Part shown: positions 1-64,000 of the stretch, in pieces
How the letters are laid out: each line of letters begins with the position of its first letter
Position numbering within the stretch: the stretch's first letter is position 1
DNA from: Pseudorhodoplanes sp.
Lineage (GTDB): Bacteria > Pseudomonadota > Alphaproteobacteria > Rhizobiales > Xanthobacteraceae
NCBI GenBank assembly: GCA_032027085.1
Contig: JAVSMS010000001.1
Location: forward strand, 2,000,332-2,064,331
Direction: 5' to 3'
DNA: 64,000 bases
The notes under the pieces: generated by a model
The model's database searches: none
Seen by the model: the letters and a program-made list of their open reading frames with translations, nothing else
What the model was told of the DNA's origin: nothing
Made by a program: the position numbers and the translations under genes

Positions 1-783
1 GAACAGGTTGATGAAGTTCAGGTACAGCGACAGCGCGCCCATGATGGCGGAGCGTTCGGCGGTTTCGCCTTCCAACGCGCCGTAGACGTATTCGTTCTTC
101 AGACGCTGGGTATCCCAGGCGGTGAGGCCGGCAAAAACCAGCACGCCGACGATCGAGACGATGAATTGCAGCGCCGAGCTCGCCAGGAAGAGGTTCACCA
201 GCGAGGCGATGATCACGCCGAACAGGCCCATGATCAGAAATGAGCCAATGCCGCTCAGGTCGCGCTGGGTCGTGTAACCCCACAGGCTCAGCGCGCCGAA
301 CGAGGTGGCGGTGATGAAGAACACCCGCACGATCGACGTCTGGGTGTAGATCATGAAGATCGACGCCAGCGAGATGCCGATCAGCGCCGAGAAAACCCAG
401 AACAGCAATTGCGCCACCGGCGGCCGCAGGCGTTCAATGCCGAAGCTCAGCACGAAAACCAAGGCGAGCGGCGCCAGGATGACAGCCCATTTGAGCGGGC
501 TGACAAATAGTGCGTAACCAAGCGGGGTGAGGAACACGCCGCCGCGGATCTGCGCAGGCATTTCGACACCGTTGCGGAGAACCTTTGCAGCCGACGCGGC
601 ATCGCCGGTCATCGACAGCATGTAGATGCCGAGAGCGGCGAAACCGGTGATCGCCAGCCCGAGCACCATGTAATTGTAGATGTGAAGCATATAGGCCCGC
701 AGACCTTCGTCGACGACCGCAGTGGTCCTGCTGGTCGCCTGGCCGAAGCGGCTGGCCATCGCATCACGATTCAAGTCCGACAT
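1..783 (-). CDS. Bax inhibitor-1 / YccA-YbhL family membrane protein (3' end cut)
   Basis: Integral membrane protein of the Bax inhibitor-1 (TMBIM/YbhL) family, a group linked to calcium or proton leak and stress tolerance. The reading frame starts at the ATG at 781-783 (MSDLNRDAMASRF) and stays open for 261 codons to the window edge, so only a few C-terminal residues are missing compared with the usual 230-265. Seven hydrophobic stretches are visible; the last ends in the family's conserved region around AGLTAWDTQRLKNEY. It is transcribed alone, with a GC-rich hairpin just upstream of its start. The exact ligand or ion cannot be told from the sequence. Confidence 0.9.
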   Translation of the reverse strand, partial: MSDLNRDAMASRFGQATSRTTAVVDEGLRAYMLHIYNYMVLGLAITGFAALGIYMLSMTGDAASAAKVLRNGVEMPAQIRGGVFLTPLGYALFVSPLKWAVILAPLALVFVLSFGIERLRPPVAQLLFWVFSALIGISLASIFMIYTQTSIVRVFFITATSFGALSLWGYTTQRDLSGIGSFLIMGLFGVIIASLVNLFLASSALQFIVSIVGVLVFAGLTAWDTQRLKNEYVYGALEGETAERSAIMGALSLYLNFINLF

Positions 784-810
784 TGCCGAACTCCTGTTTG
801 ATTGTTGTCG

Positions 811-842
811 CCCGCCCGGACGCAAGATCGCATCCGGGCAAC
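811..842 (-). promoter_or_regulatory. Leader hairpin upstream of the Bax-inhibitor gene (ybhL-leader candidate)
   Basis: On the minus strand, arms at 830-839 and 814-823 form a 10-bp stem (one G-U pair) with a six-base loop GATCTT, about 30 bases before the start codon. There is no T-run after it, so it does not look like a terminator. Alphaproteobacterial genes of this family are known to carry a conserved ybhL leader RNA at this place; I infer, but cannot verify by covariance, that this is it. Confidence 0.4.
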
Positions 843-929
843 CGGATATAAGTTACACTCAATTACGGCAAAACAATCCAGACCCGACGTCGCAGTTTCA
901 CTGTATAGCGCGGCTGAATGTCGCGAATT

Positions 930-3506
930 CTACAGATTCCTCAATACCGGGGCGGGCTTTTGGCCCAAGGCGCCATAGGTCCCGACCAGTCCAAACGCAA
1001 TTGTGACAATGAGGGCGGAACAAGCGGCGATTGCGGCCGGAATGGGGAGCCAGACAAAGGCAAGGTTCATGACCTTGCTGACCACCATCCACGCCGCCAC
1101 CGACCCTGCGGCCACGCCAACCAGCGCCGTGGCGGCGCCCAGCATGGCATATTCCAGCGCATAGGCGGCAATCAGCCGCCCCCGCGTGGCGCCAAGCGTC
1201 TTTAGGATGACGGCGTCATAAACCCGGCTGTGATGGCTGGCCGCCAGCGCGCCGGCGAGCACCAACACCGCTGCCAGCAGCGTGACCACGCTGGCGCCGC
1301 GAATGGCTAAAATAAGATTCGAAACCACCGAACCGACCGTATCGAGCGCATCCTTCACCCGCACGGTGGTCACCGTCGGGAAGTCGCGGGCGATATCCTT
1401 CAGCAACGCTGTTTCCTCTTGCAGGGTCGAATCGCGCGGATAGGTGAGCGTCGCAATATGTGTATGCGGGGCGCCGTGGAAGGCGCCGGGCGAATAGACC
1501 AGCACAAAATTGATGCCAAGATTCTGCCAGTCGACTTCACGCAGATTGGCGACGGTGGCGGTGATGTTGCGGCCGAGCACATTGACCGTGACCGGGTCGC
1601 CGATCTTGAGGTCAAGTCCCTTGGCAATCCTCTTCTCAAAAGACAGGAGCGGCGGGCCCTGATAGTCCGCGCCCCACCATTTGCCTTCGACGACACGCGA
1701 GCCGAGCGGAATGTTTCCGTCATAGGTGATGCCGCGATCGCTCTGCAGAACCCAGGCTGCATGGGGCGGCGGTTTCAAGTCTTCCGCCTTGACGCCGTTT
1801 GCGGCGACGATGCGCCCGCGCAGCATGGGTACGCGTTCGAGCTTCGCATCCGGCGCGCGGGATCTAATGAAGCTGTCGAAACGCTCGGCGTCGGCCGACT
1901 GGATGTCGACGAAATAGAAGGCGGGGGATTTGTCGGGCAGGGCCTGCTGGAACTGGCGCCGCAGATTGCCGTCGATCTGGACCACCGTGACCAGCAAGGC
2001 GACGCCAAGCCCCAGCGACAGGACGATGGTGGAGGTGAGCGCGCCAGGGCGGTGGATGTTGGCGACGGCCAGCCGCAGGACCGTGCTGCGTGCCCGTGGC
2101 GCACGCTTCGCCGTCCACATGATCAGCGCGGCGATCATGCGCAGGGCAACGAATGTCGTCGCCGCCGAGCCAACGAAAATCGCAGCGATGCGGCGATCAT
2201 AAGCCAGCATGACCGCAAGCCCGGCGAGAAGGAGCGCAACGGCGGCGGTCGCAACCACATAGATCGTCCGCGGCCAGCGGTTGTCGGACGCAACTTCCTC
2301 GCGGAACAGCGCCGACACCGGAATGTCGTGCGCTCGCCCGAGCGGCCACAATGCAAAAGCCAGCGCCGTCATGAGCCCGTAAAGCAGCGCCAGGCCGAGT
2401 TGCAGCGGCTGCAGCGCCGGGTCGATGGGCAGCGGCAGGATGCCGCCGAAGACGCGTGCGATGGCGAAGGGCAGCGCGGCGCCAAGCGCGAGACCGATAC
2501 AGGCGCCGGCCGCGGACAAGAGCAAAACCTGCGTCAGATAGAGCGAGAAAATGCGGCCGCCGGTCGCGCCCAGCGCTTTCATTGCCGCGATGCTATTGCG
2601 CCTGCGGGCGAGGTGACCTTTCACCGCATTGGCGACGCCGACCCCACCCACCAGCAGCGCGGTCAGTCCGACCAGCGTCAGATATTGGGTGAAGCGCTCG
2701 ACATTGCGTTCGAGTTGCGGGGACGCGTTGTTCCGGGTGCGGATATCCCAGCCGGCATCGGGGAATTGTTTCTCTGCCGCCGCAACAAGGGCGTCGGTGG
2801 CGCGATCGCCTGTGTCATTCTCTGGCATTCGCACGCGATAGTGCCAGCGCACCAGACTTCCCGGCTGCAACAGGCCTGTGGCGCGGAGTGCCGTCTCGCT
2901 CAGCAGCAGGCGCGGCCCAAATCCAATGCCGCCGGCCAGCTTGTCGGGCTCGGTGCGGATTACGGCGCGAATTTCGACGCGCGCTGTTCCGACCGTGATC
3001 TCCTCGCCTGGCTTGAGATCAAGGCGTATCAATAAAGCCGGGTCGGCGGCGGCGCCGAAGGCGCCATTGCGTTCCGCCAGCGCGGTGTCGAGCGGCACGG
3101 CCGGATCCAGACCGGCATTGCCGTAAAGTGGATAAGCGGAATCGACCGCCTTCACCTCAACCAGGGCGCTGCGTTCGCCGGAGGCGCGCGCCATGGCGCG
3201 CATGGTTGCCGCGGTCGAAAGCTGTCCGCGGCTTGCGAGGAATGCGCGCTCTTCTGCATTAGCTTCGCGCTGGATCAGCGAGAAGGACACGTCGCCCCCG
3301 AGTATTGTGCGGCCTTCGCGGACAAGGCCGCCGGTCAGGCTTTCGGAGAACGATCCGACACCCGCAATCGCCATGACGCCAAGCGCAATACAGGCGATAA
3401 AGACATAGAAGCCGCGCAATCCGCCGCGCAACTCGCGCAGCGCGAAACGCAGCGGCAGGAAATGCAATGCGCGCTGCGGTGCGGCAGGAGAAACGCTGGC
3501 GCTCAT
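930..3506 (-). CDS. ybbP: ABC transporter permease, YbbP-like (FtsX domains)
   Basis: Large inner-membrane permease of 858 residues with an N-terminal transmembrane segment (about 33-53), a long extracytoplasmic region, and two FtsX-type membrane domains (roughly 270-410 and 745-850). This is the layout of YbbP/LolC-like MacB-superfamily permeases. The start chosen is the ATG at 3504-3506, which overlaps the stop of the upstream ATPase gene by four bases (ATGA), indicating translational coupling. Together with the ATPase at 3503-4219 and the divergent tesA it reproduces the ybbA-ybbP/tesA arrangement known from E. coli. The substrate is unknown, probably lipid-like given the esterase neighbour; that last point is inference. 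Confidence 0.9.
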   Translation of the reverse strand: MSASVSPAAPQRALHFLPLRFALRELRGGLRGFYVFIACIALGVMAIAGVGSFSESLTGGLVREGRTILGGDVSFSLIQREANAEERAFLASRGQLSTAATMRAMARASGERSALVEVKAVDSAYPLYGNAGLDPAVPLDTALAERNGAFGAAADPALLIRLDLKPGEEITVGTARVEIRAVIRTEPDKLAGGIGFGPRLLLSETALRATGLLQPGSLVRWHYRVRMPENDTGDRATDALVAAAEKQFPDAGWDIRTRNNASPQLERNVERFTQYLTLVGLTALLVGGVGVANAVKGHLARRRNSIAAMKALGATGGRIFSLYLTQVLLLSAAGACIGLALGAALPFAIARVFGGILPLPIDPALQPLQLGLALLYGLMTALAFALWPLGRAHDIPVSALFREEVASDNRWPRTIYVVATAAVALLLAGLAVMLAYDRRIAAIFVGSAATTFVALRMIAALIMWTAKRAPRARSTVLRLAVANIHRPGALTSTIVLSLGLGVALLVTVVQIDGNLRRQFQQALPDKSPAFYFVDIQSADAERFDSFIRSRAPDAKLERVPMLRGRIVAANGVKAEDLKPPPHAAWVLQSDRGITYDGNIPLGSRVVEGKWWGADYQGPPLLSFEKRIAKGLDLKIGDPVTVNVLGRNITATVANLREVDWQNLGINFVLVYSPGAFHGAPHTHIATLTYPRDSTLQEETALLKDIARDFPTVTTVRVKDALDTVGSVVSNLILAIRGASVVTLLAAVLVLAGALAASHHSRVYDAVILKTLGATRGRLIAAYALEYAMLGAATALVGVAAGSVAAWMVVSKVMNLAFVWLPIPAAIAACSALIVTIAFGLVGTYGALGQKPAPVLRNL

Positions 3507-4219
3507 GCCTGCACAGCCTTGATGGCAGGCGTGTCGTCGATGCGACCCGAACGCATCCGCACCACGCGGTCGCAACGCGCCGCAAGGCCGGGATCGTGCG
3601 TCACCAGCACCAGTGTCGTTCCACGTGTGCGGTGCCCCGCGAAGAGCAATTCGATCACCTGCTGGCCGGTCGTCTCGTCGAGATTTCCGGTCGGCTCGTC
3701 GGCCACCAGAATCGAAGGATTGGGCGCCAGCGCGCGGGCCAGTGCGACGCGCTGCTGTTCGCCGCCGGACAACTGCGCCGGGTAGTGATGCAAACGCTCC
3801 TTCAACCCGACGATCGCCAATTCTTCTTCCGCGCGGGCATAGGCGTCACCGGCGCCGGCGAGTTCGAGCGGGACCGCGACATTCTCGATCGCCGTCATGG
3901 TCGGAATGAGGTGAAAGGATTGAAACACGATCCCGACATTGCCGCCGCGGAAACGGGCCAGGGCATCCTCGTCGAGCCGCGTCAAATCCTGACCGGCGAC
4001 GACGATCGTTCCACTGTCGGCGCGCTCCAGGCCGGCCAGGACCATGAGCAAGGTGGACTTGCCCGAGCCGGACGGTCCGACCATTCCGATTGCCTCGCCC
4101 CGTCCTATATGCAGATCGATGTCCTTGAGAATATGCACACGGGCGGCGCCGCGGCCGAGCGACAGATTGACGTTCCGCAGGGAAATGGCCGATTCCCGAA
4201 TGGGACTGGAATGATGCAT
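3503..4219 (-). CDS. ybbA: ABC transporter ATP-binding protein, YbbA-like
   Basis: ATPase subunit of 238 residues in the MacB/LolD/YbbA group. Walker A GPSGSGKST at 48-56, Q-loop at Q100, signature LSGGEQQ at 150-156 and Walker B ILVADEPTG at 170-178 are all intact. It partners with the permease gene that follows with a 4-base overlap. The ATG at 4217-4219 is preferred because the homologous region begins about ten residues later; a further ATG at 4268-4270 is in frame, and neither has a clear Shine-Dalgarno. The gap to the divergent tesA is only 68 bases, so the promoters must overlap. Confidence 0.92.
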   Translation of the reverse strand: MHHSSPIRESAISLRNVNLSLGRGAARVHILKDIDLHIGRGEAIGMVGPSGSGKSTLLMVLAGLERADSGTIVVAGQDLTRLDEDALARFRGGNVGIVFQSFHLIPTMTAIENVAVPLELAGAGDAYARAEEELAIVGLKERLHHYPAQLSGGEQQRVALARALAPNPSILVADEPTGNLDETTGQQVIELLFAGHRTRGTTLVLVTHDPGLAARCDRVVRMRSGRIDDTPAIKAVQA

Positions 4220-4287
4220 GGTGCCGTTGTGTCGACGGGGATTGTGATCAAAAAGAGCCTGCCCGCTCATATGGGAAGATTTCACGA

Positions 4288-4947
4288 ATGGTCCATAAAT
4301 TGATCGTGACCGCGGTGGTTCTTGTGAGCTTGTTTGCGCTGCCGGCAAGCGACCTGCAGGCCTTGGCCGCCGAGCGCCCGCTAAGGATTGTCGCGCTCGG
4401 AGATTCGCTGACGGCGGGCTACGGGTTGTCGGCGCAGGATTCATTTCCGGCGCAGCTCGAACGCGCGCTGAAGGCGAAAGGCCATGCCGTCGAGATCGAG
4501 AATGCCGGCGTGTCGGGCGACACCGCGTCCGGTGGTCTGGCGCGGCTCGACTGGGCGGTGCCTGACGGTACCGACGCCGTCATCGTTGAACTTGGCGCCA
4601 ACGACATGCTGCGGGGCGTCGATCCGAAAACGACGCGCGCCGCGCTCGATAATCTGCTTGGCCGGCTGAAGCAGCGCGGCGTCGAAGTTCTGTTCGCAGG
4701 CATGCGTGCGGCGCCGAATCTCGGTGCCGAATACGGACATGCTTTTGAAAAACTTTTTGCCGATCTCGCCGCCAAATACGATGTGGTTTACTATCCGTTC
4801 TTTCTGGATGGCATCGCGGCCCAGACCAAACTGGCGCTGCGCGACGGCATGCACCCGAACGTAGACGGCGTAAAAGAAATTGTGACAGGCATATTACCGA
4901 AGGCGGAAGAATTGATTGCACGCATCAAGGCGAAACAAAACGGCTGA
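4288..4947 (+). CDS. tesA: Arylesterase / multifunctional SGNH hydrolase (TesA-like)
   Basis: Periplasmic GDSL/SGNH esterase of 219 residues. An N-terminal signal peptide (about 1-28, ending in an Ala-rich site) is followed by block I GDSLTAGYG at 38-46 with nucleophile Ser40, the GAND block at 103-106 with Asn105, and the block V Asp186-x-x-His189 dyad in DGMHPN. The family (TesA/acyl-CoA thioesterase I/lysophospholipase L1) hydrolyses short esters, thioesters and lysophospholipids. Divergent from ybbAP, as in E. coli, which suggests a shared role in handling envelope lipids or esters. Confidence 0.92.
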   Translation: MVHKLIVTAVVLVSLFALPASDLQALAAERPLRIVALGDSLTAGYGLSAQDSFPAQLERALKAKGHAVEIENAGVSGDTASGGLARLDWAVPDGTDAVIVELGANDMLRGVDPKTTRAALDNLLGRLKQRGVEVLFAGMRAAPNLGAEYGHAFEKLFADLAAKYDVVYYPFFLDGIAAQTKLALRDGMHPNVDGVKEIVTGILPKAEELIARIKAKQNG

Positions 4948-5018
4948 AGGCCTTGCGCCGCTGGACCGAATCCTTTTCAGTCTGGAGAGCGCTTTCACGG
5001 TTTAACGGAGGTGTCTCG

Positions 5019-5594
5019 ATGCCACGCATTTTCACTGGGCTCGAGATTCCCGCCGAGGTTGGACAGAGCCTGTCCCTCTTCCGCGGCGGATTGCCGGGCG
5101 CACGCTGGATCGATCCGGAAAACTATCATCTCACGTTGCGGTTTATCGGCGATGTCGACGATTCCATTGCGCATGAGGTAGCGTCGCTGCTGCACCGGGT
5201 GAATCGCCAGCCGTTCGATTTGCGGTTCGATGGATTGTCGTCTTTCGGCGGAAGAAAACCACGTGCGCTGATCGCGACCGTTGCGCCGTCGCCGCCGCTT
5301 CTGGAATTGCAGGCCGAACACGAACGCCTGATACAACGCATCGGCCTCGCTCCCGAGGGGCGCAAATACACGCCGCATGTGACGCTGGCGCGCCTGCGCG
5401 ACACGTCGAACCGACAGGTGGCAGACTATCTCGCCGCGCGTGGCTATTTTCCGCCGCTGCCGTTTCGTGCAGAGCGTTTCATGCTGTATTCGTCCCGCGC
5501 CTCGATCGGCGGCGGGCCGTATGTGATCGAGGCGGAATTTCCGCTACAGCGCGATCAGGAGGAACGCAGCCGTCAGGCGCTGCGCGCCATCTGA
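5019..5594 (+). CDS. thpR: RNA 2',3'-cyclic phosphodiesterase
   Basis: 191-residue member of the 2H phosphoesterase superfamily (ThpR/LigT). Both signature motifs are present: HLTL at 37-40 and HVTL at 120-123, about 80 residues apart as expected. The family opens 2',3'-cyclic phosphates on RNA ends. The start at 5019 is chosen because ACGGAGGTG lies eight bases upstream and the family N-terminus (RIFTGLEIP) follows directly. Its last 22 bases overlap the convergent gene at 5573-5986. Confidence 0.92.
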   Translation: MPRIFTGLEIPAEVGQSLSLFRGGLPGARWIDPENYHLTLRFIGDVDDSIAHEVASLLHRVNRQPFDLRFDGLSSFGGRKPRALIATVAPSPPLLELQAEHERLIQRIGLAPEGRKYTPHVTLARLRDTSNRQVADYLAARGYFPPLPFRAERFMLYSSRASIGGGPYVIEAEFPLQRDQEERSRQALRAI

Positions 5595-5986
5595 TATTCG
5601 GGATGTCCCGGCATCACTTCGACGCCGCAAAAATGAATTTCGGTGAAGTGGTGCTTGCGCGCTTCTTCCGCCGCACACGAGATCAGTGACTGCATCAGCG
5701 CATGCGATTGAAAGCCTTGTTCCGCGGTGACCACCGCCTGCGCGCGCTGCGCATTGCGGTCGGGGATGATCTCGACGCCGGCACGCTGTGTGCCGTCGAT
5801 ATAGGCGGCGACCAGAATAGCGCGCTGCGACATCAGCCGCAGGCAATGCGCATCGATGGCACGGTCATCGTTGCCGCTGGCGAAATGCAGGCAGCGATCG
5901 AGATAGTGCAAACGCAATAGATGCGCATGATGATCCTCGATGCGGCCGAGGCCGGCGATCTGAATGCCGATGGTATGGCTGCTCAT
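5573..5986 (-). CDS. Degenerate GNAT-like protein
   Basis: 137-residue protein. Its segment HHAHLLRLHYLDRCLHF aligns by eye with RDHLLRLDEESRRRRF of the next gene (6047-6625), and its QSHALMQSLI lines up with QSYGVGSELL there, so the two are homologous. The acetyl-CoA loop Q-x-x-G-x-G has lost both glycines in this copy, so it may not acetylate anything; it could be a regulatory or purely structural relative. The gene overlaps the 3' end of thpR on the opposite strand. The assignment to the GNAT fold is inference from the neighbour. Confidence 0.7.
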   Translation of the reverse strand: MSSHTIGIQIAGLGRIEDHHAHLLRLHYLDRCLHFASGNDDRAIDAHCLRLMSQRAILVAAYIDGTQRAGVEIIPDRNAQRAQAVVTAEQGFQSHALMQSLISCAAEEARKHHFTEIHFCGVEVMPGHPEYQMARSA

Positions 5987-6046
5987 GGCGTCCCCGCATA
6001 GTCCCTGTCGCGATGTTAGGCTCGAAGTGGTACCGGGGAGTTAACG

Positions 6047-6625
6047 TCAGCCCGGCTTCAGCATCTGCGATTGGGCGTCGAGAAAAGCGGCGGCGACGCC
6101 CTGGCTGTCATCGATCATTTCACGCATCAGCGACAACGGTGTCGGACGCGTGGTTTCGAGTTCGCCGACCGCCCCGTCGAAATCGAAGGACAGTTCGGCG
6201 TCGAATTTGCGCGCAAGCTGCTGCATGCGTTTGTTGTCGGCGAGGCAGGTCAGATGCAGAAATTTTACGCCGCGATTGCGCGCGGCAAGCAAGATGCGCT
6301 CCAGAAGCTCCGATCCGACCCCGTAGCTCTGCCAGGGCGCTTCGACGCTGAATGCGGCTTCCGCTTCCCGGCTCAGCAGCCGCAAGCCGAAAATGCGCAA
6401 TTCGGCGGCGCCGCGCAGGACGCCGTCGACGAAGAAGCCATACAACACCGCATCGAAGCCCTTCGTGCCTTCCACGTGATTGCGAATATGCTGATCTGAG
6501 ACACTGCCGCCGAAGCGCCGTCGGCGGCTCTCCTCATCGAGGCGCAGTAAATGATCCCGGTATTTCCGGGTTTCGCCCGGCCACAATTTTCGGATGACAC
6601 CGTTGCCAGAAATCAATTCGTGCAT
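6047..6625 (-). CDS. GNAT family N-acetyltransferase
   Basis: 192-residue acetyltransferase with the N-terminal pattern RDHLLRLDEESRRRRFGG seen in a GNAT subgroup, followed by the pyrophosphate-binding loop QSYGVGSELLERIL and a C-terminal beta strand. The start at 6625 (MHELISGNGV) is preferred to an in-frame start 96 bases upstream because homology begins here. It lies about 60 bases upstream of the degenerate homologue at 5573-5986, apparently in one transcription unit. The substrate is unknown. Confidence 0.8.
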   Translation of the reverse strand: MHELISGNGVIRKLWPGETRKYRDHLLRLDEESRRRRFGGSVSDQHIRNHVEGTKGFDAVLYGFFVDGVLRGAAELRIFGLRLLSREAEAAFSVEAPWQSYGVGSELLERILLAARNRGVKFLHLTCLADNKRMQQLARKFDAELSFDFDGAVGELETTRPTPLSLMREMIDDSQGVAAAFLDAQSQMLKPG

Positions 6626-6919
6626 CTCAGGTCTCCAGACAACATGTTGGAAAGACCTCCGGCCATCTCCTCCTGAGAGACGGGCGGGTCGCAATGGACC
6701 CGCACGATTCAGCCAGTGCATTTAATGCTGCGATGCAACATTTTTTAGACCGAACCAAGGCTAAACAGGAGAAAATCAAGGTCAAATTATTGATAACACA
6801 GTTAAAAATCTGTGTATTAACTCTATGTCGGCTAAGCTTGCTGCAGCTTGCGTTGCGGCTATCACGGGGTCTATGGCTGGCCGACAGTCTCCCGTCTATC
6901 CCGCAGCCGATCTCCCGAA
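6626..6919. promoter_or_regulatory. AT-rich divergent promoter region with inverted repeat
   Basis: 294-bp spacer between the divergent acetyltransferase and zapE. It contains a markedly AT-rich island at about 6720-6830, unlike the GC-rich surroundings, with a perfect 6-bp inverted repeat ACACAG (6796-6801) / CTGTGT (6810-6815). This is a plausible operator or promoter. No convincing gene is seen; short frames here have no homology that I recognise. Confidence 0.4.
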
Positions 6920-8089
6920 ATGTTCGACACTGTCAGCGCCCGCTACGCCGCCCTGGTGGCCGAGGGCCGCATCGAGTCTGATCCGGCGCAGGAGCATGCG
7001 GTGCGGCGGCTCGCGGCGCTGGAAACGCGAATTGCGCAGCACCGTCTCGCACGTAAATCATCGTCGCTCGGCTGGCTGTTCGGCAAGCGTGACAAGCCTT
7101 CCGGGACCAAGGGACTTTACATTCACGGCAGAGTGGGCCGCGGCAAGACCATGCTGATGGATCTCTTCTTCGAGACATCGCCGGTCGCGCGCAAGCACCG
7201 TGGACATTTCCATGAATTCATGTCCGATGTGCATGAGCGCGTGCACGATTTCCGCTCACGCCAGAAGAACGGCGACAAGAATGGCGAGGACGCCATCCTG
7301 TTGGCGGCGTCCGCCATCGCAGAGGAATCATGGTTGCTGTGTTTTGACGAGTTTCACGTGACCGACATCGCCGATGCGATGATTCTGGGGCGGTTATTTA
7401 CTCGGCTGTTCGAGCGCGGCGTCGTAGTGGTGGCGACATCGAATGTGGCGCCGCAGGATTTGTACAAGAACGGGCTGAACCGTTCTCTGTTTCTGCCTTT
7501 CATCGCGGGGCTTGAGGCGCATATGGACGTGTTGGCCCTCGATGCGCGCACGGATTACCGGCTGGAAAAGCTGGTGCGCGGCAAAGTCTGGCACGTGCCG
7601 GCTGACAAGGAGGCCGATGCCGCGCTCGACGCCGCCTGGTCGCGGATCACGCTGGGCCATGACGGCGCGCCGCTCGATCTGACAGTGAAGGGACACAGGG
7701 TCCATATTCCGCGTGCCGCGCACGGCGCCGCACGCTTCTCGTTTCAGGAACTATGCGGGCAGCCGCTTGGTGCGGCGGATTATCTGCGGATCGCCCATGA
7801 ATTTCATACGCTGGTCATCGACCATGTCCCGATCATGGATTTCGCCCGGCGCAACGAGGCCAAGCGTTTCATCACGCTGATCGATACGCTCTACGACAAC
7901 GCGGTGAAGCTGATCGCCTCAGCGAAGGCGCCGCCGCACAAGCTTTACATCGCCGACGAAGGGGTGGAGGCGATGGAATTCGAGCGCACCGCTTCGCGCC
8001 TGATCGAGATGGGCTCGCAAAGTTATCTTGCGCTCCCGCACGGCAAGCTCGACGGCGAGGAAGCGGCCGCCCGCATCGTCCAGACGTAA
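6920..8089 (+). CDS. zapE: Cell division ATPase ZapE (AFG1 family)
   Basis: 389-residue AFG1/ZapE P-loop ATPase. Walker A GRVGRGKT at 70-77 and Walker B CFDEF at 141-145 are intact, followed by the family's TDIADAMIL segment and the SNVAP sensor region. ZapE binds FtsZ in E. coli; the mitochondrial Afg1 relative acts in respiratory-complex quality control. The ATG at 6920 gives the usual family N-terminus ([13 protein letters not shown]). It is placed just upstream of mdh, as is common in Hyphomicrobiales. Confidence 0.92.
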
Positions 8090-8282
8090 GTTTTTTGAGG
8101 GGGCCTGGCGAACAGCAGCCGGATGCACCCACCAGTTCTCGTCCGTCAAAATTGTCTTCGCTCTCGGCAAAAGGGTCTTGGCAAGAAGCGAGGGCGCTGG
8201 AATAATGTATTCCAAGGGAGCGAGAACGCGGCCGCAGAAATCAGCCAAAGGCCTTCTTGTCGATAGCCGCGCGAAGGGCTAA

Positions 8283-9299
<1,017 letters not shown>

Positions 9300-9352
9300 A
9301 CGAAGCGTGTGTGTGACGCGGCCGGCTACCGCCGGCCGCCGGAGGGGACGGA

Positions 9353-10522
9353 ATGAATATTCACGAGTATCAAGCCAAGACAGTCTTGCGGGATTTCGGC
9401 GTGCCGGTCCCGCGCGGAATTCCGGCCTTTTCGGTCGATGAGGCGGTGAAAGCCGCGCAGGAAATGGGCGGCCCGGTCTGGGTGGTGAAGGCCCAGATTC
9501 ACGCCGGCGGCCGCGGCAAGGCGGGCGGCGTCAAAGTGGTGAAATCCATCGATGACGTGAAGAAGGAATCCCAGCGCATCCTCGGCTCGACGCTGGTGAC
9601 GCACCAGACCGGCCCGCAGGGCAAGCAGGTCAACCGCCTCTACATCGAGGAAGGTTCGGCCATCGATAAGGAATTCTACCTGTCGATGCTGGTCGATCGT
9701 GAATCCTCGCGCGTCGCGATCGTGGTCTCCACTGAAGGCGGCATGAATATCGAAGAAGTCGCGCACGACACGCCGGAAAAGATTACGACCATCACCGTCG
9801 ATCCGGTCACCGGCATCATGCCGCACCACGTCCGTGCGGTGTCGCAGGCGCTGAAGCTCGACGCCGAGCTGCAGAAGCAGATGAGCCCGCTTCTGACCAA
9901 CCTTTGCAAGGCTTTTGTCGACACCGACATGAGCCTCCTGGAGATCAATCCGCTGGTCGTCACCAAGGACAAGAAGCTGATCTGCCTCGACGCCAAGGTT
10001 GGCTTCGACAGCAACGCGCTGTTCCGCCACCCCAAGATCGCAGAGTTGCGCGACGAGACGGAGGAAGACGAGAAGGAGATCGAGGCCTCCAAGTTCGATC
10101 TCAATTACATCGCGCTCGACGGCTCGATCGGCTGCATGGTGAACGGCGCCGGCCTCGCCATGGCGACCATGGACATCATCAAGCTCTATGGCGCCTCGCC
10201 CGCCAACTTTCTCGACGTCGGCGGCGGCGCCTCCAAGGAGAAGGTGGCAGCCGCGTTCAAGATCATCACCTCCGATCCCAAGGTAAAAGGCATCCTGGTC
10301 AACATTTTCGGCGGCATCATGCGCTGCGACGTGATCGCGGAAGGCGTAGTAGCGGCGGTGAAGGAAGTCGGTCTGAAGGTGCCGCTGGTCGTGCGACTTG
10401 AAGGCACCAATGTCGATCTCGGCAAGAAGATCATCAGGGAATCGGGCCTGAACGTTCTCCCCGCCGATGATCTCGACGATGCCGCGCAAAAAGTGGTCAA
10501 GGCCGTGAAGGAAGCCGCGTAA
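9353..10522 (+). CDS. sucC: Succinyl-CoA synthetase beta subunit
   Basis: 389-residue ADP/GDP-forming succinate-CoA ligase beta subunit. It starts with the conserved MNIHEYQAK and carries the ATP-grasp domain (about 5-230, with [17 protein letters not shown]) and the C-terminal CoA-ligase domain containing GGGASKEKV and [10 protein letters not shown]. With SucD it makes ATP or GTP from succinyl-CoA. Its stop overlaps the sucD start by one base (TAATG), so the two subunits are translationally coupled. Confidence 0.97.
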
Positions 10523-11406
10523 TGTCCATCCTCATCGACAAGAACACCAAGGTCATCTGCCAGGGCTTCACCGGCAAGAACGGCACCTTCCATTCCGAAC
10601 AGGCGATTGCCTATGGCACCAAGATGGTCGGCGGCACCTCGCCCGGCAAAGGCGGCACCACGCATCTCAACCTGCCGGTGTTCGATACCGTGCGCGAAGC
10701 TCGCGAAAAGACCGGCGCCGATGCTTCCGTGATCTATGTTCCGCCGGCGGGAGCCGCCGACGCGATCTGTGAAGCGATCGACGCGGAAGTGCCGCTCATC
10801 GTCTGTATCACCGAAGGCATTCCGGTCGCGGACATGATCAAGGTGAAGCGTTCGCTGTGCGGATCGAAGTCGCGCCTGATCGGGCCGAATTGTCCGGGCG
10901 TGATGACGGCGGGCGAATGCAAGATCGGCATCATGCCCGGCAACATCTTCAAGCCGGGCAAGGTCGGCATCGTGTCGCGCTCGGGCACGCTGACCTATGA
11001 GGCGGTGTTCCAGACCACGGCGGAAGGCCTCGGCCAGACCACGGCGGTGGGCATCGGCGGCGACCCGGTCAAAGGCACGGAATTCATCGACACGCTGGAA
11101 ATGTTCCTGGCCGACCCGAAGACCGAAGCCATCATCATGATCGGTGAAATCGGCGGCTCGGCGGAAGAAGACGCGGCGCAATTCCTCAAGGACGAGGCTA
11201 AGCGTGGGCGCAAGAAGCCGATGGCAGGCTTCATTGCTGGCCGCACCGCGCCTCCGGGACGCCGCATGGGCCATGCCGGCGCGATCATTTCCGGCGGAAA
11301 AGGCGATGCGGAATCGAAAATTGCGGCGATGGAATCGGCCGGGATCAAGGTGTCGCCCTCACCCGCGCGGATCGGCAAAACGTTGGTGGACGTCCTGAAG
11401 GGATAA
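10522..11406 (+). CDS. sucD: Succinyl-CoA synthetase alpha subunit
   Basis: 294-residue alpha subunit with a CoA-binding Rossmann domain ([21 protein letters not shown] at the N-terminus) and the phosphorylated active-site His251 within [17 protein letters not shown]. Transcribed with sucC through a TAATG junction. It is followed by two hairpins and an unusually long repeat-filled spacer before sucA; in many relatives sucA follows after a much shorter gap. Confidence 0.97.
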
Positions 11407-11416
11407 GCTTTTGACG

Positions 11417-11434
11417 TTGCAGCAGAAGCTGCAA
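11417..11434 (+). terminator. Small hairpin after sucD
   Basis: Perfect 7-bp stem TTGCAGC (11417-11423) / GCTGCAA (11428-11434) with a four-base loop AGAA, ten bases after the sucD stop. No strong T-run follows, so it may be an mRNA 3'-end stabiliser and not a strong terminator. Confidence 0.45.
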
Positions 11435-11450
11435 TGTTTCACGTGAAAAA
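11435..11450. promoter_or_regulatory. parS-like palindrome
   Basis: TGTTTCACGTGAAAAA matches the bacterial ParB-binding site TGTTTCACGTGAAACA at 15 of 16 positions. The central TTTCACGTGAAA is a perfect palindrome. It lies in the sucD-sucA spacer and not next to parAB, so it could be an outlying parS site or chance; see findings. Confidence 0.45.
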
Positions 11451-11475
11451 ATTCCTAGCGCGTATCTGCGACGGC

Positions 11476-11514
11476 AAAGCCCGCTTTTCGAAAAAACCCC
11501 GGAAAGCGGGCTTT
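11476..11514 (+). terminator. Hairpin terminator of mdh-sucCD
   Basis: Perfect 12-bp inverted repeat AAAGCCCGCTTT (11476-11487) / AAAGCGGGCTTT (11503-11514) with a 15-base loop. The descending arm ends in TTT. Likely a factor-independent or pause-type terminator for the sucCD transcript; the T-run is short. Confidence 0.6.
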
Positions 11515-11529
11515 GTCATGCTCATAGAA

Positions 11530-11855
11530 ACCCAGTTCCTCGGACACGAGCACGCGTTGATCATGCGTGAGGACGCGTTCCTCGGGCGTTCCTCGCTGAG
11601 AGCAATGAAGCCCCCAACCGGGGACACGGGCACGCGGTAAATCATGCGCGAGGACCGCTCCTCGGGCATTGCTCGCTGAGCAATGGAAGCCCTCCTCCAG
11701 GGACACGAGCAGGCGCCTGGTCATGCGCGAGGCCCCGTTCTTTGGGGGGCCCCCGCTGAGCGATGGACGCCCTCATCCGGGGCCACGAGCACACGCTCAT
11801 GCGTAAGCTGCCGGTCCTCATTCGCTGAGCAGTGGAAGAACTCAGCCGGCGGCTC
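11530..11855. repeat. Tandem array of about four imperfect 80-bp repeats
   Basis: The block GGACACGAGCACGCG recurs at 11542, 11622, 11701 and 11781 (with changes), a period of 79-80 bases. Each unit continues with a TCATGCGYGAGG block, a TCCTCGGGC block and CTCGCTGAGCAATGG(A)AGCCC. Units 1 and 2 are closest to each other; unit 4 is most diverged. Short frames cross it on both strands but none has gene-like properties. Not a CRISPR: units are contiguous, without unique spacers. Confidence 0.75.
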
Positions 11856-11889
11856 CCGAAAGTCGGGCGCCCCTCTTGGATTTCGTGCC

Positions 11890-12105
11890 GGTGAAGTTGA
11901 AGGGTGATCCCGTGCTGTTGGACGGCTGTGAGCTCGTGTTGTTGGAGGGGTGTGTCCCCTGCCGTTGGAGGCTGCCGTTGGAGGGCCAGGATTCTCGTTC
12001 TGTTGGAGGGCTGGATCTGCCGTTGGAAGGGTGTGATTCCGTGTCGGAGGGCTGTGATCTCGTACTTTTGGAGGGTTGGGATCTTGTGCCGTTGGAGGAC
12101 CGTGC
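11890..12105. repeat. Minisatellite of about nine degenerate 24-bp units
   Basis: The core GTTGGAGGG(C/T)TGTGATC recurs about nine times, mostly at 21-25-base steps, between roughly 11915 and 12100. Because 24 is a multiple of three, several frames on both strands stay open and translate to 8-residue repeats (for example DLVLLEGW / DLVPLEDR on plus, PSNGTRSQ-like on minus). I regard it as a non-coding minisatellite unless expression is shown. Confidence 0.7.
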
Positions 12106-12278
12106 ATTTGCAGCCAAAAGCAGGCCAAGAAACGAATATCAATTCATTCCTTCGTCATCTAACGATAGCCCTATTAACCTCTTATCTGTAGAAGAGCCCA
12201 GCTAGGGATGATTTTGGGCCGCAAATGAGCCCATTTGCCGCCGCCGGGCGGCAAACAGACCATGATTCAGGACGCCAG

Positions 12279-15236
12279 ATGTCACGCCAGGACGCGAACG
12301 CCGCCTTCGCTCTCACCTCGTTTCTTTACGGCGGAAACGCCGCCTATATCGAAGACCTCTACGGCCGCTATGAAAAGGACCCCTCCTCGGTCGATGCCGA
12401 ATGGCAGAGCTTTTTCCAGAGCCTGAAGGACGACCCCGCCAGCGTTGCCAAAAATGCCCGCGGCGCCTCCTGGAAAAAGCCGAACTGGCCGTTGCGCGCC
12501 AACGGCGATCTGGTCGCCGCGCTGGACGGCAACTGGGCGGACACCGAAAAGGCGCTCGGCGACAAGATCAAGGCTAAGGCGCAGGTGCGCGGCGTCGATC
12601 TCTCCACCGCCGATGTGCAGCAGGCAACGCGCGATTCCATCCACGCGCTCATGCTGATCCGCGCCTACCGCGCGCGCGGCCATTTCCACGCCAAGCTCGA
12701 TCCGCTCGGCCTCGAGCCGGAGAAGAACGAGGAAGAACTCGATCCGCGCACCTACGGCTTCGAGGAAGCCGACATGGATCGCAAGATCTTCCTCGACAAG
12801 GTGCTCGGCCTCGAATTCGCGACCATGCGCGAGATCATCGCCATCGTCCGCCGCACCTATTGCCAGACGCTCGGCGTCGAATTCATGCACATCTCCGATC
12901 CAGCGCAGAAGGCCTGGATCCAGGAGCGCATTGAAGGCAAGGACAAGGAGATCACTTTCACGCGCGAAGGCAAGCGCGCGATCCTGAACAAGCTCGTCGA
13001 GGCGGAAGGCTTCGAGAAATTCATCGATGTCAAATATACCGGCACCAAGCGCTTCGGCCTCGACGGCGGCGAATCGCTCATCCCGGCGCTGGAACAGATC
13101 ATCAAGCGCGGCGGCCAGCTCGGCGTCAAAGACATCGTGTTCGGCATGGCGCATCGCGGCCGCCTGAACACGCTGACGCAGGTGATGGGCAAGCCGCACC
13201 GCGTGCTGTTCCATGAATTCAAGGGCGGCTCGGCGACGCCGGACGAAGTCGAAGGCTCCGGCGACGTGAAGTATCACCTTGGCGCGTCGTCCGACCGCGA
13301 GTTCGACGGCAACAAGGTGCATCTGTCGCTGGCGCCGAACCCCTCGCATCTCGAAATCGTCGATCCCGTCGTGCTCGGAAAGGTGCGCGCGAAACAGGAT
13401 CAGCTTGGCGCCACGCCGGAAGACCGTTCAATGGCGCTGCCGCTGCTCATCCATGGCGATGCGGCGTTTGCGGGCCAGGGCGTTGTCGCCGAGTGCTTCG
13501 GTCTCTCCGAGCTGAAGGGCTATCGCACCGGCGGCTCGCTGCATTTCATCGTCAACAACCAGATCGGCTTTACGACGTATCCGCGCTATTCGCGCTCCTC
13601 GCCTTATCCTTCGGATGTGGCGAAGATGATCGAGGCGCCGATTTTGCATGTGAACGGCGATGATCCGGAAGCGGTGGTGTTCGCAGCCAAAGTCGCGATT
13701 GAATACCGGCAGAAATTCGCCAAGCCCGTCGTCATCGACATGTTCTGCTATCGCCGCTTTGGTCACAACGAAGGCGACGAGCCGGCTTTCACCCAACCGT
13801 TAATGTACAAGAAGATCAGGTCGCATCCTTCGACTCTTGATCTCTATGCCAGGAAGCTGATCGGAGAAGGCGTCGTCACCGAAGGCGAAGTCGACAAGAT
13901 GAAGGCCGACTGGCGTGCGCGGCTGGAAGCCGAGCACGAAGCCGGCCAGGGCTACAAGCCGAACAAGGCCGACTGGCTTGACGGCCGCTGGGCCGGATTG
14001 AAGGCGGGCGGCGAGATCGACGAGCCGCGCCGCGGCAATACCGGCGTCGAGATCGATGCGCTGAAGGAGATCGGCCGCAAGATCACCGCGCTCCCGAAGG
14101 ATTTCCACGCACACCGCACCATCCAGCGTTTTCTCGACAATCGCCGCAAGACGATCGAGAGCGGCGAGGGCATCGACTGGGCCACCGCGGAAGCGCTCGC
14201 CTTCTGCACCCTGCTGGAAGAAGGTCATCCGGTGCGCCTCTCGGGACAGGATTGCGAACGCGGCACGTTCTCGCAACGGCATTCGGTCTTGTTCGACCAG
14301 GAAACCGAGGCGCGCTACACGCCGTTCAATCATCTGAGCGACAAGCAGGCGCGCTACGAAGTGCTCAATTCCATGCTCTCGGAAGAAGCCGTGCTTGGTT
14401 ACGAATATGGCTATTCGACCACCGAGCCGAATGCTTTGACCTTGTGGGAAGCGCAGTTCGGCGACTTCGCCAACGGCGCGCAGGTGGTGTTCGACCAGTT
14501 CATCTCCTCCGCCGAGCGCAAATGGCTGCGCATGTCCGGCCTCGTCTGCCTGTTGCCGCATGGCTATGAAGGGCAGGGGCCGGAACATTCCTCGGCGCGA
14601 CTCGAGCGCTTCCTGCAGATGTGCGCGGAAGACAACATGCAGGTGGCCAACTGCACGACGCCGGCCAACTACTTCCACATCCTGCGCCGACAATTGAAGC
14701 GTGAAATCCGCAAGCCCTTGATCCTGATGACGCCGAAGTCGTTGCTGCGCCACAAGCGCGCCACCTCGCGGCTTGAGGAAATGGGCGCCGGGGCCACCTT
14801 CCACCGGGTGCTGTTCGACGACGCGGAAATTCTCAAGGGCGAGACCATCAAGCTCGCCGCCGACAGCAAGATCCGCCGCGTGGTTCTGTGCTCCGGCAAG
14901 GTCTATTACGATCTCTACGAGGAGCGCGAGAAGCGCGGCATCGACGACGTCTATCTGATGCGCGTCGAGCAGCTTTATCCGTTCCCGACCAAGGCGCTGG
15001 TGCATGATCTGGCGCGCTTCAAGCACGCCGAAATCGTCTGGTGCCAGGAAGAGCCGCGCAACATGGGATCGTGGTTCTTCGTCGACACCTTCCTGCGCTG
15101 GGTGCTGGAGCAGATCGGCGCCAAGCACAAGACGGTGCGCTATGCCGGCCGCCCGGCTGCGGCGGCGACGGCGACTGGTTTGATGTCAAAGCACCTGGCA
15201 CAGCTCAAGCAATTGCTCGACGAGGCGCTGGGGTAA
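12279..15236 (+). CDS. sucA: 2-oxoglutarate dehydrogenase E1 component
   Basis: 985-residue thiamine-diphosphate-dependent E1o. The N-terminal segment with LYGGNAAYIEDLYGRY binds the E2 core. The central domain has GMAHRGRLNTL and the TPP/Mg region GDAAFAGQGVVAECFGLSELKGY ... HFIVNNQIGFTT. The transketolase-like C-terminal domain has GYEYGYS and LPHGYEGQGPEHSSAR. It decarboxylates 2-oxoglutarate and transfers the succinyl group to SucB lipoate. The start at 12279 gives the family N-terminus; an upstream in-frame ATG at 12225 would add 18 unrelated residues. Confidence 0.97.
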   Translation: MSRQDANAAFALTSFLYGGNAAYIEDLYGRYEKDPSSVDAEWQSFFQSLKDDPASVAKNARGASWKKPNWPLRANGDLVAALDGNWADTEKALGDKIKAKAQVRGVDLSTADVQQATRDSIHALMLIRAYRARGHFHAKLDPLGLEPEKNEEELDPRTYGFEEADMDRKIFLDKVLGLEFATMREIIAIVRRTYCQTLGVEFMHISDPAQKAWIQERIEGKDKEITFTREGKRAILNKLVEAEGFEKFIDVKYTGTKRFGLDGGESLIPALEQIIKRGGQLGVKDIVFGMAHRGRLNTLTQVMGKPHRVLFHEFKGGSATPDEVEGSGDVKYHLGASSDREFDGNKVHLSLAPNPSHLEIVDPVVLGKVRAKQDQLGATPEDRSMALPLLIHGDAAFAGQGVVAECFGLSELKGYRTGGSLHFIVNNQIGFTTYPRYSRSSPYPSDVAKMIEAPILHVNGDDPEAVVFAAKVAIEYRQKFAKPVVIDMFCYRRFGHNEGDEPAFTQPLMYKKIRSHPSTLDLYARKLIGEGVVTEGEVDKMKADWRARLEAEHEAGQGYKPNKADWLDGRWAGLKAGGEIDEPRRGNTGVEIDALKEIGRKITALPKDFHAHRTIQRFLDNRRKTIESGEGIDWATAEALAFCTLLEEGHPVRLSGQDCERGTFSQRHSVLFDQETEARYTPFNHLSDKQARYEVLNSMLSEEAVLGYEYGYSTTEPNALTLWEAQFGDFANGAQVVFDQFISSAERKWLRMSGLVCLLPHGYEGQGPEHSSARLERFLQMCAEDNMQVANCTTPANYFHILRRQLKREIRKPLILMTPKSLLRHKRATSRLEEMGAGATFHRVLFDDAEILKGETIKLAADSKIRRVVLCSGKVYYDLYEEREKRGIDDVYLMRVEQLYPFPTKALVHDLARFKHAEIVWCQEEPRNMGSWFFVDTFLRWVLEQIGAKHKTVRYAGRPAAAATATGLMSKHLAQLKQLLDEALG

Positions 15237-15239
15237 TCC

Positions 15240-15356
15240 TTCATCCGTCATCCTGAGGCGGCCGCGAAGCGGCCCTCGAAGGATGACGGCCACCGACCGG
15301 GCCGTTCATCCTTCGAGGCTCGCCCCTTCGGGCTCGCACCTCACGATCGCGGTTCA
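15240..15356. repeat. Dispersed palindromic repeat, family B (CGTCATCCTGAGG type)
   Basis: Inverted copies of CGTCATCCTGAGG...CCTCGAAGGATGACGG followed by a second TCATCCTTCGAGGCTCGC ... CGAGCC-type arm fill the sucA-sucB spacer. Related pieces occur at 40371-40440 and 32118-32158. Non-coding interspersed element of the REP type common in this order. Confidence 0.7.
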
Positions 15357-15394
15357 AGAGAACAGGCAGACTGAGACACAGGCAGACTGACACA

Positions 15395-16657
15395 ATGACC
15401 GACATCCGCGTTCCCACTCTCGGCGAATCCGTCACCGAGGCCACCATCGGCAAATGGTTCAAGAAGGCCGGCGACGCCGTCGCGGTTGACGAGCCGCTGG
15501 TCGAGCTCGAGACGGACAAGGTGACCATCGAGGTGCCGGCGCCTGCCGCCGGCGTACTCGCAGAGATCGCGGTGAAGGACGGCGAGACCGTCGCGGTCGG
15601 CGCGCTGCTCGGCTCGATCAAGGAAGGCGCGGGCGCGGCGCCGAGCAAGACGACGCCGGCGCCGACCGGCCAGCCTGAGCAGAAGACCGCGACCACGGCG
15701 CCGATCGGCGCCGGCGCCGAGCAGACCAAGCCGCGCGCGGATGCCAAGCCTGCGGACGCGACGCTGGCGCCGTCGGTGCGGCGGCTGGAGGCGGAAAGCG
15801 GCGTCGATGCCTCAACCGTGCCGGGCTCCGGCAAGGATGGCCGCGTGACCAAGGGCGATATGCTGGCCGCGATCGAACGCGCCGCTTCCGCGCCGATGCC
15901 GGTCGGCCAGCCGGCGGCGAGCGTGCAGGTGCGCGCGCCCTCCATCCCCGACGACGCTGCGCGCGAAGAACGCGTGAAGATGACGCGGCTGCGCCAGACC
16001 ATCGCGCGCCGCCTGAAGGATGCGCAGAACACCGCAGCCATGCTGACGACCTTCAACGAGGTCGACATGAAGCCGGTGATGGATCTGCGCGCGCAATACA
16101 AGGAGCTGTTCGAGAAGAAGCACGGCGTGAAGCTCGGCTTCATGGGTTTCTTCGTGCGCGCCTGCGTGCAGGCGCTGAAGGAGATCCCGGCGGTGAATGC
16201 CGAGATCGACGGCGCCGACATCATCTACAAGAATTATTATCACATCGGAATCGCGGTCGGCACCGAGAAGGGTCTCGTCGTGCCGGTGGTGCGCGACTGC
16301 GATCACAAGTCGCTGGCCGAGATCGAGAAGAGCATCAGCGATTTCGGCCGACGCGCGCGCGACGGCAATCTCAAGATCGAGGAGATGCAGGGCGGCACCT
16401 TCACCATCACCAATGGCGGCATCTATGGCTCGCTGATGTCGACGCCAATCCTGAATGCGCCGCAATCCGGCATCCTGGGCATGCACAAGATCCAGGAGCG
16501 GCCGGTGGCGATCGGCGGCAAGATCGAAGTGCGGCCGATGATGTATCTCGCGCTCTCCTACGACCATCGCATCGTCGACGGCCGCGAGGCGGTGACGTTC
16601 CTGGTGCGGGTGAAGGAGAATCTGGAAGACCCGGCAAGGATTGTGCTGGATCTGTAA
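15395..16657 (+). CDS. sucB: Dihydrolipoyllysine-residue succinyltransferase (E2 of OGDH)
   Basis: 420 residues in three domains: lipoyl domain 2-77 with lipoylated Lys42 in ETDKVT; an Ala/Pro/Thr-rich linker; the peripheral E1/E3-binding domain about 125-161; and the catalytic acyltransferase domain with His391 and Asp395 in SYDHRIVDG. It transfers succinyl groups to CoA in the 2-oxoglutarate dehydrogenase complex. It follows sucA after a repeat-filled 158-bp gap and precedes lpdA. Confidence 0.97.
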
Positions 16658-16664
16658 TCTGTTG

Positions 16665-16752
16665 TTCGTCATTGCCGGGCCGCCGCGCAGCGGCGTGACC
16701 CGGCAATCCATCTTTTGAAGGATGGATGCCCGGGTCAAGCCCGGGCATGACA
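16665..16752. repeat. Dispersed palindromic repeat, family C (TGCCGGG / CCCGGGCATGAC type)
   Basis: The sucB-lpdA spacer contains CATTGCCGGGC...GACCCGGCAATCCATC followed by GGATGCCCGGGTCAAGCCCGGGCATGACA, that is, two nested inverted repeats. A relative lies at 30590-30680 after atpC. Such elements may form stable mRNA hairpins inside the operon. Confidence 0.7.
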
Positions 16753-16773
16753 GAGAAACGAAGGCGTCATTTC

Positions 16774-18174
16774 ATGTCCTACGATCTCATCGTCATCGGC
16801 ACCGGCCCCGGCGGCTATGTCTGCGCCATTCGCGCGGCGCAGCTCGGGATGAAAGTCGCCGTGGTGGAGAAGCGCGCGACGCATGGCGGCACCTGCCTGA
16901 ATGTCGGCTGCATTCCCTCCAAGGCTTTGCTGCATGCCTCGGAATTGTTTGAGGAAGCAGGCCACGCTTTCGCGAAAATGGGCATTGGTGTGAGCAAGCC
17001 CAAACTCGACCTGAAGCAGATGCTGACTTTCAAGGACGAGGCGGTCGACGGCAACGTCAAGGGCGTGGAATTCCTGCTGAAGAAGAACAAGATCGACGCC
17101 TTCCATGGCGCGGGCCGCATCGCAGCGCCGGGCAAGGTTGAGGTAAAGGGCAGCGACGGCAAGACGCAGGCGCTGGAGACCAAGAACATCGTGATCGCCA
17201 CCGGCTCCGACGTGGCGCAGCTCAAGGGAATGACGATCGACGAGAAGCGCATCGTGTCGTCGACCGGCGCGCTCGCGCTGGAAAAGGTGCCGGAGAAGAT
17301 GCTGGTGATCGGCGCCGGCGTGATCGGACTGGAGCTCGGCTCGGTGTGGCGGCGGTTGGGCTCGGAGGTGGTCATTGTTGAATTCCTCGACGTCGTGCTG
17401 CCGGGCATGGATTCGGAAGTGCGCAAGCAGGCACAGCGCCTGTTCGAAAAGCAGGGCATGACGTTCAAGCTCAATTCCAAGGTCACGGCCGTCGACAGTT
17501 CCGGCAAGAAGCTGAAGGCGACGGTCGAGCCGGCGAAGGGCGGCGCGGCAGAGACGATCGAAGCCGATGTAGTACTCGTGTCGATCGGCCGCGTGCCTTA
17601 CACCGAAGGGCTCGGCCTGAAGGAGGCGGGCGTCGCGCTGGACGAGCGCGGGCGGGTGAAGACGGACGCGCATTTCGCGACCAATGTGAAGGGCATCTAC
17701 GCCATCGGTGACGTGATCACCGGGCCAATGCTGGCGCACAAGGCGGAAGACGAAGGCATTGCCGTCGCCGAACTGATCGCCGGCAAGGCGGGGCACGTGA
17801 ATTACGACGTGATCCCGAACGTGGTCTATACCTATCCGGAGATCGCGACCGTCGGAAAATCGGAAGACGAATTGAAAGCGGCGGGCACTGCCTACAATGC
17901 CGGAAAGTTTCCGTTCACCGCGAATGGCCGCGCCAAGGCGAACCAGAAGACCGAAGGCTTTGTGAAAATTCTGGCGGATGCCAAGACCGACCGCGTGCTC
18001 GGCGTGCATATCGTCGGCGCCGATGCCGGCAATATGATCGCGGAAGCGGCGGTGGCGATGGAGTTCGGCGCCTCATCCGAAGACATCGCGCGCACTTGCC
18101 ACGCGCATCCGACGCTGCCCGAGGCAGTCAAGGAAGCCGCGCTCGCGGTGGAGAAGCGGGCGATCCATATGTGA
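16774..18174 (+). CDS. lpdA: Dihydrolipoyl dehydrogenase (E3)
   Basis: 466-residue FAD-dependent disulfide oxidoreductase. N-terminal FAD loop [10 protein letters not shown] at 9-18, redox-active Cys41/Cys46 in [13 protein letters not shown], the NAD-binding loop [13 protein letters not shown] in the middle, and the C-terminal catalytic His445/Glu450 in HAHPTLPE. It reoxidises dihydrolipoate of SucB and passes electrons to NAD. The start at 16774 is chosen because the Rossmann strand (MSYDLIVIG) begins here; an in-frame upstream ATG lies within the repeat element. Confidence 0.97.
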
Positions 18175-18179
18175 TTGAT

Positions 18180-18206
18180 CCCTCTCCCCGCAAGCGGGGA
18201 GAAGTG
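18180..18206. repeat. Short palindrome, CCTCTCCCCGCAAGCGGGGAGA type (family D)
   Basis: CTCCCCGC AAGC GGGGAG hairpin between the convergent lpdA and xerC genes; it may act as a bidirectional terminator. Related longer copies lie in the atpA-atpG gap (27483-27600). Confidence 0.5.
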
Positions 18207-18210
18207 AAAG

Positions 18211-19164
18211 CTAGGCGCGCGGATGCGCCGCTTTATACGCATCCAGCAGCCGCTCGGTATCCACCGCCGTGTAAATCTGTGTCGTCGACAGCGACGCGTG
18301 GCCCAAAAGTTCCTGGATTGCGCGCAGGTCGCCGCCGCGCGACAACAGATGCGTTGCGAAGGAGTGCCGCAACGCGTGCGGGGTTGCGGAGTCGGGCAGC
18401 CCGAGCGCGCCGCGCAGACGCTCCATTGTCAGTTGAATAATGCGCGGGGACAGCGGCCCGCCCTTGGCGCCGACGAAGAGCGGCGCGTCGTCAGGCAGAT
18501 CGTAGGGGCATTGCGCAATATAGTCGGCGATGAGTTGCAGCACGGGACGCAGCACCGGCACCATGCGCGTCTTGTTGCCCTTGCCGGTGACGGTGATGAC
18601 ATCGCCGGCACCCGGCGCGGGCACGTCCTTGCGCGCGAGGCCGAGAGCTTCGGCGATGCGCAGGCCGGAGCCATAGAGCAATGCGAGCACCGCGGCGTCG
18701 CGGGTGAAGATCCAGGGCTCGCGCTCTTCGCCGGCGCGCAGGTCAGTGTCAGAGATGCGTTTTGCCGACGGAACGGTGAGCGGCTTCGGCAAGGTTTTCG
18801 GCACCTTCGGCGCGCGCACCGCATTGAGCGCGGCGACCTTGCCCTTGCCGTCGCGCTCCAGAAAGCGGGCGAAAGAGCGCGCGCCGGCCAGTTCGCGCAT
18901 GAGAGAGCGAGCACTGAGGCCGTCGCCGCGGCGCGCTGCCATGAAGGCGCGTATGTCCTGCGGAGCGAGCGCGGCGAGATCTTTCAGGCGCGGTGCTTGC
19001 CCGAGATGTTCGGCCAGGAAGGAGATGAACCGGCCGATGTCGCGGGAATACGCCTCAAGTGTTTTCGGCGACATACGTCGCTCGGCCGACAGATGCTGCA
19101 GCCAGCGTCTGATCTCGGTGGCGGTGTCGGAGGACGCGGGCCATTTGTTTGGGGCAGCAGTCAT
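18211..19164 (-). CDS. xerC: Tyrosine recombinase XerC
   Basis: 317-residue chromosome-dimer-resolution recombinase. SAM-like N-terminal DNA-binding domain about 15-110. Catalytic domain with Arg169 (GSGLRIAEAL), Lys195, His263 and Arg266 (HALRHSFATHLL), His289 (LLGHASLSTTQIY) and the nucleophile Tyr298. The full length and housekeeping neighbours (priA, convergent lpdA) argue for XerC, not a phage integrase. It works with XerD at dif sites. Confidence 0.93.
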   Translation of the reverse strand: MTAAPNKWPASSDTATEIRRWLQHLSAERRMSPKTLEAYSRDIGRFISFLAEHLGQAPRLKDLAALAPQDIRAFMAARRGDGLSARSLMRELAGARSFARFLERDGKGKVAALNAVRAPKVPKTLPKPLTVPSAKRISDTDLRAGEEREPWIFTRDAAVLALLYGSGLRIAEALGLARKDVPAPGAGDVITVTGKGNKTRMVPVLRPVLQLIADYIAQCPYDLPDDAPLFVGAKGGPLSPRIIQLTMERLRGALGLPDSATPHALRHSFATHLLSRGGDLRAIQELLGHASLSTTQIYTAVDTERLLDAYKAAHPRA

Positions 19165-19180
19165 AAGCGCCTACATAATC

Positions 19181-19291
19181 CCGGTTATTCCGGGCAAGCG
19201 GCCGCAGGCCGCGAGACCCGAAACCCATAACCACCGGCTTTTCCGAATCCCGAAGACAGTGGTTATGGGTCCCCGCTTTCGCGGGGACGAC
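19181..19291. repeat. Dispersed palindromic repeat, family A (GTCCCCGCGAAAGCGGGGAC type)
   Basis: In the xerC-priA divergent spacer, ACCCATAACCAC (about 19222-19233) pairs with GTGGTTATGGGT (about 19259-19270), and the end carries GTCCCCGC-TTTC-GCGGGGAC. The same element, in the other orientation, lies at 29989-30090 and 38101-38210. The 8-bp stem with GAAA tetraloop is predicted to be very stable in RNA. Confidence 0.75.
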
Positions 19292-19349
19292 AATGAGAGG
19301 TTTTTCTTCACCCTTCCTTAAATCCCCGGAATCGGGCGAGTGTCACTGC

Positions 19350-21521
19350 ATGGCGGCCAAGATCGTCGATGTTCTGGTGCCGATCGCGCTCGATCAGGCC
19401 TATTCCTACCGCGTGCCGGCGGGCCTGACGCTTGCGGCCGGCGACGTGGTGGCCGTGCCGTTCGGCGCCAGGGATTATGCCGGCGTGGTGTGGGGCGAGG
19501 GCCATCCGCGGCCGGGCCTGCACAACAAGCTGAAGGAGGTCACCGACAAGCTCGACGTGCCGCCGCTGAAGCCGGAATTGCGCAGTTTCATCGACTGGGT
19601 CGCAGGCTATACGCTCGGCGCGCGCGGCATGGTGCTGCGCATGGCTTTGCGCATGGGCGAGAATCTCAGCCCCGCGCGCGAGAAGGTCGGGGTGCGGCTC
19701 GCGGGCCCCGCACCGCAACACATGACCAAGGCGCGGGCGCGGGTGATGCAAACACTCAGCGACGGCCTGTTGCGGGGGAAGAGCGAAGCCGCGCAGGAGG
19801 CCGGCGTCTCGGTCGGCGTGATCGACGGGCTGATTGACGAAGGCACGCTGGAGACGCTGGTGCTGCCGCCGGAGCCGGTGGCGCAGGCGCCCGATGCGGA
19901 TTTCCTGCAGCCGGAATTGACGCAGGCGCAGGCCGCAGCCGCCGACACCTTGCGCGAGATGGTGGCGCGGGGCGGCTTTGCCGCGAGCCTGATCGATGGC
20001 GTCACCGGCTCGGGCAAGACCGAAGTCTATTTCGAGGCGGTGGCGGAGAACATCCGGCGCGGCAAACAGACGCTGATCCTGATGCCGGAGATCGCGCTGA
20101 CCACGCAATTCCTCGACCGCTTTTCCGTGCGTTTCGGCGTGCGCCCGGCGGAATGGCATTCGCAGCTTGGCGCGCGCAAGCGCGCGCGCACCTGGGCGGC
20201 GGTGTCGGAGGGTGAAGTCAGCGTGATCGTCGGCGCGCGCTCGGCATTGTTCCTGCCCTATGCCGATCTCGGGCTGATCATCGTCGATGAGGAGCACGAC
20301 CAGGCCTACAAGCAGGAAGACGGCATTCATTATCACGCGCGCGACATGGCGGTGGTGCGCGCGCACGAGGCGCAGATTCCCGTCATCCTCTCGTCGGCGA
20401 CGCCGGCGGTGGAGACCGAAGTAAACGCGCGCCGCGGGCGCTACATACGACTCTCCTTGCCGCAGCGTTTCGGCGGGCAACACATGCCGCATATCGAAGC
20501 CATCGACATGACGCGCGAAGGCCCGCCGCGCGGGCGCTTCATCGCGCCGCGGCTGGTCGAGGCGGTGAAGATCGCGATGGAACGCGGTGAACAGGCGCTG
20601 CTATTCCTCAACCGGCGTGGCTATGCGCCGCTCACGCTGTGCCGCTCATGCGGGCACCGGCTCGATTGCCCGAATTGCGATGCGTGGCTCGTAGACCATC
20701 GATTCAAGCGGCGGCTGGTCTGCCATCATTGTGGCTTCTCCAAGCCGTTGCCGCAGACGTGTCCGAAATGCGAGGCGACGGAATCGTTTGCGCCGATCGG
20801 GCCAGGCGTGGAGCGCCTGCAGGAGGAAGTGGCGACGCTGTTTCCGCAGGCGCGCACCATCATTCTTTCCAGCGATCTCGTGGAATCGGTCGAGCGCCTG
20901 CGGCAGGAGCTCGACGACGTGGCTGAAGGCCGTTTCGACATCATCATCGGCACGCAGCTTGTGGCGAAGGGGCATCATTTTCCCAAGCTCAATCTCGTCG
21001 GCATTGTCGACGCCGATCTTGGGCTTGCGAACGGCGATCCGCGCGCGGCCGAGCGCTCGTTCCAGTTGCTGCATCAGGTGGTGGGCCGCGCCGGGCGCGA
21101 GGCCGGGCAGGGCGTTGGATATTTGCAGACGCATCAGCCGGAACATCCGGTGATGCGCGCGCTGATCGCGGCGGACCGCGACGCCTTCTACGACACCGAA
21201 ATCGCAGCGCGCGAGAAGACCGCTTATCCACCGTTCGGGCGGCTGGCCAGTCTTATCGTATCAGGCGGCGACAAGTACGAGACGGAAGCCTTTGCGCGCA
21301 AGATCGCAAGCAGCGCACCGCTCGACGAAAGCGTGCGTGTGCTGGGCCCGGCGGAAGCGCCGCTCGCGGTGGTGCGCGGCCGGCATCGCCAGCGGCTCTT
21401 GATCAAATCGCCGAAGGCGTTCGACCTCTCCGGCTACATGCGCGGCTGGCTCAGCCACGCGCCGAAGACGCGCGGCACGCTGAAGCTGGAAGTCGATATC
21501 GATCCGCAGAGTTTTTATTAG
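19350..21521 (+). CDS. priA: Primosomal protein N' (replication restart helicase)
   Basis: 723-residue 3'-5' DNA helicase. N-terminal 3'-DNA-end-binding domain (about 1-105), Walker A GVTGSGKT at 217-224, DEEH box in VDEEHDQAYKQED, and an intact zinc domain with eight cysteines spaced as CRSCG, CPNC, CHHCG and CPKC between about 430 and 475. PriA restarts collapsed replication forks by loading DnaB. The start at 19350 is selected because the homologous N-terminus (KIVDVLVPIALDQAYSYRVP) follows; the in-frame extension upstream falls in a repeat element. Confidence 0.96.
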   Translation: MAAKIVDVLVPIALDQAYSYRVPAGLTLAAGDVVAVPFGARDYAGVVWGEGHPRPGLHNKLKEVTDKLDVPPLKPELRSFIDWVAGYTLGARGMVLRMALRMGENLSPAREKVGVRLAGPAPQHMTKARARVMQTLSDGLLRGKSEAAQEAGVSVGVIDGLIDEGTLETLVLPPEPVAQAPDADFLQPELTQAQAAAADTLREMVARGGFAASLIDGVTGSGKTEVYFEAVAENIRRGKQTLILMPEIALTTQFLDRFSVRFGVRPAEWHSQLGARKRARTWAAVSEGEVSVIVGARSALFLPYADLGLIIVDEEHDQAYKQEDGIHYHARDMAVVRAHEAQIPVILSSATPAVETEVNARRGRYIRLSLPQRFGGQHMPHIEAIDMTREGPPRGRFIAPRLVEAVKIAMERGEQALLFLNRRGYAPLTLCRSCGHRLDCPNCDAWLVDHRFKRRLVCHHCGFSKPLPQTCPKCEATESFAPIGPGVERLQEEVATLFPQARTIILSSDLVESVERLRQELDDVAEGRFDIIIGTQLVAKGHHFPKLNLVGIVDADLGLANGDPRAAERSFQLLHQVVGRAGREAGQGVGYLQTHQPEHPVMRALIAADRDAFYDTEIAAREKTAYPPFGRLASLIVSGGDKYETEAFARKIASSAPLDESVRVLGPAEAPLAVVRGRHRQRLLIKSPKAFDLSGYMRGWLSHAPKTRGTLKLEVDIDPQSFY

Positions 21522-21637
21522 ACATGCGAGACTGAGAAGGTAATCGCTTGCCGTAGCAGTCGTGATAAGCAAATATCCTTATTGAGGGCGGACACCCAGC
21601 TTGCATCGGGTTGCCGGCTGACGAGCAGGGGGGCAAC

Positions 21638-22108
21638 ATGCGCGGGTTCATTGCTTACGCCAAAGCCGTACCTTTACTCAGAATCTTCGGCCTGATTGCG
21701 TGCACCGCTGTCCTAACTCAAGGATCGTTCGCATTCGCCGACGGCTCATCTCTTCCCTATGGCGGCGGCGGCCGCATCAAGCCTGGAGAGATTATCAAAA
21801 AATATAACCAGTCGGGCGAGCTGTTCCGCATAGAAGGCAGTTGCCAATCATCGTGCACTATGCTGCTCGCAATCAAGAATGTCTGCGTCGATCCCAACGC
21901 CAGACTTCTATTCCATGCGGCGCTCTTTCCGAACGAGAAAGGTCAGAAGCCGCCGCCGGCAAGGCAGGCAGCCATGCTGAATTCGTACAATGCGAAGCTG
22001 CGCAACTATCTCGTTGCGAACCATTATGTCGATACGTTCGAATTCCACGCCATCTCGGGTCGCGACATCATTCAGAAATTCGGCTATCGGGCGTGTCCGG
22101 GCAAATAG
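21638..22108 (+). CDS. Secreted hypothetical protein with paired cysteines
   Basis: 156-residue protein with a signal peptide (hydrophobic stretch about 13-35 ending in FAFA) and a small domain with GSCQSSCTMLLAIKNVCVDPNARLLFHAAL. This pattern is seen in short periplasmic proteins of this order and resembles the oxyanion/Ser region of ClpP-crotonase-like secreted proteins (SSCTM ... H). The start follows GAGCAGGGGGG; an alternative ATG lies 27 bases upstream. The function is unknown. Its 3' end abuts the truncated Bug gene on the other strand. Confidence 0.65.
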   Translation: MRGFIAYAKAVPLLRIFGLIACTAVLTQGSFAFADGSSLPYGGGGRIKPGEIIKKYNQSGELFRIEGSCQSSCTMLLAIKNVCVDPNARLLFHAALFPNEKGQKPPPARQAAMLNSYNAKLRNYLVANHYVDTFEFHAISGRDIIQKFGYRACPGK

Positions 22109-22126
22109 AAGCGCGGATGCCTTGGT

Positions 22127-22680
22127 GAAGTTGCCGAAACAAACAGCGCGCCCGACAGATGCGGCGAGGTGCCGACGCCCGGGCTGCCATAAGTGACCTG
22201 ATCGCGCGTCTTCGCCCACGCGATAAAGTCCTGCGGCGTTTTTGAGGGCACGTGCTGGCTCGCCACCAGCGCGACATTCGGCAATTCGTAAGTCAGCGAA
22301 GCGGGAACGATGTCGCGCTCCGGGTCGAACGGCATCTTGGCATAGAGGAACTGGTTGATCGCAAAATGCCCGATGGTCGCCGCACCCAGCTATAGCCATC
22401 CGGCGCCATCTTCGCCACCGCGTCGATGCCGGTATTGCCGCCCGCGCCCGGGCGGTTCTCGATGACGAAGGGCCGGCCGAACCGGCTCTGCAACTGCTCC
22501 GCATAGAGGCGGGCGAGCACGTCGGCCAATCCTCCGGCCGGATACGGCACGATGATACGTACCGGTTCTGTTCGGCCAGGTGCCGGCATCAGCGTTTTGC
22601 GCGAAGGTCGGTGTCGCCGCGAGAGCAGCCAAGGCATTGCCGAGCAGGGCGCGGCGCGTGATCGACCGGCGCAGGGTCAT
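22127..22680 (-). pseudogene. Decayed Bug-family tricarboxylate-binding receptor fragment
   Basis: Reading from 22680: a signal peptide (MTLRRSITRRALLGNALAALAATPTFAQ), then VRIIVPYPAGGLADVLARL ... RPGAGGNTGIDAVAKMAPDGYS in a second frame, then AATIGHFAINQFLYAKMPFDPERDI ... YGSPGVGTSPHLSGALF back in the first frame. These are the conserved N-terminal blocks of TctC/Bug periplasmic receptors. There is one frameshift near 22565 (an extra base in AGAACC) and another near 22390. Homology stops after about 190 residues of an expected 320, so the gene is also truncated. No partner TctA/TctB genes are nearby. Confidence 0.85.
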
Positions 22681-22844
22681 GGGCGTTTTCCCCGGCAGGA
22701 AGACAAGGCAATCCTGTGCAAACGCGTGCAGGCCATCAGATCATGTTCGGGGCCACTTATCTTGTCGCCCTGATAGCGGCGGTCTGCTTCGGCGACCGGT
22801 ATCGCCTCACCACTGAACGCAATCGTCGCGCCGATCGCCGTGCA

Positions 22845-24572
22845 CTAGTGCTGCGCGGGGGTCTGCGCCGGTTCCCCGTTCGATGCGCTTGCCCGCAATG
22901 CCCGTTCCACGCTGGCGACGTAATGAACGGCGCGGCCGCGCAGGCCCGGCAACCCGAAGGAGCGCCGCACATGCGGACGCACGCCGGCGAAATAGACCTT
23001 GCTGCCGGCCTTATGCAGGCGGTGCACGAAACGCTCCAGCGCCGCGGCGGCGGTGATGTCGATGAAGGGCACGTCGGAGAAATCCAGGATGAAGACGCGT
23101 GGTGGCTTCACCACACGATCGAGAATGAGGTTCACGCGTGCGGTCGCGCCGAAGAAGAAGGCGCCGCTGATGCGATAGGTCATCACGTTGCCATTGCGCA
23201 GTCCCTGATAGGGCGGGCGGCCATCGGCGCGGTCGGAGGTGTCTTCACGCACGAATTGCGGATCGCCTTCCACCTCGATGGTCTCGGCCATGCGATGCAG
23301 GAACAGGAAGGAGCCGAGCACGACGCCGACACCGATACCGGTGAGCAGATCGTAGAAAATCGTCAGCAGGAAAGTGGCCAGCAAAATCAGCGCGTCGGCG
23401 CGCGAGGAGCGCAGCAGGACCGCGAACTCGGCTTTGTCCGCCATCGACCATGCGACCACGACAAGCACGCCGGCGAGCGCGGCGAGCGGGATATAGGCGA
23501 CCAGCGGCATCGCAAACAGAACGAAGAGCAGCAGATACAGCGAATGAAACATGCCGGCGACGGGCCCGCGCGCGCCGGCGCGGATATTGGTCGCGGTGCG
23601 GGCGATGGTGCCGGTGACGGGGACGCCGCCGCAGGCCGCGGCTGCGAAATTGCCGACGCCCTGCGCCACCAATTCGCAGTTGGAGCGATGCCGGCGCCCG
23701 GTCATGCCGTCAGCCACCACGGCTGACAACAGGGATTCGATGGCGCCGAGCAATGCGATGGCAACGGCGTCAGGAAAAACGGCGCGCAGCTTTTCAACGC
23801 TGAAAGTCGGGATGGACGGCGCCGGCAGGCCCGAGGCGATGGCGCCGAAGCGGGTGCCGATGGTTTCGACGTTGAGCTGCAATCCGGCCGTCATGATCGC
23901 GGCGAGCACGACCGCGATCAGCAGCGACGGCCAGTTCGGCCGGTAACGCCGCACAAGCAGGATCGTTGCGATGGAGAAGACCGACAGCGCAACCGTGACC
24001 GGGCTGATGGTGCCGATCGCGTTCCATAACGCCGCGACTTTCGGCAAAAATTCCGCCGGCTCTTTGTCCAGATTCAGACCGAGAAGGTCGCGCAATTGCG
24101 TGACCATGATGATGGTGGCGATGCCGGCGGTGAAGCCGACCGTCACCGGATAGGGGATGTATTTGACGTAGGTGCCGAGCTGCAGAAAGCCGATCACGAG
24201 CAGGATCAGGCCGGCGATCATGGTGGCCAGAACCAGGCCGTCATAGCCGTGCCGCGACACCACCAGCGCGACCAGACTGATGAAGGCCGCCGCCGGGCCG
24301 CCGATCTGGAAACGGCTGCCGCCGATAAGCGAAATCAAGAAACCGCCGACGATGGCGGTGTAGAGGCCGCGCTCCGGACTGACGCCGGCGCCGATGGCGA
24401 TGGCCATGGAGAGCGGCAGCGCGACAATGGCGACGGTCAGACCGGCAAGGGCGTCGGCGCGCAGGCCGGCCACACCGTAGCCTTCCCGCAATATTGTGAC
24501 CAGCTTGGGGGTGAAGAGATCGGCAAAAGCCGGTTCACGGCGGCCATGTGCCGCCGGCAAAGGAGCGTGCAT
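22845..24572 (-). CDS. SulP family inorganic anion transporter with STAS domain
   Basis: 575-residue SLC26/SulP transporter. An N-terminal membrane domain of about 12-14 segments (25-435) includes the family region ALPLSMAIAIGAGVSPERGLYTAIVGG. It is followed by a cytoplasmic STAS domain (about 455-555) with the LDFSDVPFIDITAAAALERF signature. It probably imports sulfate, bicarbonate or another anion; the sequence does not decide which. No carbonic anhydrase or sulfate-assimilation gene is adjacent. Confidence 0.9.
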   Translation of the reverse strand: MHAPLPAAHGRREPAFADLFTPKLVTILREGYGVAGLRADALAGLTVAIVALPLSMAIAIGAGVSPERGLYTAIVGGFLISLIGGSRFQIGGPAAAFISLVALVVSRHGYDGLVLATMIAGLILLVIGFLQLGTYVKYIPYPVTVGFTAGIATIIMVTQLRDLLGLNLDKEPAEFLPKVAALWNAIGTISPVTVALSVFSIATILLVRRYRPNWPSLLIAVVLAAIMTAGLQLNVETIGTRFGAIASGLPAPSIPTFSVEKLRAVFPDAVAIALLGAIESLLSAVVADGMTGRRHRSNCELVAQGVGNFAAAACGGVPVTGTIARTATNIRAGARGPVAGMFHSLYLLLFVLFAMPLVAYIPLAALAGVLVVVAWSMADKAEFAVLLRSSRADALILLATFLLTIFYDLLTGIGVGVVLGSFLFLHRMAETIEVEGDPQFVREDTSDRADGRPPYQGLRNGNVMTYRISGAFFFGATARVNLILDRVVKPPRVFILDFSDVPFIDITAAAALERFVHRLHKAGSKVYFAGVRPHVRRSFGLPGLRGRAVHYVASVERALRASASNGEPAQTPAQH

Positions 24573-24680
24573 TCCTGATCCTCAAGGAAGGGCAGGCGAG
24601 GGGGAACACGTCCCTTAGCGCATTTCCCGGTGATTTGGTGGCTCGGGCGAAATTTATTTCTGTTTTGAGGAGCTTCGCAC

Positions 24681-24995
24681 TCAGGTGACGAGCTTCAAAC
24701 CAATGATGCCCCCCAAGATCAGGCCCACGCAGCCGAGCCGCAGGACGGTGGCCGGCTCGGCGAACAGCACGATGCCGAGAATCACAGTGCCGACGGCGCC
24801 GATCCCGGTCCAGACCGCATAGGCGGTGCCGACCGGCAGGGTTTTCAGGGCCAGGCCGAGGAAGGCGAGGCTCAGGATCATGGCCAGAATGGTGCCGACG
24901 GACGGCCAGAGGCGCGAGAAGCCGTCAGTGTATTTGAGGCCGATGGCCCAGCCGATCTCGAACAGGCCGGCGATCACCAGATAGGTCCATGCCAT
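24681..24995 (-). CDS. sugE: Small multidrug resistance family guanidinium exporter (Gdx/SugE)
   Basis: 104-residue four-helix SMR protein. Glu13 in helix 1 ([16 protein letters not shown]) is the proton/substrate site. The pattern W-A-x-G-L-K-Y-T-x-G-F-x-R-L-W-P-S is that of the Gdx/SugE subgroup, which exports guanidinium in antiport with protons, not the Qac subgroup. Its 5' leader carries a candidate guanidine-II riboswitch and a hairpin enclosing the ribosome-binding site, which independently supports the guanidinium assignment. Confidence 0.9.
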
Positions 24996-24996
24996 G

Positions 24997-25011
24997 ACGA
25001 AGCTCCTTCGT
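24997..25011 (-). promoter_or_regulatory. Hairpin sequestering the sugE ribosome-binding site
   Basis: On the minus strand, ACGAAG-GAG-CTTCGT forms a perfect 6-bp stem whose arm and loop contain the Shine-Dalgarno AAGGAG, seven bases before the ATG. This suggests translational control by the leader RNA. Confidence 0.6.
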
Positions 25012-25083
25012 GAGCGCGCCGGCGCGGCGCGCTGGCAGGGCCGTCCCTACCGGTGCCGGGGAACTTTGCGAGGCCGCCCTCGC
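25012..25083 (-). promoter_or_regulatory. Candidate guanidine-II (mini-ykkC) riboswitch
   Basis: Two short hairpins precede sugE. The distal one (25068-25083) has a 6-bp stem and loop GCGG. The proximal one (25034-25051) has a 7-bp stem and loop ACGG flanked by GGG/CCC. They are separated by 16 bases. Guanidine-II RNAs are defined by two such hairpins with ACGR loops and are known upstream of sugE/gdx. The first loop departs by one base (G for A). An extra GC-rich 8-bp hairpin (25013-25033) follows. Confidence 0.65.
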
Positions 25084-25196
25084 CGCTCGAAGATAGAGCC
25101 GGCAGGCCGCCTTTCAATCGGCGGCGCGGGCATGTGCGACCTGCAACCAGAGACACACAAGCTGCTCAAATCCCGCCATTCCGGCCCTTCACATTG

Positions 25197-25224
25197 TTGC
25201 ACCGCATGGCGTGGCGTGTTAGCA
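25197..25224 (+). promoter_or_regulatory. Possible atp operon promoter
   Basis: TTGCAC (25197-25202) and TTAGCA (25219-25224) are 16 bases apart, about 140 bases before atpH. A weak match to the alphaproteobacterial housekeeping promoter; inference only. The rest of the 25084-25364 spacer shows no gene. Confidence 0.3.
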
Positions 25225-25364
25225 CCGCCTCGATTTTGCAGGGACTCCGGGGCGTTCCGTGATGTCCAGCAAACATCGGAATTCCCTCTTGGATTCCAAT
25301 GGTTTACGCCGCCGCTCCGGCGACGGCGTCAGGCCTGCGGATTGACCATTTCAGACGAGTTGCA

Positions 25365-27454
<2,090 letters not shown>

Positions 27455-27482
27455 TGAACGGCATGTGGGCCAACGCCTCTTT

Positions 27483-27600
27483 CACCCTCCCCCTTGCGGG
27501 GAGGGTCGGCGCGCGTAAGCGCGCCGGGGTGGGGGTCTACGCGATGTTCACCGCAGTTACCCCCCTCCCCAGCCCTCCCCCACAGGGGGGGAGGGAGCGG
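27483..27600. repeat. Dispersed palindromic repeat, family D, in the atpA-atpG gap
   Basis: CCCTCCCCCTTGCGGGGAGGGTCGGCGCGC-GTAA-GCGCGCCGGGGTGGGGG and, 40 bases on, CCCCTCCCCAGCCCTCCCCCACAGGGGGGGAGGGAGCGGG. Two GC-rich inverted elements lie between co-transcribed ATP synthase genes. Probably a REP-type insertion, not coding. Confidence 0.65.
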
Positions 27601-27621
27601 GCTGGAGCAAGTGGATAAGAC

Positions 27622-28506
27622 ATGGCTTCTCTCAAGGACATGCGTGTCCGCATCGCCGCGACCAAGGCGACGCAGAAGATCACCAAGGCGATGCAGATGG
27701 TCGCAGCGTCCAAACTGCGGCGCGCGCAGGCGGCGGCGGAAGCCGCGCGACCTTTCGCCCAGCGCATGGACCGGGTTCTGGGCAACATCGCCGCGACCGT
27801 CACGGACTTCGAATCGGCGCCGAAACTGCTCGGCGGCACCGGCAGCGACCGCGTGCATCTCCTGATTGTCTGCACCGGCGAACGCGGACTGTGCGGCGCC
27901 TTCAATTCGGCGATTGGGCGTCTGGCCCGCGAGAAAGCGAATGCGCTGCTGAGCGAAGGCAAAGAGGTCAAGATCTTTTGCGTTGGCCGCAAGGGCTACG
28001 AGCTTCTTCGCCGCTCTTTCGAAAAGAACATCATCGACCATATCGACCTGCGCAGCGTGCGCAATCTGCAATTCGAGCATGCCAACGGCATCGCCGAAAA
28101 GATCATCGCGCTCTATGAGCAAGGCGGTTTTGACGTCGCGACCCTGTTCTACTCGCAGTTCAAATCCGTGATCGCGCAGATCCCAACTGCCCAGCAGGTC
28201 ATTCCGCCGGTGTTTCCGGAGGCGGAAAACGGCGCGGCGAAGGGTCCGGACGTGTCCTATGAATACGAGCCGGATGAACTCGACATTCTCGGCGAACTCT
28301 TGCCGCGCAATCTCGCCGTGCAGATTTTCCGTGCGCTGCTTGAGAACAACGCCTCCTTCTATGGCGCGCAGATGACCGCGATGGACAACGCCACGCGCAA
28401 CGCCGGCGACATGATCCGCAAGCAGACCATCACCTATAACCGCACCCGCCAAGCCATGATCACGAAGGAACTGATCGAGATCATCTCCGGCGCGGAAGCG
28501 CTCTAA
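27622..28506 (+). CDS. atpG: F1 ATP synthase gamma subunit
   Basis: 294-residue central-stalk subunit. The N-terminal helix [36 protein letters not shown] and the C-terminal helix with [42 protein letters not shown] form the rotating coiled coil. The loop region around residues 198-215 ([19 protein letters not shown]) is alphaproteobacteria-like. Third gene of the operon, after a repeat-filled gap of 167 bases. Confidence 0.97.
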
Positions 28507-28521
28507 AGACACGATTTGTAG

Positions 28522-29979
<1,458 letters not shown>

Positions 29980-29988
29980 CTACTCCAA

Positions 29989-30090
29989 TGTCGTCCCCGC
30001 GAAAGCGGGGACCCATGGCCACCGGGTCCCAATTGAATTCAGTGGCTATGGATTCCGGCTCTCGCGCTGCGCGCTCGGCCGGAACGACGA
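29989..30090. repeat. Dispersed palindromic repeat, family A, in the atpD-atpC gap
   Basis: TCGTCCCCGCGAAAGCGGGGACCCAT ... GGCTATGGATTCCGGCTC ... CGGCCGGAACGACGA, the same layout as at 38101-38210 and 19181-19291. It separates two operon genes without an apparent terminator T-run. Confidence 0.75.
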
Positions 30091-30105
30091 AAATCGAGGT
30101 TTGTC

Positions 30106-30516
30106 ATGGCCACCTTCCACTTCGATCTCGTTTCGCCGGAGCGTCTGCTGTTCTCGGGTGAAGTCGAGCAGGTCGATGTTCCCGGTTCCGAAGGCGATTT
30201 CGGAGTGCTCGCCGATCATGCGCCGATGGTTACCATTGTGCGGCCGGGCATCCTGACGATCTACAGCAACGGCAAAGAAGAGAAAGTCGTGGTACTCGGC
30301 GGATTCGCTGAAGTCGGTCCTACCGGCCTGACTGTACTCGCCGACGTGGCCGACACTGTCGAGGACATGGATCGTGCCGTGATCGCCAAGCAGATCAAGG
30401 AAACCGAGAAGCGCATGGCGGAGCTGGAGCAGGGGACGCCACTCGACAAGGAAGTCGCGCGGCTCGATCACCTCAAGGCGCTGGATTATCACCTGCACGG
30501 CACCGCGATGCATTGA
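30106..30516 (+). CDS. atpC: F1 ATP synthase epsilon subunit
   Basis: 136-residue epsilon subunit. The N-terminal beta-sandwich starts [34 protein letters not shown] and contains the DHAP motif. The C-terminal helical hairpin (about 88-136) ends in [13 protein letters not shown]. It inhibits ATP hydrolysis and couples rotation. Last gene of the operon, followed by a strong terminator. Confidence 0.96.
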
Positions 30517-30543
30517 GCGGCGAGAGCCGGAGACCTGAGAAAA

Positions 30544-30571
30544 GGCCGGGCGATGCCCGGCTTTTTTTTTT
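30544..30571 (+). terminator. Intrinsic terminator of atpHAGDC
   Basis: GCCGGGC (30545-30551) / GCCCGGC (30555-30561) with a three-base loop, followed directly by ten T residues (30562-30571), 28 bases after the atpC stop. Confidence 0.95.
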
Positions 30572-30587
30572 ACGTTGCGCGCTTCAT

Positions 30588-30682
30588 TTGTCATGCCCGG
30601 CCTTGTGCCGGTCATCCGTGTCTTAAGACATGACAGCCAGGAAAGACGTGGATGGCCGGGACAAGCCCGGCCGTAACGAGAT
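30588..30682. repeat. Dispersed palindromic repeat, family C
   Basis: TGTCATGCCCGGCCTTGTGCCGG ... GATGGCCGGGACAAGCCCGGCCGTAACGA with an inner GTCTTAAGACATGACA palindrome, between the atpC terminator and the convergent DUF533 gene. Confidence 0.6.
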
Positions 30683-30684
30683 GG

Positions 30685-31446
30685 TTACCCCGCAAAAGCC
30701 GGCGTTGTTGAAGGAGTCGTCGCGCCCTCGACGGTTGCATGCAGATGCTTCACCAGCGCGTCGTCAAGATTGAGCCGCGCCGCCAGAAGACCGAGATAGG
30801 CGCGCTCCGACGCGTTATCGACATCGATCGCCAGCAGCGAGGCGGCGTAGATGCTGGCCGCCTCCTCCGGCGTTGCCGCCGCGCGCGCCACCGCGTCCAC
30901 ATCGAGCGGCTTGCGCAACTCATCCATCACAAAGGCCTTGTCGTCGGTGGACAAAGGCAGCTTGTCCATCTCGGCGAAGATCGCGGCCTGTTCCTTGGCG
31001 TCGATATGGCCGTCAGATTTCGCCGCGGAGATCATCGCGCGCAGCAAATGGCGGCTCAGCGACTGCTGCTGCTCGGCCTGTACCGGCGCGAAAGGCGTAT
31101 CCTTCGGTGGCGGCAACAGTCCGGCCGGGGCGCTCTCGACGGTCGATTGCGCGACCGTCTTGCCCGATTGCCAGTTCTGATAGGCCTTGTAGGCAAGCGC
31201 CCCGACCACGGCCATGCCGCCGAGCTGCAAGGCTGTGGCAGACATCTTGCGGCCCTGCTTGGAACCGAGCAGCAGGGCGACGAGACCGCCGGCGACTGCG
31301 CCGCCGCCAATGCCGCCCAGATTGTTGCCGACGGCATTTCCCAGACCGCCAGCGACGCCGCCAAGGCTGCTGCGAGGCTGCAGGTTGGGCTGATTGTTGG
31401 CCGGCGTTCCGAGAAATTGATCGAGCAGGTTCTTGGCATCGAACAT
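30685..31446 (-). CDS. DUF533 / TerB-like tellurite-resistance-fold membrane protein
   Basis: 253 residues. A Gly-rich N-terminal half includes a hydrophobic segment (about 45-95), typical of YebE-like DUF533 proteins. A C-terminal all-helical TerB-like domain (about 130-245) holds LLRAMISAAKSDGHIDAKEQ and ASIYAASLLAIDVDNASERAYL. The function of the family is unclear; TerB-like folds bind metals through acidic residues. Start taken at MFDAKNLLDQFLG (31446), not the further in-frame ATG at 31479. Confidence 0.85.
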   Translation of the reverse strand: MFDAKNLLDQFLGTPANNQPNLQPRSSLGGVAGGLGNAVGNNLGGIGGGAVAGGLVALLLGSKQGRKMSATALQLGGMAVVGALAYKAYQNWQSGKTVAQSTVESAPAGLLPPPKDTPFAPVQAEQQQSLSRHLLRAMISAAKSDGHIDAKEQAAIFAEMDKLPLSTDDKAFVMDELRKPLDVDAVARAAATPEEAASIYAASLLAIDVDNASERAYLGLLAARLNLDDALVKHLHATVEGATTPSTTPAFAG

Positions 31447-31545
31447 CGTGGTGGGACCTCCCGTAAATGACAGCTTCACCTAGGGAGTGCCGTCGGCCGC
31501 TTCACGGCAGGCGCATGCGGCCAAACGTCTCGGGTGTATTCCCGC

Positions 31546-32046
31546 TCAGACAAGGTGCGCGAAGCTTTGCGCGACCTGGTCGTAAACCGGCCGCTTGAAG
31601 GGAATGATCAGGCCGGGAAGATTCTCAAGTTTCTCCCAGCGCCAGTCGATGAATTCAGGTTTGTGCGCGCCGCCAGCCGGGTGCGCGATGTCGATCTCGC
31701 TCTCGTCGCCGGTGAAGCGCAGGGCATACCATTTCTGTTTCTGGCCGCGATATTTGCCCTTCCAGGCCTGGCCGACGATCTCGCGTGGGATGTCGTAGAA
31801 CAGCCAGTCCGCGATCTCGCCGATTTTTTCGACTGAGCGGATATTGGTTTCCTCATAGAGTTCGCGGAGCGCCGCGGGCCACGGGTCTTCGCCATCGTCG
31901 ATGCCGCCCTGCGGCATTTGCCAGGCGTGGGTCTCGTCGACATGCTCCGGGCCTTCGCTGCGGCGGCCGATGAACACAAGCCCATCGCGGTTCAGAACGG
32001 CGACCCCGACGCAGGGGCGATAGGGAAGATCTTCGAAGCGGGGCAT
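31546..32046 (-). CDS. rppH: RNA pyrophosphohydrolase
   Basis: 166-residue Nudix hydrolase. The Nudix box spans 47-69 ([23 protein letters not shown]), with the catalytic glutamates REL-EE. The N-terminal [21 protein letters not shown] and C-terminal FKRPVYDQV match RppH. It removes pyrophosphate from 5'-triphosphorylated mRNA to trigger decay. It lies directly downstream of the deacetylase-ctpA-envC group, a usual order in Hyphomicrobiales. Confidence 0.93.
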
Positions 32047-32197
32047 TGCAATGTCACCTGTCGTCCCGGCCAAGCGAGTGCAAGCCTGACTTGCACTTTG
32101 GTGCGTTAAATCCGCCTCGTCCTGAGGGTGCAGCGGAGCTGCGCGTCTCGAAGGTTGGGGCCAATTGAGGCTTCGCGGTTCTATTGCAGTTGGAAGG

Positions 32198-33439
32198 TTA
32201 CGTCGACGATTTCGTCTTCACCGCCGCTGCGCTGACCGGCGCGAGAATGATGCCCCGGCCCTGCGCTGCCTTGGCCCAGGCCACGAAACGCTCGATCGTG
32301 ACGGGCAACGCGCTTCCGTAACCCACCGCAATGCCACGGTCGCGCGCCAGGGCTTCGAGCCGCGCCAAAGCCTTGTCGATCTCCGCAGGCGAAGACACCG
32401 AATCGATGACCACATCAGCCTTTGCGAAAGGAAGATTGTTGGCGCCGGCAATCTGGTTCGCCACACTGCGCGGCGAGGAACCGTCGTCGACATAGATCAG
32501 GCCGCGCCTCGCCACCTCGCGCAGCACGGGCGCCATCGCCTGTTCCGATGCGGTGAAACGCGCGCCCATGTAATTGGTGACGCCGACATAACCCTGAAAG
32601 CGACTGAACAGCCAGTGCAGGCGGTCGACATTCTGTTCGCCCGCGAGCGTGCTAAGCAATGTCTGCGGACCGGGATCGTTGTCGGGATAATCGAACGGCT
32701 CCATCGGTACCTGCAGCAGCACCTCGTGATTATCGCTGCGCGCGCGCGCGACGAATTTGTCGATGTCGTTGCCATAAGGCGTGAAAGCCAGCGTGACCTG
32801 CGCCGGCAATTTGGTGATCGCGTCCAGGGTGTTGCCGACGCCGATGCCAAGCCCGCCGATCACGAGCACAACGCGCGGTCCCTCGGGCATCCCGCCATGT
32901 GCGGTCTTGAGCGGGCGGGCATAGCTGTCGGCGGGGCGCGTTCCGTCCTGCGCGACTCTCGGGATGGGTCCGTGGCGCGAGGTCTCCAGAAGCTTTGGCT
33001 CGACCGGCGCGCGCTTGGCGTCGGCGGGTCCGGGAATGATCACGTCCTGCCGCTTGCCGCTGGTGCCGTCGATGATGGTGACGGTGCGTGTGCCGGAGGC
33101 CGATGGTGCGGGCGCGGGCGGGACCGGCTCCGCATCCGCGGCGGCGCCGGGGGCGGGGCCGTCATAGCGGTTCGGACCGACCTGGCCAGCTTCGCCGCCC
33201 TGCCCGGCGGCCTTCTTGCCGTCCGGCAGGTTGATCGCCATGGTCGTGATCGGCTCGCCGCCCATGGGATCATGCGCAATCGCGGCCCAGAGAATGAAAA
33301 CCAGGATGAACAGGCCAAGCGCGCCGGCCAGCGCCTGCGGCAGCATGGCGGTCGCCGCAAGCGGCTTTTTCTTTTTTGGCTGCATGCCGAGAGGCGCGGT
33401 GAGGTCGTCTTCCGGCAGCTTCGAACCGTCGCGAATCAT
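32198..33439 (-). CDS. Divergent polysaccharide deacetylase family protein
   Basis: 413 residues: short cytoplasmic N-terminus, one transmembrane segment (about 32-55, [19 protein letters not shown]), a Pro/Ala-rich linker, and a C-terminal NodB-fold domain (about 175-410) with [36 protein letters not shown] and the DDGSS motif. This is the DUF610/YibQ group, which keeps the NodB fold with altered metal residues and occurs next to ctpA and envC. An in-frame upstream ATG at 33454 is an equally possible start. Confidence 0.85.
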
Positions 33440-33578
33440 GCGCAAGTTTACCACGAGGGTCGACTGGCCCTCTCCCGCTTCGGGATTGGGCGACGCATAT
33501 GGATCCGCGGTGCGGCACGCCGCTTACCTCCCCTTCAGGGGATAAGCAGTACTCGTGGCGAGGGTTGCCAAAACGAAC

Positions 33579-33600
33579 GGGGCGGCCCAAAGGCCGCCCC
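33579..33600 (-). terminator. Hairpin downstream of ctpA
   Basis: GGGGCGGCC / GGCCGCCCC, a 9-bp perfect stem with a short loop, followed on the minus strand by GTTCGTTTTGG. A likely terminator separating envC-ctpA from the deacetylase gene. Confidence 0.65.
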
Positions 33601-33625
33601 GTGCAAGTTCCGTCTGCCGGTGTCC

Positions 33626-34966
33626 TTACTGCGGCAATGCGGCCCGCTTGCCGCTCGGCGGGAAGGCCGAGTTGGTGACCGTGCCGCGCAGCAGATCGGT
33701 CGCCATCTTCAGCGCCTTGTCGTTCTTCGGATCCGGCGGGATGTAGGACTGCGAGCCGGTCTGCTCTTCGCCGTCGGCCTTGAGATGGCCGCGCAGCGAG
33801 GATTCGCCCTTGGAATCCGCACGCGCCTTCAGCTCTTCCGGCACATCCTGCAGCACCTCGATGTCGGGCGAGATGCCCTTGGCCTGGATCGACTTGCCGG
33901 ACGGCGTGTAATAGCGCGCCGTGGTCAGCCGCAGCGCGCCGTTGCCGGCGCCGAGCGGAATGATGGTCTGCACCGAGCCCTTGCCGAAGGAGCGGCTGCC
34001 GAGCACAGTCGCCCGCTTGTGGTCCTGCAACGCGCCGGCCACGATTTCCGAAGCCGAAGCCGAGCCGCCATTGATCAGCACGATGACCGGCTTGCCCTTG
34101 GTCAGATCGCCGGCGCGGGCGTTGAAGCGCTGGGTCTCTTCCGCATTGCGGCCGCGGGTCGAGACGATCTCGCCTTTCTCAAGGAACACGTCCGATACCG
34201 ATATCGCCTGATCGAGCAGGCCGCCCGGATTGTTGCGCATGTCGACGATGTAGCCCTTCAGCTTGTTCGCCGGAATTTGCGCCTCGAAATCGGCAATCGC
34301 CTTTTTCAGATTGTCGGTGGTCTGTTCGTTGAACTGGGTAACACGGATATAGCCGACGTCGTCGCCTTCGGTGCGCGCACGCACCGCACGCACGCGGATG
34401 ATGTCGCGGGTGATCGTGACTTCAATCGGCTTGTCCGCGCCCTTGCGCATGATCTTGAGGCGGATCTTGGTGTTGACCGGTCCGCGCATCTTCTCGACCG
34501 CCTGGTTCAGCGTGAGTCCTTGAACCGGTTCGTCCTCGAGATGGGTGATGATGTCATTGGCCATGATGCCGGCTTTCGCCGCAGGCGTGTCGTCGATCGG
34601 CGCCACGACCTTGACAAGGCCGTCTTCCATCGTGACCTCGATGCCGAGGCCTCCGAACTCGCCGCGAGTCTGCACCTGCATGTCGCGGAAGCTCTTGGCG
34701 TCCATGAAGCTGGAATGCGGGTCGAGTCCCGCCAGCATGCCGTTGATCGCCGTCTCGACGAGCTTCGCATCGTCCGGCTTCTCGACATAGTCGGCGCGCA
34801 CGCGCTCGAACACATCGCCGAACAAATTGAGGTTGCGGTAGGTGTCCGACGAGGAGGCCGCATTTGCGCTCATGCCGGTGAATATGACGCGCGGCTGAAC
34901 CGCGAACAGCGTGAGCGCCGCGCCCGCTGCCGCACCGAGGAGTACCAGGAGAGTTTTGCGCATCAT
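33626..34966 (-). CDS. ctpA: Carboxyl-terminal processing protease (S41)
   Basis: 446-residue periplasmic serine protease. Signal anchor 3-25, PDZ domain about 95-175 (GGLGIEVTMEDGLVKVVAPIDDTPAAKAGI), and S41 catalytic domain with nucleophile Ser in NGGSASASEIVAGALQDH and general-base Lys in GRSFGKGSVQT region. It trims envelope proteins and peptidoglycan hydrolases. Its start overlaps the envC stop by four bases (ATGA), linking it to the hydrolase activator. Confidence 0.95.
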   Translation of the reverse strand: MMRKTLLVLLGAAAGAALTLFAVQPRVIFTGMSANAASSSDTYRNLNLFGDVFERVRADYVEKPDDAKLVETAINGMLAGLDPHSSFMDAKSFRDMQVQTRGEFGGLGIEVTMEDGLVKVVAPIDDTPAAKAGIMANDIITHLEDEPVQGLTLNQAVEKMRGPVNTKIRLKIMRKGADKPIEVTITRDIIRVRAVRARTEGDDVGYIRVTQFNEQTTDNLKKAIADFEAQIPANKLKGYIVDMRNNPGGLLDQAISVSDVFLEKGEIVSTRGRNAEETQRFNARAGDLTKGKPVIVLINGGSASASEIVAGALQDHKRATVLGSRSFGKGSVQTIIPLGAGNGALRLTTARYYTPSGKSIQAKGISPDIEVLQDVPEELKARADSKGESSLRGHLKADGEEQTGSQSYIPPDPKNDKALKMATDLLRGTVTNSAFPPSGKRAALPQ

Positions 34967-36318
34967 CCGCGAACCTTCTCACTTTCGCTTTTGGCCCACC
35001 ATGGGCCGGGATCGACGGGAGTCCCGTCTTTGCGGAATTCAACATAGAGAACCGGTTGGCTGGTTCCGACGGGAACCGCCGCCGCCACCTGCGCCGCCCC
35101 ACTGCCCATGACGGCCACCGGCTCGCCGGTCAGGACAAACTGGCCGATATCGACGGAAATCCGTTCCATTCCCGCAAGAACGATATGATACCCGCCGCCG
35201 GCATTCAGGATCAAGAGTTGGCCATAGGAGCGGAACGGGCCGGCATAGACGACCCAGCCGTCGCCGGGAGACGTTACCTGGGCACCGGCCCGGGTGGCGA
35301 TCGAAATGCCCCGTTCGGTGGAACCGAAACGGTCGGTGGCGCCGAAATTACGTATTTTCACGCCGTTCACCGGCATTGGCAGCATGCCGCGCGCTGACGC
35401 GAAAGCAATCGCCGGAGTCAGACGGCCGGGATCCTTGAGCGCGACGAAATCAGGCCGGCTCTCGCCTTTTTGATCTTCGGTCGCCTTCTCGGCGGCGCGC
35501 GCGGCGCGATTCGCGCTTTCCACGCCCTGTTCCAGCCGCGCAACCAAGTCTTTGAGATTGTCGATCTGGCGCGCCATGTCGATCGCAGTCTGGCGTTCCT
35601 GCACCAATGATTTTTCGGCCTCGGCCTGCGATTTCTGGCGCTCGTCAACCAGCGCGGCCATGCGCTGGCGCTCGGCAGCCATTGCGGCAACCTCTGCCGT
35701 CAGGCGCTTTCTTTCGTTGGCGATGTTCGTGCGCAGCCGCGCGAGCTCGGACAATTCGCCGGCGAGCTGTTCCGCCCTGTCGCGCATCTCCGGCAGGATC
35801 GCGCCGAGCACAATGGCGCTGCGTACAGACTTCACGGCGTCTTCCGGGCTGACCAGAATCGCGGGCGGCGGTCGACGCCCGGCGCGCTGCAAGGCGGCGA
35901 GCACTTCGGCGATCTCGTCGCGCCGGTTGGCGAGAGACTGACGCAGATCGCGTTCGCGTGTCTCCAACGGCTCGATGCGGCCTTCCATCGTGCTCAGCCG
36001 GTTTTCGGCGTCGCGAATCTTGGCCGCGGTCTCGATCAGCGCCGCGCTCAGCTTGCGGCGGTCGGCGCCGAGCGCCTCGATTTCCAGGCGCAGCTTTTTC
36101 TCGGCTTCGGCGGCGCGCTGCTGCTCGGCGCGCGCCCGCTCGAGCTCACTCGCGCGTGCCTTGAGAATGTTCTCTTCCGTGGTCGAGCCGCGCAGTTGCG
36201 GTATCGCCGGCTGCTCCTGAGCGGCGCCAGATCCGGGCCAGGCCGCCAAAGGCCACGCAACTGCCAGCGCTGCAATCGCGGCGCGGGGTGAGGCGAGAAG
36301 ATGGCAGGAACGATGCAT
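34963..36318 (-). CDS. envC: Murein hydrolase activator EnvC-like
   Basis: 451 residues with a signal peptide (about 1-33), a long coiled coil (about 40-300, rich in Glu/Arg/Ala heptads) and a C-terminal LytM/M23 domain (about 335-440). In the LytM domain the zinc-binding HxH is replaced (VLYVEFRKDG), so it is expected to be a non-enzymatic activator of amidases like E. coli EnvC. Start at 36318 (MHRSCHLLASP). It overlaps ctpA by four bases. Confidence 0.88.
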   Translation of the reverse strand: MHRSCHLLASPRAAIAALAVAWPLAAWPGSGAAQEQPAIPQLRGSTTEENILKARASELERARAEQQRAAEAEKKLRLEIEALGADRRKLSAALIETAAKIRDAENRLSTMEGRIEPLETRERDLRQSLANRRDEIAEVLAALQRAGRRPPPAILVSPEDAVKSVRSAIVLGAILPEMRDRAEQLAGELSELARLRTNIANERKRLTAEVAAMAAERQRMAALVDERQKSQAEAEKSLVQERQTAIDMARQIDNLKDLVARLEQGVESANRAARAAEKATEDQKGESRPDFVALKDPGRLTPAIAFASARGMLPMPVNGVKIRNFGATDRFGSTERGISIATRAGAQVTSPGDGWVVYAGPFRSYGQLLILNAGGGYHIVLAGMERISVDIGQFVLTGEPVAVMGSGAAQVAAAVPVGTSQPVLYVEFRKDGTPVDPGPWWAKSESEKVRG

Positions 36319-36455
36319 CCGGCTCCAATTTGCCCGGCAATCGCGGCCAATCTTATTCCTCGCGGTGGCGGGATTAAGACTTAGCCCCGGAAACAAGCAT
36401 TAAGTCTCTGTAACGCACGTGGTCGGCAACCGGGAGTTCCATCTTGCCAACCCCG

Positions 36456-36938
36456 CTAAGCCCGATGATATGGGTGCCCTGCAAGGATTGTGACAGCCCT
36501 GTAAATCTGTTCCAGAAGCATGATCCGCACGAGTTGATGCGGCCAGGTCGCGGCCCCGAAAGCCACCGTCATCTTCGCCTGGTCCCGCAGGGTTCTTGCC
36601 AGTCCGTCCGGACCTCCGATCATAAACACCAGAGCAGGCCGCCCTTCGTCGCGCCAGAGCCGGATTTTTTCCGCCAGTCCGGCGCTGCCCAGATTTTCGC
36701 CGGTTTCCGACAGCAGCACGACGACAGCACCCTCGGGAACGACATTGGCAAGCGCGATGGCTTCCTCGATCTGGCGTTTTTCGGCGTTGTCGGCGCGGCT
36801 CTCGCGAATCTCGACAAGCTCAATGTCACGGAACCCGAGCTGACGGCCGGCCTGCGCCGCGCGCTTGCGATAGCGCTCGCAGAGTTCCGTCTCCGGACCC
36901 GCCTTCAGACGGCCGATCGCGAGCACGATCACCCGCAT
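36456..36938 (-). CDS. rlmH: 23S rRNA pseudouridine-1915 N3-methyltransferase
   Basis: 160-residue SPOUT methyltransferase. The knot region holds LVFMIGGPDGLARTLRDQAKMTVAFGAATWPHQLVRIMLLEQIYRAVTILAGHPYHRA, ending in the family-specific YRA...HPYHR. It methylates pseudouridine 1915 in helix 69 of 23S rRNA. Start at 36938 (MRVIVLAIGRLK). It follows rsfS by 20 bases, the common rsfS-rlmH pairing. Confidence 0.95.
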   Translation of the reverse strand: MRVIVLAIGRLKAGPETELCERYRKRAAQAGRQLGFRDIELVEIRESRADNAEKRQIEEAIALANVVPEGAVVVLLSETGENLGSAGLAEKIRLWRDEGRPALVFMIGGPDGLARTLRDQAKMTVAFGAATWPHQLVRIMLLEQIYRAVTILAGHPYHRA

Positions 36939-36958
36939 CGCCGCCTCCTGTTCAAACC

Positions 36959-37399
36959 TCAGCTTGCGCGTTTGCTCGAGCGATGGTCGCCCGACCACAT
37001 CTTCTCGATGTTGTAGAACTCGCGCACCTCCGGACGGAAGACATGCACGATGACGTCGCCGGCATCGAGCAGCACCCAGTCGCAATGCGGCTGGCCCTCG
37101 GTCCGGATGTCTTTCAATCCGGCCTTGTGCAGGGCTTCAACGACATTGTCCGCAATGGAGCCGACATGGCGGTTGGAGCGGCCGGAGGCCACCACCATGC
37201 TGTCAGCGATTGCGGTTTTGCCGGTGAGGTCGATGGTGACGATGTCCTCGGCTTTCATCTCATCGAGGTGCTCAAGGACGATGCGCAAGGTCTCCGCAGC
37301 GTCAGGACGCGATCTGGAGACTGAGCGGGGCGCCGTAGCGCTGGTCCGCTGAAGTGTCTGGGTTCTCAGTGTCCCTTTCCTTTCAGTTGCGACCGGCAT
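36959..37399 (-). CDS. rsfS: Ribosomal silencing factor RsfS
   Basis: 146-residue RsfS/Iojap protein: a basic N-terminal extension (1-32), then the domain with LEHLDEMKAEDIVTIDLTGKTAIADSMVVASGRSNRHV and GQPHCDWVLLDAGDVIVHVFRPEVREFYNIEKMWS. It binds L14 and blocks subunit joining during starvation. Located between nadD and rlmH as in most bacteria. Confidence 0.95.
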   Translation of the reverse strand: MPVATERKGTLRTQTLQRTSATAPRSVSRSRPDAAETLRIVLEHLDEMKAEDIVTIDLTGKTAIADSMVVASGRSNRHVGSIADNVVEALHKAGLKDIRTEGQPHCDWVLLDAGDVIVHVFRPEVREFYNIEKMWSGDHRSSKRAS

Positions 37400-37454
37400 T
37401 TCCGCCGGGACTCAACACAACAAATGTAAGCCTGCTTCCTTAACGGTTTCAATA

Positions 37455-38090
37455 TCAAAGCTGTTCCTTTTTGGCGGCACGCAAGGCCGTGGACGACAGC
37501 GTCGATTTGATCCCGTGCAGATAAACCCAGGCCGGCGGCTCCCGATCCGCCAAAGTCATGGCCTGGTTTTCGGGAATGCGGGCGCGGGCGAAATGAATGG
37601 CGGCCGGCCCCGATGTGGCCTGCAGGCTGATGCCGCCGCGATCCACGATCGCGATCGGAATCATGCCGAATATTCCGCGCCAGTTCTTCCAGCGGTGAAA
37701 CCCTTTCAGGTTATCGGCACCCATGATCCAGACAAAGCGCACGCCCGGACATTCTTTCAAAAGATAGGTGATGGTATCGCAGGAATATTTCAAGCCGATG
37801 ACGGATTCAAAACCGGTTGCCTCGATGCGCGGATGATCGGCGAGCTTCTGCGCCGCGGCCACGCGCTCCTCGACCGGTGGCAGGCCTTTGGTGTCCTTCA
37901 AGGGATTGCCCGGCGTCACCAGCCACCACAGCCGGTCCAGACCAAGGCGTTTCATCGCCAAAAGGCTGACCTCGCGATGCGCTGCATGCGGCGGATTGAA
38001 GGAGCCGCCGAACAAACCGATGCGAAGGCCAGGCGCGTGGCTGGGGAGCGTGACGCGGGGCTTGGTGATGCTTTTTACGAGCGTGCGCAT
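37455..38090 (-). CDS. nadD: Nicotinate-nucleotide adenylyltransferase
   Basis: 211-residue nucleotidyltransferase: GLFGGSFNPPHAAH with the H-x-x-H nucleotide motif near the N-terminus, WIMGADNL in the middle and the C-terminal STLSSTALR (ISSTxIR-type) motif. It makes deamido-NAD from NaMN in NAD synthesis. The start at 38090 avoids a family A repeat in which the frame extends upstream (to 38144). Confidence 0.94.
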   Translation of the reverse strand: MRTLVKSITKPRVTLPSHAPGLRIGLFGGSFNPPHAAHREVSLLAMKRLGLDRLWWLVTPGNPLKDTKGLPPVEERVAAAQKLADHPRIEATGFESVIGLKYSCDTITYLLKECPGVRFVWIMGADNLKGFHRWKNWRGIFGMIPIAIVDRGGISLQATSGPAAIHFARARIPENQAMTLADREPPAWVYLHGIKSTLSSTALRAAKKEQL

Positions 38091-38100
38091 TCGCTCACCG

Positions 38101-38210
38101 GTCGTCCCCGCGAAAGCGGGGACCCATAAACACAAACAGAGCAATTCGGAGAAGGGAGTGGCTATGGGTCCCGGCTCGCGCTCGCTTCGCTCGCTTGGCC
38201 GGGACGACGA
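38101..38210. repeat. Dispersed palindromic repeat, family A, in the proA-nadD gap
   Basis: GTCGTCCCCGCGAAAGCGGGGACCCATAA ... GTGGCTATGGGTCCCGGCTCGCGCTCGCTTCGCTCGCTTGGCCGGGACGACGA. It contains nested hairpins: GTCCCCGC/GCGGGGAC around GAAA, and GCGAGCG/CGCTCGC-type arms. Confidence 0.75.
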
Positions 38211-38219
38211 AGAAATTTG

Positions 38220-39512
38220 TCACGGTCGCGTCTGTCCGCTGCCGCGCACACGATATTTGAACGAGGTGAGCTGCTCGACGCCGACCGGACCACGCGCATG
38301 CATGCGGCCGGTGGCGATGCCGATCTCGGCGCCGAAGCCGAACTCGCCGCCGTCGGCGAATTGCGTCGAGGCATTGTGCAGCACGATCGCTGAATCTACC
38401 TCCTTGAGAAATTTCTCCGCGGCGGCCTTGTCGGCGGTGACGATCGCGTCGGTGTGGTGCGAGCCATAAGTCTCGATGTGATCGATGGCGCCGTCGACTC
38501 CATTCACCAGTTTTGCGGCGATGATGGCGTCGAGATATTCCGTGCTCCAGTCCTGCTCGCTCGCCGCCTTCGCGCGCTTGTCCGCCTTCTGCACCGCGCC
38601 GTCGCCGCGCACTTCGCAGCCCGCGTCGATCAGCATCCCGACCAGCGGCTTCAGCAATGTGTCGGCGCCGGCCTTGTCGACCAGCAATGTTTCCGCCGCA
38701 CCGCAGACGCCGGTGCGCCGCATCTTGGCGTTCAGCACGATCTTCTTCGCCATCTCCAGATCGGCGGCCTTGTCGATATAAACATGATTGACGCCTTCCA
38801 GATGCGCGAAGACCGGCACCCGCGCTTCCTCCTGCACGCGCGCGACAAGGCTCTTGCCGCCGCGCGGCACGATCACGTCGATGCAGCCATTCAGCCCGCG
38901 CAACATGGCGCCGACCGCGGCGCGATCGCGCGTGGGCACGAGCTGGATCGAATCTTCCGGCAGTCCCGCTTCGCGCAAGCCGGCGGCGAGGGCGGCATGA
39001 ATGGCGCGCGAAGAGCGGTGCGAATCCGAGCCGCCGCGCAGGATCGCGGCATTGCCCGCCTTCAGGCAGAGCGCGCCGGCATCCGCGGTGACATTCGGGC
39101 GGCTTTCATAGATCACGCCGATGACGCCGAGCGGCGTGCGCACCCGTTCGATGGTCATGCGGTTGGGGCGCTTCCAGCTCTTCAGCACCACGCCGACCGG
39201 ATCGGCGATGCTGCGGATCACATCGAGGCCGTCGGCCATGGCGATGATGCGATTCTCATTCAGCTCCAGCCGGTCGAGGAAGGAGCCGGTGACGCCGGCT
39301 TTCCTCGCGTCCGCCAGGTCGTCACGGTTGGCGGCGAGGATTTCGGCCTTGGCGATCCGGAGCGCCTGCGCCTGCGCCTTCAGCGCGGCATTCTTTTGCT
39401 CGGTCGAAGCCAAAGCCAGCTTGCGCGCGGCCGCCCGCGCGGCACGGCCGATCTCCCCCATCAGGGCATCGAGATCATCGGGTGTGGATATCGGCTTCAG
39501 CGGCGCGGTCAT
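38220..39512 (-). CDS. proA: Gamma-glutamyl phosphate reductase
   Basis: 430-residue NADPH-dependent reductase of proline synthesis. Aldehyde-dehydrogenase-like fold with the active-site cysteine in [16 protein letters not shown] and the family blocks [25 protein letters not shown] and [17 protein letters not shown]. The start [10 protein letters not shown] at 39512 gives the usual spacing; another in-frame ATG lies 39 bases upstream. Its partner proB lies 2.2 kb away on the same strand, with four unrelated genes between. Confidence 0.94.
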
Positions 39513-39687
39513 GGTCGATACGGGCTCAAAGTCGTTGCTGGCTTCTAGCATGTCGGGCGAGACGGGGCGAGTTGCCCGGAAAGCCGGTTCTTTTCCCGGC
39601 ATCGAGAGGCAATTTTATGCTTCCCCGATCTGCGGGCCGGTATAACGGACACGCGCCGGATGCGTGCCCCGGGGGGAGGCCAAATCC

Positions 39688-40365
39688 ATGCTTCGTATCA
39701 GCCGCCTCGGTATCGCCGCCCTGATCGCGGCCTCCATGCCCGCGCAGGCCATGTCCCCGCATCCCGCTTTCGTCGACGTCTCAGGTGTCGTTCCCGGGCT
39801 TGTCGTCGACCTGCGCTATCTCGGCACCAACAATTTCGTCGGTGTCAGAATCGATGGCTACGAGAAGCCGGTCTGTTACCTGACCCGGCCGGCGGCCGAG
39901 GCGCTTGCCAATGTGCAGCGAGATCTGGCTGCGAAGGGACTGGGCCTGAAGGTGTTCGATTGCTACCGGCCGGCGCGCGCGGTTGCGCATTTTGCGCGCT
40001 GGGCGAGAGCGATCAATGACGTGACGATGAAGCCGCGATTTTATCCCGGCGAGGACAAGCGGCATCTGTTCAGCCGCGGCTATCTCGCCTCACGCTCGGG
40101 CCATTCGCGCGGCTCGACCGTTGATCTCACGCTGGTCACGCTTGCCGACAGGACCGAGCTTGATATGGGCACGCCCTTTGATTTCTTTTCGGTGCGGTCC
40201 TCGCCGGGCGACAGAAGCGTCAGTGTCGACGCGCAGCGCAATCGCAGGATGCTGGGCGACGCCATGCGCCTGCGTGGCTTTCTTCCGCACAGCAAGGAAT
40301 GGTGGCACTTCACGCTGCGGCGCGAGCCGTTCCCCGATACCTATTTTGATTTTGCGGTGCGGTGA
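39688..40365 (+). CDS. D-alanyl-D-alanine dipeptidase, M15 family (VanX-like)
   Basis: 225-residue exported zinc peptidase: signal peptide 1-21, then VDLRYLGTNNFVGVRIDGY, YRPARA, the metal-binding SGHSRGSTVDLTL and catalytic EWWHF of the VanX/DdpX group. Such enzymes cleave D-Ala-D-Ala released in cell-wall turnover; the signal peptide makes a recycling role likelier than vancomycin resistance. A GGGGGGAGG ribosome-binding site precedes the chosen ATG. Confidence 0.88.
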   Translation: MLRISRLGIAALIAASMPAQAMSPHPAFVDVSGVVPGLVVDLRYLGTNNFVGVRIDGYEKPVCYLTRPAAEALANVQRDLAAKGLGLKVFDCYRPARAVAHFARWARAINDVTMKPRFYPGEDKRHLFSRGYLASRSGHSRGSTVDLTLVTLADRTELDMGTPFDFFSVRSSPGDRSVSVDAQRNRRMLGDAMRLRGFLPHSKEWWHFTLRREPFPDTYFDFAVR

Positions 40366-40370
40366 TCGCG

Positions 40371-40440
40371 TCATCCTGAGGTGCGAGCGAAACGAGCCTC
40401 GAAGGAATGACTTGCAACATCGGCCGTCGCCCTTCGAGGC
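40371..40440. repeat. Dispersed repeat, family B remnant
   Basis: CGTCATCCTGAGGTGCGAGCGAAACGAGCCTCGAAGGAATGAC matches the family B element at 15240-15356. It lies between the convergent dipeptidase and zinc-ribbon genes. Confidence 0.55.
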
Positions 40441-40517
40441 CGGCGGAGTTTGCCATCGGGCCGCGCTTGCGCGGACCCGTTGGCCGGGCGCCTCGGGGCG
40501 ACGGTGACAGGCAGGGG

Positions 40518-40736
40518 TTACGCCGCCTGATCCTCGTGCCGCTCGGCTTCCGCCGGAAACACCACCAGCGTTTCGAATTCGTAGCTGCAAGACGAGCACT
40601 GCCACAGATGCCGGACCTGGCGGTCGCCGAGATATTCCGACCATTCCGGTCCGAACAGCATCGTGCCGCATTGCGCGCAGGGCGCGGCAGGGCGCGAACG
40701 AATATAGTTTGCGTATTTGAGGGATCGCACCTGCAT
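40518..40736 (-). CDS. Small zinc-ribbon hypothetical protein
   Basis: 72 residues with two Cys pairs, CAQCG (about 24-28) and CSSC (about 51-54), separated by FGPEWSEYLGDRQVRHLWQ, a compact zinc-ribbon pattern. Start taken at MQVRSLKYANYI (40736); the frame extends 144 bases further upstream without conserved features. I recognise the type from related genomes but not a function; it could bind nucleic acid or assist metalloprotein assembly. Confidence 0.7.
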   Translation of the reverse strand: MQVRSLKYANYIRSRPAAPCAQCGTMLFGPEWSEYLGDRQVRHLWQCSSCSYEFETLVVFPAEAERHEDQAA

Positions 40737-40916
40737 GACATCCTCCTCATTGCTGTCCGCTGCTTCCGGTGCGCGGACATGCAAGCTTGCGTGATGTGCG
40801 TATGTAGGGAGGAAGGTTACCGGTTGACTTTGTCGGGACGATGACAGTGGCTGAGGGGCTGCCTGCCGGCGTCCCGGCAAACAGCCTTTGCGATTTTCGT
40901 CAAATTTGTGATTGGC

Positions 40917-41252
40917 TCAGGGCTCGATGACCCGCACCACGCGGCGGGTGCTGGGCTCCACGAAGACGACGCGGTTGCCGTGGATCACGTAACGATATTG
41001 CCGTGCCGGAGCATAGGTGACCCCCGCCGGCACCTCGTACAGGTCGATTTCCGCGGGTATGACCGCGCCGACGCTGACGTCATATTCCCGCACCGGCGCC
41101 GCGCCGACCGTGCCGCGATCCCTGTAGATGGTGGTGTAGACGCTGCGCTCTTGCTCGGGCGTGATTTCCCAAGTGACGACCTGGGCTTGCGCGACGCCCG
41201 CCACCGTCAGCGCCGCAATGCCGAAGGCGCTGCCCAAAACTACCTTTCGCAT
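40917..41252 (-). CDS. DUF1236-type secreted protein
   Basis: 111 residues: signal peptide (1-23, AGVAQA cleavage) followed by ITPEQERSVYTTIYRD, VSVGAVIPAEIDLYEVP and YRYVIHGNRVVFVEPSTRRVVRVIEP, the layout of the DUF1236 domain common in Hyphomicrobiales. An AGGAGAGTTCC site precedes the ATG at 41250-41252. Function unknown; probably periplasmic. Confidence 0.82.
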   Translation of the reverse strand: MRKVVLGSAFGIAALTVAGVAQAQVVTWEITPEQERSVYTTIYRDRGTVGAAPVREYDVSVGAVIPAEIDLYEVPAGVTYAPARQYRYVIHGNRVVFVEPSTRRVVRVIEP

Positions 41253-41715
41253 GGAACTCTCCTGTTTGTCCCTCGCACCGGGGTCAAGCCGCGACGGGCG
41301 AGGAGCGTTCCTTGGAGTGTTCCCTGATAGCCTTCCCAGAAGGCGGCGGTGGCGTACCGGACAAGAGATCAACACGCGCCAGCGTTGGACTTGCAGGACG
41401 AGACCGAGAGGGAATTCGGTGGCCCGCGCGCAATGTCCGATTGTCCGCCTTACAACTACGCAACACTTACTCCGGTCGGTGGGCGACCGGCATTCCAACG
41501 ACCCCCATACGCCACCCCACCGCCGGCAAGCATACGCAGACGGTCGGCGGGATGGCGGTATCATGGAATCCTACGTCAATTGTTTTTGCTCGCGGCGATT
41601 TCAAAACGCCGCGGAATTGCCACATTGCATTTGACCGCTTGGCGACATCGCGAAACCTGCTGCAATTGGCGTGTTGATAATGAGCTGTGCGCGATGAGAT
41701 GTGGCGACTTTGTGG
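41253..41715. other. Gene-free spacer between DUF1236 gene and proB
   Basis: 463 bases. Short frames occur on both strands but lack ribosome-binding sites and recognisable protein features. It presumably holds the DUF1236 promoter. I see no tRNA, repeat array or mobile element in it. Confidence 0.5.
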
Positions 41716-42846
41716 CTATCCACCGCCCATCACCAGATCGTCCCTGTGGACAATTTCGGCGCGACCTTCGAAGCCGAGAATGTTTTTCACATCCGCCGTC
41801 GAGAGGCCGATGACCTTGGCGGCATCGACGGCGTCATACGCGACCAGGCCGCGGCCGATCTCGCCGCCGTCGAGATCGCGGATGATCACGGCGTCGCCGC
41901 GATCGAAGGTACCGTCGACGCGCTTGACGCCGGCCGGCAGGAGACTGGCGCCGCGCCGGAGCGCCGCGACGGCGCCGGCATCGATATGCAGTGTGCCCTT
42001 GGGCTCGAGCGACCCCGCGATCCATTTCTTGCGTGCGGTGACCGGATTGGCGGGCGTGAGAAACCACGTGCAACGTCCGCCCTCGATGATCGCGCGCAGG
42101 GGATGCTCGGCCTTGCCCGACGCGATTACCATATGCGTGCCGGCAGTGGTCGCGATCTTGCCCGCCTCGATCTTGGTCTGCATGCCGCCGCGCGACAATT
42201 CGGAGCCCGAACTGCCGGCGACCGCTTCAATCTGCGGCGTGATGCGCTCGACCAGCGGAATAAGGTTGACCTTTCGTCCCTCGCCGGGCGGCGCGTCATA
42301 AAGGCCGTCGATGTCTGAGAGCAGCACCAGGAGATCGGCGCTCATCATGGTGGCGACGCGGGCGCCGAGACGGTCATTGTCGCCGTAACGGATTTCGGTG
42401 GTGGCGACGGTGTCGTTTTCGTTGATCACCGGCACGCTGCGCCATTCCAGCAATTTGTCGATGGTCTCGCGCGCGTTCAGATAGCGGCGGCGTTCCTCGG
42501 TGTCGCCGAGCGTTACCAGAATCTGTCCGGCGGTGATGCCGTGACGGCCAAGCATCTCCGCCCAGATGCGGGCGAGCGCGATCTGGCCGACGGCGGCCGC
42601 GGCTTGCGATTCTTCGAGCTTCAACGGGCCGCGCGGCAATTTCAGCACCGAGCGCCCGAGCGCGATGGCGCCTGATGACACAACAAGGATGTCGCGCCTG
42701 TCCTTGTGCAGGGCGGCGATGTCCTCGCACAAGGCCGCAAGCCAGGAGTCGCGCAGCCGACCGGCGCCGGAATCAACCAGCAGCGAGGAGCCGACCTTCA
42801 CCACGATGCGGCGGAAATCGGTGAGGGCAGGGATCTGGCGGGACAT
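41716..42846 (-). CDS. proB: Glutamate 5-kinase
   Basis: 376-residue enzyme: amino-acid kinase domain 1-265 ([55 protein letters not shown]) plus a C-terminal PUA domain about 285-365. It phosphorylates glutamate as the first step to proline; the PUA domain is linked to feedback control. Start at 42846 ([21 protein letters not shown]). Confidence 0.96.
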
Positions 42847-42935
42847 GACGCGAGCCGGCTTGGGGTTGGCGGCGAACCGTTTCGCGCCGCGCGCGTTGTC
42901 TAGCAGGCTCGCGGGAGCAACGCCAAGTCGGATCG

Positions 42936-43661
42936 ATGAGCAGGGTTTATATCGGCACATCGGGCTGGCACTATGCGTCCTGGCGCGGGCAGTTCTTTCC
43001 GCGCGAGCTGATGGTGAAGCATCAGCTTCAGTATTATGCCACCCAGTTCGAGACCACCGAGCTGAACGGCGTCTTCTACCGGACGCCGACATTGAAGGCG
43101 GTGCGTGACTGGCGCCGCCAGACGCCTGACGGCTTTCTTTTTGCGTGGAAAGCGTCGAAATACATCACTCACTGGAAAAGGCTGGGCGCCACATCGCGAA
43201 AATCCATTGCGCTGATGGAGACGCGATTGCGCGCACTCGGAGACAAGGCCGGGCCGGTCCTGTTTCAGTTGCCGCCGCAATTCTCAGCCGACCGGCAACG
43301 ACTCGCGGATTTCCTGAAGCTGCTCAGGAAAACGCGACCCTACGTCTTCGAATTCCGTCACAAGAGCTGGTACGACGACAGCATTCTGGAGCTTCTGCAA
43401 AAGCACGACATCGCCTTGTGCCTGTCCGATCATCATGACGCGCCCTCTCCCTGGGAGGTGACGGCGCGGCATGTTTATGTGCGCGGGCATGGCCCCAGCG
43501 GGCGTTATCGCGGACACTACTCAGACAAGACGCTGGGTGAATGGGCCGACAATATTCGAAAATGGAAACGGCAGCGTCGCGACGTCTATGTCTATTTCGA
43601 CAACGACCAGAAGAGTGCGGCGCCGAAAGATGCGATGCGGCTCAGGGAATTTTTGACCTAG
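42936..43661 (+). CDS. DUF72 family protein
   Basis: 241-residue TIM-barrel-like DUF72 (YecE) protein: [17 protein letters not shown] at the N-terminus, [27 protein letters not shown] and a C-terminal YVYFDND motif. Function in bacteria is unsettled. It is inserted on the opposite strand between obgE and proB, which are adjacent in many relatives. Confidence 0.92.
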
Positions 43662-43799
43662 AATGTCATGCCCGCGATGCATCCAACAATCGAAATCGCT
43701 GCGTTTACTGGATCGCCCGATCAAGGCCGGTTTGTGCACTTAAAAAACCGATTCTCTCGTAAGCCCGAGATCGGGCGCGGGCGATGACCGCAACACGCG

Positions 43800-44876
<1,077 letters not shown>

Positions 44877-45001
44877 TCAGCATTGTCGCCGCGAAGGGCG
44901 GCGGCCCGGCCGATCATCGGTCGAGGCCCACACTGCGCGCGGGCACCTCAGGATGACGGAGAACAGGAGAATAGTGCGAATGGTTGCTTTCGGCTAAGTG
45001 A

Positions 45002-45027
45002 AAAGCCCGGCACGCCGGCCGGGCTTT
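45002..45027 (-). terminator. Terminator downstream of the csp gene
   Basis: AAAGCCCGGC / GCCGGGCTTT, a 10-bp perfect inverted repeat with a six-base loop. On the minus strand it runs into TTTTCACTT, 75 bases after the csp stop. Confidence 0.85.
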
Positions 45028-45101
45028 GCAATGAATAGAATGCTGAAACAACCACGTTGCCAAGGGCCGGGCCCGAGATCAGCGTAACCGGATCGCGTCA
45101 A

Positions 45102-45305
45102 TTATTTGACTCTGAGATTCTCGGCCGATTCCCTGCCACGATTGGCAACGATTTCATATTCGATCTGCTGGCCTTCATTCAATCCGGTCAGTCCGGCGCG
45201 CTGCACAGCCGAGATGTGCACGAACACATCCTTGCCGCCGCCCTGCGGCTGGATAAAGCCATAACCTTTGGTCGCGTTGAACCACTTCACAGTCCCAGTA
45301 GCCAC
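45102..45305 (-). CDS. cspA: Cold shock protein (CspA family)
   Basis: 67-residue cold-shock domain protein with RNP1 KGYGFIQP and RNP2 VFVHIS, an RNA chaperone. I place the start at the GTG at 45303-45305, because it gives the standard N-terminus [14 protein letters not shown] and has GGAG eight bases upstream. The longer frame from 45317 would need a TTG start and would put the GGAG inside the coding region. Confidence 0.92.
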
Positions 45306-45475
45306 ATCAGTCTCCAAGCTTCATTTAGACGTCCCCCGACATACGAGCGTCAGGCTGACATCCCGTCGAGGCAGGCCGTGCATACCCTGAAAACGGATTT
45401 TTTTCCAGCCGTCGTGGTCACATTCCGGCGAGGACTGTCCGGCGAGGCCGCAGAAAACGGCCTCACCGGTACGAT

Positions 45476-46069
45476 TCAGGCAACCCTTTTGACGTCGCGC
45501 CAGCTTCGCAACGAGGTCCACAAACCCCGATCAAGCCGGAAGCGGTCAATTGGTGCCGAGCTCGAGAGCGCCCGGATGCGACACAGCCCGACGCCGGTCC
45601 ACTGAAAACCGCATTTTTCCAAAATACGGCGCGAGGCCGGATTGGTCACGCGCGCGCCAGCTTGCAGCGCATCGTGGTCGCGTTCGGTAAAAGCGTAGTC
45701 AATCAGGGCGCGCACCGCCTCGGTGGCGTAGCCCCGACCCCAATGCTTCACGCCGAGCCAGTATCCGATCTCGGGGACGGCATCGTCTTGTGCTGCAATG
45801 CCGCAAGCGCCGACGATGACATCGTCATGGCGCGTGATCAGAAACGCGATCTCCCCGGCATCGAGCGAAGAAATGAAATCCTCAGCGTCGCTGCGCGTAT
45901 AAGGGTGCGGCAAGCGGCGCGTATTCTCGGCAATACGTTTGTCGTTCGCGAGCGCCGCTACCTGCTTGGCGTCCTCGAGCCGCGGCGCACGCAGAAAAAG
46001 CCGCTCAGTCTCGAGGACGGGGATACTTCCTTCCCGGAGTAATCCGGTGGTCAGGCTCAGGGGTGTCAT
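45476..46069 (-). CDS. GNAT family N-acetyltransferase (RimJ/RimL-like)
   Basis: 197 residues. LETERLFLRAPRLEDAKQVAALANDKRIAENTRRLPHPY and the acetyl-CoA loop WGRGYATEAVRALIDYAF are those of RimJ/RimL-type acetyltransferases. The C-terminal part with ARVTNPASRRILEKCGF is also intact. It follows rpmA, a conserved neighbour position in this order, but a strong terminator lies between them, so it probably has its own promoter or relies on readthrough. Confidence 0.88.
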   Translation of the reverse strand: MTPLSLTTGLLREGSIPVLETERLFLRAPRLEDAKQVAALANDKRIAENTRRLPHPYTRSDAEDFISSLDAGEIAFLITRHDDVIVGACGIAAQDDAVPEIGYWLGVKHWGRGYATEAVRALIDYAFTERDHDALQAGARVTNPASRRILEKCGFQWTGVGLCRIRALSSSAPIDRFRLDRGLWTSLRSWRDVKRVA

Positions 46070-46085
46070 GGCAGGGCTCCTTGGT

Positions 46086-46132
46086 TAAAAAACTTCGAGG
46101 GGGAGCCGGTTCACCCGTCTCCCCCTCGAAGT
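46086..46132 (-). terminator. Intrinsic terminator of rplU-rpmA
   Basis: Perfect 14-bp inverted repeat ACTTCGAGGGGGAG (46092-46105) / CTCCCCCTCGAAGT (46119-46132), followed on the minus strand by TTTTTT and AACC. It lies about 70 bases after the rpmA stop and just before the GNAT start. Confidence 0.93.
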
Positions 46133-46200
46133 CTGAGCCCACCAAGGGCCGCCGGGTTTGACATGGGAACCGGCGGACCTCGTTTTTGTGAGATCGCCGT

Positions 46201-46473
46201 CTATTCGGCCGCAGCCTCCGTCATCGGAAGTACCGATACGAATGTGCGGCCTTTGGCTTTAGTATTGAACTGAACGCGTCCATCGATGAGTGCGAAAAGC
46301 GTGTGGTCCTTGCCCATGCCGACATTGCGGCCGGGATGCCACGTGGTGCCACGCTGACGACAAATGATATTGCCGGCGGTCACGGCTTCGCCGCCGAACG
46401 CCTTCACGCCAAGGCGGCGGCCCGCTGTGTCGCGGCCGTTACGGGATGATCCGCCTGCTTTCTTGTGTGCCAT
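46201..46473 (-). CDS. rpmA: 50S ribosomal protein L27
   Basis: 90 residues starting [29 protein letters not shown], the L27 signature with its flexible N-terminus reaching the peptidyl-transferase centre. No N-terminal cleavage extension of the Firmicutes type. Second gene of rplU-rpmA, 145 bases after rplU. Confidence 0.97.
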
Positions 46474-46618
46474 CGCACCTAAATCCTTCGTCTCGAACTC
46501 TGTACCCTGATTCCGCTATGGAATCATCTCAATTCACGTGTCAGACCGGCTCCGCCCATAGGCGACAGCCGGAATCCGTTGACACTGTGTTGCGACCGCC
46601 ACGTCTGTGGCGATTGCG

Positions 46619-47107
46619 TTACTTTTTCGCCTTCGGCTTCGCCGCTGATTTGGCCTTTGAAGCCGGCTTTTTCGCGGCCGTCTTCGGCTTTGCGGCGGCC
46701 TTGGCTTTCGCCTTTGGCTTTGCCTCTCCGGTCTCGCCTTCCGGCTTCTCGGCTTTCGGCGCAGGCTTGCCCTTGGCCTTCTTGGTCGGCGCCTTGCCGT
46801 CGGTCAGGATCTCGCTGACCCGCACGACCGTGTATTCCGGCCGGAAGCCGCGCTTGCGGCGCGAATTCTTGCGGCGGCGCTTCTTGAAGGCGATGACCTT
46901 GCGGCCGCGGCTCTGCTGCACGATCTCGACCGCCACCGAGGCGCCAGACACTGTCGGCGCGCCGAGTTGCGGGTTGTCGCCGCCCAGCATCAGCACATTG
47001 CCAAGCTGAACGATCTCGCCCGGGTCGCCGGCAATGCGGCCGATCCGGACCACTTGGTCTTCAGCGACCCGGTATTGCAGGCCGCCGGTCTTGATGACTG
47101 CGAACAT
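46619..47107 (-). CDS. rplU: 50S ribosomal protein L21 with long basic C-terminal tail
   Basis: 162 residues. The normal L21 domain (1-103: MFAVIKTGGLQYRV ... RKNSRRKRGFRPEYTVVRVSEI) is followed by a 60-residue tail composed almost only of Lys, Ala, Pro and a few Glu. Such tails occur in Hyphomicrobiales L21 but differ in length. Start taken at the second of two adjacent ATGs (47107). The leader carries a candidate attenuator. Confidence 0.95.
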   Translation of the reverse strand: MFAVIKTGGLQYRVAEDQVVRIGRIAGDPGEIVQLGNVLMLGGDNPQLGAPTVSGASVAVEIVQQSRGRKVIAFKKRRRKNSRRKRGFRPEYTVVRVSEILTDGKAPTKKAKGKPAPKAEKPEGETGEAKPKAKAKAAAKPKTAAKKPASKAKSAAKPKAKK

Positions 47108-47204
47108 CATTTTTCCTCGTGTGTTCGTCGCTCCGGTTCTCGGCCAAGCCGGACCGGCTTTTTCCAGTCTCGATTAGGGTGTCCAGCGAACGCGCCCAAA
47201 AGCA

Positions 47205-47240
47205 CGAAAAGGGGCCCCAAAAAGGCCCCGCTGTTGGGGC
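47205..47240 (-). promoter_or_regulatory. Candidate terminator/antiterminator hairpins in the rplU leader
   Basis: On the minus strand a first hairpin GCCCC-AACAGC-GGGGC (47240-47225) shares its right arm with a second hairpin GGGGCC-TTTTTGG-GGCCCC (47229-47211), which is followed by TTTTCG. The two cannot form together. This is the layout of an attenuator, about 100 bases before the rplU start; no minus-strand gene lies upstream that would need terminating. Confidence 0.5.
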
Positions 47241-47392
47241 GGTTTATGGCGCCGCATGGCTCCCAAGTCAAGGAAATGGGTGCTTTTTCTGTGCCGGCTC
47301 GGTTAAGCCAGCGCGTCAAATCTCAGGGCTGCACCAGAAAAAGCCCCGAAAAAACAGGCCTTCCGAGCCGCGGAAGGCATCAGGGAGGCGCC

Positions 47393-48379
47393 ATGACCGT
47401 CATCGACGTCCATACTCATATGCTGACGCGCGACTACCTGGAACTTCTGCGCGCGCATGGCTCAGGCAAATACACCCTGAAAAAGACCCCGGCCGGGCAG
47501 GATGCGGTCCACCTCTATGACGCACCCTTCATGACCCTGTTTGCGGGCATGTGGGACTATGACCTGCGCATCAGGAAGATGGACGAGGCCAAGGTCGACC
47601 TCGCGATCGTCTCTTTGACCTGTCCGAATGCCTATTGGGGCGGCCGCGAGGTGGCGCTGAAGGCCGCGCAGATGGTCAACGACTCGATGGCGGAGCAGCA
47701 GCGCGCCAGACCCGACCGCATCCGCTGGCTAGCGTCGCTGCCTTTTCAATATGCCGGAGATGCAAAGGCTGAACTCGCGCGCTGTGTGAGACTTGGCGCC
47801 GTGGGCGTGATGGTGATCGCCAATATCGATGGCGAGGATCTGACCAATCCGAAATTTGCAGCCGTGTGGGCCGAAATCGACAAACTCGGCTGGCCGGTGC
47901 TGGTGCATCCCGGCGCGCCGCAAGGCGTGCGTGAGCAGCATATGGACGAGTTCAACATGATCCCGCCGGTCGGCTTCATGGCCGACACCACGCTCGCCTT
48001 CACGCGGATGATCTATTCGGGATTTTTGGACAAGTACCCGAACGTGAAATTCATCGCCGCGCATGGCGGCGCCACCTTGCCCTATCTCGCCGGCCGGCTC
48101 GATCGCTGCTGGGAAATGATCCCGGGCTGCGCGGCGGTGATCAAAGACAAGCCGTCGGATTATCTGCAGCGCATCTGGTACGACACTGTCGTGTACGACG
48201 AGCGGGCGCTGGAGCTTTGCATCTCGGTCGCCGGCTCGCCCGACCGCGTGCTCTACGGCTCCGACTATCCGCACAATATCGGCGATATGATCGGCTGCCT
48301 GGCGCGGGTGAATGCGTTGCCCGCCGATCAGGCGGCGCGCGTCGCCGGCAAGAATGCGGAAAAGCTATTCAGGCTGTAA
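47393..48379 (+). CDS. Amidohydrolase-2 family protein (ACMSD-like)
   Basis: 328-residue metal-dependent hydrolase or decarboxylase with the ACMSD-type signature: DVHTHM at 5-10, VLVHPGAP, FIAAHGGATLPYLAGRLDR and YGSDYPHNIGD near the C-terminus. Family members decarboxylate or hydrolyse aromatic acids; the substrate is not predictable. Start at 47393 after GGGAGGCGCC; the open frame extends 426 bases upstream across the rplU leader but without homology. Confidence 0.88.
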   Translation: MTVIDVHTHMLTRDYLELLRAHGSGKYTLKKTPAGQDAVHLYDAPFMTLFAGMWDYDLRIRKMDEAKVDLAIVSLTCPNAYWGGREVALKAAQMVNDSMAEQQRARPDRIRWLASLPFQYAGDAKAELARCVRLGAVGVMVIANIDGEDLTNPKFAAVWAEIDKLGWPVLVHPGAPQGVREQHMDEFNMIPPVGFMADTTLAFTRMIYSGFLDKYPNVKFIAAHGGATLPYLAGRLDRCWEMIPGCAAVIKDKPSDYLQRIWYDTVVYDERALELCISVAGSPDRVLYGSDYPHNIGDMIGCLARVNALPADQAARVAGKNAEKLFRL

Positions 48380-48459
48380 GGGGGAATTCCGGCCTTGTTT
48401 GGCTGGCAAGGCTTGGCTAAGTAACGGCCGCCGGGGCCGATGGGCCCTATCGGCGCCAC

Positions 48460-48549
48460 GGAGAGGTGGCAGAGTGGTTGAATGCACCGCACTCGAAATG
48501 CGGCATACGGGCAACCGTATCGGGGGTTCGAATCCCTCCCTCTCCGCCA
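48460..48549 (+). tRNA. tRNA-Ser (anticodon CGA)
   Basis: Class II tRNA of 90 bases with encoded CCA. Acceptor GGAGAGG (48460-48466) pairs with CCTCTCC (48539-48545). The anticodon arm CCGCA-CTCGAAA-TGCGG has CGA at 48494-48496. A long variable arm (TACGGGCAACCGTA) and T-loop GGTTCGAATCC follow. It reads UCG serine codons. Confidence 0.97.
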
Positions 48550-49489
48550 GAGCTCCCTGAAATAGTTGCTGAACTAGATATTTTTCAGCGGCGACCCCGG
48601 AAGAACACCCGGATTGGATCGCGGTTCGTTCGCGGCTCTTTCCGGCCCGCAACGCGCGCGAGTAACCCGCAGGCCGTGGTGAGGCGTGTGATAAGCTGCG
48701 AAAATGTTCGCCAAATTGACCATCAACGTTACTCTCGATCGGCTTCGAATGCGCCTCGATCAGCTGGTGGGCGCCGCTCAGCAAACGGTCAAGAAAAAAA
48801 GCTGAGCATTCAACGAAAGGGCTTTACCGGTCAGGTACGACGATCAAACGCATACTAGCGGAAACGCAGAGTCAGTTATTGGAGGCCAAGTTAGCGTTGA
48901 TGACGGTCTCTCCGATATCTTCCGCAACTGTCAACGCAGGCCATTGCGCCATCATCTTCGCTTGGCTTTCGCGTTTCGCTTCCTTCATTTTTCGTGCGGA
49001 CGTGGTTCCATTGACTGCCCCGTTTGACCCAAGACGAGCGCCAACCTCCTGTTGAAGGAAGAGCAGTCGCGGCAAATCAAGCTTCCAAACCTTAAGCTTT
49101 CAGAAGCTCCTGTTTCTTTGTCATGCATTCTACCCAGTTCAGACCCGACGTCCTTTGATAAGGGGTAACTTCGAGGCATGGCAGTACGGCCTAGTACATC
49201 GCGAGGCTTACGAATCGTTCAAGCGACTTGGAGCAAAGGCCATCACCGAGGATGCAGACAAGTTTGACCCGGTCACCGGCATGCATCACAGCTTTTGTCG
49301 CTCGAATGTCTCTTTGGCGCAAAGCAACATTGTTGCGATGTCCGTCCGAAGCGGACAGCATTAGTTCCTCTTCGGCCCGCAACGGATTCTTCTTCGCCCT
49401 TCCGGACCGGGAACCACCGTGTTCACATGGCCATGACAATGGTCTAGGAGTTAAACTGAGGGTGGTGCAGACAGTAGGGAGTCATTGCC
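48550..49489. other. Gene-poor region after tRNA-Ser
   Basis: 940 bases with no protein I recognise. A 33-codon frame at 48704-48805 (MFAKLTINVTLDRLRMRLDQ...) is amphipathic but lacks a good ribosome-binding site. Minus-strand frames at 48872-49075 and 49191-49439 end abruptly and look like decayed remnants. No integrase, transposase or second copy of the tRNA 3' end is visible, so an island boundary here is only a suspicion. Confidence 0.5.
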
Positions 49490-50974
49490 ATGAAGGGAAC
49501 TCTCAGGGCCCGCATTGCTCTCCTCTCGCTTTTGATGGCGGTTGCAATCGGCTCTAGCCTTGTCTGGTGGCTGCACAATCATCCCGAATTGACCCAGACA
49601 TCGCCGGTCCAGTCGAATCCGCCAGCCGAAGCGAAGCGCGATGCACCGGCCACTTCAGCCGAGAAACCGGCCTCGAAATCAATCACTGCAACGACCGAAG
49701 CACTTAAGGATCTCGGTGCCCAGCTAGGCACGTTGAAACCTGCACCATCGGAGCCGGATCCCCAATTCGACGCCGTGCGTATCGATCCGAATGGTGATTC
49801 CGTCATCGCTGGCCGTGCGACACCAAATGCCACGGTAGAGCTTCTGCGGGACGGCGAGGTTCACGACAGAACTGTCGCGGATTCGACCGGGGCGTTCGTT
49901 TTCGTTCCGAAGCCACTCCCGCCCGGAAAGTTCGAGCTGAAATTGCGCGCGACTGAGCCGGGCGGCAAGCAGATGGTATCGAAGAATTCGGTCGCCGTTG
50001 AATTGGGCTCACCAGCACAAGAAAAGGCGGCCGCGGCGCTGGCGCAGAAGGCGCCGGCAGTCGTGCCGCCGCAGAAGCCGGCTGTCGCGCCCGAGGAGCC
50101 GGCGGCCGAGCTTCCAAAACCTGAGCCGCAAGCTGAAGCGAACACTCGTATCGACCTCGTCGAAGCGCAGGGCGGGGGCAAACTTTACGTGTCCGGCCGA
50201 TCTGCGCCGGGCTCGACGGTTCGCTTTTATTTGAACGACGTGTATATCGCGACCGGTACAGCTTCGCCGGAAGGGCAAGTCAGCTTTTACATCGGTGGGG
50301 GCGTAAAGCCCGGCGAGTACCGGATCCGGTTGGACCAACTCGCCGCATCAGACAAGGTGCTGTCTCGTGCGGAGGTGCCTTTCAGCGCGCCTGCAACAGT
50401 GGTGACGAGCGCTCCCGCGAGGCCGGTGGCGCCGAGTACTTCGACATCTGAAACATCCGTCGCTGCGACACAGCCTCAACAAACGACGTCGGCGCCTGCA
50501 GCGACAGCGCCGGTGAAAGCTTCGCCGAAGACTCAGGCCGAGCTTCCTGCGTCGCCGCCGGTGGTTGCGGAGGTGACGCCGCGCGAAATTGCGAGCGCGG
50601 CGACCAGTCCTTCGTCGTCCACGCAACCGCCCGCCTCAAGCGAATCTCCCGCTAAAGATAGCCAATCGGTGCTCTCGAAGGCGGCCCAACCGGATGCGGC
50701 GAAGGCAAACCGGCCGGAACTCACTACAGGGAAATCGGGAACGGCAACACCGCCAAAGTCGGCCGCTGCAAGCGATCGAAGCGACGCCGTCGTTGTGCCG
50801 AGCATCGATACGAAAGTGGTGGTCCGCGGTGACAATCTGTGGCGGATCAGCCAGACGACATACGGCCATGGCATTCGCTACAGCGTGATCTACAGCGCTA
50901 ACCGCGCTCAGATCCGCGATCCCGACCTTATTTATCCGGGACAGGTCTTTGTCTTGCCGAAGACGCAGCCGTAA
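49490..50974 (+). CDS. LysM peptidoglycan-binding membrane protein
   Basis: 494 residues: one N-terminal membrane segment (about 8-27, LLSLLMAVAIGSSLVWWL), two Ig-like repeats with SVIAGRATPNATVELLRDGEV (about 105-170) and KLYVSGRSAPGSTVRFYLND (about 225-290), a long Ala/Pro/Ser/Thr-rich disordered stretch (about 300-430) and a C-terminal LysM domain (443-494, VVVRGDNLWRISQTTYGHGIRYSVIYSANR). Probably a cell-wall-anchored periplasmic scaffold. Ribosome-binding site is weak (GTAGGGAG). Confidence 0.88.
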   Translation: MKGTLRARIALLSLLMAVAIGSSLVWWLHNHPELTQTSPVQSNPPAEAKRDAPATSAEKPASKSITATTEALKDLGAQLGTLKPAPSEPDPQFDAVRIDPNGDSVIAGRATPNATVELLRDGEVHDRTVADSTGAFVFVPKPLPPGKFELKLRATEPGGKQMVSKNSVAVELGSPAQEKAAAALAQKAPAVVPPQKPAVAPEEPAAELPKPEPQAEANTRIDLVEAQGGGKLYVSGRSAPGSTVRFYLNDVYIATGTASPEGQVSFYIGGGVKPGEYRIRLDQLAASDKVLSRAEVPFSAPATVVTSAPARPVAPSTSTSETSVAATQPQQTTSAPAATAPVKASPKTQAELPASPPVVAEVTPREIASAATSPSSSTQPPASSESPAKDSQSVLSKAAQPDAAKANRPELTTGKSGTATPPKSAAASDRSDAVVVPSIDTKVVVRGDNLWRISQTTYGHGIRYSVIYSANRAQIRDPDLIYPGQVFVLPKTQP

Positions 50975-51846
50975 GGTCCATTTAGGAGCAGCCGAGCATC
51001 GTTCGTCCGGATTCGAGCCCTCGCTTTAGAAGCTTGAATCACGGTGCGCGAGCAGCTTGAGCCTCTCGCGAATCGGCCGCTCAAGCTTGTGCGCCATACG
51101 CATTCGACCACCTTCCATCACAACGGAGCGCACCCACACCTCCCGGTTTGGACATCCACTCATAGGCCAGCATTTCTTCAAGATCATCCAAATAGGATTG
51201 ATGAGGTGCGCACCTTCGCCTCCCCACAGCTCTTTCAGTTGAGCGTCGGTCAGAACGGCCGCGTCGAACACAAGAGATTCGGCCAAATCCAAAAGCGCCT
51301 GGCCTCGCGGCCTGCGGTTCGGCATCTGAGGCTCGAGCAGAATAGCTTGCCGGCAACACCGGGCCAGGCCTCCGCGGCAGCCTCTCGGGAGGGTCCGACG
51401 GCCTCCGCGGCTTCAGGATTCCGCCGGTCCGCCCTCAACGGGTGATTCCGGACGTTAGACGCTCATCCCTCAGCATGCGCCCGAAAAATCCGGCGCCCCT
51501 TCGGCGCTGGGTTTTCATTGACGAAGCCTAGAGCCCAAGCCCGATCGCCGGATCATGGAAACGCCCGGCTATTTTCTTCCATTGAGTTTCGCGCTTCGCG
51601 ATGAACGCCCGAACGCCTTCCTTTGACCTTCATCGAAAACAGAGCGCCGTAGAGTTCTCGAAGTGCAGTCCTCGCTGAGCGGTTTGTCGGGCGCGCCGTT
51701 GACGGGGCATTTCGCCGCGATGACTGAAGGAAGCGCTTGCACGAATCCGCGCAATTGCTCTACGGCCCCCGGACTGTGCATTATTCTTGCACGCTTCTGC
51801 ATTTCTGGCGAAAATGTCGTTGGTGCAAACAAGAGCAGTAGCATGC
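50975..51846. other. Spacer between LysM gene and the regulator gene
   Basis: 872 bases. A minus-strand frame at 51026-51325 (99 residues, LLDLAESLVFDAAVLTDAQLKELW...) reads plausibly like protein but I recognise no family and see no clear ribosome-binding site. Near the regulator, GTGCA-N7-TGCAC (51776-51792) is an inverted repeat resembling the palindromes in the fdh promoter. Confidence 0.45.
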
Positions 51847-52731
51847 ATGCGCTTACTGACGACTTCCGAAGCAGCTGAATATCTCCGCCTGAAGGAACGA
51901 AAGCTTTATGAGCTGATAAGCGAAGGGCAGGTTCCTTGCACGAAGGTGACGGGGAAATGGTTGTTTCCGAAGGACGAGCTGGATCTTTGGCTGGCTTCGA
52001 GCTTGATTCGGCCGGAAGGCATGCCAGCGACGGAGCCGATGCCGATCGTCGGCGGGAGCCACGATCCTTTGCTGGAATGGTCTTTGCGCGAAAGCGGTTG
52101 CGCGCTTGCGACTTTGCCCGAGGGAAGTGAGGCGGGGTTGCAGCGTTTTGCTCGCGGCGAACTGGTTGCCACAGCAATCCACTTACATGACCTGGAGAGC
52201 CAAAAGGTCGATGCCAACATTATAGCCATGCGCAGCCGCGCAAGGTTTCATGATGCCGCTCTGCTGGCATTTGCTCGTCGTGAGCAAGGCATCCTTGTCC
52301 CACTCGGAAATTCAAAGAATCTCACATGCATGCGCGATATAATACAAACGCGAGCGCGCGTCGCCCAGCGGCCGGCCGGCGCCGGCGCACAATTGCTACT
52401 GGAATCACTCCTGCATCGCGAGGATGCGGGGCTAGACCAGCTCAACATTGTCTTGCCGGCTTCGCCAACGGGATCAGACTTGGCGCAGGCGATTCGCGCC
52501 GGCCGGGCCGATTGCGGAATTGCAACACGTTCCGCCGCGACAGCCGCCGGGCTCGATTTCATTCCAATTGTTTGGGAGCATTTCGATATCGTTGTGCGGC
52601 AGCGCGATTATTTCCGGAAGCCCATACAATCGTTCCTGGCTTTCTTGCGAAGGTCCGATTTTGCACATCGAGCTGCTGAGATGGGCGGCTATGATGTCAG
52701 TGAGGCCGGCAACGTTCGTTATGCCCCTTGA
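51847..52731 (+). CDS. Helix-turn-helix regulator with periplasmic-binding-like domain (COG1910 type)
   Basis: 294 residues. An excisionase/MerR-like helix-turn-helix of about 50 residues (LLTTSEAAEYLRLKERKLYELISEGQVPCTKVTGKWLFPKDELDLWL) is fused to a molybdate/anion-binding-like domain (about 70-285, with LPASPTGSDLAQAIRAGRADCGIATRSAA and GLDFIPIVWEHFDIVVRQRDYF). Such proteins often sit beside molybdoenzyme genes. The start at 51847 is preferred because the helix-turn-helix begins two residues later. Its stop is four bases from that of the convergent desulfurase. Likely regulator of the selenium/formate module (inference from position). Confidence 0.85.
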   Translation: MRLLTTSEAAEYLRLKERKLYELISEGQVPCTKVTGKWLFPKDELDLWLASSLIRPEGMPATEPMPIVGGSHDPLLEWSLRESGCALATLPEGSEAGLQRFARGELVATAIHLHDLESQKVDANIIAMRSRARFHDAALLAFARREQGILVPLGNSKNLTCMRDIIQTRARVAQRPAGAGAQLLLESLLHREDAGLDQLNIVLPASPTGSDLAQAIRAGRADCGIATRSAATAAGLDFIPIVWEHFDIVVRQRDYFRKPIQSFLAFLRRSDFAHRAAEMGGYDVSEAGNVRYAP

Positions 52732-52735
52732 CCGA

Positions 52736-53896
52736 TCAGGCTGCCGTGGTGGCCGGCTTCGCGCCCGTCATCAGTCGCCAGGCCGAAGCAAGTGCCGCGG
52801 CCGCATCATCGACATCCTGCTCGCTGGTGTAACGTCCGACTGACAGCCGTACGGCTCCCAAAGCTTCATCCGACGATATACCCATGGCTAGCAGGATGGT
52901 GGAGGGATCTTCTCTATCCGCATGACAGGCGGAACCAGTCGACGCAAAGACGCGTGGACAATTTTCGAGGAGCTTGCGGCCCGACACCTGGGGAAAGAGT
53001 ACGTTAAGGGTGTTAGGGAGACGTTCGACGGAATGACCGACATGTTTCAGGTTCGGAATTTCGCGAACGAGCGCATGAAGCAGGCGGTCTCGCAGCATTG
53101 TCAATCGCTCCAGGTCGCGCTGCAGCCTTTCCGCCGCAATCGCGCACGCGCGACCAAGGGCAACAATGCCGGCCACGTTCTCCGTACCCGGCCGGCGGCC
53201 CTGTTCCTGGCCAGCTCCAACCAAAACAGGATCGAACCTGACGCCACGCCGAACGTAGAGCGCCCCGACGCCTTTCGGTGCGTACAGCTTGTGGCCTGCA
53301 ATGGTGACAAAATCGACACCAATCCGTCGTACATCCAATGCGATTTTTCCGGCCGATTGCGCAGCGTCGATGTGAACGAGCACGTTCTTCCGCCGGGAAG
53401 CATGCGCGACCTCTTCGACCGGCTGCAGAACGCCGGTTTCGTTCTGAGCGTGAATCATCGTCACGAGCCCAGTTGCGTCATCAATCGCATCGATCATGGC
53501 CGCTGCCGGAACCTGTCCATTGGCGTCGGGAGCTATCCGGCGAACGTCGTGTCCGCGTCGCGCGAGCAACGCGCAGACGGATTCTGTCGCCGGGTGCTCG
53601 ATCGCAGTCGTGACCACGGCCCGCTTTTCGGGCGCGCGCCGTGAGGTGCCTGCGATTGCAATATTGCTTGATTCGGTGCCGCCACTGGTGAAGACGATTT
53701 CATCCGCGCCAGCGCCGATCAAAGACGCGACATCGGCACGTGCCGATTCCACCGCATCGCGCGCATAACGTCCCAGAGCATAGGCCGATGAAGGGTTGCC
53801 GAACTGGCCGCGCAAATAAGGCAGCATCGCTTGCAACACATCGGGATCGACGGGTGTGGTCGCGTTATGATCGAGATATATCGGAGTCATCGTCAT
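52736..53896 (-). CDS. Cysteine desulfurase (NifS/IscS-like)
   Basis: 386-residue PLP enzyme of the class V aminotransferase fold: YLDHNATTPVDP at the start, His101, PLP-Lys203 in GHKLYAPKG and catalytic Cys324 in STGSACHADRED. It releases sulfur, or selenium from selenocysteine, as a protein persulfide/perselenide. Placed 21 bases downstream of selD, it could feed selenium to SelD or sulfur to the formate dehydrogenase molybdenum site; the sequence does not decide. Last gene of the minus-strand operon. Confidence 0.9.
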   Translation of the reverse strand: MTMTPIYLDHNATTPVDPDVLQAMLPYLRGQFGNPSSAYALGRYARDAVESARADVASLIGAGADEIVFTSGGTESSNIAIAGTSRRAPEKRAVVTTAIEHPATESVCALLARRGHDVRRIAPDANGQVPAAAMIDAIDDATGLVTMIHAQNETGVLQPVEEVAHASRRKNVLVHIDAAQSAGKIALDVRRIGVDFVTIAGHKLYAPKGVGALYVRRGVRFDPVLVGAGQEQGRRPGTENVAGIVALGRACAIAAERLQRDLERLTMLRDRLLHALVREIPNLKHVGHSVERLPNTLNVLFPQVSGRKLLENCPRVFASTGSACHADREDPSTILLAMGISSDEALGAVRLSVGRYTSEQDVDDAAAALASAWRLMTGAKPATTAA

Positions 53897-53917
53897 GTCT
53901 GGCAGGCATACGGGTCT

Positions 53918-54967
53918 TTATATCTCGACGCGGATCGATGGCGGGCCGGCTTCGATCCGGCCAACGATGCGCGCGAATGGATAGCCGTCGGCGACAATGC
54001 GCTCGACGTGTCCCGCGGCGCTGTCGGCTTTGCAGGAAATCAGAAGTCCACCCGATGTCTGAGGATCGGTCAGAAGGTGACGCTGCCAGTCCGGGCAATC
54101 GACCGGCAGTGTCACGCTTTCCCCGTAGCTCGCCCAGTTGCGATGCGAGGCGCCGGTGACGCATCCTTGTTGCGCCAGCATCGCGGCTTCGCTCAAAAAT
54201 GGAACGCTCGTCAGATCGATTACGAATGTGGCGTTCGATGCGCGCGCCATTTCCAGACCGTGGCCGAGGAGGCCGAAGCCGGTGACGTCGGTCATTGCAT
54301 GAACCGACGGCTCAGCCGCGAGCCCGGCGCCGACCCTGTTCAGCAGAGTGGTGGTGGCGACCATGTCGGCATAGCCGGCAGGCGGCAGCATTGCTTTCTT
54401 GATGGCGGCCGAATAGATACCGACGCCGAGTGGCTTGGTCAGGATGACCGCATCGCCCGGTTTGGCACCGGCGTTGCGGCGGACGTGTTCCGCCCGGCAG
54501 GTGCCGATGACGGCCAAGCCGTAGACCGGCTCCGGACAATCGATGGAGTGGCCGCCTGCGACCGGAATACCGGCCGATTTACAGACGGCAGTGCCACCTT
54601 CCAGAATCAGGCGCACCGTCTCGGCCGGAATCTTGTCCACCGGCATGCCGAGGATGGCCAGCGCCATGATGGGAGTGCCGCCCATCGCGTAGACGTCCGA
54701 AATCGCGTTCGTGGCGGCGATGCGACCGAAATCATACGGATCATCCACCATCGGCATGAAGAAATCGGTCGTCGCGATGACGCAGGTGCCGTCATCCAGC
54801 TTCCAGACCGCAGCGTCGTCGCCAGTTTCGACTCCGACCAGCAACTGCGGATAAATCGTGTTGCCAGGATGCCCGGACAGCAATTGCTGCAGAACGGAAG
54901 GTGCCAGCTTGCAGCCACATCCGCCACTGTGGGCGAGGCTGGTCAGGCGGATTTGCGGAACATTCAT
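53918..54967 (-). CDS. selD: Selenide, water dikinase (selenophosphate synthetase)
   Basis: 349 residues. With the second of two adjacent ATGs (54967) as start, the catalytic Cys17 and Lys20 fall exactly at the E. coli SelD numbering (GGCGCK at 15-20). The ATP/Mg site GDDAAVW and the blocks [32 protein letters not shown] and DPQTSGGLL are intact. It makes selenophosphate for selenocysteyl-tRNA. A cysteine and not a selenocysteine is encoded at the active site. It explains the Sec codon in the divergent fdhG. Confidence 0.95.
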
Positions 54968-55024
54968 CATCGCGTCCTTTGGAGCAATCGTACCGTGCGT
55001 TTGTTGCGGCTTCCTCGAGACAAG

Positions 55025-55252
55025 TCAGTGCCGTTTTACGAGCTTGAAGATGAACAGTTCATCGTTGCGGGCCTGCTCGGCCAGCTCATGACCGGTTTGG
55101 CGAACAAAATGCGGCACGTCTATCACGGTCAGCGGGTCGGTGCATTCCAGAACAAGAATGCCACCGACCGGCAGCGCGACGAGAGCCTTCTTCGCGCGCA
55201 AAACCGGCTGCGGACAACGCAGACCGCGCAAGTCGAGGACCGTTTCGTGCAT
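55025..55252 (-). CDS. TusA/YedF-like sulfurtransferase
   Basis: 75-residue TusA-fold protein with the key Cys13 in LDLRGLRCPQPVLRAKKAL (CPxP). Family members carry persulfide sulfur or, for the YedF branch, are linked genomically to selenium use. Start at 55252 (MHETVLDL); an in-frame extension to 55297 has no homology. 54 bases upstream of selD, so it may pass sulfur or selenium between the desulfurase and SelD or toward the molybdenum cofactor. Confidence 0.88.
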   Translation of the reverse strand: MHETVLDLRGLRCPQPVLRAKKALVALPVGGILVLECTDPLTVIDVPHFVRQTGHELAEQARNDELFIFKLVKRH

Positions 55253-55332
55253 CGTTGACCGCAAGGCCCTTAATGATAGCGAAGGCAGCATTGCCACGCC
55301 GCCTTCGCCGATTCATCATCGCTCGGGTGGCT

Positions 55333-56436
55333 TCAGGCCGACAACTCCCGTGATGTGATGGTATATCTGAAGCCGTCCGGATCCAGACAATCGAGCCGCT
55401 CCGCCACCGTTTCCGCCTGCGGATACATCAGGAATTCCAGCATTTTGCCCGATGCGCCCGGCAAATTGATGTCATGCGCAAAATTATAGGCGAGCCAGTT
55501 GCCTTCCCACGAACCGAAAAGAGCGGCGCGCGCGGCAACCACTTTCGGATCGTTCAGGGCGAGATTGGCCGGCGGCTCCTCAAGCACGACTTTGCGGACA
55601 TCGGCCGGATCGACAGCGATCCAGCCATGACCGGCGAGATAAACTTCGGCGCGGCAATGTTGCGCCTTGGTGACATTGTTCGAGCCGGCCCCCAAACTTT
55701 TGTAACCGAACTTGGACGGCGCGACGCGAAGGCCATAGACATCGCGCGCGGGCAGGCCGGCCGCGCGCGCGAGGCCAACATAGAGCGCGTTCAGGTCGGC
55801 ACATTTCCCGGTCAGATCGCCGGATTTCAGCATCGCTGCGACGTCGCCGATGCCGCAGCCTCGGGTCTTTGGATTGCGTGAGCTGTTTTCGACCACCCAG
55901 TCATAGATCTTCCGCGCCTTTTCCAGGTCGGTCGTAGCGCCGACGGTGATCTTGTCGGCAAACTGCCTAACGATTCCATCAGTGGGAATCAGCGCTGTCG
56001 ACTCTGTGTAAAGCTTGCGCTCGGCCTGCGAGAGCGGAGCTGCCTTGCCCGGCTTTGACAGATCGACGGCGCGATCTTGCGCTGAGAAGCGGCTGGTCAC
56101 TTCCAGCACAGGCGCCTTCTCGCTTGCGTCCCATTCGGCATGCACGAACGCGGCCTGGTATTTGGGATCCTTCTTCAGCGAAACGGCTTTCGCGTTTGTC
56201 GTCCACTTGCTCTCGCCCGATTTGAACCAGTCGCCTTGATTCACTGAAGGCACCGGCACCCATACCTGCACTTTGCCCTGCGGTTTTGCGATTTCGACCT
56301 TGGTGAGAATTTCAAAATTGCGCCAGCCGGACGGCTTCGGCGCGAATGCCGCTTGCGCCTGCCCCATCCGGGGCAGCGCGGCGACGGCGGAAATGGCTAT
56401 GCCGGCCTTCAGCAAATCACGTCTGTCGATTCTCAT
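55333..56436 (-). CDS. Tat-exported transglutaminase-like domain protein
   Basis: 367 residues. A twin-arginine signal (RIDRRDLLKAGIAISAVAAL, 2-21) is followed by an N-terminal beta domain and a transglutaminase core (about 170-285). The triad candidates are Cys212 (GKCADLNALYVGLARAAGLPAR), His260 (QHCRAEVYLAGHGWIAV) and Asp276. Probably a periplasmic cysteine protease or amidase-like enzyme. Located between tusA-like and tlpA-like genes of the selenium operon, an association I do not know from the literature. Confidence 0.85.
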   Translation of the reverse strand: MRIDRRDLLKAGIAISAVAALPRMGQAQAAFAPKPSGWRNFEILTKVEIAKPQGKVQVWVPVPSVNQGDWFKSGESKWTTNAKAVSLKKDPKYQAAFVHAEWDASEKAPVLEVTSRFSAQDRAVDLSKPGKAAPLSQAERKLYTESTALIPTDGIVRQFADKITVGATTDLEKARKIYDWVVENSSRNPKTRGCGIGDVAAMLKSGDLTGKCADLNALYVGLARAAGLPARDVYGLRVAPSKFGYKSLGAGSNNVTKAQHCRAEVYLAGHGWIAVDPADVRKVVLEEPPANLALNDPKVVAARAALFGSWEGNWLAYNFAHDINLPGASGKMLEFLMYPQAETVAERLDCLDPDGFRYTITSRELSA

Positions 56437-56470
56437 CTGGTCCTCCGTTACCTAGTTTGTTTGCAGATTT

Positions 56471-57046
56471 TTAGGGCCGGGCTGTTTTTCTCCGCACGGC
56501 TACCGGCAGCGCCTTCAGAATGTCGGTGATATCGAGACGATCCCATTCGATCTCGCGTTCCGCATAGACCCGGGCAACGAGATCGGAATCAAGCAGGAAG
56601 CTCGTCGGAAGAACATTTACGTCCCACGCCTTGGCGATTTGCCGGTCTTCATCAAGCACGACCGGAAAGCTCACGGGGGTCTTCTCGAAAAAGCGCCTGA
56701 CACGTGAGCTAGGCTCGTTGACGGAAACCGAGATAATTCGCAGCGATCCCGCTTTCGGATTCTGGGCCAGACGTTCGAGTGCCTGCATTTCCGGCCGGCA
56801 TGGTTCGCACCAGGTGGCAAAGAAGTGCACAAGCACGGGCTGGCCCGAATAATCGGATAATCTCCAAACCTTGCCTCCGATATCTCTCAGGGCGAATATC
56901 GGTTGAATTGATCCCGACCAGGGCTGAAGCCTTGACTGACTCCCTTGTTTATCGGCCGCAGGAGCATCGCCTGCGGTGATCCAAGAGAGGACAACGGCGA
57001 ATGCCAGCATGGGCAAGCGGCGACGGAGATTCGTACCGCAGGACAT
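56471..57046 (-). CDS. TlpA-like periplasmic thioredoxin
   Basis: 191 residues: signal peptide (about 9-31), then a TlpA/ResA thioredoxin fold with the redox motif WCEPC at 79-83 and the cis-Pro loop NVLPTSFLLD near 150. Start at 57046 chosen for the signal peptide. First gene of the minus-strand operon and divergent from fdhG. It may keep cysteines (or the selenocysteine) of exported proteins reduced; this is inference. Confidence 0.87.
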   Translation of the reverse strand: MSCGTNLRRRLPMLAFAVVLSWITAGDAPAADKQGSQSRLQPWSGSIQPIFALRDIGGKVWRLSDYSGQPVLVHFFATWCEPCRPEMQALERLAQNPKAGSLRIISVSVNEPSSRVRRFFEKTPVSFPVVLDEDRQIAKAWDVNVLPTSFLLDSDLVARVYAEREIEWDRLDITDILKALPVAVRRKTARP

Positions 57047-57241
57047 GTCGCCAGAAAGAAAGCCCCGATCCTCGGGAGCGGTCCCGGTCACCACGTTGCA
57101 AGCATGGCTAACACGCTGACGTCTGGTCAACTCCTATTTTTGGTCTCGTAGCAGGAACATATTAAAACATATTCTTACAGAGTGAGTCCGAATTATAGCC
57201 AGCGCCTATCCGAATTTTTGAGGGGTGACTTCGAAAATCGT

Positions 57242-57253
57242 GCATTCAAATGC
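57242..57253. promoter_or_regulatory. Operator-like palindrome 1
   Basis: GCATT-CA-AATGC, a perfect 12-bp palindrome, centred 32 bp (about three helical turns) from the second palindrome. Candidate binding site for the regulator at 51847-52731. Confidence 0.45.
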
Positions 57254-57270
57254 GTGGCCGATACTTTGGG

Positions 57271-57288
57271 CGCATGCATATGGATGCG
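57271..57288. promoter_or_regulatory. Operator-like palindrome 2
   Basis: CGCATGCATATGGATGCG, matching its reverse complement at 16 of 18 positions, directly upstream of the TTGACT -35-like box. Confidence 0.5.
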
Positions 57289-57383
57289 TGTTTGACTTTG
57301 GAATTATACAAAGTAACGTTGCATTGACGAACTTCGGGTTCGGGACCGTCCCCCGGCGGGGGCCAATCTGCGAGGAAACGTCG

Positions 57384-60300
57384 ATGAATATGGAGCTCTC
57401 GCGGCGCTCATTTATGAAGGGCGCGAGTGCGGGATTGGCAGGCACAACAATCGGCGCGCTTGGATTTGGTGAAATCGAAGCTGCGCATGCCGCAATGATC
57501 CGGCCATTCAAGCTCGCGCAAACCAAGGAAGCCCGCAGCTCTTGCCCTTACTGTGCAGTCTGCTGCGGCATGATGATCTTCTCGGCCGAGAGCAAGACCG
57601 AGAAAGGCAAGATGGAAGTTACCCATATCGAGGGTGACGTCGACCACCCGGTGAACCGCGGCACCCTGTGCCCGAAGGGCGCGGGCGCCCTCGACTACAT
57701 CAGGGCGAAGACCCGGGTTAAACACCCGATGTATCGCAAGCCCGGCAGCAACAAGTTCGAGCGCGTCTCCTGGGACTTCGCGATGGATCGCATCGCGAAG
57801 CTGATGAAGGAAGATCGCGACGCTAACTTCGTCGAAAAGAACAGGGACGGCGTGACAGTCAATCGCTGGCCCACCATGGCATTTCTGTCGGGCAGCTCCT
57901 GCACCAACGAAACCGGCTGGCTCACATACAAGGTCGCTCGCGGCCTTGGGATGTTACAGATCGAAAACCAAGCAAGGATATGACACGGACCGACGGTGTC
58001 CAGTTTGGGCCCAACATTCGGTCGCGGTGCAATGACGAACAGCTGGACGGACATCGGTAACGCCGATCTCGTCTGGATCATGGGTGGAAACGCCGCAGAG
58101 GCTCATCCCTGCGGATTCAAATGGGTCACGGAAGCCAAGCACAATCGTGGCGCCAAACTTATGGTTGTCGATCCGCGCTTCAATCGATCGGCGGCCATGG
58201 CGGATCATTACGCGCCGATTCGTCCGGGGTCGGACATCGCGTTCCTGTCGGGCGTGGTGAATTACCTGCTGACGAACGACAAGATCCACAAGGAGTACGT
58301 GCGCCACTACACCAACGCGGCCTATGTCGTGAAGGAGGGCTATGCCTTCAACGAAGGCTTATTCTCCGGATATGACGAGGAGAAGCGCACCTACAACCGC
58401 AGCTCCTGGGAATACGAGATTGGCCCGGACGGGTTTGCCGTGCGTGACATGACTCTCGAAAACCCGCGCTGCGTATTCCAGCTGATGAAGAAGCATTTCG
58501 AGCGGTACACGCCCGAACTGGTCGAGCGCGTCAGCGGCACACCCAAGGACAAGTTCCTGAAGGTTGCCGAATGGGTCAGCTCGACTGCTAACGGCGAGCG
58601 TGCCATGACGATCATGTACGCGCTCGGCTGGACGCAGCATTCGCACGGTGCGCAAAATATCCGCACCGCCGCGATGATCCAGTTGTTGTGCGGCAATATT
58701 GGTGTTCCCGGCGGCGGCGTAAACGCATTGCGCGGTCACTCCAACGTTCAGGGCATCACCGATGTCGGCACACTGACGGCGGCAGTTCCGGGCTATCTGG
58801 CATTGCCGACCGAAAGCGAGCCGACGCTTGAATCGCATCTCGGCAAGCGGACCTTCAAGCCGCTGCAGGCCAACCAGACGAGCTATTGGCAGAACTACAG
58901 GAAGTTCTATGTCAGCTTCCTGAAGTCCTACTTTGGTGCCAAGGCGACTCCGGAAAACGAGTTCGGCTACCAATGGCTGCCGAAGCTCGACGTCGCCTAT
59001 GATGCGCTTCGCATGTTCGATGTCATGCATCAGGGCAAGACCACCGGCCTGCTTTGCCAGGGGTTCAATCCGTTGATGTCGATCGCCTATGCAAACAAGA
59101 CCAGAGCGGCTCTTTCGAAGCTGAAATTCCTGGTCAGCATGGATCCGATCGAGACGGATACGGCTCGGTTCTGGGAAAATCACGGCGAGTTCAACGATGT
59201 TGATCCCGCCAAGATCCAGACCGAAGTGTTCATGCTCCCGGTGACATCGTTTGTCGAGGAAGAGGGTAGCTTCACCAACTCCAGCCGGCTCATCCAGTGG
59301 AAGTGGCGGGCCGCGGATCCGTATTTCGAGTCCAGAAAGGACGTTGAAATCCTCTCGGATCTGTTCTCCCGCATCCGCAAGATGTACGAGAAGGACGGTG
59401 GCAAGGCGGCCGAACCTCTCCTTGCGATCAACTGGCCCTATAAAGACCCGAGTCACCCGTCTGCCGATGAGCTGCTCAAGGAGCTCAATGGCAAGGCGCT
59501 GGTGGATCTCAAGGACGCAGACGGCAAGGTCGTTCGCGCCGCCGGACAGCAGCTCGCCAGCTTCGGCGAAATGCGGGACGACGGTTCGACCGACGGCTCG
59601 ATGTGGATCTACACCGGGGTCTACGGTCCGGCGGGCAACTTCGCCCAGCGCCGCGACAACAGCGATCCGTCAGGTCTCGGAGTCTACGGAAACTGGGGCT
59701 TCTCCTGGCCGGCCAATCGCCGCATCCAGTACAATCGCGCATCTGCGGATCCGCAAGGCAACCCATGGAGCGATAAGAAGAAGTACATGTTCTGGAACGG
59801 TTCACGCTGGACCGGACCGGACGTGCCGGATTACGTGCCGACCATTCCGCCGGAACGGGCCACCGGTCCGTTCATCATGAACCCGGAAGGTGTGTCGCGC
59901 CTGTGGGTTCGCGGCTTGATGGCCGACGGACCATTTCCGGTCCACATGGAGCCGTTCGAGTCGCCGCTGCCAAACAACCCAGTATTCCCGAAAATACGCG
60001 GCAATCCGGCGGCCCGGGTGTTCAAGGGCGATATGGAAGTCTTTGGCAATGCCAAGGAATTTCCGATCGTCGCGACCACCTATCGTTTGGTGGAGCACTT
60101 CCACTTCTGGACCAAGGGCGTCCACGCGAACGCGGTCATGCAGCCGGAGTTCTTCGTGGAGATGTCGGAGCAACTCGCCAAGGAGAAAGGAATCAAGCTC
60201 GGCCAGATGGTCCGCGTCTGGTCCAACCGCGGCGAGGTCAAGGGCAAGGCCGTTGTTACCAAGCGGCTCAAGCCGCTGCAGATTGACGGCCGGACGGTTC

Positions 60301-60461
60301 ATACCGTGGGCTTGCCGCTCAACTTCGGCTTTATCGGCGAAACGAAGAAAGCATCGCCGATCAACTCGCTGACGCCGGCGGTGGGCGATGCAAACGCTCA
60401 GACACCGGAGTTCAAGGCGTTCCTGGTCAATATCGAGCCCATTGCCGGGCCGGTGGCATAG
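57384..60461 (+). CDS. fdoG: Formate dehydrogenase alpha subunit, selenocysteine-containing
   Basis: Molybdopterin enzyme of 1025 residues when the TGA at 57981-57983 is read as selenocysteine (residue 200). The context NQARI[24 protein letters not shown] matches E. coli FdnG/FdoG around their Sec196. N-terminal Tat signal RRSFMKG (6-12), an iron-sulfur site CPYCAVCC ... LCPKG, and the downstream blocks [42 protein letters not shown] are intact. Exported, it oxidises formate and passes electrons to the beta and gamma subunits. Start at 57384 after GAGGAAACG. Not a pseudogene: both halves are in one frame and a SECIS hairpin follows the TGA. Confidence 0.96.
57981..58012 (+). promoter_or_regulatory. 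UGA(Sec) codon and bacterial SECIS element
   Basis: Counting the U of UGA as 1, the hairpin GG-U-GUCC-AGUUU-GGGC-CC has its bulged U at position 17 (57997) and loop G23/U24 at 58003-58004. These are exactly the SelB-contacting positions of the E. coli fdhF element. Stem pairs: 57995-57996 with 58011-58012, and 57998-58001 with 58007-58010. Confidence 0.93.
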
Positions 60462-60477
60462 AGGGGAGGGCAAGAAC

Positions 60478-61419
60478 ATGTTTCCACCTATTGCAAACCC
60501 CACGACGCAACCGACGGCTCCGAAGTTCGGTGAGCAGGATCTGATCCGCCGCTCGGCCTCCAACATCACGCCTGCCGCGAAGCGGCAGACCGAGGTGGCG
60601 AAGCTGATTGACGTGTCCAAGTGCATCGGTTGCAAGGCATGCCAGGTGGCATGTCTTGAATGGAACGATCTCGTAGAGGAGGTCGGTGTCAATGTGGGCG
60701 TCTATGACAACCCGCACGATTTGACACCGAACACCTGGACGCTGATGCGTTACACCGAGTACGAGAATCCGGAATCCGGCAATCTTGAGTGGCTGATCCG
60801 AAAGGACGGCTGCATGCATTGCGAGGACCCGGGTTGCCTCAAGGCGTGCCCGGCACCAGGCGCGATCGTGCAGTACTCCAACGGAATCGTCGATTTCGTG
60901 AAGGAGAATTGCATCGGTTGCGGTTATTGTGTGAAGGGCTGCCCGTTCAACATCCCGCGTATCTCCAAGGTCGATCACAAGGCTTACAAGTGCACGCTCT
61001 GCTCCGATCGGGTTGCGGTCGGCCAGGGGCCGGCATGCCAGAAGGCATGTCCGACACAGGCCATTGTGTTTGGCACCAAGGACGAGATGAAGAAGTGGGC
61101 CGACGATCGCATCAAGGATCTGAAGTCGCGCGGGTTCAAGAATGCCGGCCTCTATGATCCGCCGGGTGTGAGCGGAACGCACGTCATGTACGTGTTGCAG
61201 CACGCGGACAAGCCGCAGATTTATGCCAACCTTCCCAACAATCCGTCGATCAGCCCGATCGTCGAAGCGTGGAAAGGCATGACGAAGTACGCAGGCTTGG
61301 CGGCAATCGGCGCGTTTGCCGCGTTCGGATTCCTCCATCACGTCGTATCGGGTCCCAACAGGGTATCCGAGGAGGATGAGAAGAACGCCAAACGTCTGAC
61401 GGAGGAACAATCGCGATGA
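60478..61419 (+). CDS. fdoH: Formate dehydrogenase iron-sulfur (beta) subunit
   Basis: 313 residues with four ferredoxin-type cysteine clusters: [35 protein letters not shown] and CTLCSDR...[10 protein letters not shown]-terminal membrane anchor helix (about 265-290, [18 protein letters not shown]) follows. It conducts electrons from FdhG to the cytochrome subunit. It begins 16 bases after fdhG behind GAGGGGAGGG and overlaps the gamma gene by four bases (ATGA). Confidence 0.95.
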
Positions 61420-62084
61420 GCAGTTACGAAGTTGCTCCCGGCGACAGCGTTCACGCCGGCAATCCTGTCAGGGTGGATCGCTACACGACCGGCGCACGGA
61501 TCAACCACTGGATCACGGCCGCAAGCCTTGTTCTGCTGGCGCTTTCCGGCTTGGCGTTGTTTCATCCCAGCCTTTACTTCCTCACCGGCCTGTTCGGTGG
61601 CGGAGGCCTGACTCGCGTGATCCATCCGTGGATCGGGGTCGTGTTGTTCTTCAGCTTCCTGGGTCTGTTCTTCCGCTTCTGGAAACTCAATCTCTGGGAG
61701 CGGACAGACAGTGTGTGGATGTCGAAATTGCGCGATGTACTCGCCGCTCACGACGAGAATCTGCCTGAAGTCGGAAAATACAACGCCGGCCAGAAGATGG
61801 TGTTCTGGTCAATGTCGCTTCTGATCATCGTGTTGATCACCAGCGGCGTGGTCATCTGGGACCAGTATTTCGGCGAGTATTTCACAATCACGCAGAAGCG
61901 TATCGCGGTTCTGATTCATGCTATTGCCGCGGTTACCGCGATCTGCGTCTGGATCGTTCACGTTTATGCAGCGATCTGGGTGCGGGGCACGATCAGCGCC
62001 ATGACCCGCGGGCAGGTGACCGGCGGGTGGGCTTGGCGTCACCATCGCAAATGGCTGAAGGAACTGGTTACGGGTAAATCCTGA
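61416..62084 (+). CDS. fdoI: Formate dehydrogenase cytochrome b556 (gamma) subunit
   Basis: 222-residue diheme cytochrome b with four membrane helices. Candidate heme ligands are the histidines in RINHWITA (helix 1), LIHAIAAV and IVHVYAAIW (C-terminal helices). It takes electrons from the beta subunit to quinone. Start overlaps the fdoH stop by four bases, indicating translational coupling. Confidence 0.94.
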
Positions 62085-62168
62085 ACCGCAGCATATATGG
62101 CGCCGGCATATAATTGCCGGCGCCGGCAAGGAAGACCGCGTGACCCGTGAGGTTCGTGAGGAAGAGTG

Positions 62169-63086
62169 ATGTCGCGAGTCGAAACGCCAGAAGCTGATCC
62201 ATCCGCTGTCGGTACGATCCCAAAGCCTCCTTTTGTACGGCTTTCCGACCCTGTCGAGCTCTTTGCTGCCCGCGCTGGGCGCTTCCGCGCGCTCGCGGAA
62301 GGCCATGATCTTGCACCCTATCTGCACTTTCTTGCAGAACTGTGCGAGGCGCAAGCGACGATGCAGGATGGGCTGGCCGAACCAGAAGCGATCGACGCCG
62401 AAGTTCTTGCGCGCGCGCATGAGCATGCCATGCCGCCGCTTGATCGCGGCAGGTTTGCGGTGGACACGGTCTTTGCGGCCACCTTCGACCGTCTGTTAGC
62501 GGCCGCGGAGCAAATGAACATGCCGCCGCAGGCCGCGGCGGCACGCGATCGCGTGAAGTTGATGGACGCGGCGCTGCGCGAGGAAATGGTGCACAACGTC
62601 CTTGCCGAATCCATTCCGGTCGAGACGCTGGCCGAGCATATCTTTGTCGCCGCCGCCCTGCAGGTGCATTTTGCCCGTCTGGCCGCGCGCCTCGATCCCA
62701 AAACTCTTGTATCTGTTGGCGATAGCCTTTGCCCGTCCTGCGGCGGTGCGCCGTCATCAACCGTGATCGTCCGATGGTCGGTCCCGGAGGGCGCGCGTTA
62801 TTGCTCATGCTCTCTGTGCGGAACACTCTGGAATCACTTGCGGTCGAAATGCACGTTGTGCGGGGCCACCAAGCAAATCCTTTTCCAGGAAATCGAGGGA
62901 AGCGGCGGCACCGTCAAAGCCGAGACCTGCGACGATTGCCGCGGTTACATGAAGGTCCTGTATCAGACCAAAAACGATGCGCTCGATCCGGTCGCCGACG
63001 ACGTAGCGACGCTTGGCCTCGATCTGCTTGTGCGTGAGCTTGGTTTCCGCCGCGGAGGCGTCAATCCGTTTCTGATCGGTTATTGA
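62169..63086 (+). CDS. fdhE: Formate dehydrogenase accessory protein FdhE
   Basis: 305 residues. The C-terminal half holds four CxxC pairs (CPSCGG, CSLCGT, CTLCGA, CDDCRG) that form the rubredoxin-like zinc/iron sites of FdhE. The C-terminus SNPF-type motif appears as GGVNPFLIGY. It assists activation of the exported formate dehydrogenase. Start at the ATG at 62169 after GTGAGGAAGAG, not the GTG just before. The gap to the next gene is 12 bases. Confidence 0.93.
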   Translation: MSRVETPEADPSAVGTIPKPPFVRLSDPVELFAARAGRFRALAEGHDLAPYLHFLAELCEAQATMQDGLAEPEAIDAEVLARAHEHAMPPLDRGRFAVDTVFAATFDRLLAAAEQMNMPPQAAAARDRVKLMDAALREEMVHNVLAESIPVETLAEHIFVAAALQVHFARLAARLDPKTLVSVGDSLCPSCGGAPSSTVIVRWSVPEGARYCSCSLCGTLWNHLRSKCTLCGATKQILFQEIEGSGGTVKAETCDDCRGYMKVLYQTKNDALDPVADDVATLGLDLLVRELGFRRGGVNPFLIGY

Positions 63087-63098
63087 CGGAGGCCAGAT

Positions 63099-64000
63099 GT
63101 GCACAAGGACGCCACTCGCCTCAGACGCATTCCGTCGGTTGACGAAATACTGAAAACCGCAGTGGCGGTGGAAGCCATTGACCGCTTTGGCCGTCCACTG
63201 GTTGTGGCTGCCATTCGCGGCGAAATCGACGAGGCGCGCAAGGCACTTGGCGCCGGCCAGAATGCTCCAATCGGCGCTCATGACATCGCTACATCCGCGC
63301 TAACGGAACTTGAAGTCGAATCCCGCCCGAATGTTCGTCCGGTGTTCAATCTCACGGGCACGGTGCTTCATACCAATCTCGGCCGTGCGATCTTGGCGGA
63401 AGCCGCAATCGAAGCCGCCACTGTCGCCATGCGTGAGGCGCTTGCACTTGAATTCGACCTCAAGGAAGGAAAGCGCGGTGAGCGTGACTCTCTGATTCGC
63501 GAGCTTTTGTGTGAATTGACCGGCGCCGAAGACGCGACGGTTGTCAACAACAATGCCGCCGCCGTCCTTTTGGCGCTCAACACGCTTGCAAAGGGCAAGG
63601 AGGCCATCGTATCGCGCGGTGAACTGATCGAAATCGGCGGCGCCTTCCGTATGCCGGAAATCATGTCGCGCGCTGGAGCAAGATTGGTCGAGGTCGGCAC
63701 CACCAACCGCACACATGAAAAGGACTATGTCGGCGCGATCGGACCGAAAACCGGGCTTATCCTGAAGGTGCATACCTCGAATTACCGGATTTCCGGCTTC
63801 ACAAAGGAAGTGCCGGCAAAAAAACTGTCCGAGATTGCCCGCAAAGGCAACGTGCCGCTGGTGAACGATCTTGGCTCCGGTACGCTGATTGATCTCGCGC
63901 GTTATGGTCTTGCACATGAGCCGACGGTCGCTGAGGCGGTCAGCGAGGGCGCCGATCTGGTGACGTTTTCCGGCGACAAGCTGCTGGGCGGGCCGCAGGC
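63099..64000 (+). CDS. selA: L-seryl-tRNA(Sec) selenium transferase (3' end outside window)
   Basis: PLP enzyme that converts seryl-tRNA(Sec) to selenocysteyl-tRNA(Sec). GTG start at 63099 with GGAGG six bases upstream. N-terminal [27 protein letters not shown], then [63 protein letters not shown], and PLP-Lys294 in [10 protein letters not shown] at the window end. About 300 of an expected 470 residues are visible. selB and the tRNA-Sec gene are expected to follow. Confidence 0.96.

Follow-up and report, generated by a model that had tools for sequence, protein, structure and literature searches.

The window, meaning the whole stretch of 64,000 nucleotides analysed here, contains a gene for the catalytic subunit of a formate dehydrogenase with a single in-frame TGA. 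Genes for the other subunits and for the use of selenium adjoin it on both sides. The features are as follows, with profile scores in brackets.

52736..53896, minus strand: NifS/IscS-like cysteine desulfurase (TIGR03402, 431.4 bits, below the cut-off of 530.75; Aminotran_5, 251.1 bits)
53918..54970, minus strand: selD, selenide water dikinase (TIGR00476, 430.3 bits, cut-off 125)
55025..55297, minus strand: TusA-like small protein (PF01206, 68.5 bits, cut-off 28.6)
55333..56436, minus strand: candidate accessory protein of the transglutaminase-like type, possibly with a Tat signal (PF01841, 87.1 bits; PF10518, 20.3 bits, under the cut-off of 22.7)
56471..57130, minus strand: TlpA/ResA-like thiol-disulfide protein (PF00578, 80.7 bits)
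57384..60461, plus strand: fdnG, formate dehydrogenase-N alpha subunit with putative Sec200 (TIGR01553, 1397.6 bits, cut-off 814.2)
57384..60461, plus strand: fdnG domains Molybdop_Fe4S4, Molybdopterin and Molydop_binding (profile matches)
57396..57458, plus strand: Tat signal region (RRSFMK), residues 5-25 of FdnG (TIGR01409, 19.8 bits, cut-off 16.7)
57978..58036, plus strand: SECIS element, Rfam SECIS_3 (RF01989; 76.1 bits, gathering score 63, E 2.6e-17)
57981..57983, plus strand: in-frame TGA, putatively read as selenocysteine (TGA at the aligned codon in the best 80 of 587 relatives)
60478..61419, plus strand: fdnH/fdxH, beta subunit (TIGR01582, 467.4 bits, cut-off 334.7)
61416..62084, plus strand: fdnI, gamma subunit, cytochrome b (TIGR01583, 182.7 bits, cut-off 115.85)
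62166..63086, plus strand: fdhE, formate dehydrogenase accessory protein (TIGR01562, 278.5 bits, cut-off 187.65)
63099..64000, plus strand: selA, 5' part (TIGR00474, 433 bits, cut-off 267.9)

The fdnG frame extends from the ATG at 57384 to the TAG at 60459-60461 and specifies a product of 1025 residues. Its lone in-frame stop is the TGA at 57981-57983, which is codon 200, and both halves are otherwise open. A preliminary description of this DNA had recognized an FdnG/FdoG-type gene split by an in-frame TGA, and the family model TIGR01553 indeed matches on both sides of the codon: model positions 2-194 are matched upstream of the TGA, and positions 201-1008 by the ORF at 57996-60461 downstream of it. 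The product exceeds the curated cut-off of this family and the genes of the beta and gamma subunits adjoin. A mass of 114.2 kDa was computed for the full product and of about 110-111 kDa once 30-37 signal residues are removed, while a product truncated at the TGA would have the 199 residues that had been named before. A mechanical ORF listing splits the gene and gives an 821-aa ORF at 57996-60461.

The proximity of selD and selA, previously described as lying within 10 kb, is even closer than that: selD is found 2.4 kb upstream of fdnG on the opposite strand, and selA begins 2.6 kb downstream, where the window end truncates it; in window numbering its ORF would reach 64514. Past the window end the order is selA, a Sel1-repeat-like ORF (a label that comes from reading the ORF's own sequence), selB and selC. 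The match to selB lies 1.3 kb past the window end and, with 433.2 bits against a cut-off of 242.25, is the sole one of 10 matches in the genome over the cut-off. At 3.3 kb beyond the window, selC scores 75.2 bits against a gathering threshold of 47 and is called by ARAGORN as tRNA-SeC with a TCA anticodon. The selenocysteine reading had been made dependent on the presence of selB and selC, and the genome thus holds the complete machinery of selA, selB, selC and selD. A second tRNA-Sec match, found among the 150 of 709 first-look candidates that were scored in the genome, barely exceeds the threshold (47.8 versus 47 bits) and was rejected as a second selC, being a tRNA-Ser with a TGA anticodon according to ARAGORN. 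Within the window itself ARAGORN detects a single tRNA, a tRNA-Ser with a CGA anticodon at 48460-48549 (plus strand).

Two further genes on the selD side could be related to selenium. The NifS/IscS-like cysteine desulfurase is a possible selenium donor to SelD. Beside it, at 51850-52731 on the plus strand, lies a gene for a protein with HTH_17 and PBP_like domains (PF12728, PF12727), which was seen in one of the 80 relatives' loci and may act as a regulator, either of the molybdate type or linked to selenium. For the TlpA/ResA-like protein at 56471..57130 no NCBIfam model exceeded its cut-off among the matches listed. Within the relatives' loci, some of which end early at a contig end, fdnH was found in 80 and fdnI in 78 of 80, and selA, selB, selC and selD were found above set bit scores in 53, 50, 47 and 39 of 80, respectively.

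The selB frame reads through the whole of selC. In the extended locus (L018) it covers 8343-10424 and the tRNA 10302-10400; there is no stop before selC and the frame stays open for 21 nt past the 3' end of tRNA-Sec, and its TGA stop shares bases with the start codon (ATG, 10421) of the ORF that follows. From this open frame through selC an extended SelB is predicted. Upstream of 47 of the 48 selC genes examined (our genome and 46 of 47 relatives) selB was found, and among these 47 pairs, our genome included, selB terminates beyond the start of the tRNA in 36 and beyond its end in 35. We do not put this overlap forward as a new finding since it is already in print: the nesting of selC in selB has been described for Rhizobiales in the parts of Mukai 2021 (PMC8124441) available to us, together with the hypothesis that processing of the tRNA restricts how much SelB is made. 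Compared with those parts we see no difference in our genome, which has the same layout and the same overlap of stop and ATG.

Directly 3' of the in-frame UGA a SECIS element scores over the gathering threshold. With the U of UGA numbered 1, the SECIS_3 alignment leaves U17 bulged and unpaired and forms the loop from G23, U24 and U25, in agreement with the bulge at U17 and the G23/U24 loop noted before. It is the one SECIS_3 match listed genome-wide (E up to 0.001; 150 of 2461 first-look candidates scored). A mir-1992 match at 58884-58945 was taken as a chance hit (20.6 bits, threshold 70). The folding check that had been suggested is less informative: the hairpin itself stands, but its free energy is unremarkable against shuffled sequence in the four stretches compared (z-scores +0.62, +0.55, +0.21 and -0.39), and RNAfold would therefore not have settled the question. 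What settles it are the covariance model, covariation and two frozen codons.

Covariation was analysed on 81 sequences, consisting of the window and 80 relatives' loci (best 80 of 587), with 59 distinct rows. Across this alignment 89.2% of cells in the SECIS_3 structure are paired, and the whole structure has a covariation score of 0.207 compared with a shuffled mean of 0.080; none of 500 shuffles reached 0.207 and structures slid along the alignment gave at most 0.056. Neither the four pairs with changes on both sides (shuffled mean 4.3) nor the ten further pair types (9.9 in shuffles) across the structure are in excess. Covariation supports the upper stem as the well-supported part, with 99.3% of cells paired and changes on both sides in three of seven pairs. 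Support is weaker for the lower stem, in which 81.4% of cells are paired and one of nine pairs has changed on both sides.

Selection on the SECIS is revealed more clearly by codon usage than by folding energy. We considered sites of fourfold or higher degeneracy whose amino acid shows 95% or more conservation among the 81 genes. Only two of the resulting 185 sites use a single codon, Thr204 and Ser207. Thr204 is encoded by ACG in all 79 sequences with Thr at this position (79 of 81) and supplies G15, which together with G16 forms invariant pairs below the bulged U17. Ser207 is encoded by AGT in 81 of 81 and supplies the loop residues G23 and U24; elsewhere in the same alignments AGT accounts for 127 of 4132 Ser codons (summed counts). 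Codon entropy over codons 201-215 as a whole did not drop significantly relative to other codons (the degeneracy classes gave p values of 0.18, 0.56 and 0.14), so the constraint is visible at Thr204 and Ser207 and not across the whole stretch.

The TGA is a conserved feature of this enzyme. It is present at the aligned codon in all 80 relatives examined, a sample ranked by similarity to the fdnG product and comprising the best 80 of at least 587 relatives confirmed by similarity to FdnG. A sample of the same order comprised 249 genomes, and in 18 of them FdnG exceeds the cut-off, with 20 listed matches in total: 17 with one TGA and three without a stop. For two of the latter, in G212 (locus L110) and G157, the Sec codon reads TGC; in the third (G218 C77) the TGA is present at the codon and the stop-free listing came from a match that begins downstream. 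SelB was found at E up to 1e-75 in 15 of the 18 genomes, the remaining ones being G212, G157 and G129. The TGC form of G212 (L110, 6179-9256, minus strand) retains a SECIS-like relic of 60.2 bits, below the threshold of 63; its Ser207 codon is AGC instead of AGT, so the loop U24 is lost, and no SelB match was obtained in this genome at E up to 1e-75. It looks like a fairly recent change from Sec to Cys, a type of change that Zhang et al. 2006 (PMC1794560), as far as the sections at hand go, report for the formate dehydrogenase family. The relic also illustrates that a SECIS_3 match alone is no proof of selenocysteine.

More distant forms were observed as well. G129 carries a 39% identical formate dehydrogenase alpha subunit whose Sec codon is TGA (L133, 2025-5051, minus strand); despite this TGA no SelB match was found there at E up to 1e-75, and its selB may be divergent or unassembled. 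Another distant alpha subunit (L112) is 40% identical, has TGA at the codon and reaches only 29.3 bits with SECIS_3. Two assemblies (loci L036 and L081; L037 and L077) hold two UGA-containing fdnG copies each, one about 82-83% and the other about 59% identical to our fdnG.

Given these observations, we regard it as nearly certain that the fdnG product is the catalytic subunit of a formate dehydrogenase of the FDH-N/O type, bound to the membrane and facing the periplasm, and that UGA200 is decoded as selenocysteine by way of SelD, SelA and SelB. The genes, the codon and the hairpin are present in the DNA itself; decoding and enzyme activity are predicted from what is known of these families. 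SelD would make selenophosphate, and SelA would turn Ser-tRNA(Sec) into Sec-tRNA(Sec). SelB would bind the hairpin that immediately follows the UGA and then deliver Sec-tRNA(Sec) to the ribosome. Maturation and export of the enzyme would involve FdhE and the Tat system, and FdnH and FdnI would carry electrons from formate to quinone.

The one interruption of the frame would also be expected if the TGA were a nonsense mutation and fdnG a decaying pseudogene. However, decay hardly fits a gene whose halves are both otherwise open, whose TGA is shared at this position by all 80 relatives examined (best 80 of 587) and is followed by a SECIS in a genome equipped with the Sec genes, and we give this explanation almost no credence. 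The ORF listing with its 821-aa ORF at 57996-60461 could instead be taken at face value, with two separate proteins of 199 and 821 residues, the second starting at GTG 57996. This GTG is codon 205, though, lies inside the SECIS and holds the bulged U17, and both parts match consecutive stretches of the single model TIGR01553, which makes two proteins exceedingly improbable.

A third explanation leaves fdnG as one protein and has the UGA read as an ordinary amino acid such as Cys or Trp. A natural Cys version is known from G212, with TGC at the codon. Against such a reading, our genome has a tRNA-Sec with a TCA anticodon along with SelA, SelD and SelB, and the AGT codon of Ser207 is kept in every one of the 81 UGA-bearing genes, whereas the TGC relative has AGC. 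We therefore deem insertion of an ordinary amino acid extremely unlikely and retain selenocysteine as the predicted residue at position 200.

The transglutaminase-like gene sits between selD and fdnG. Its product gave no NCBIfam match at E up to 0.01 and a single match to solved structures with an E of 0.55. In the same-order sample the gene occurs in 11 of 249 genomes (E up to 1e-30), ten of which hold SelB. With our own genome removed, SelB is found in 9 of 10 genomes with the gene versus 6 of 238 without it (Fisher 5.8e-12), a test that ignores kinship; six of the 11 gene-bearing genomes come from one genus. A sample of the class gave a similar picture: 9 of the 10 gene-bearing genomes among 289 hold SelB, and without our genome the numbers are 8 of 9 versus 32 of 279 (Fisher 5.8e-7). 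If the two alphaproteobacterial samples are pooled, 18 of 20 distinct genomes with the gene hold SelB, our genome being part of both. The two without SelB are G232, which is 82% complete, and G326, which has the weakest match. Conversely, the gene is missing from 6 of 16 SelB genomes in the order sample and from 32 of 41 in the class sample.

Proximity to fdnG is variable, and in the alphaproteobacterial samples the transglutaminase-like gene is often distant from the sel genes too. Among ten order-sample genomes with both the transglutaminase-like gene and FdnG, the two are a few kb apart in three (G000, G077, G218) and farther apart or on different contigs in seven; within the relatives' loci the gene is present in 21 of 80. 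In 300 genomes of the betaproteobacterial order of Thiobacillus thioparus, SelB occurs in 22 of 58 genomes with the gene versus 62 of 242 without it (Fisher p 0.046). Leaving out the centre genome G534, which had been chosen for having both the gene and SelB, gives 21 of 57 and p 0.064. This weak association counts against a strict link of the gene with selenocysteine. Still, by match coordinates the gene lies about 1 kb or less from selB in 6 of the 22 genomes (G534, G574, G627, G682, G702, G731). Nineteen regions around the gene contained TlpA-like matches in eight cases and fdn genes in two (L122, L130); five further ORF clusters recurred in at least 5 of the 19, and the examples for four of them overlap the transglutaminase-like gene as shadow frames. 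Neither the papers listed by literature searches on this topic nor the passages of PMC5322559, PMC3597751 and PMC13188914 that we consulted mention such a gene together with Sec or formate dehydrogenase; the one transglutaminase-like enzyme in the STRING table of PMC5322559, in the part seen, belongs to another bacterium. The link with SelB may be a new lead. The protein could be a hitherto unrecognised accessory that serves selenium use or the Sec-containing formate dehydrogenase, a tentative idea that we consider rather unlikely. The gene can be tested as a candidate for an unrecognised step in making or maintaining formate dehydrogenase.

For the enzyme that a mechanical ORF list splits, the reading given here is the correct one. 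The preliminary expectation that standard gene callers will mis-annotate such genes was nevertheless too broad. In the records of Terrarubrum flagellatum and of E. coli AR_0077, fdnG is annotated as one CDS that spans a TGA at the same codon; mis-annotation therefore does not affect every such gene. Of 15 plasmid matches listed (out of 1239 matching records), seven have fdnG annotated under the match, seven have no feature there in a gene table flagged as incomplete and one record is unannotated.

FdnG and FdoG of E. coli belong to the same protein family model, and E. coli fdnG has TGA at the aligned codon and likewise matches SECIS_3 (84.3 bits); the five E. coli fdnG matches listed show 71.0-71.2% DNA identity around the codon. 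The preliminary description had named E. coli fdhF as the model for the hairpin; the comparison made here is with fdnG. Unlike in E. coli, where we take the sel genes to be located elsewhere and not beside the fdn structural genes, fdhE, selA, selB and selC come here directly after the structural genes. The cluster around fdnG thereby keeps the Sec genes together. Compared with the alphaproteobacterial fdhA-selABC clusters in the portions of Zhang et al. 2006 (PMC1794560) that we could consult, no difference in gene set was seen; in our genome selD is also close by, beside a gene set of this type. The same portions propose horizontal transfer of the whole Sec trait for such clusters. In conclusion, fdnG very probably reads its internal stop as selenocysteine with the helper genes adjoining, an arrangement well known in this group, and the system is standard for Sec-using Alphaproteobacteria and a further member of the published arrangement.
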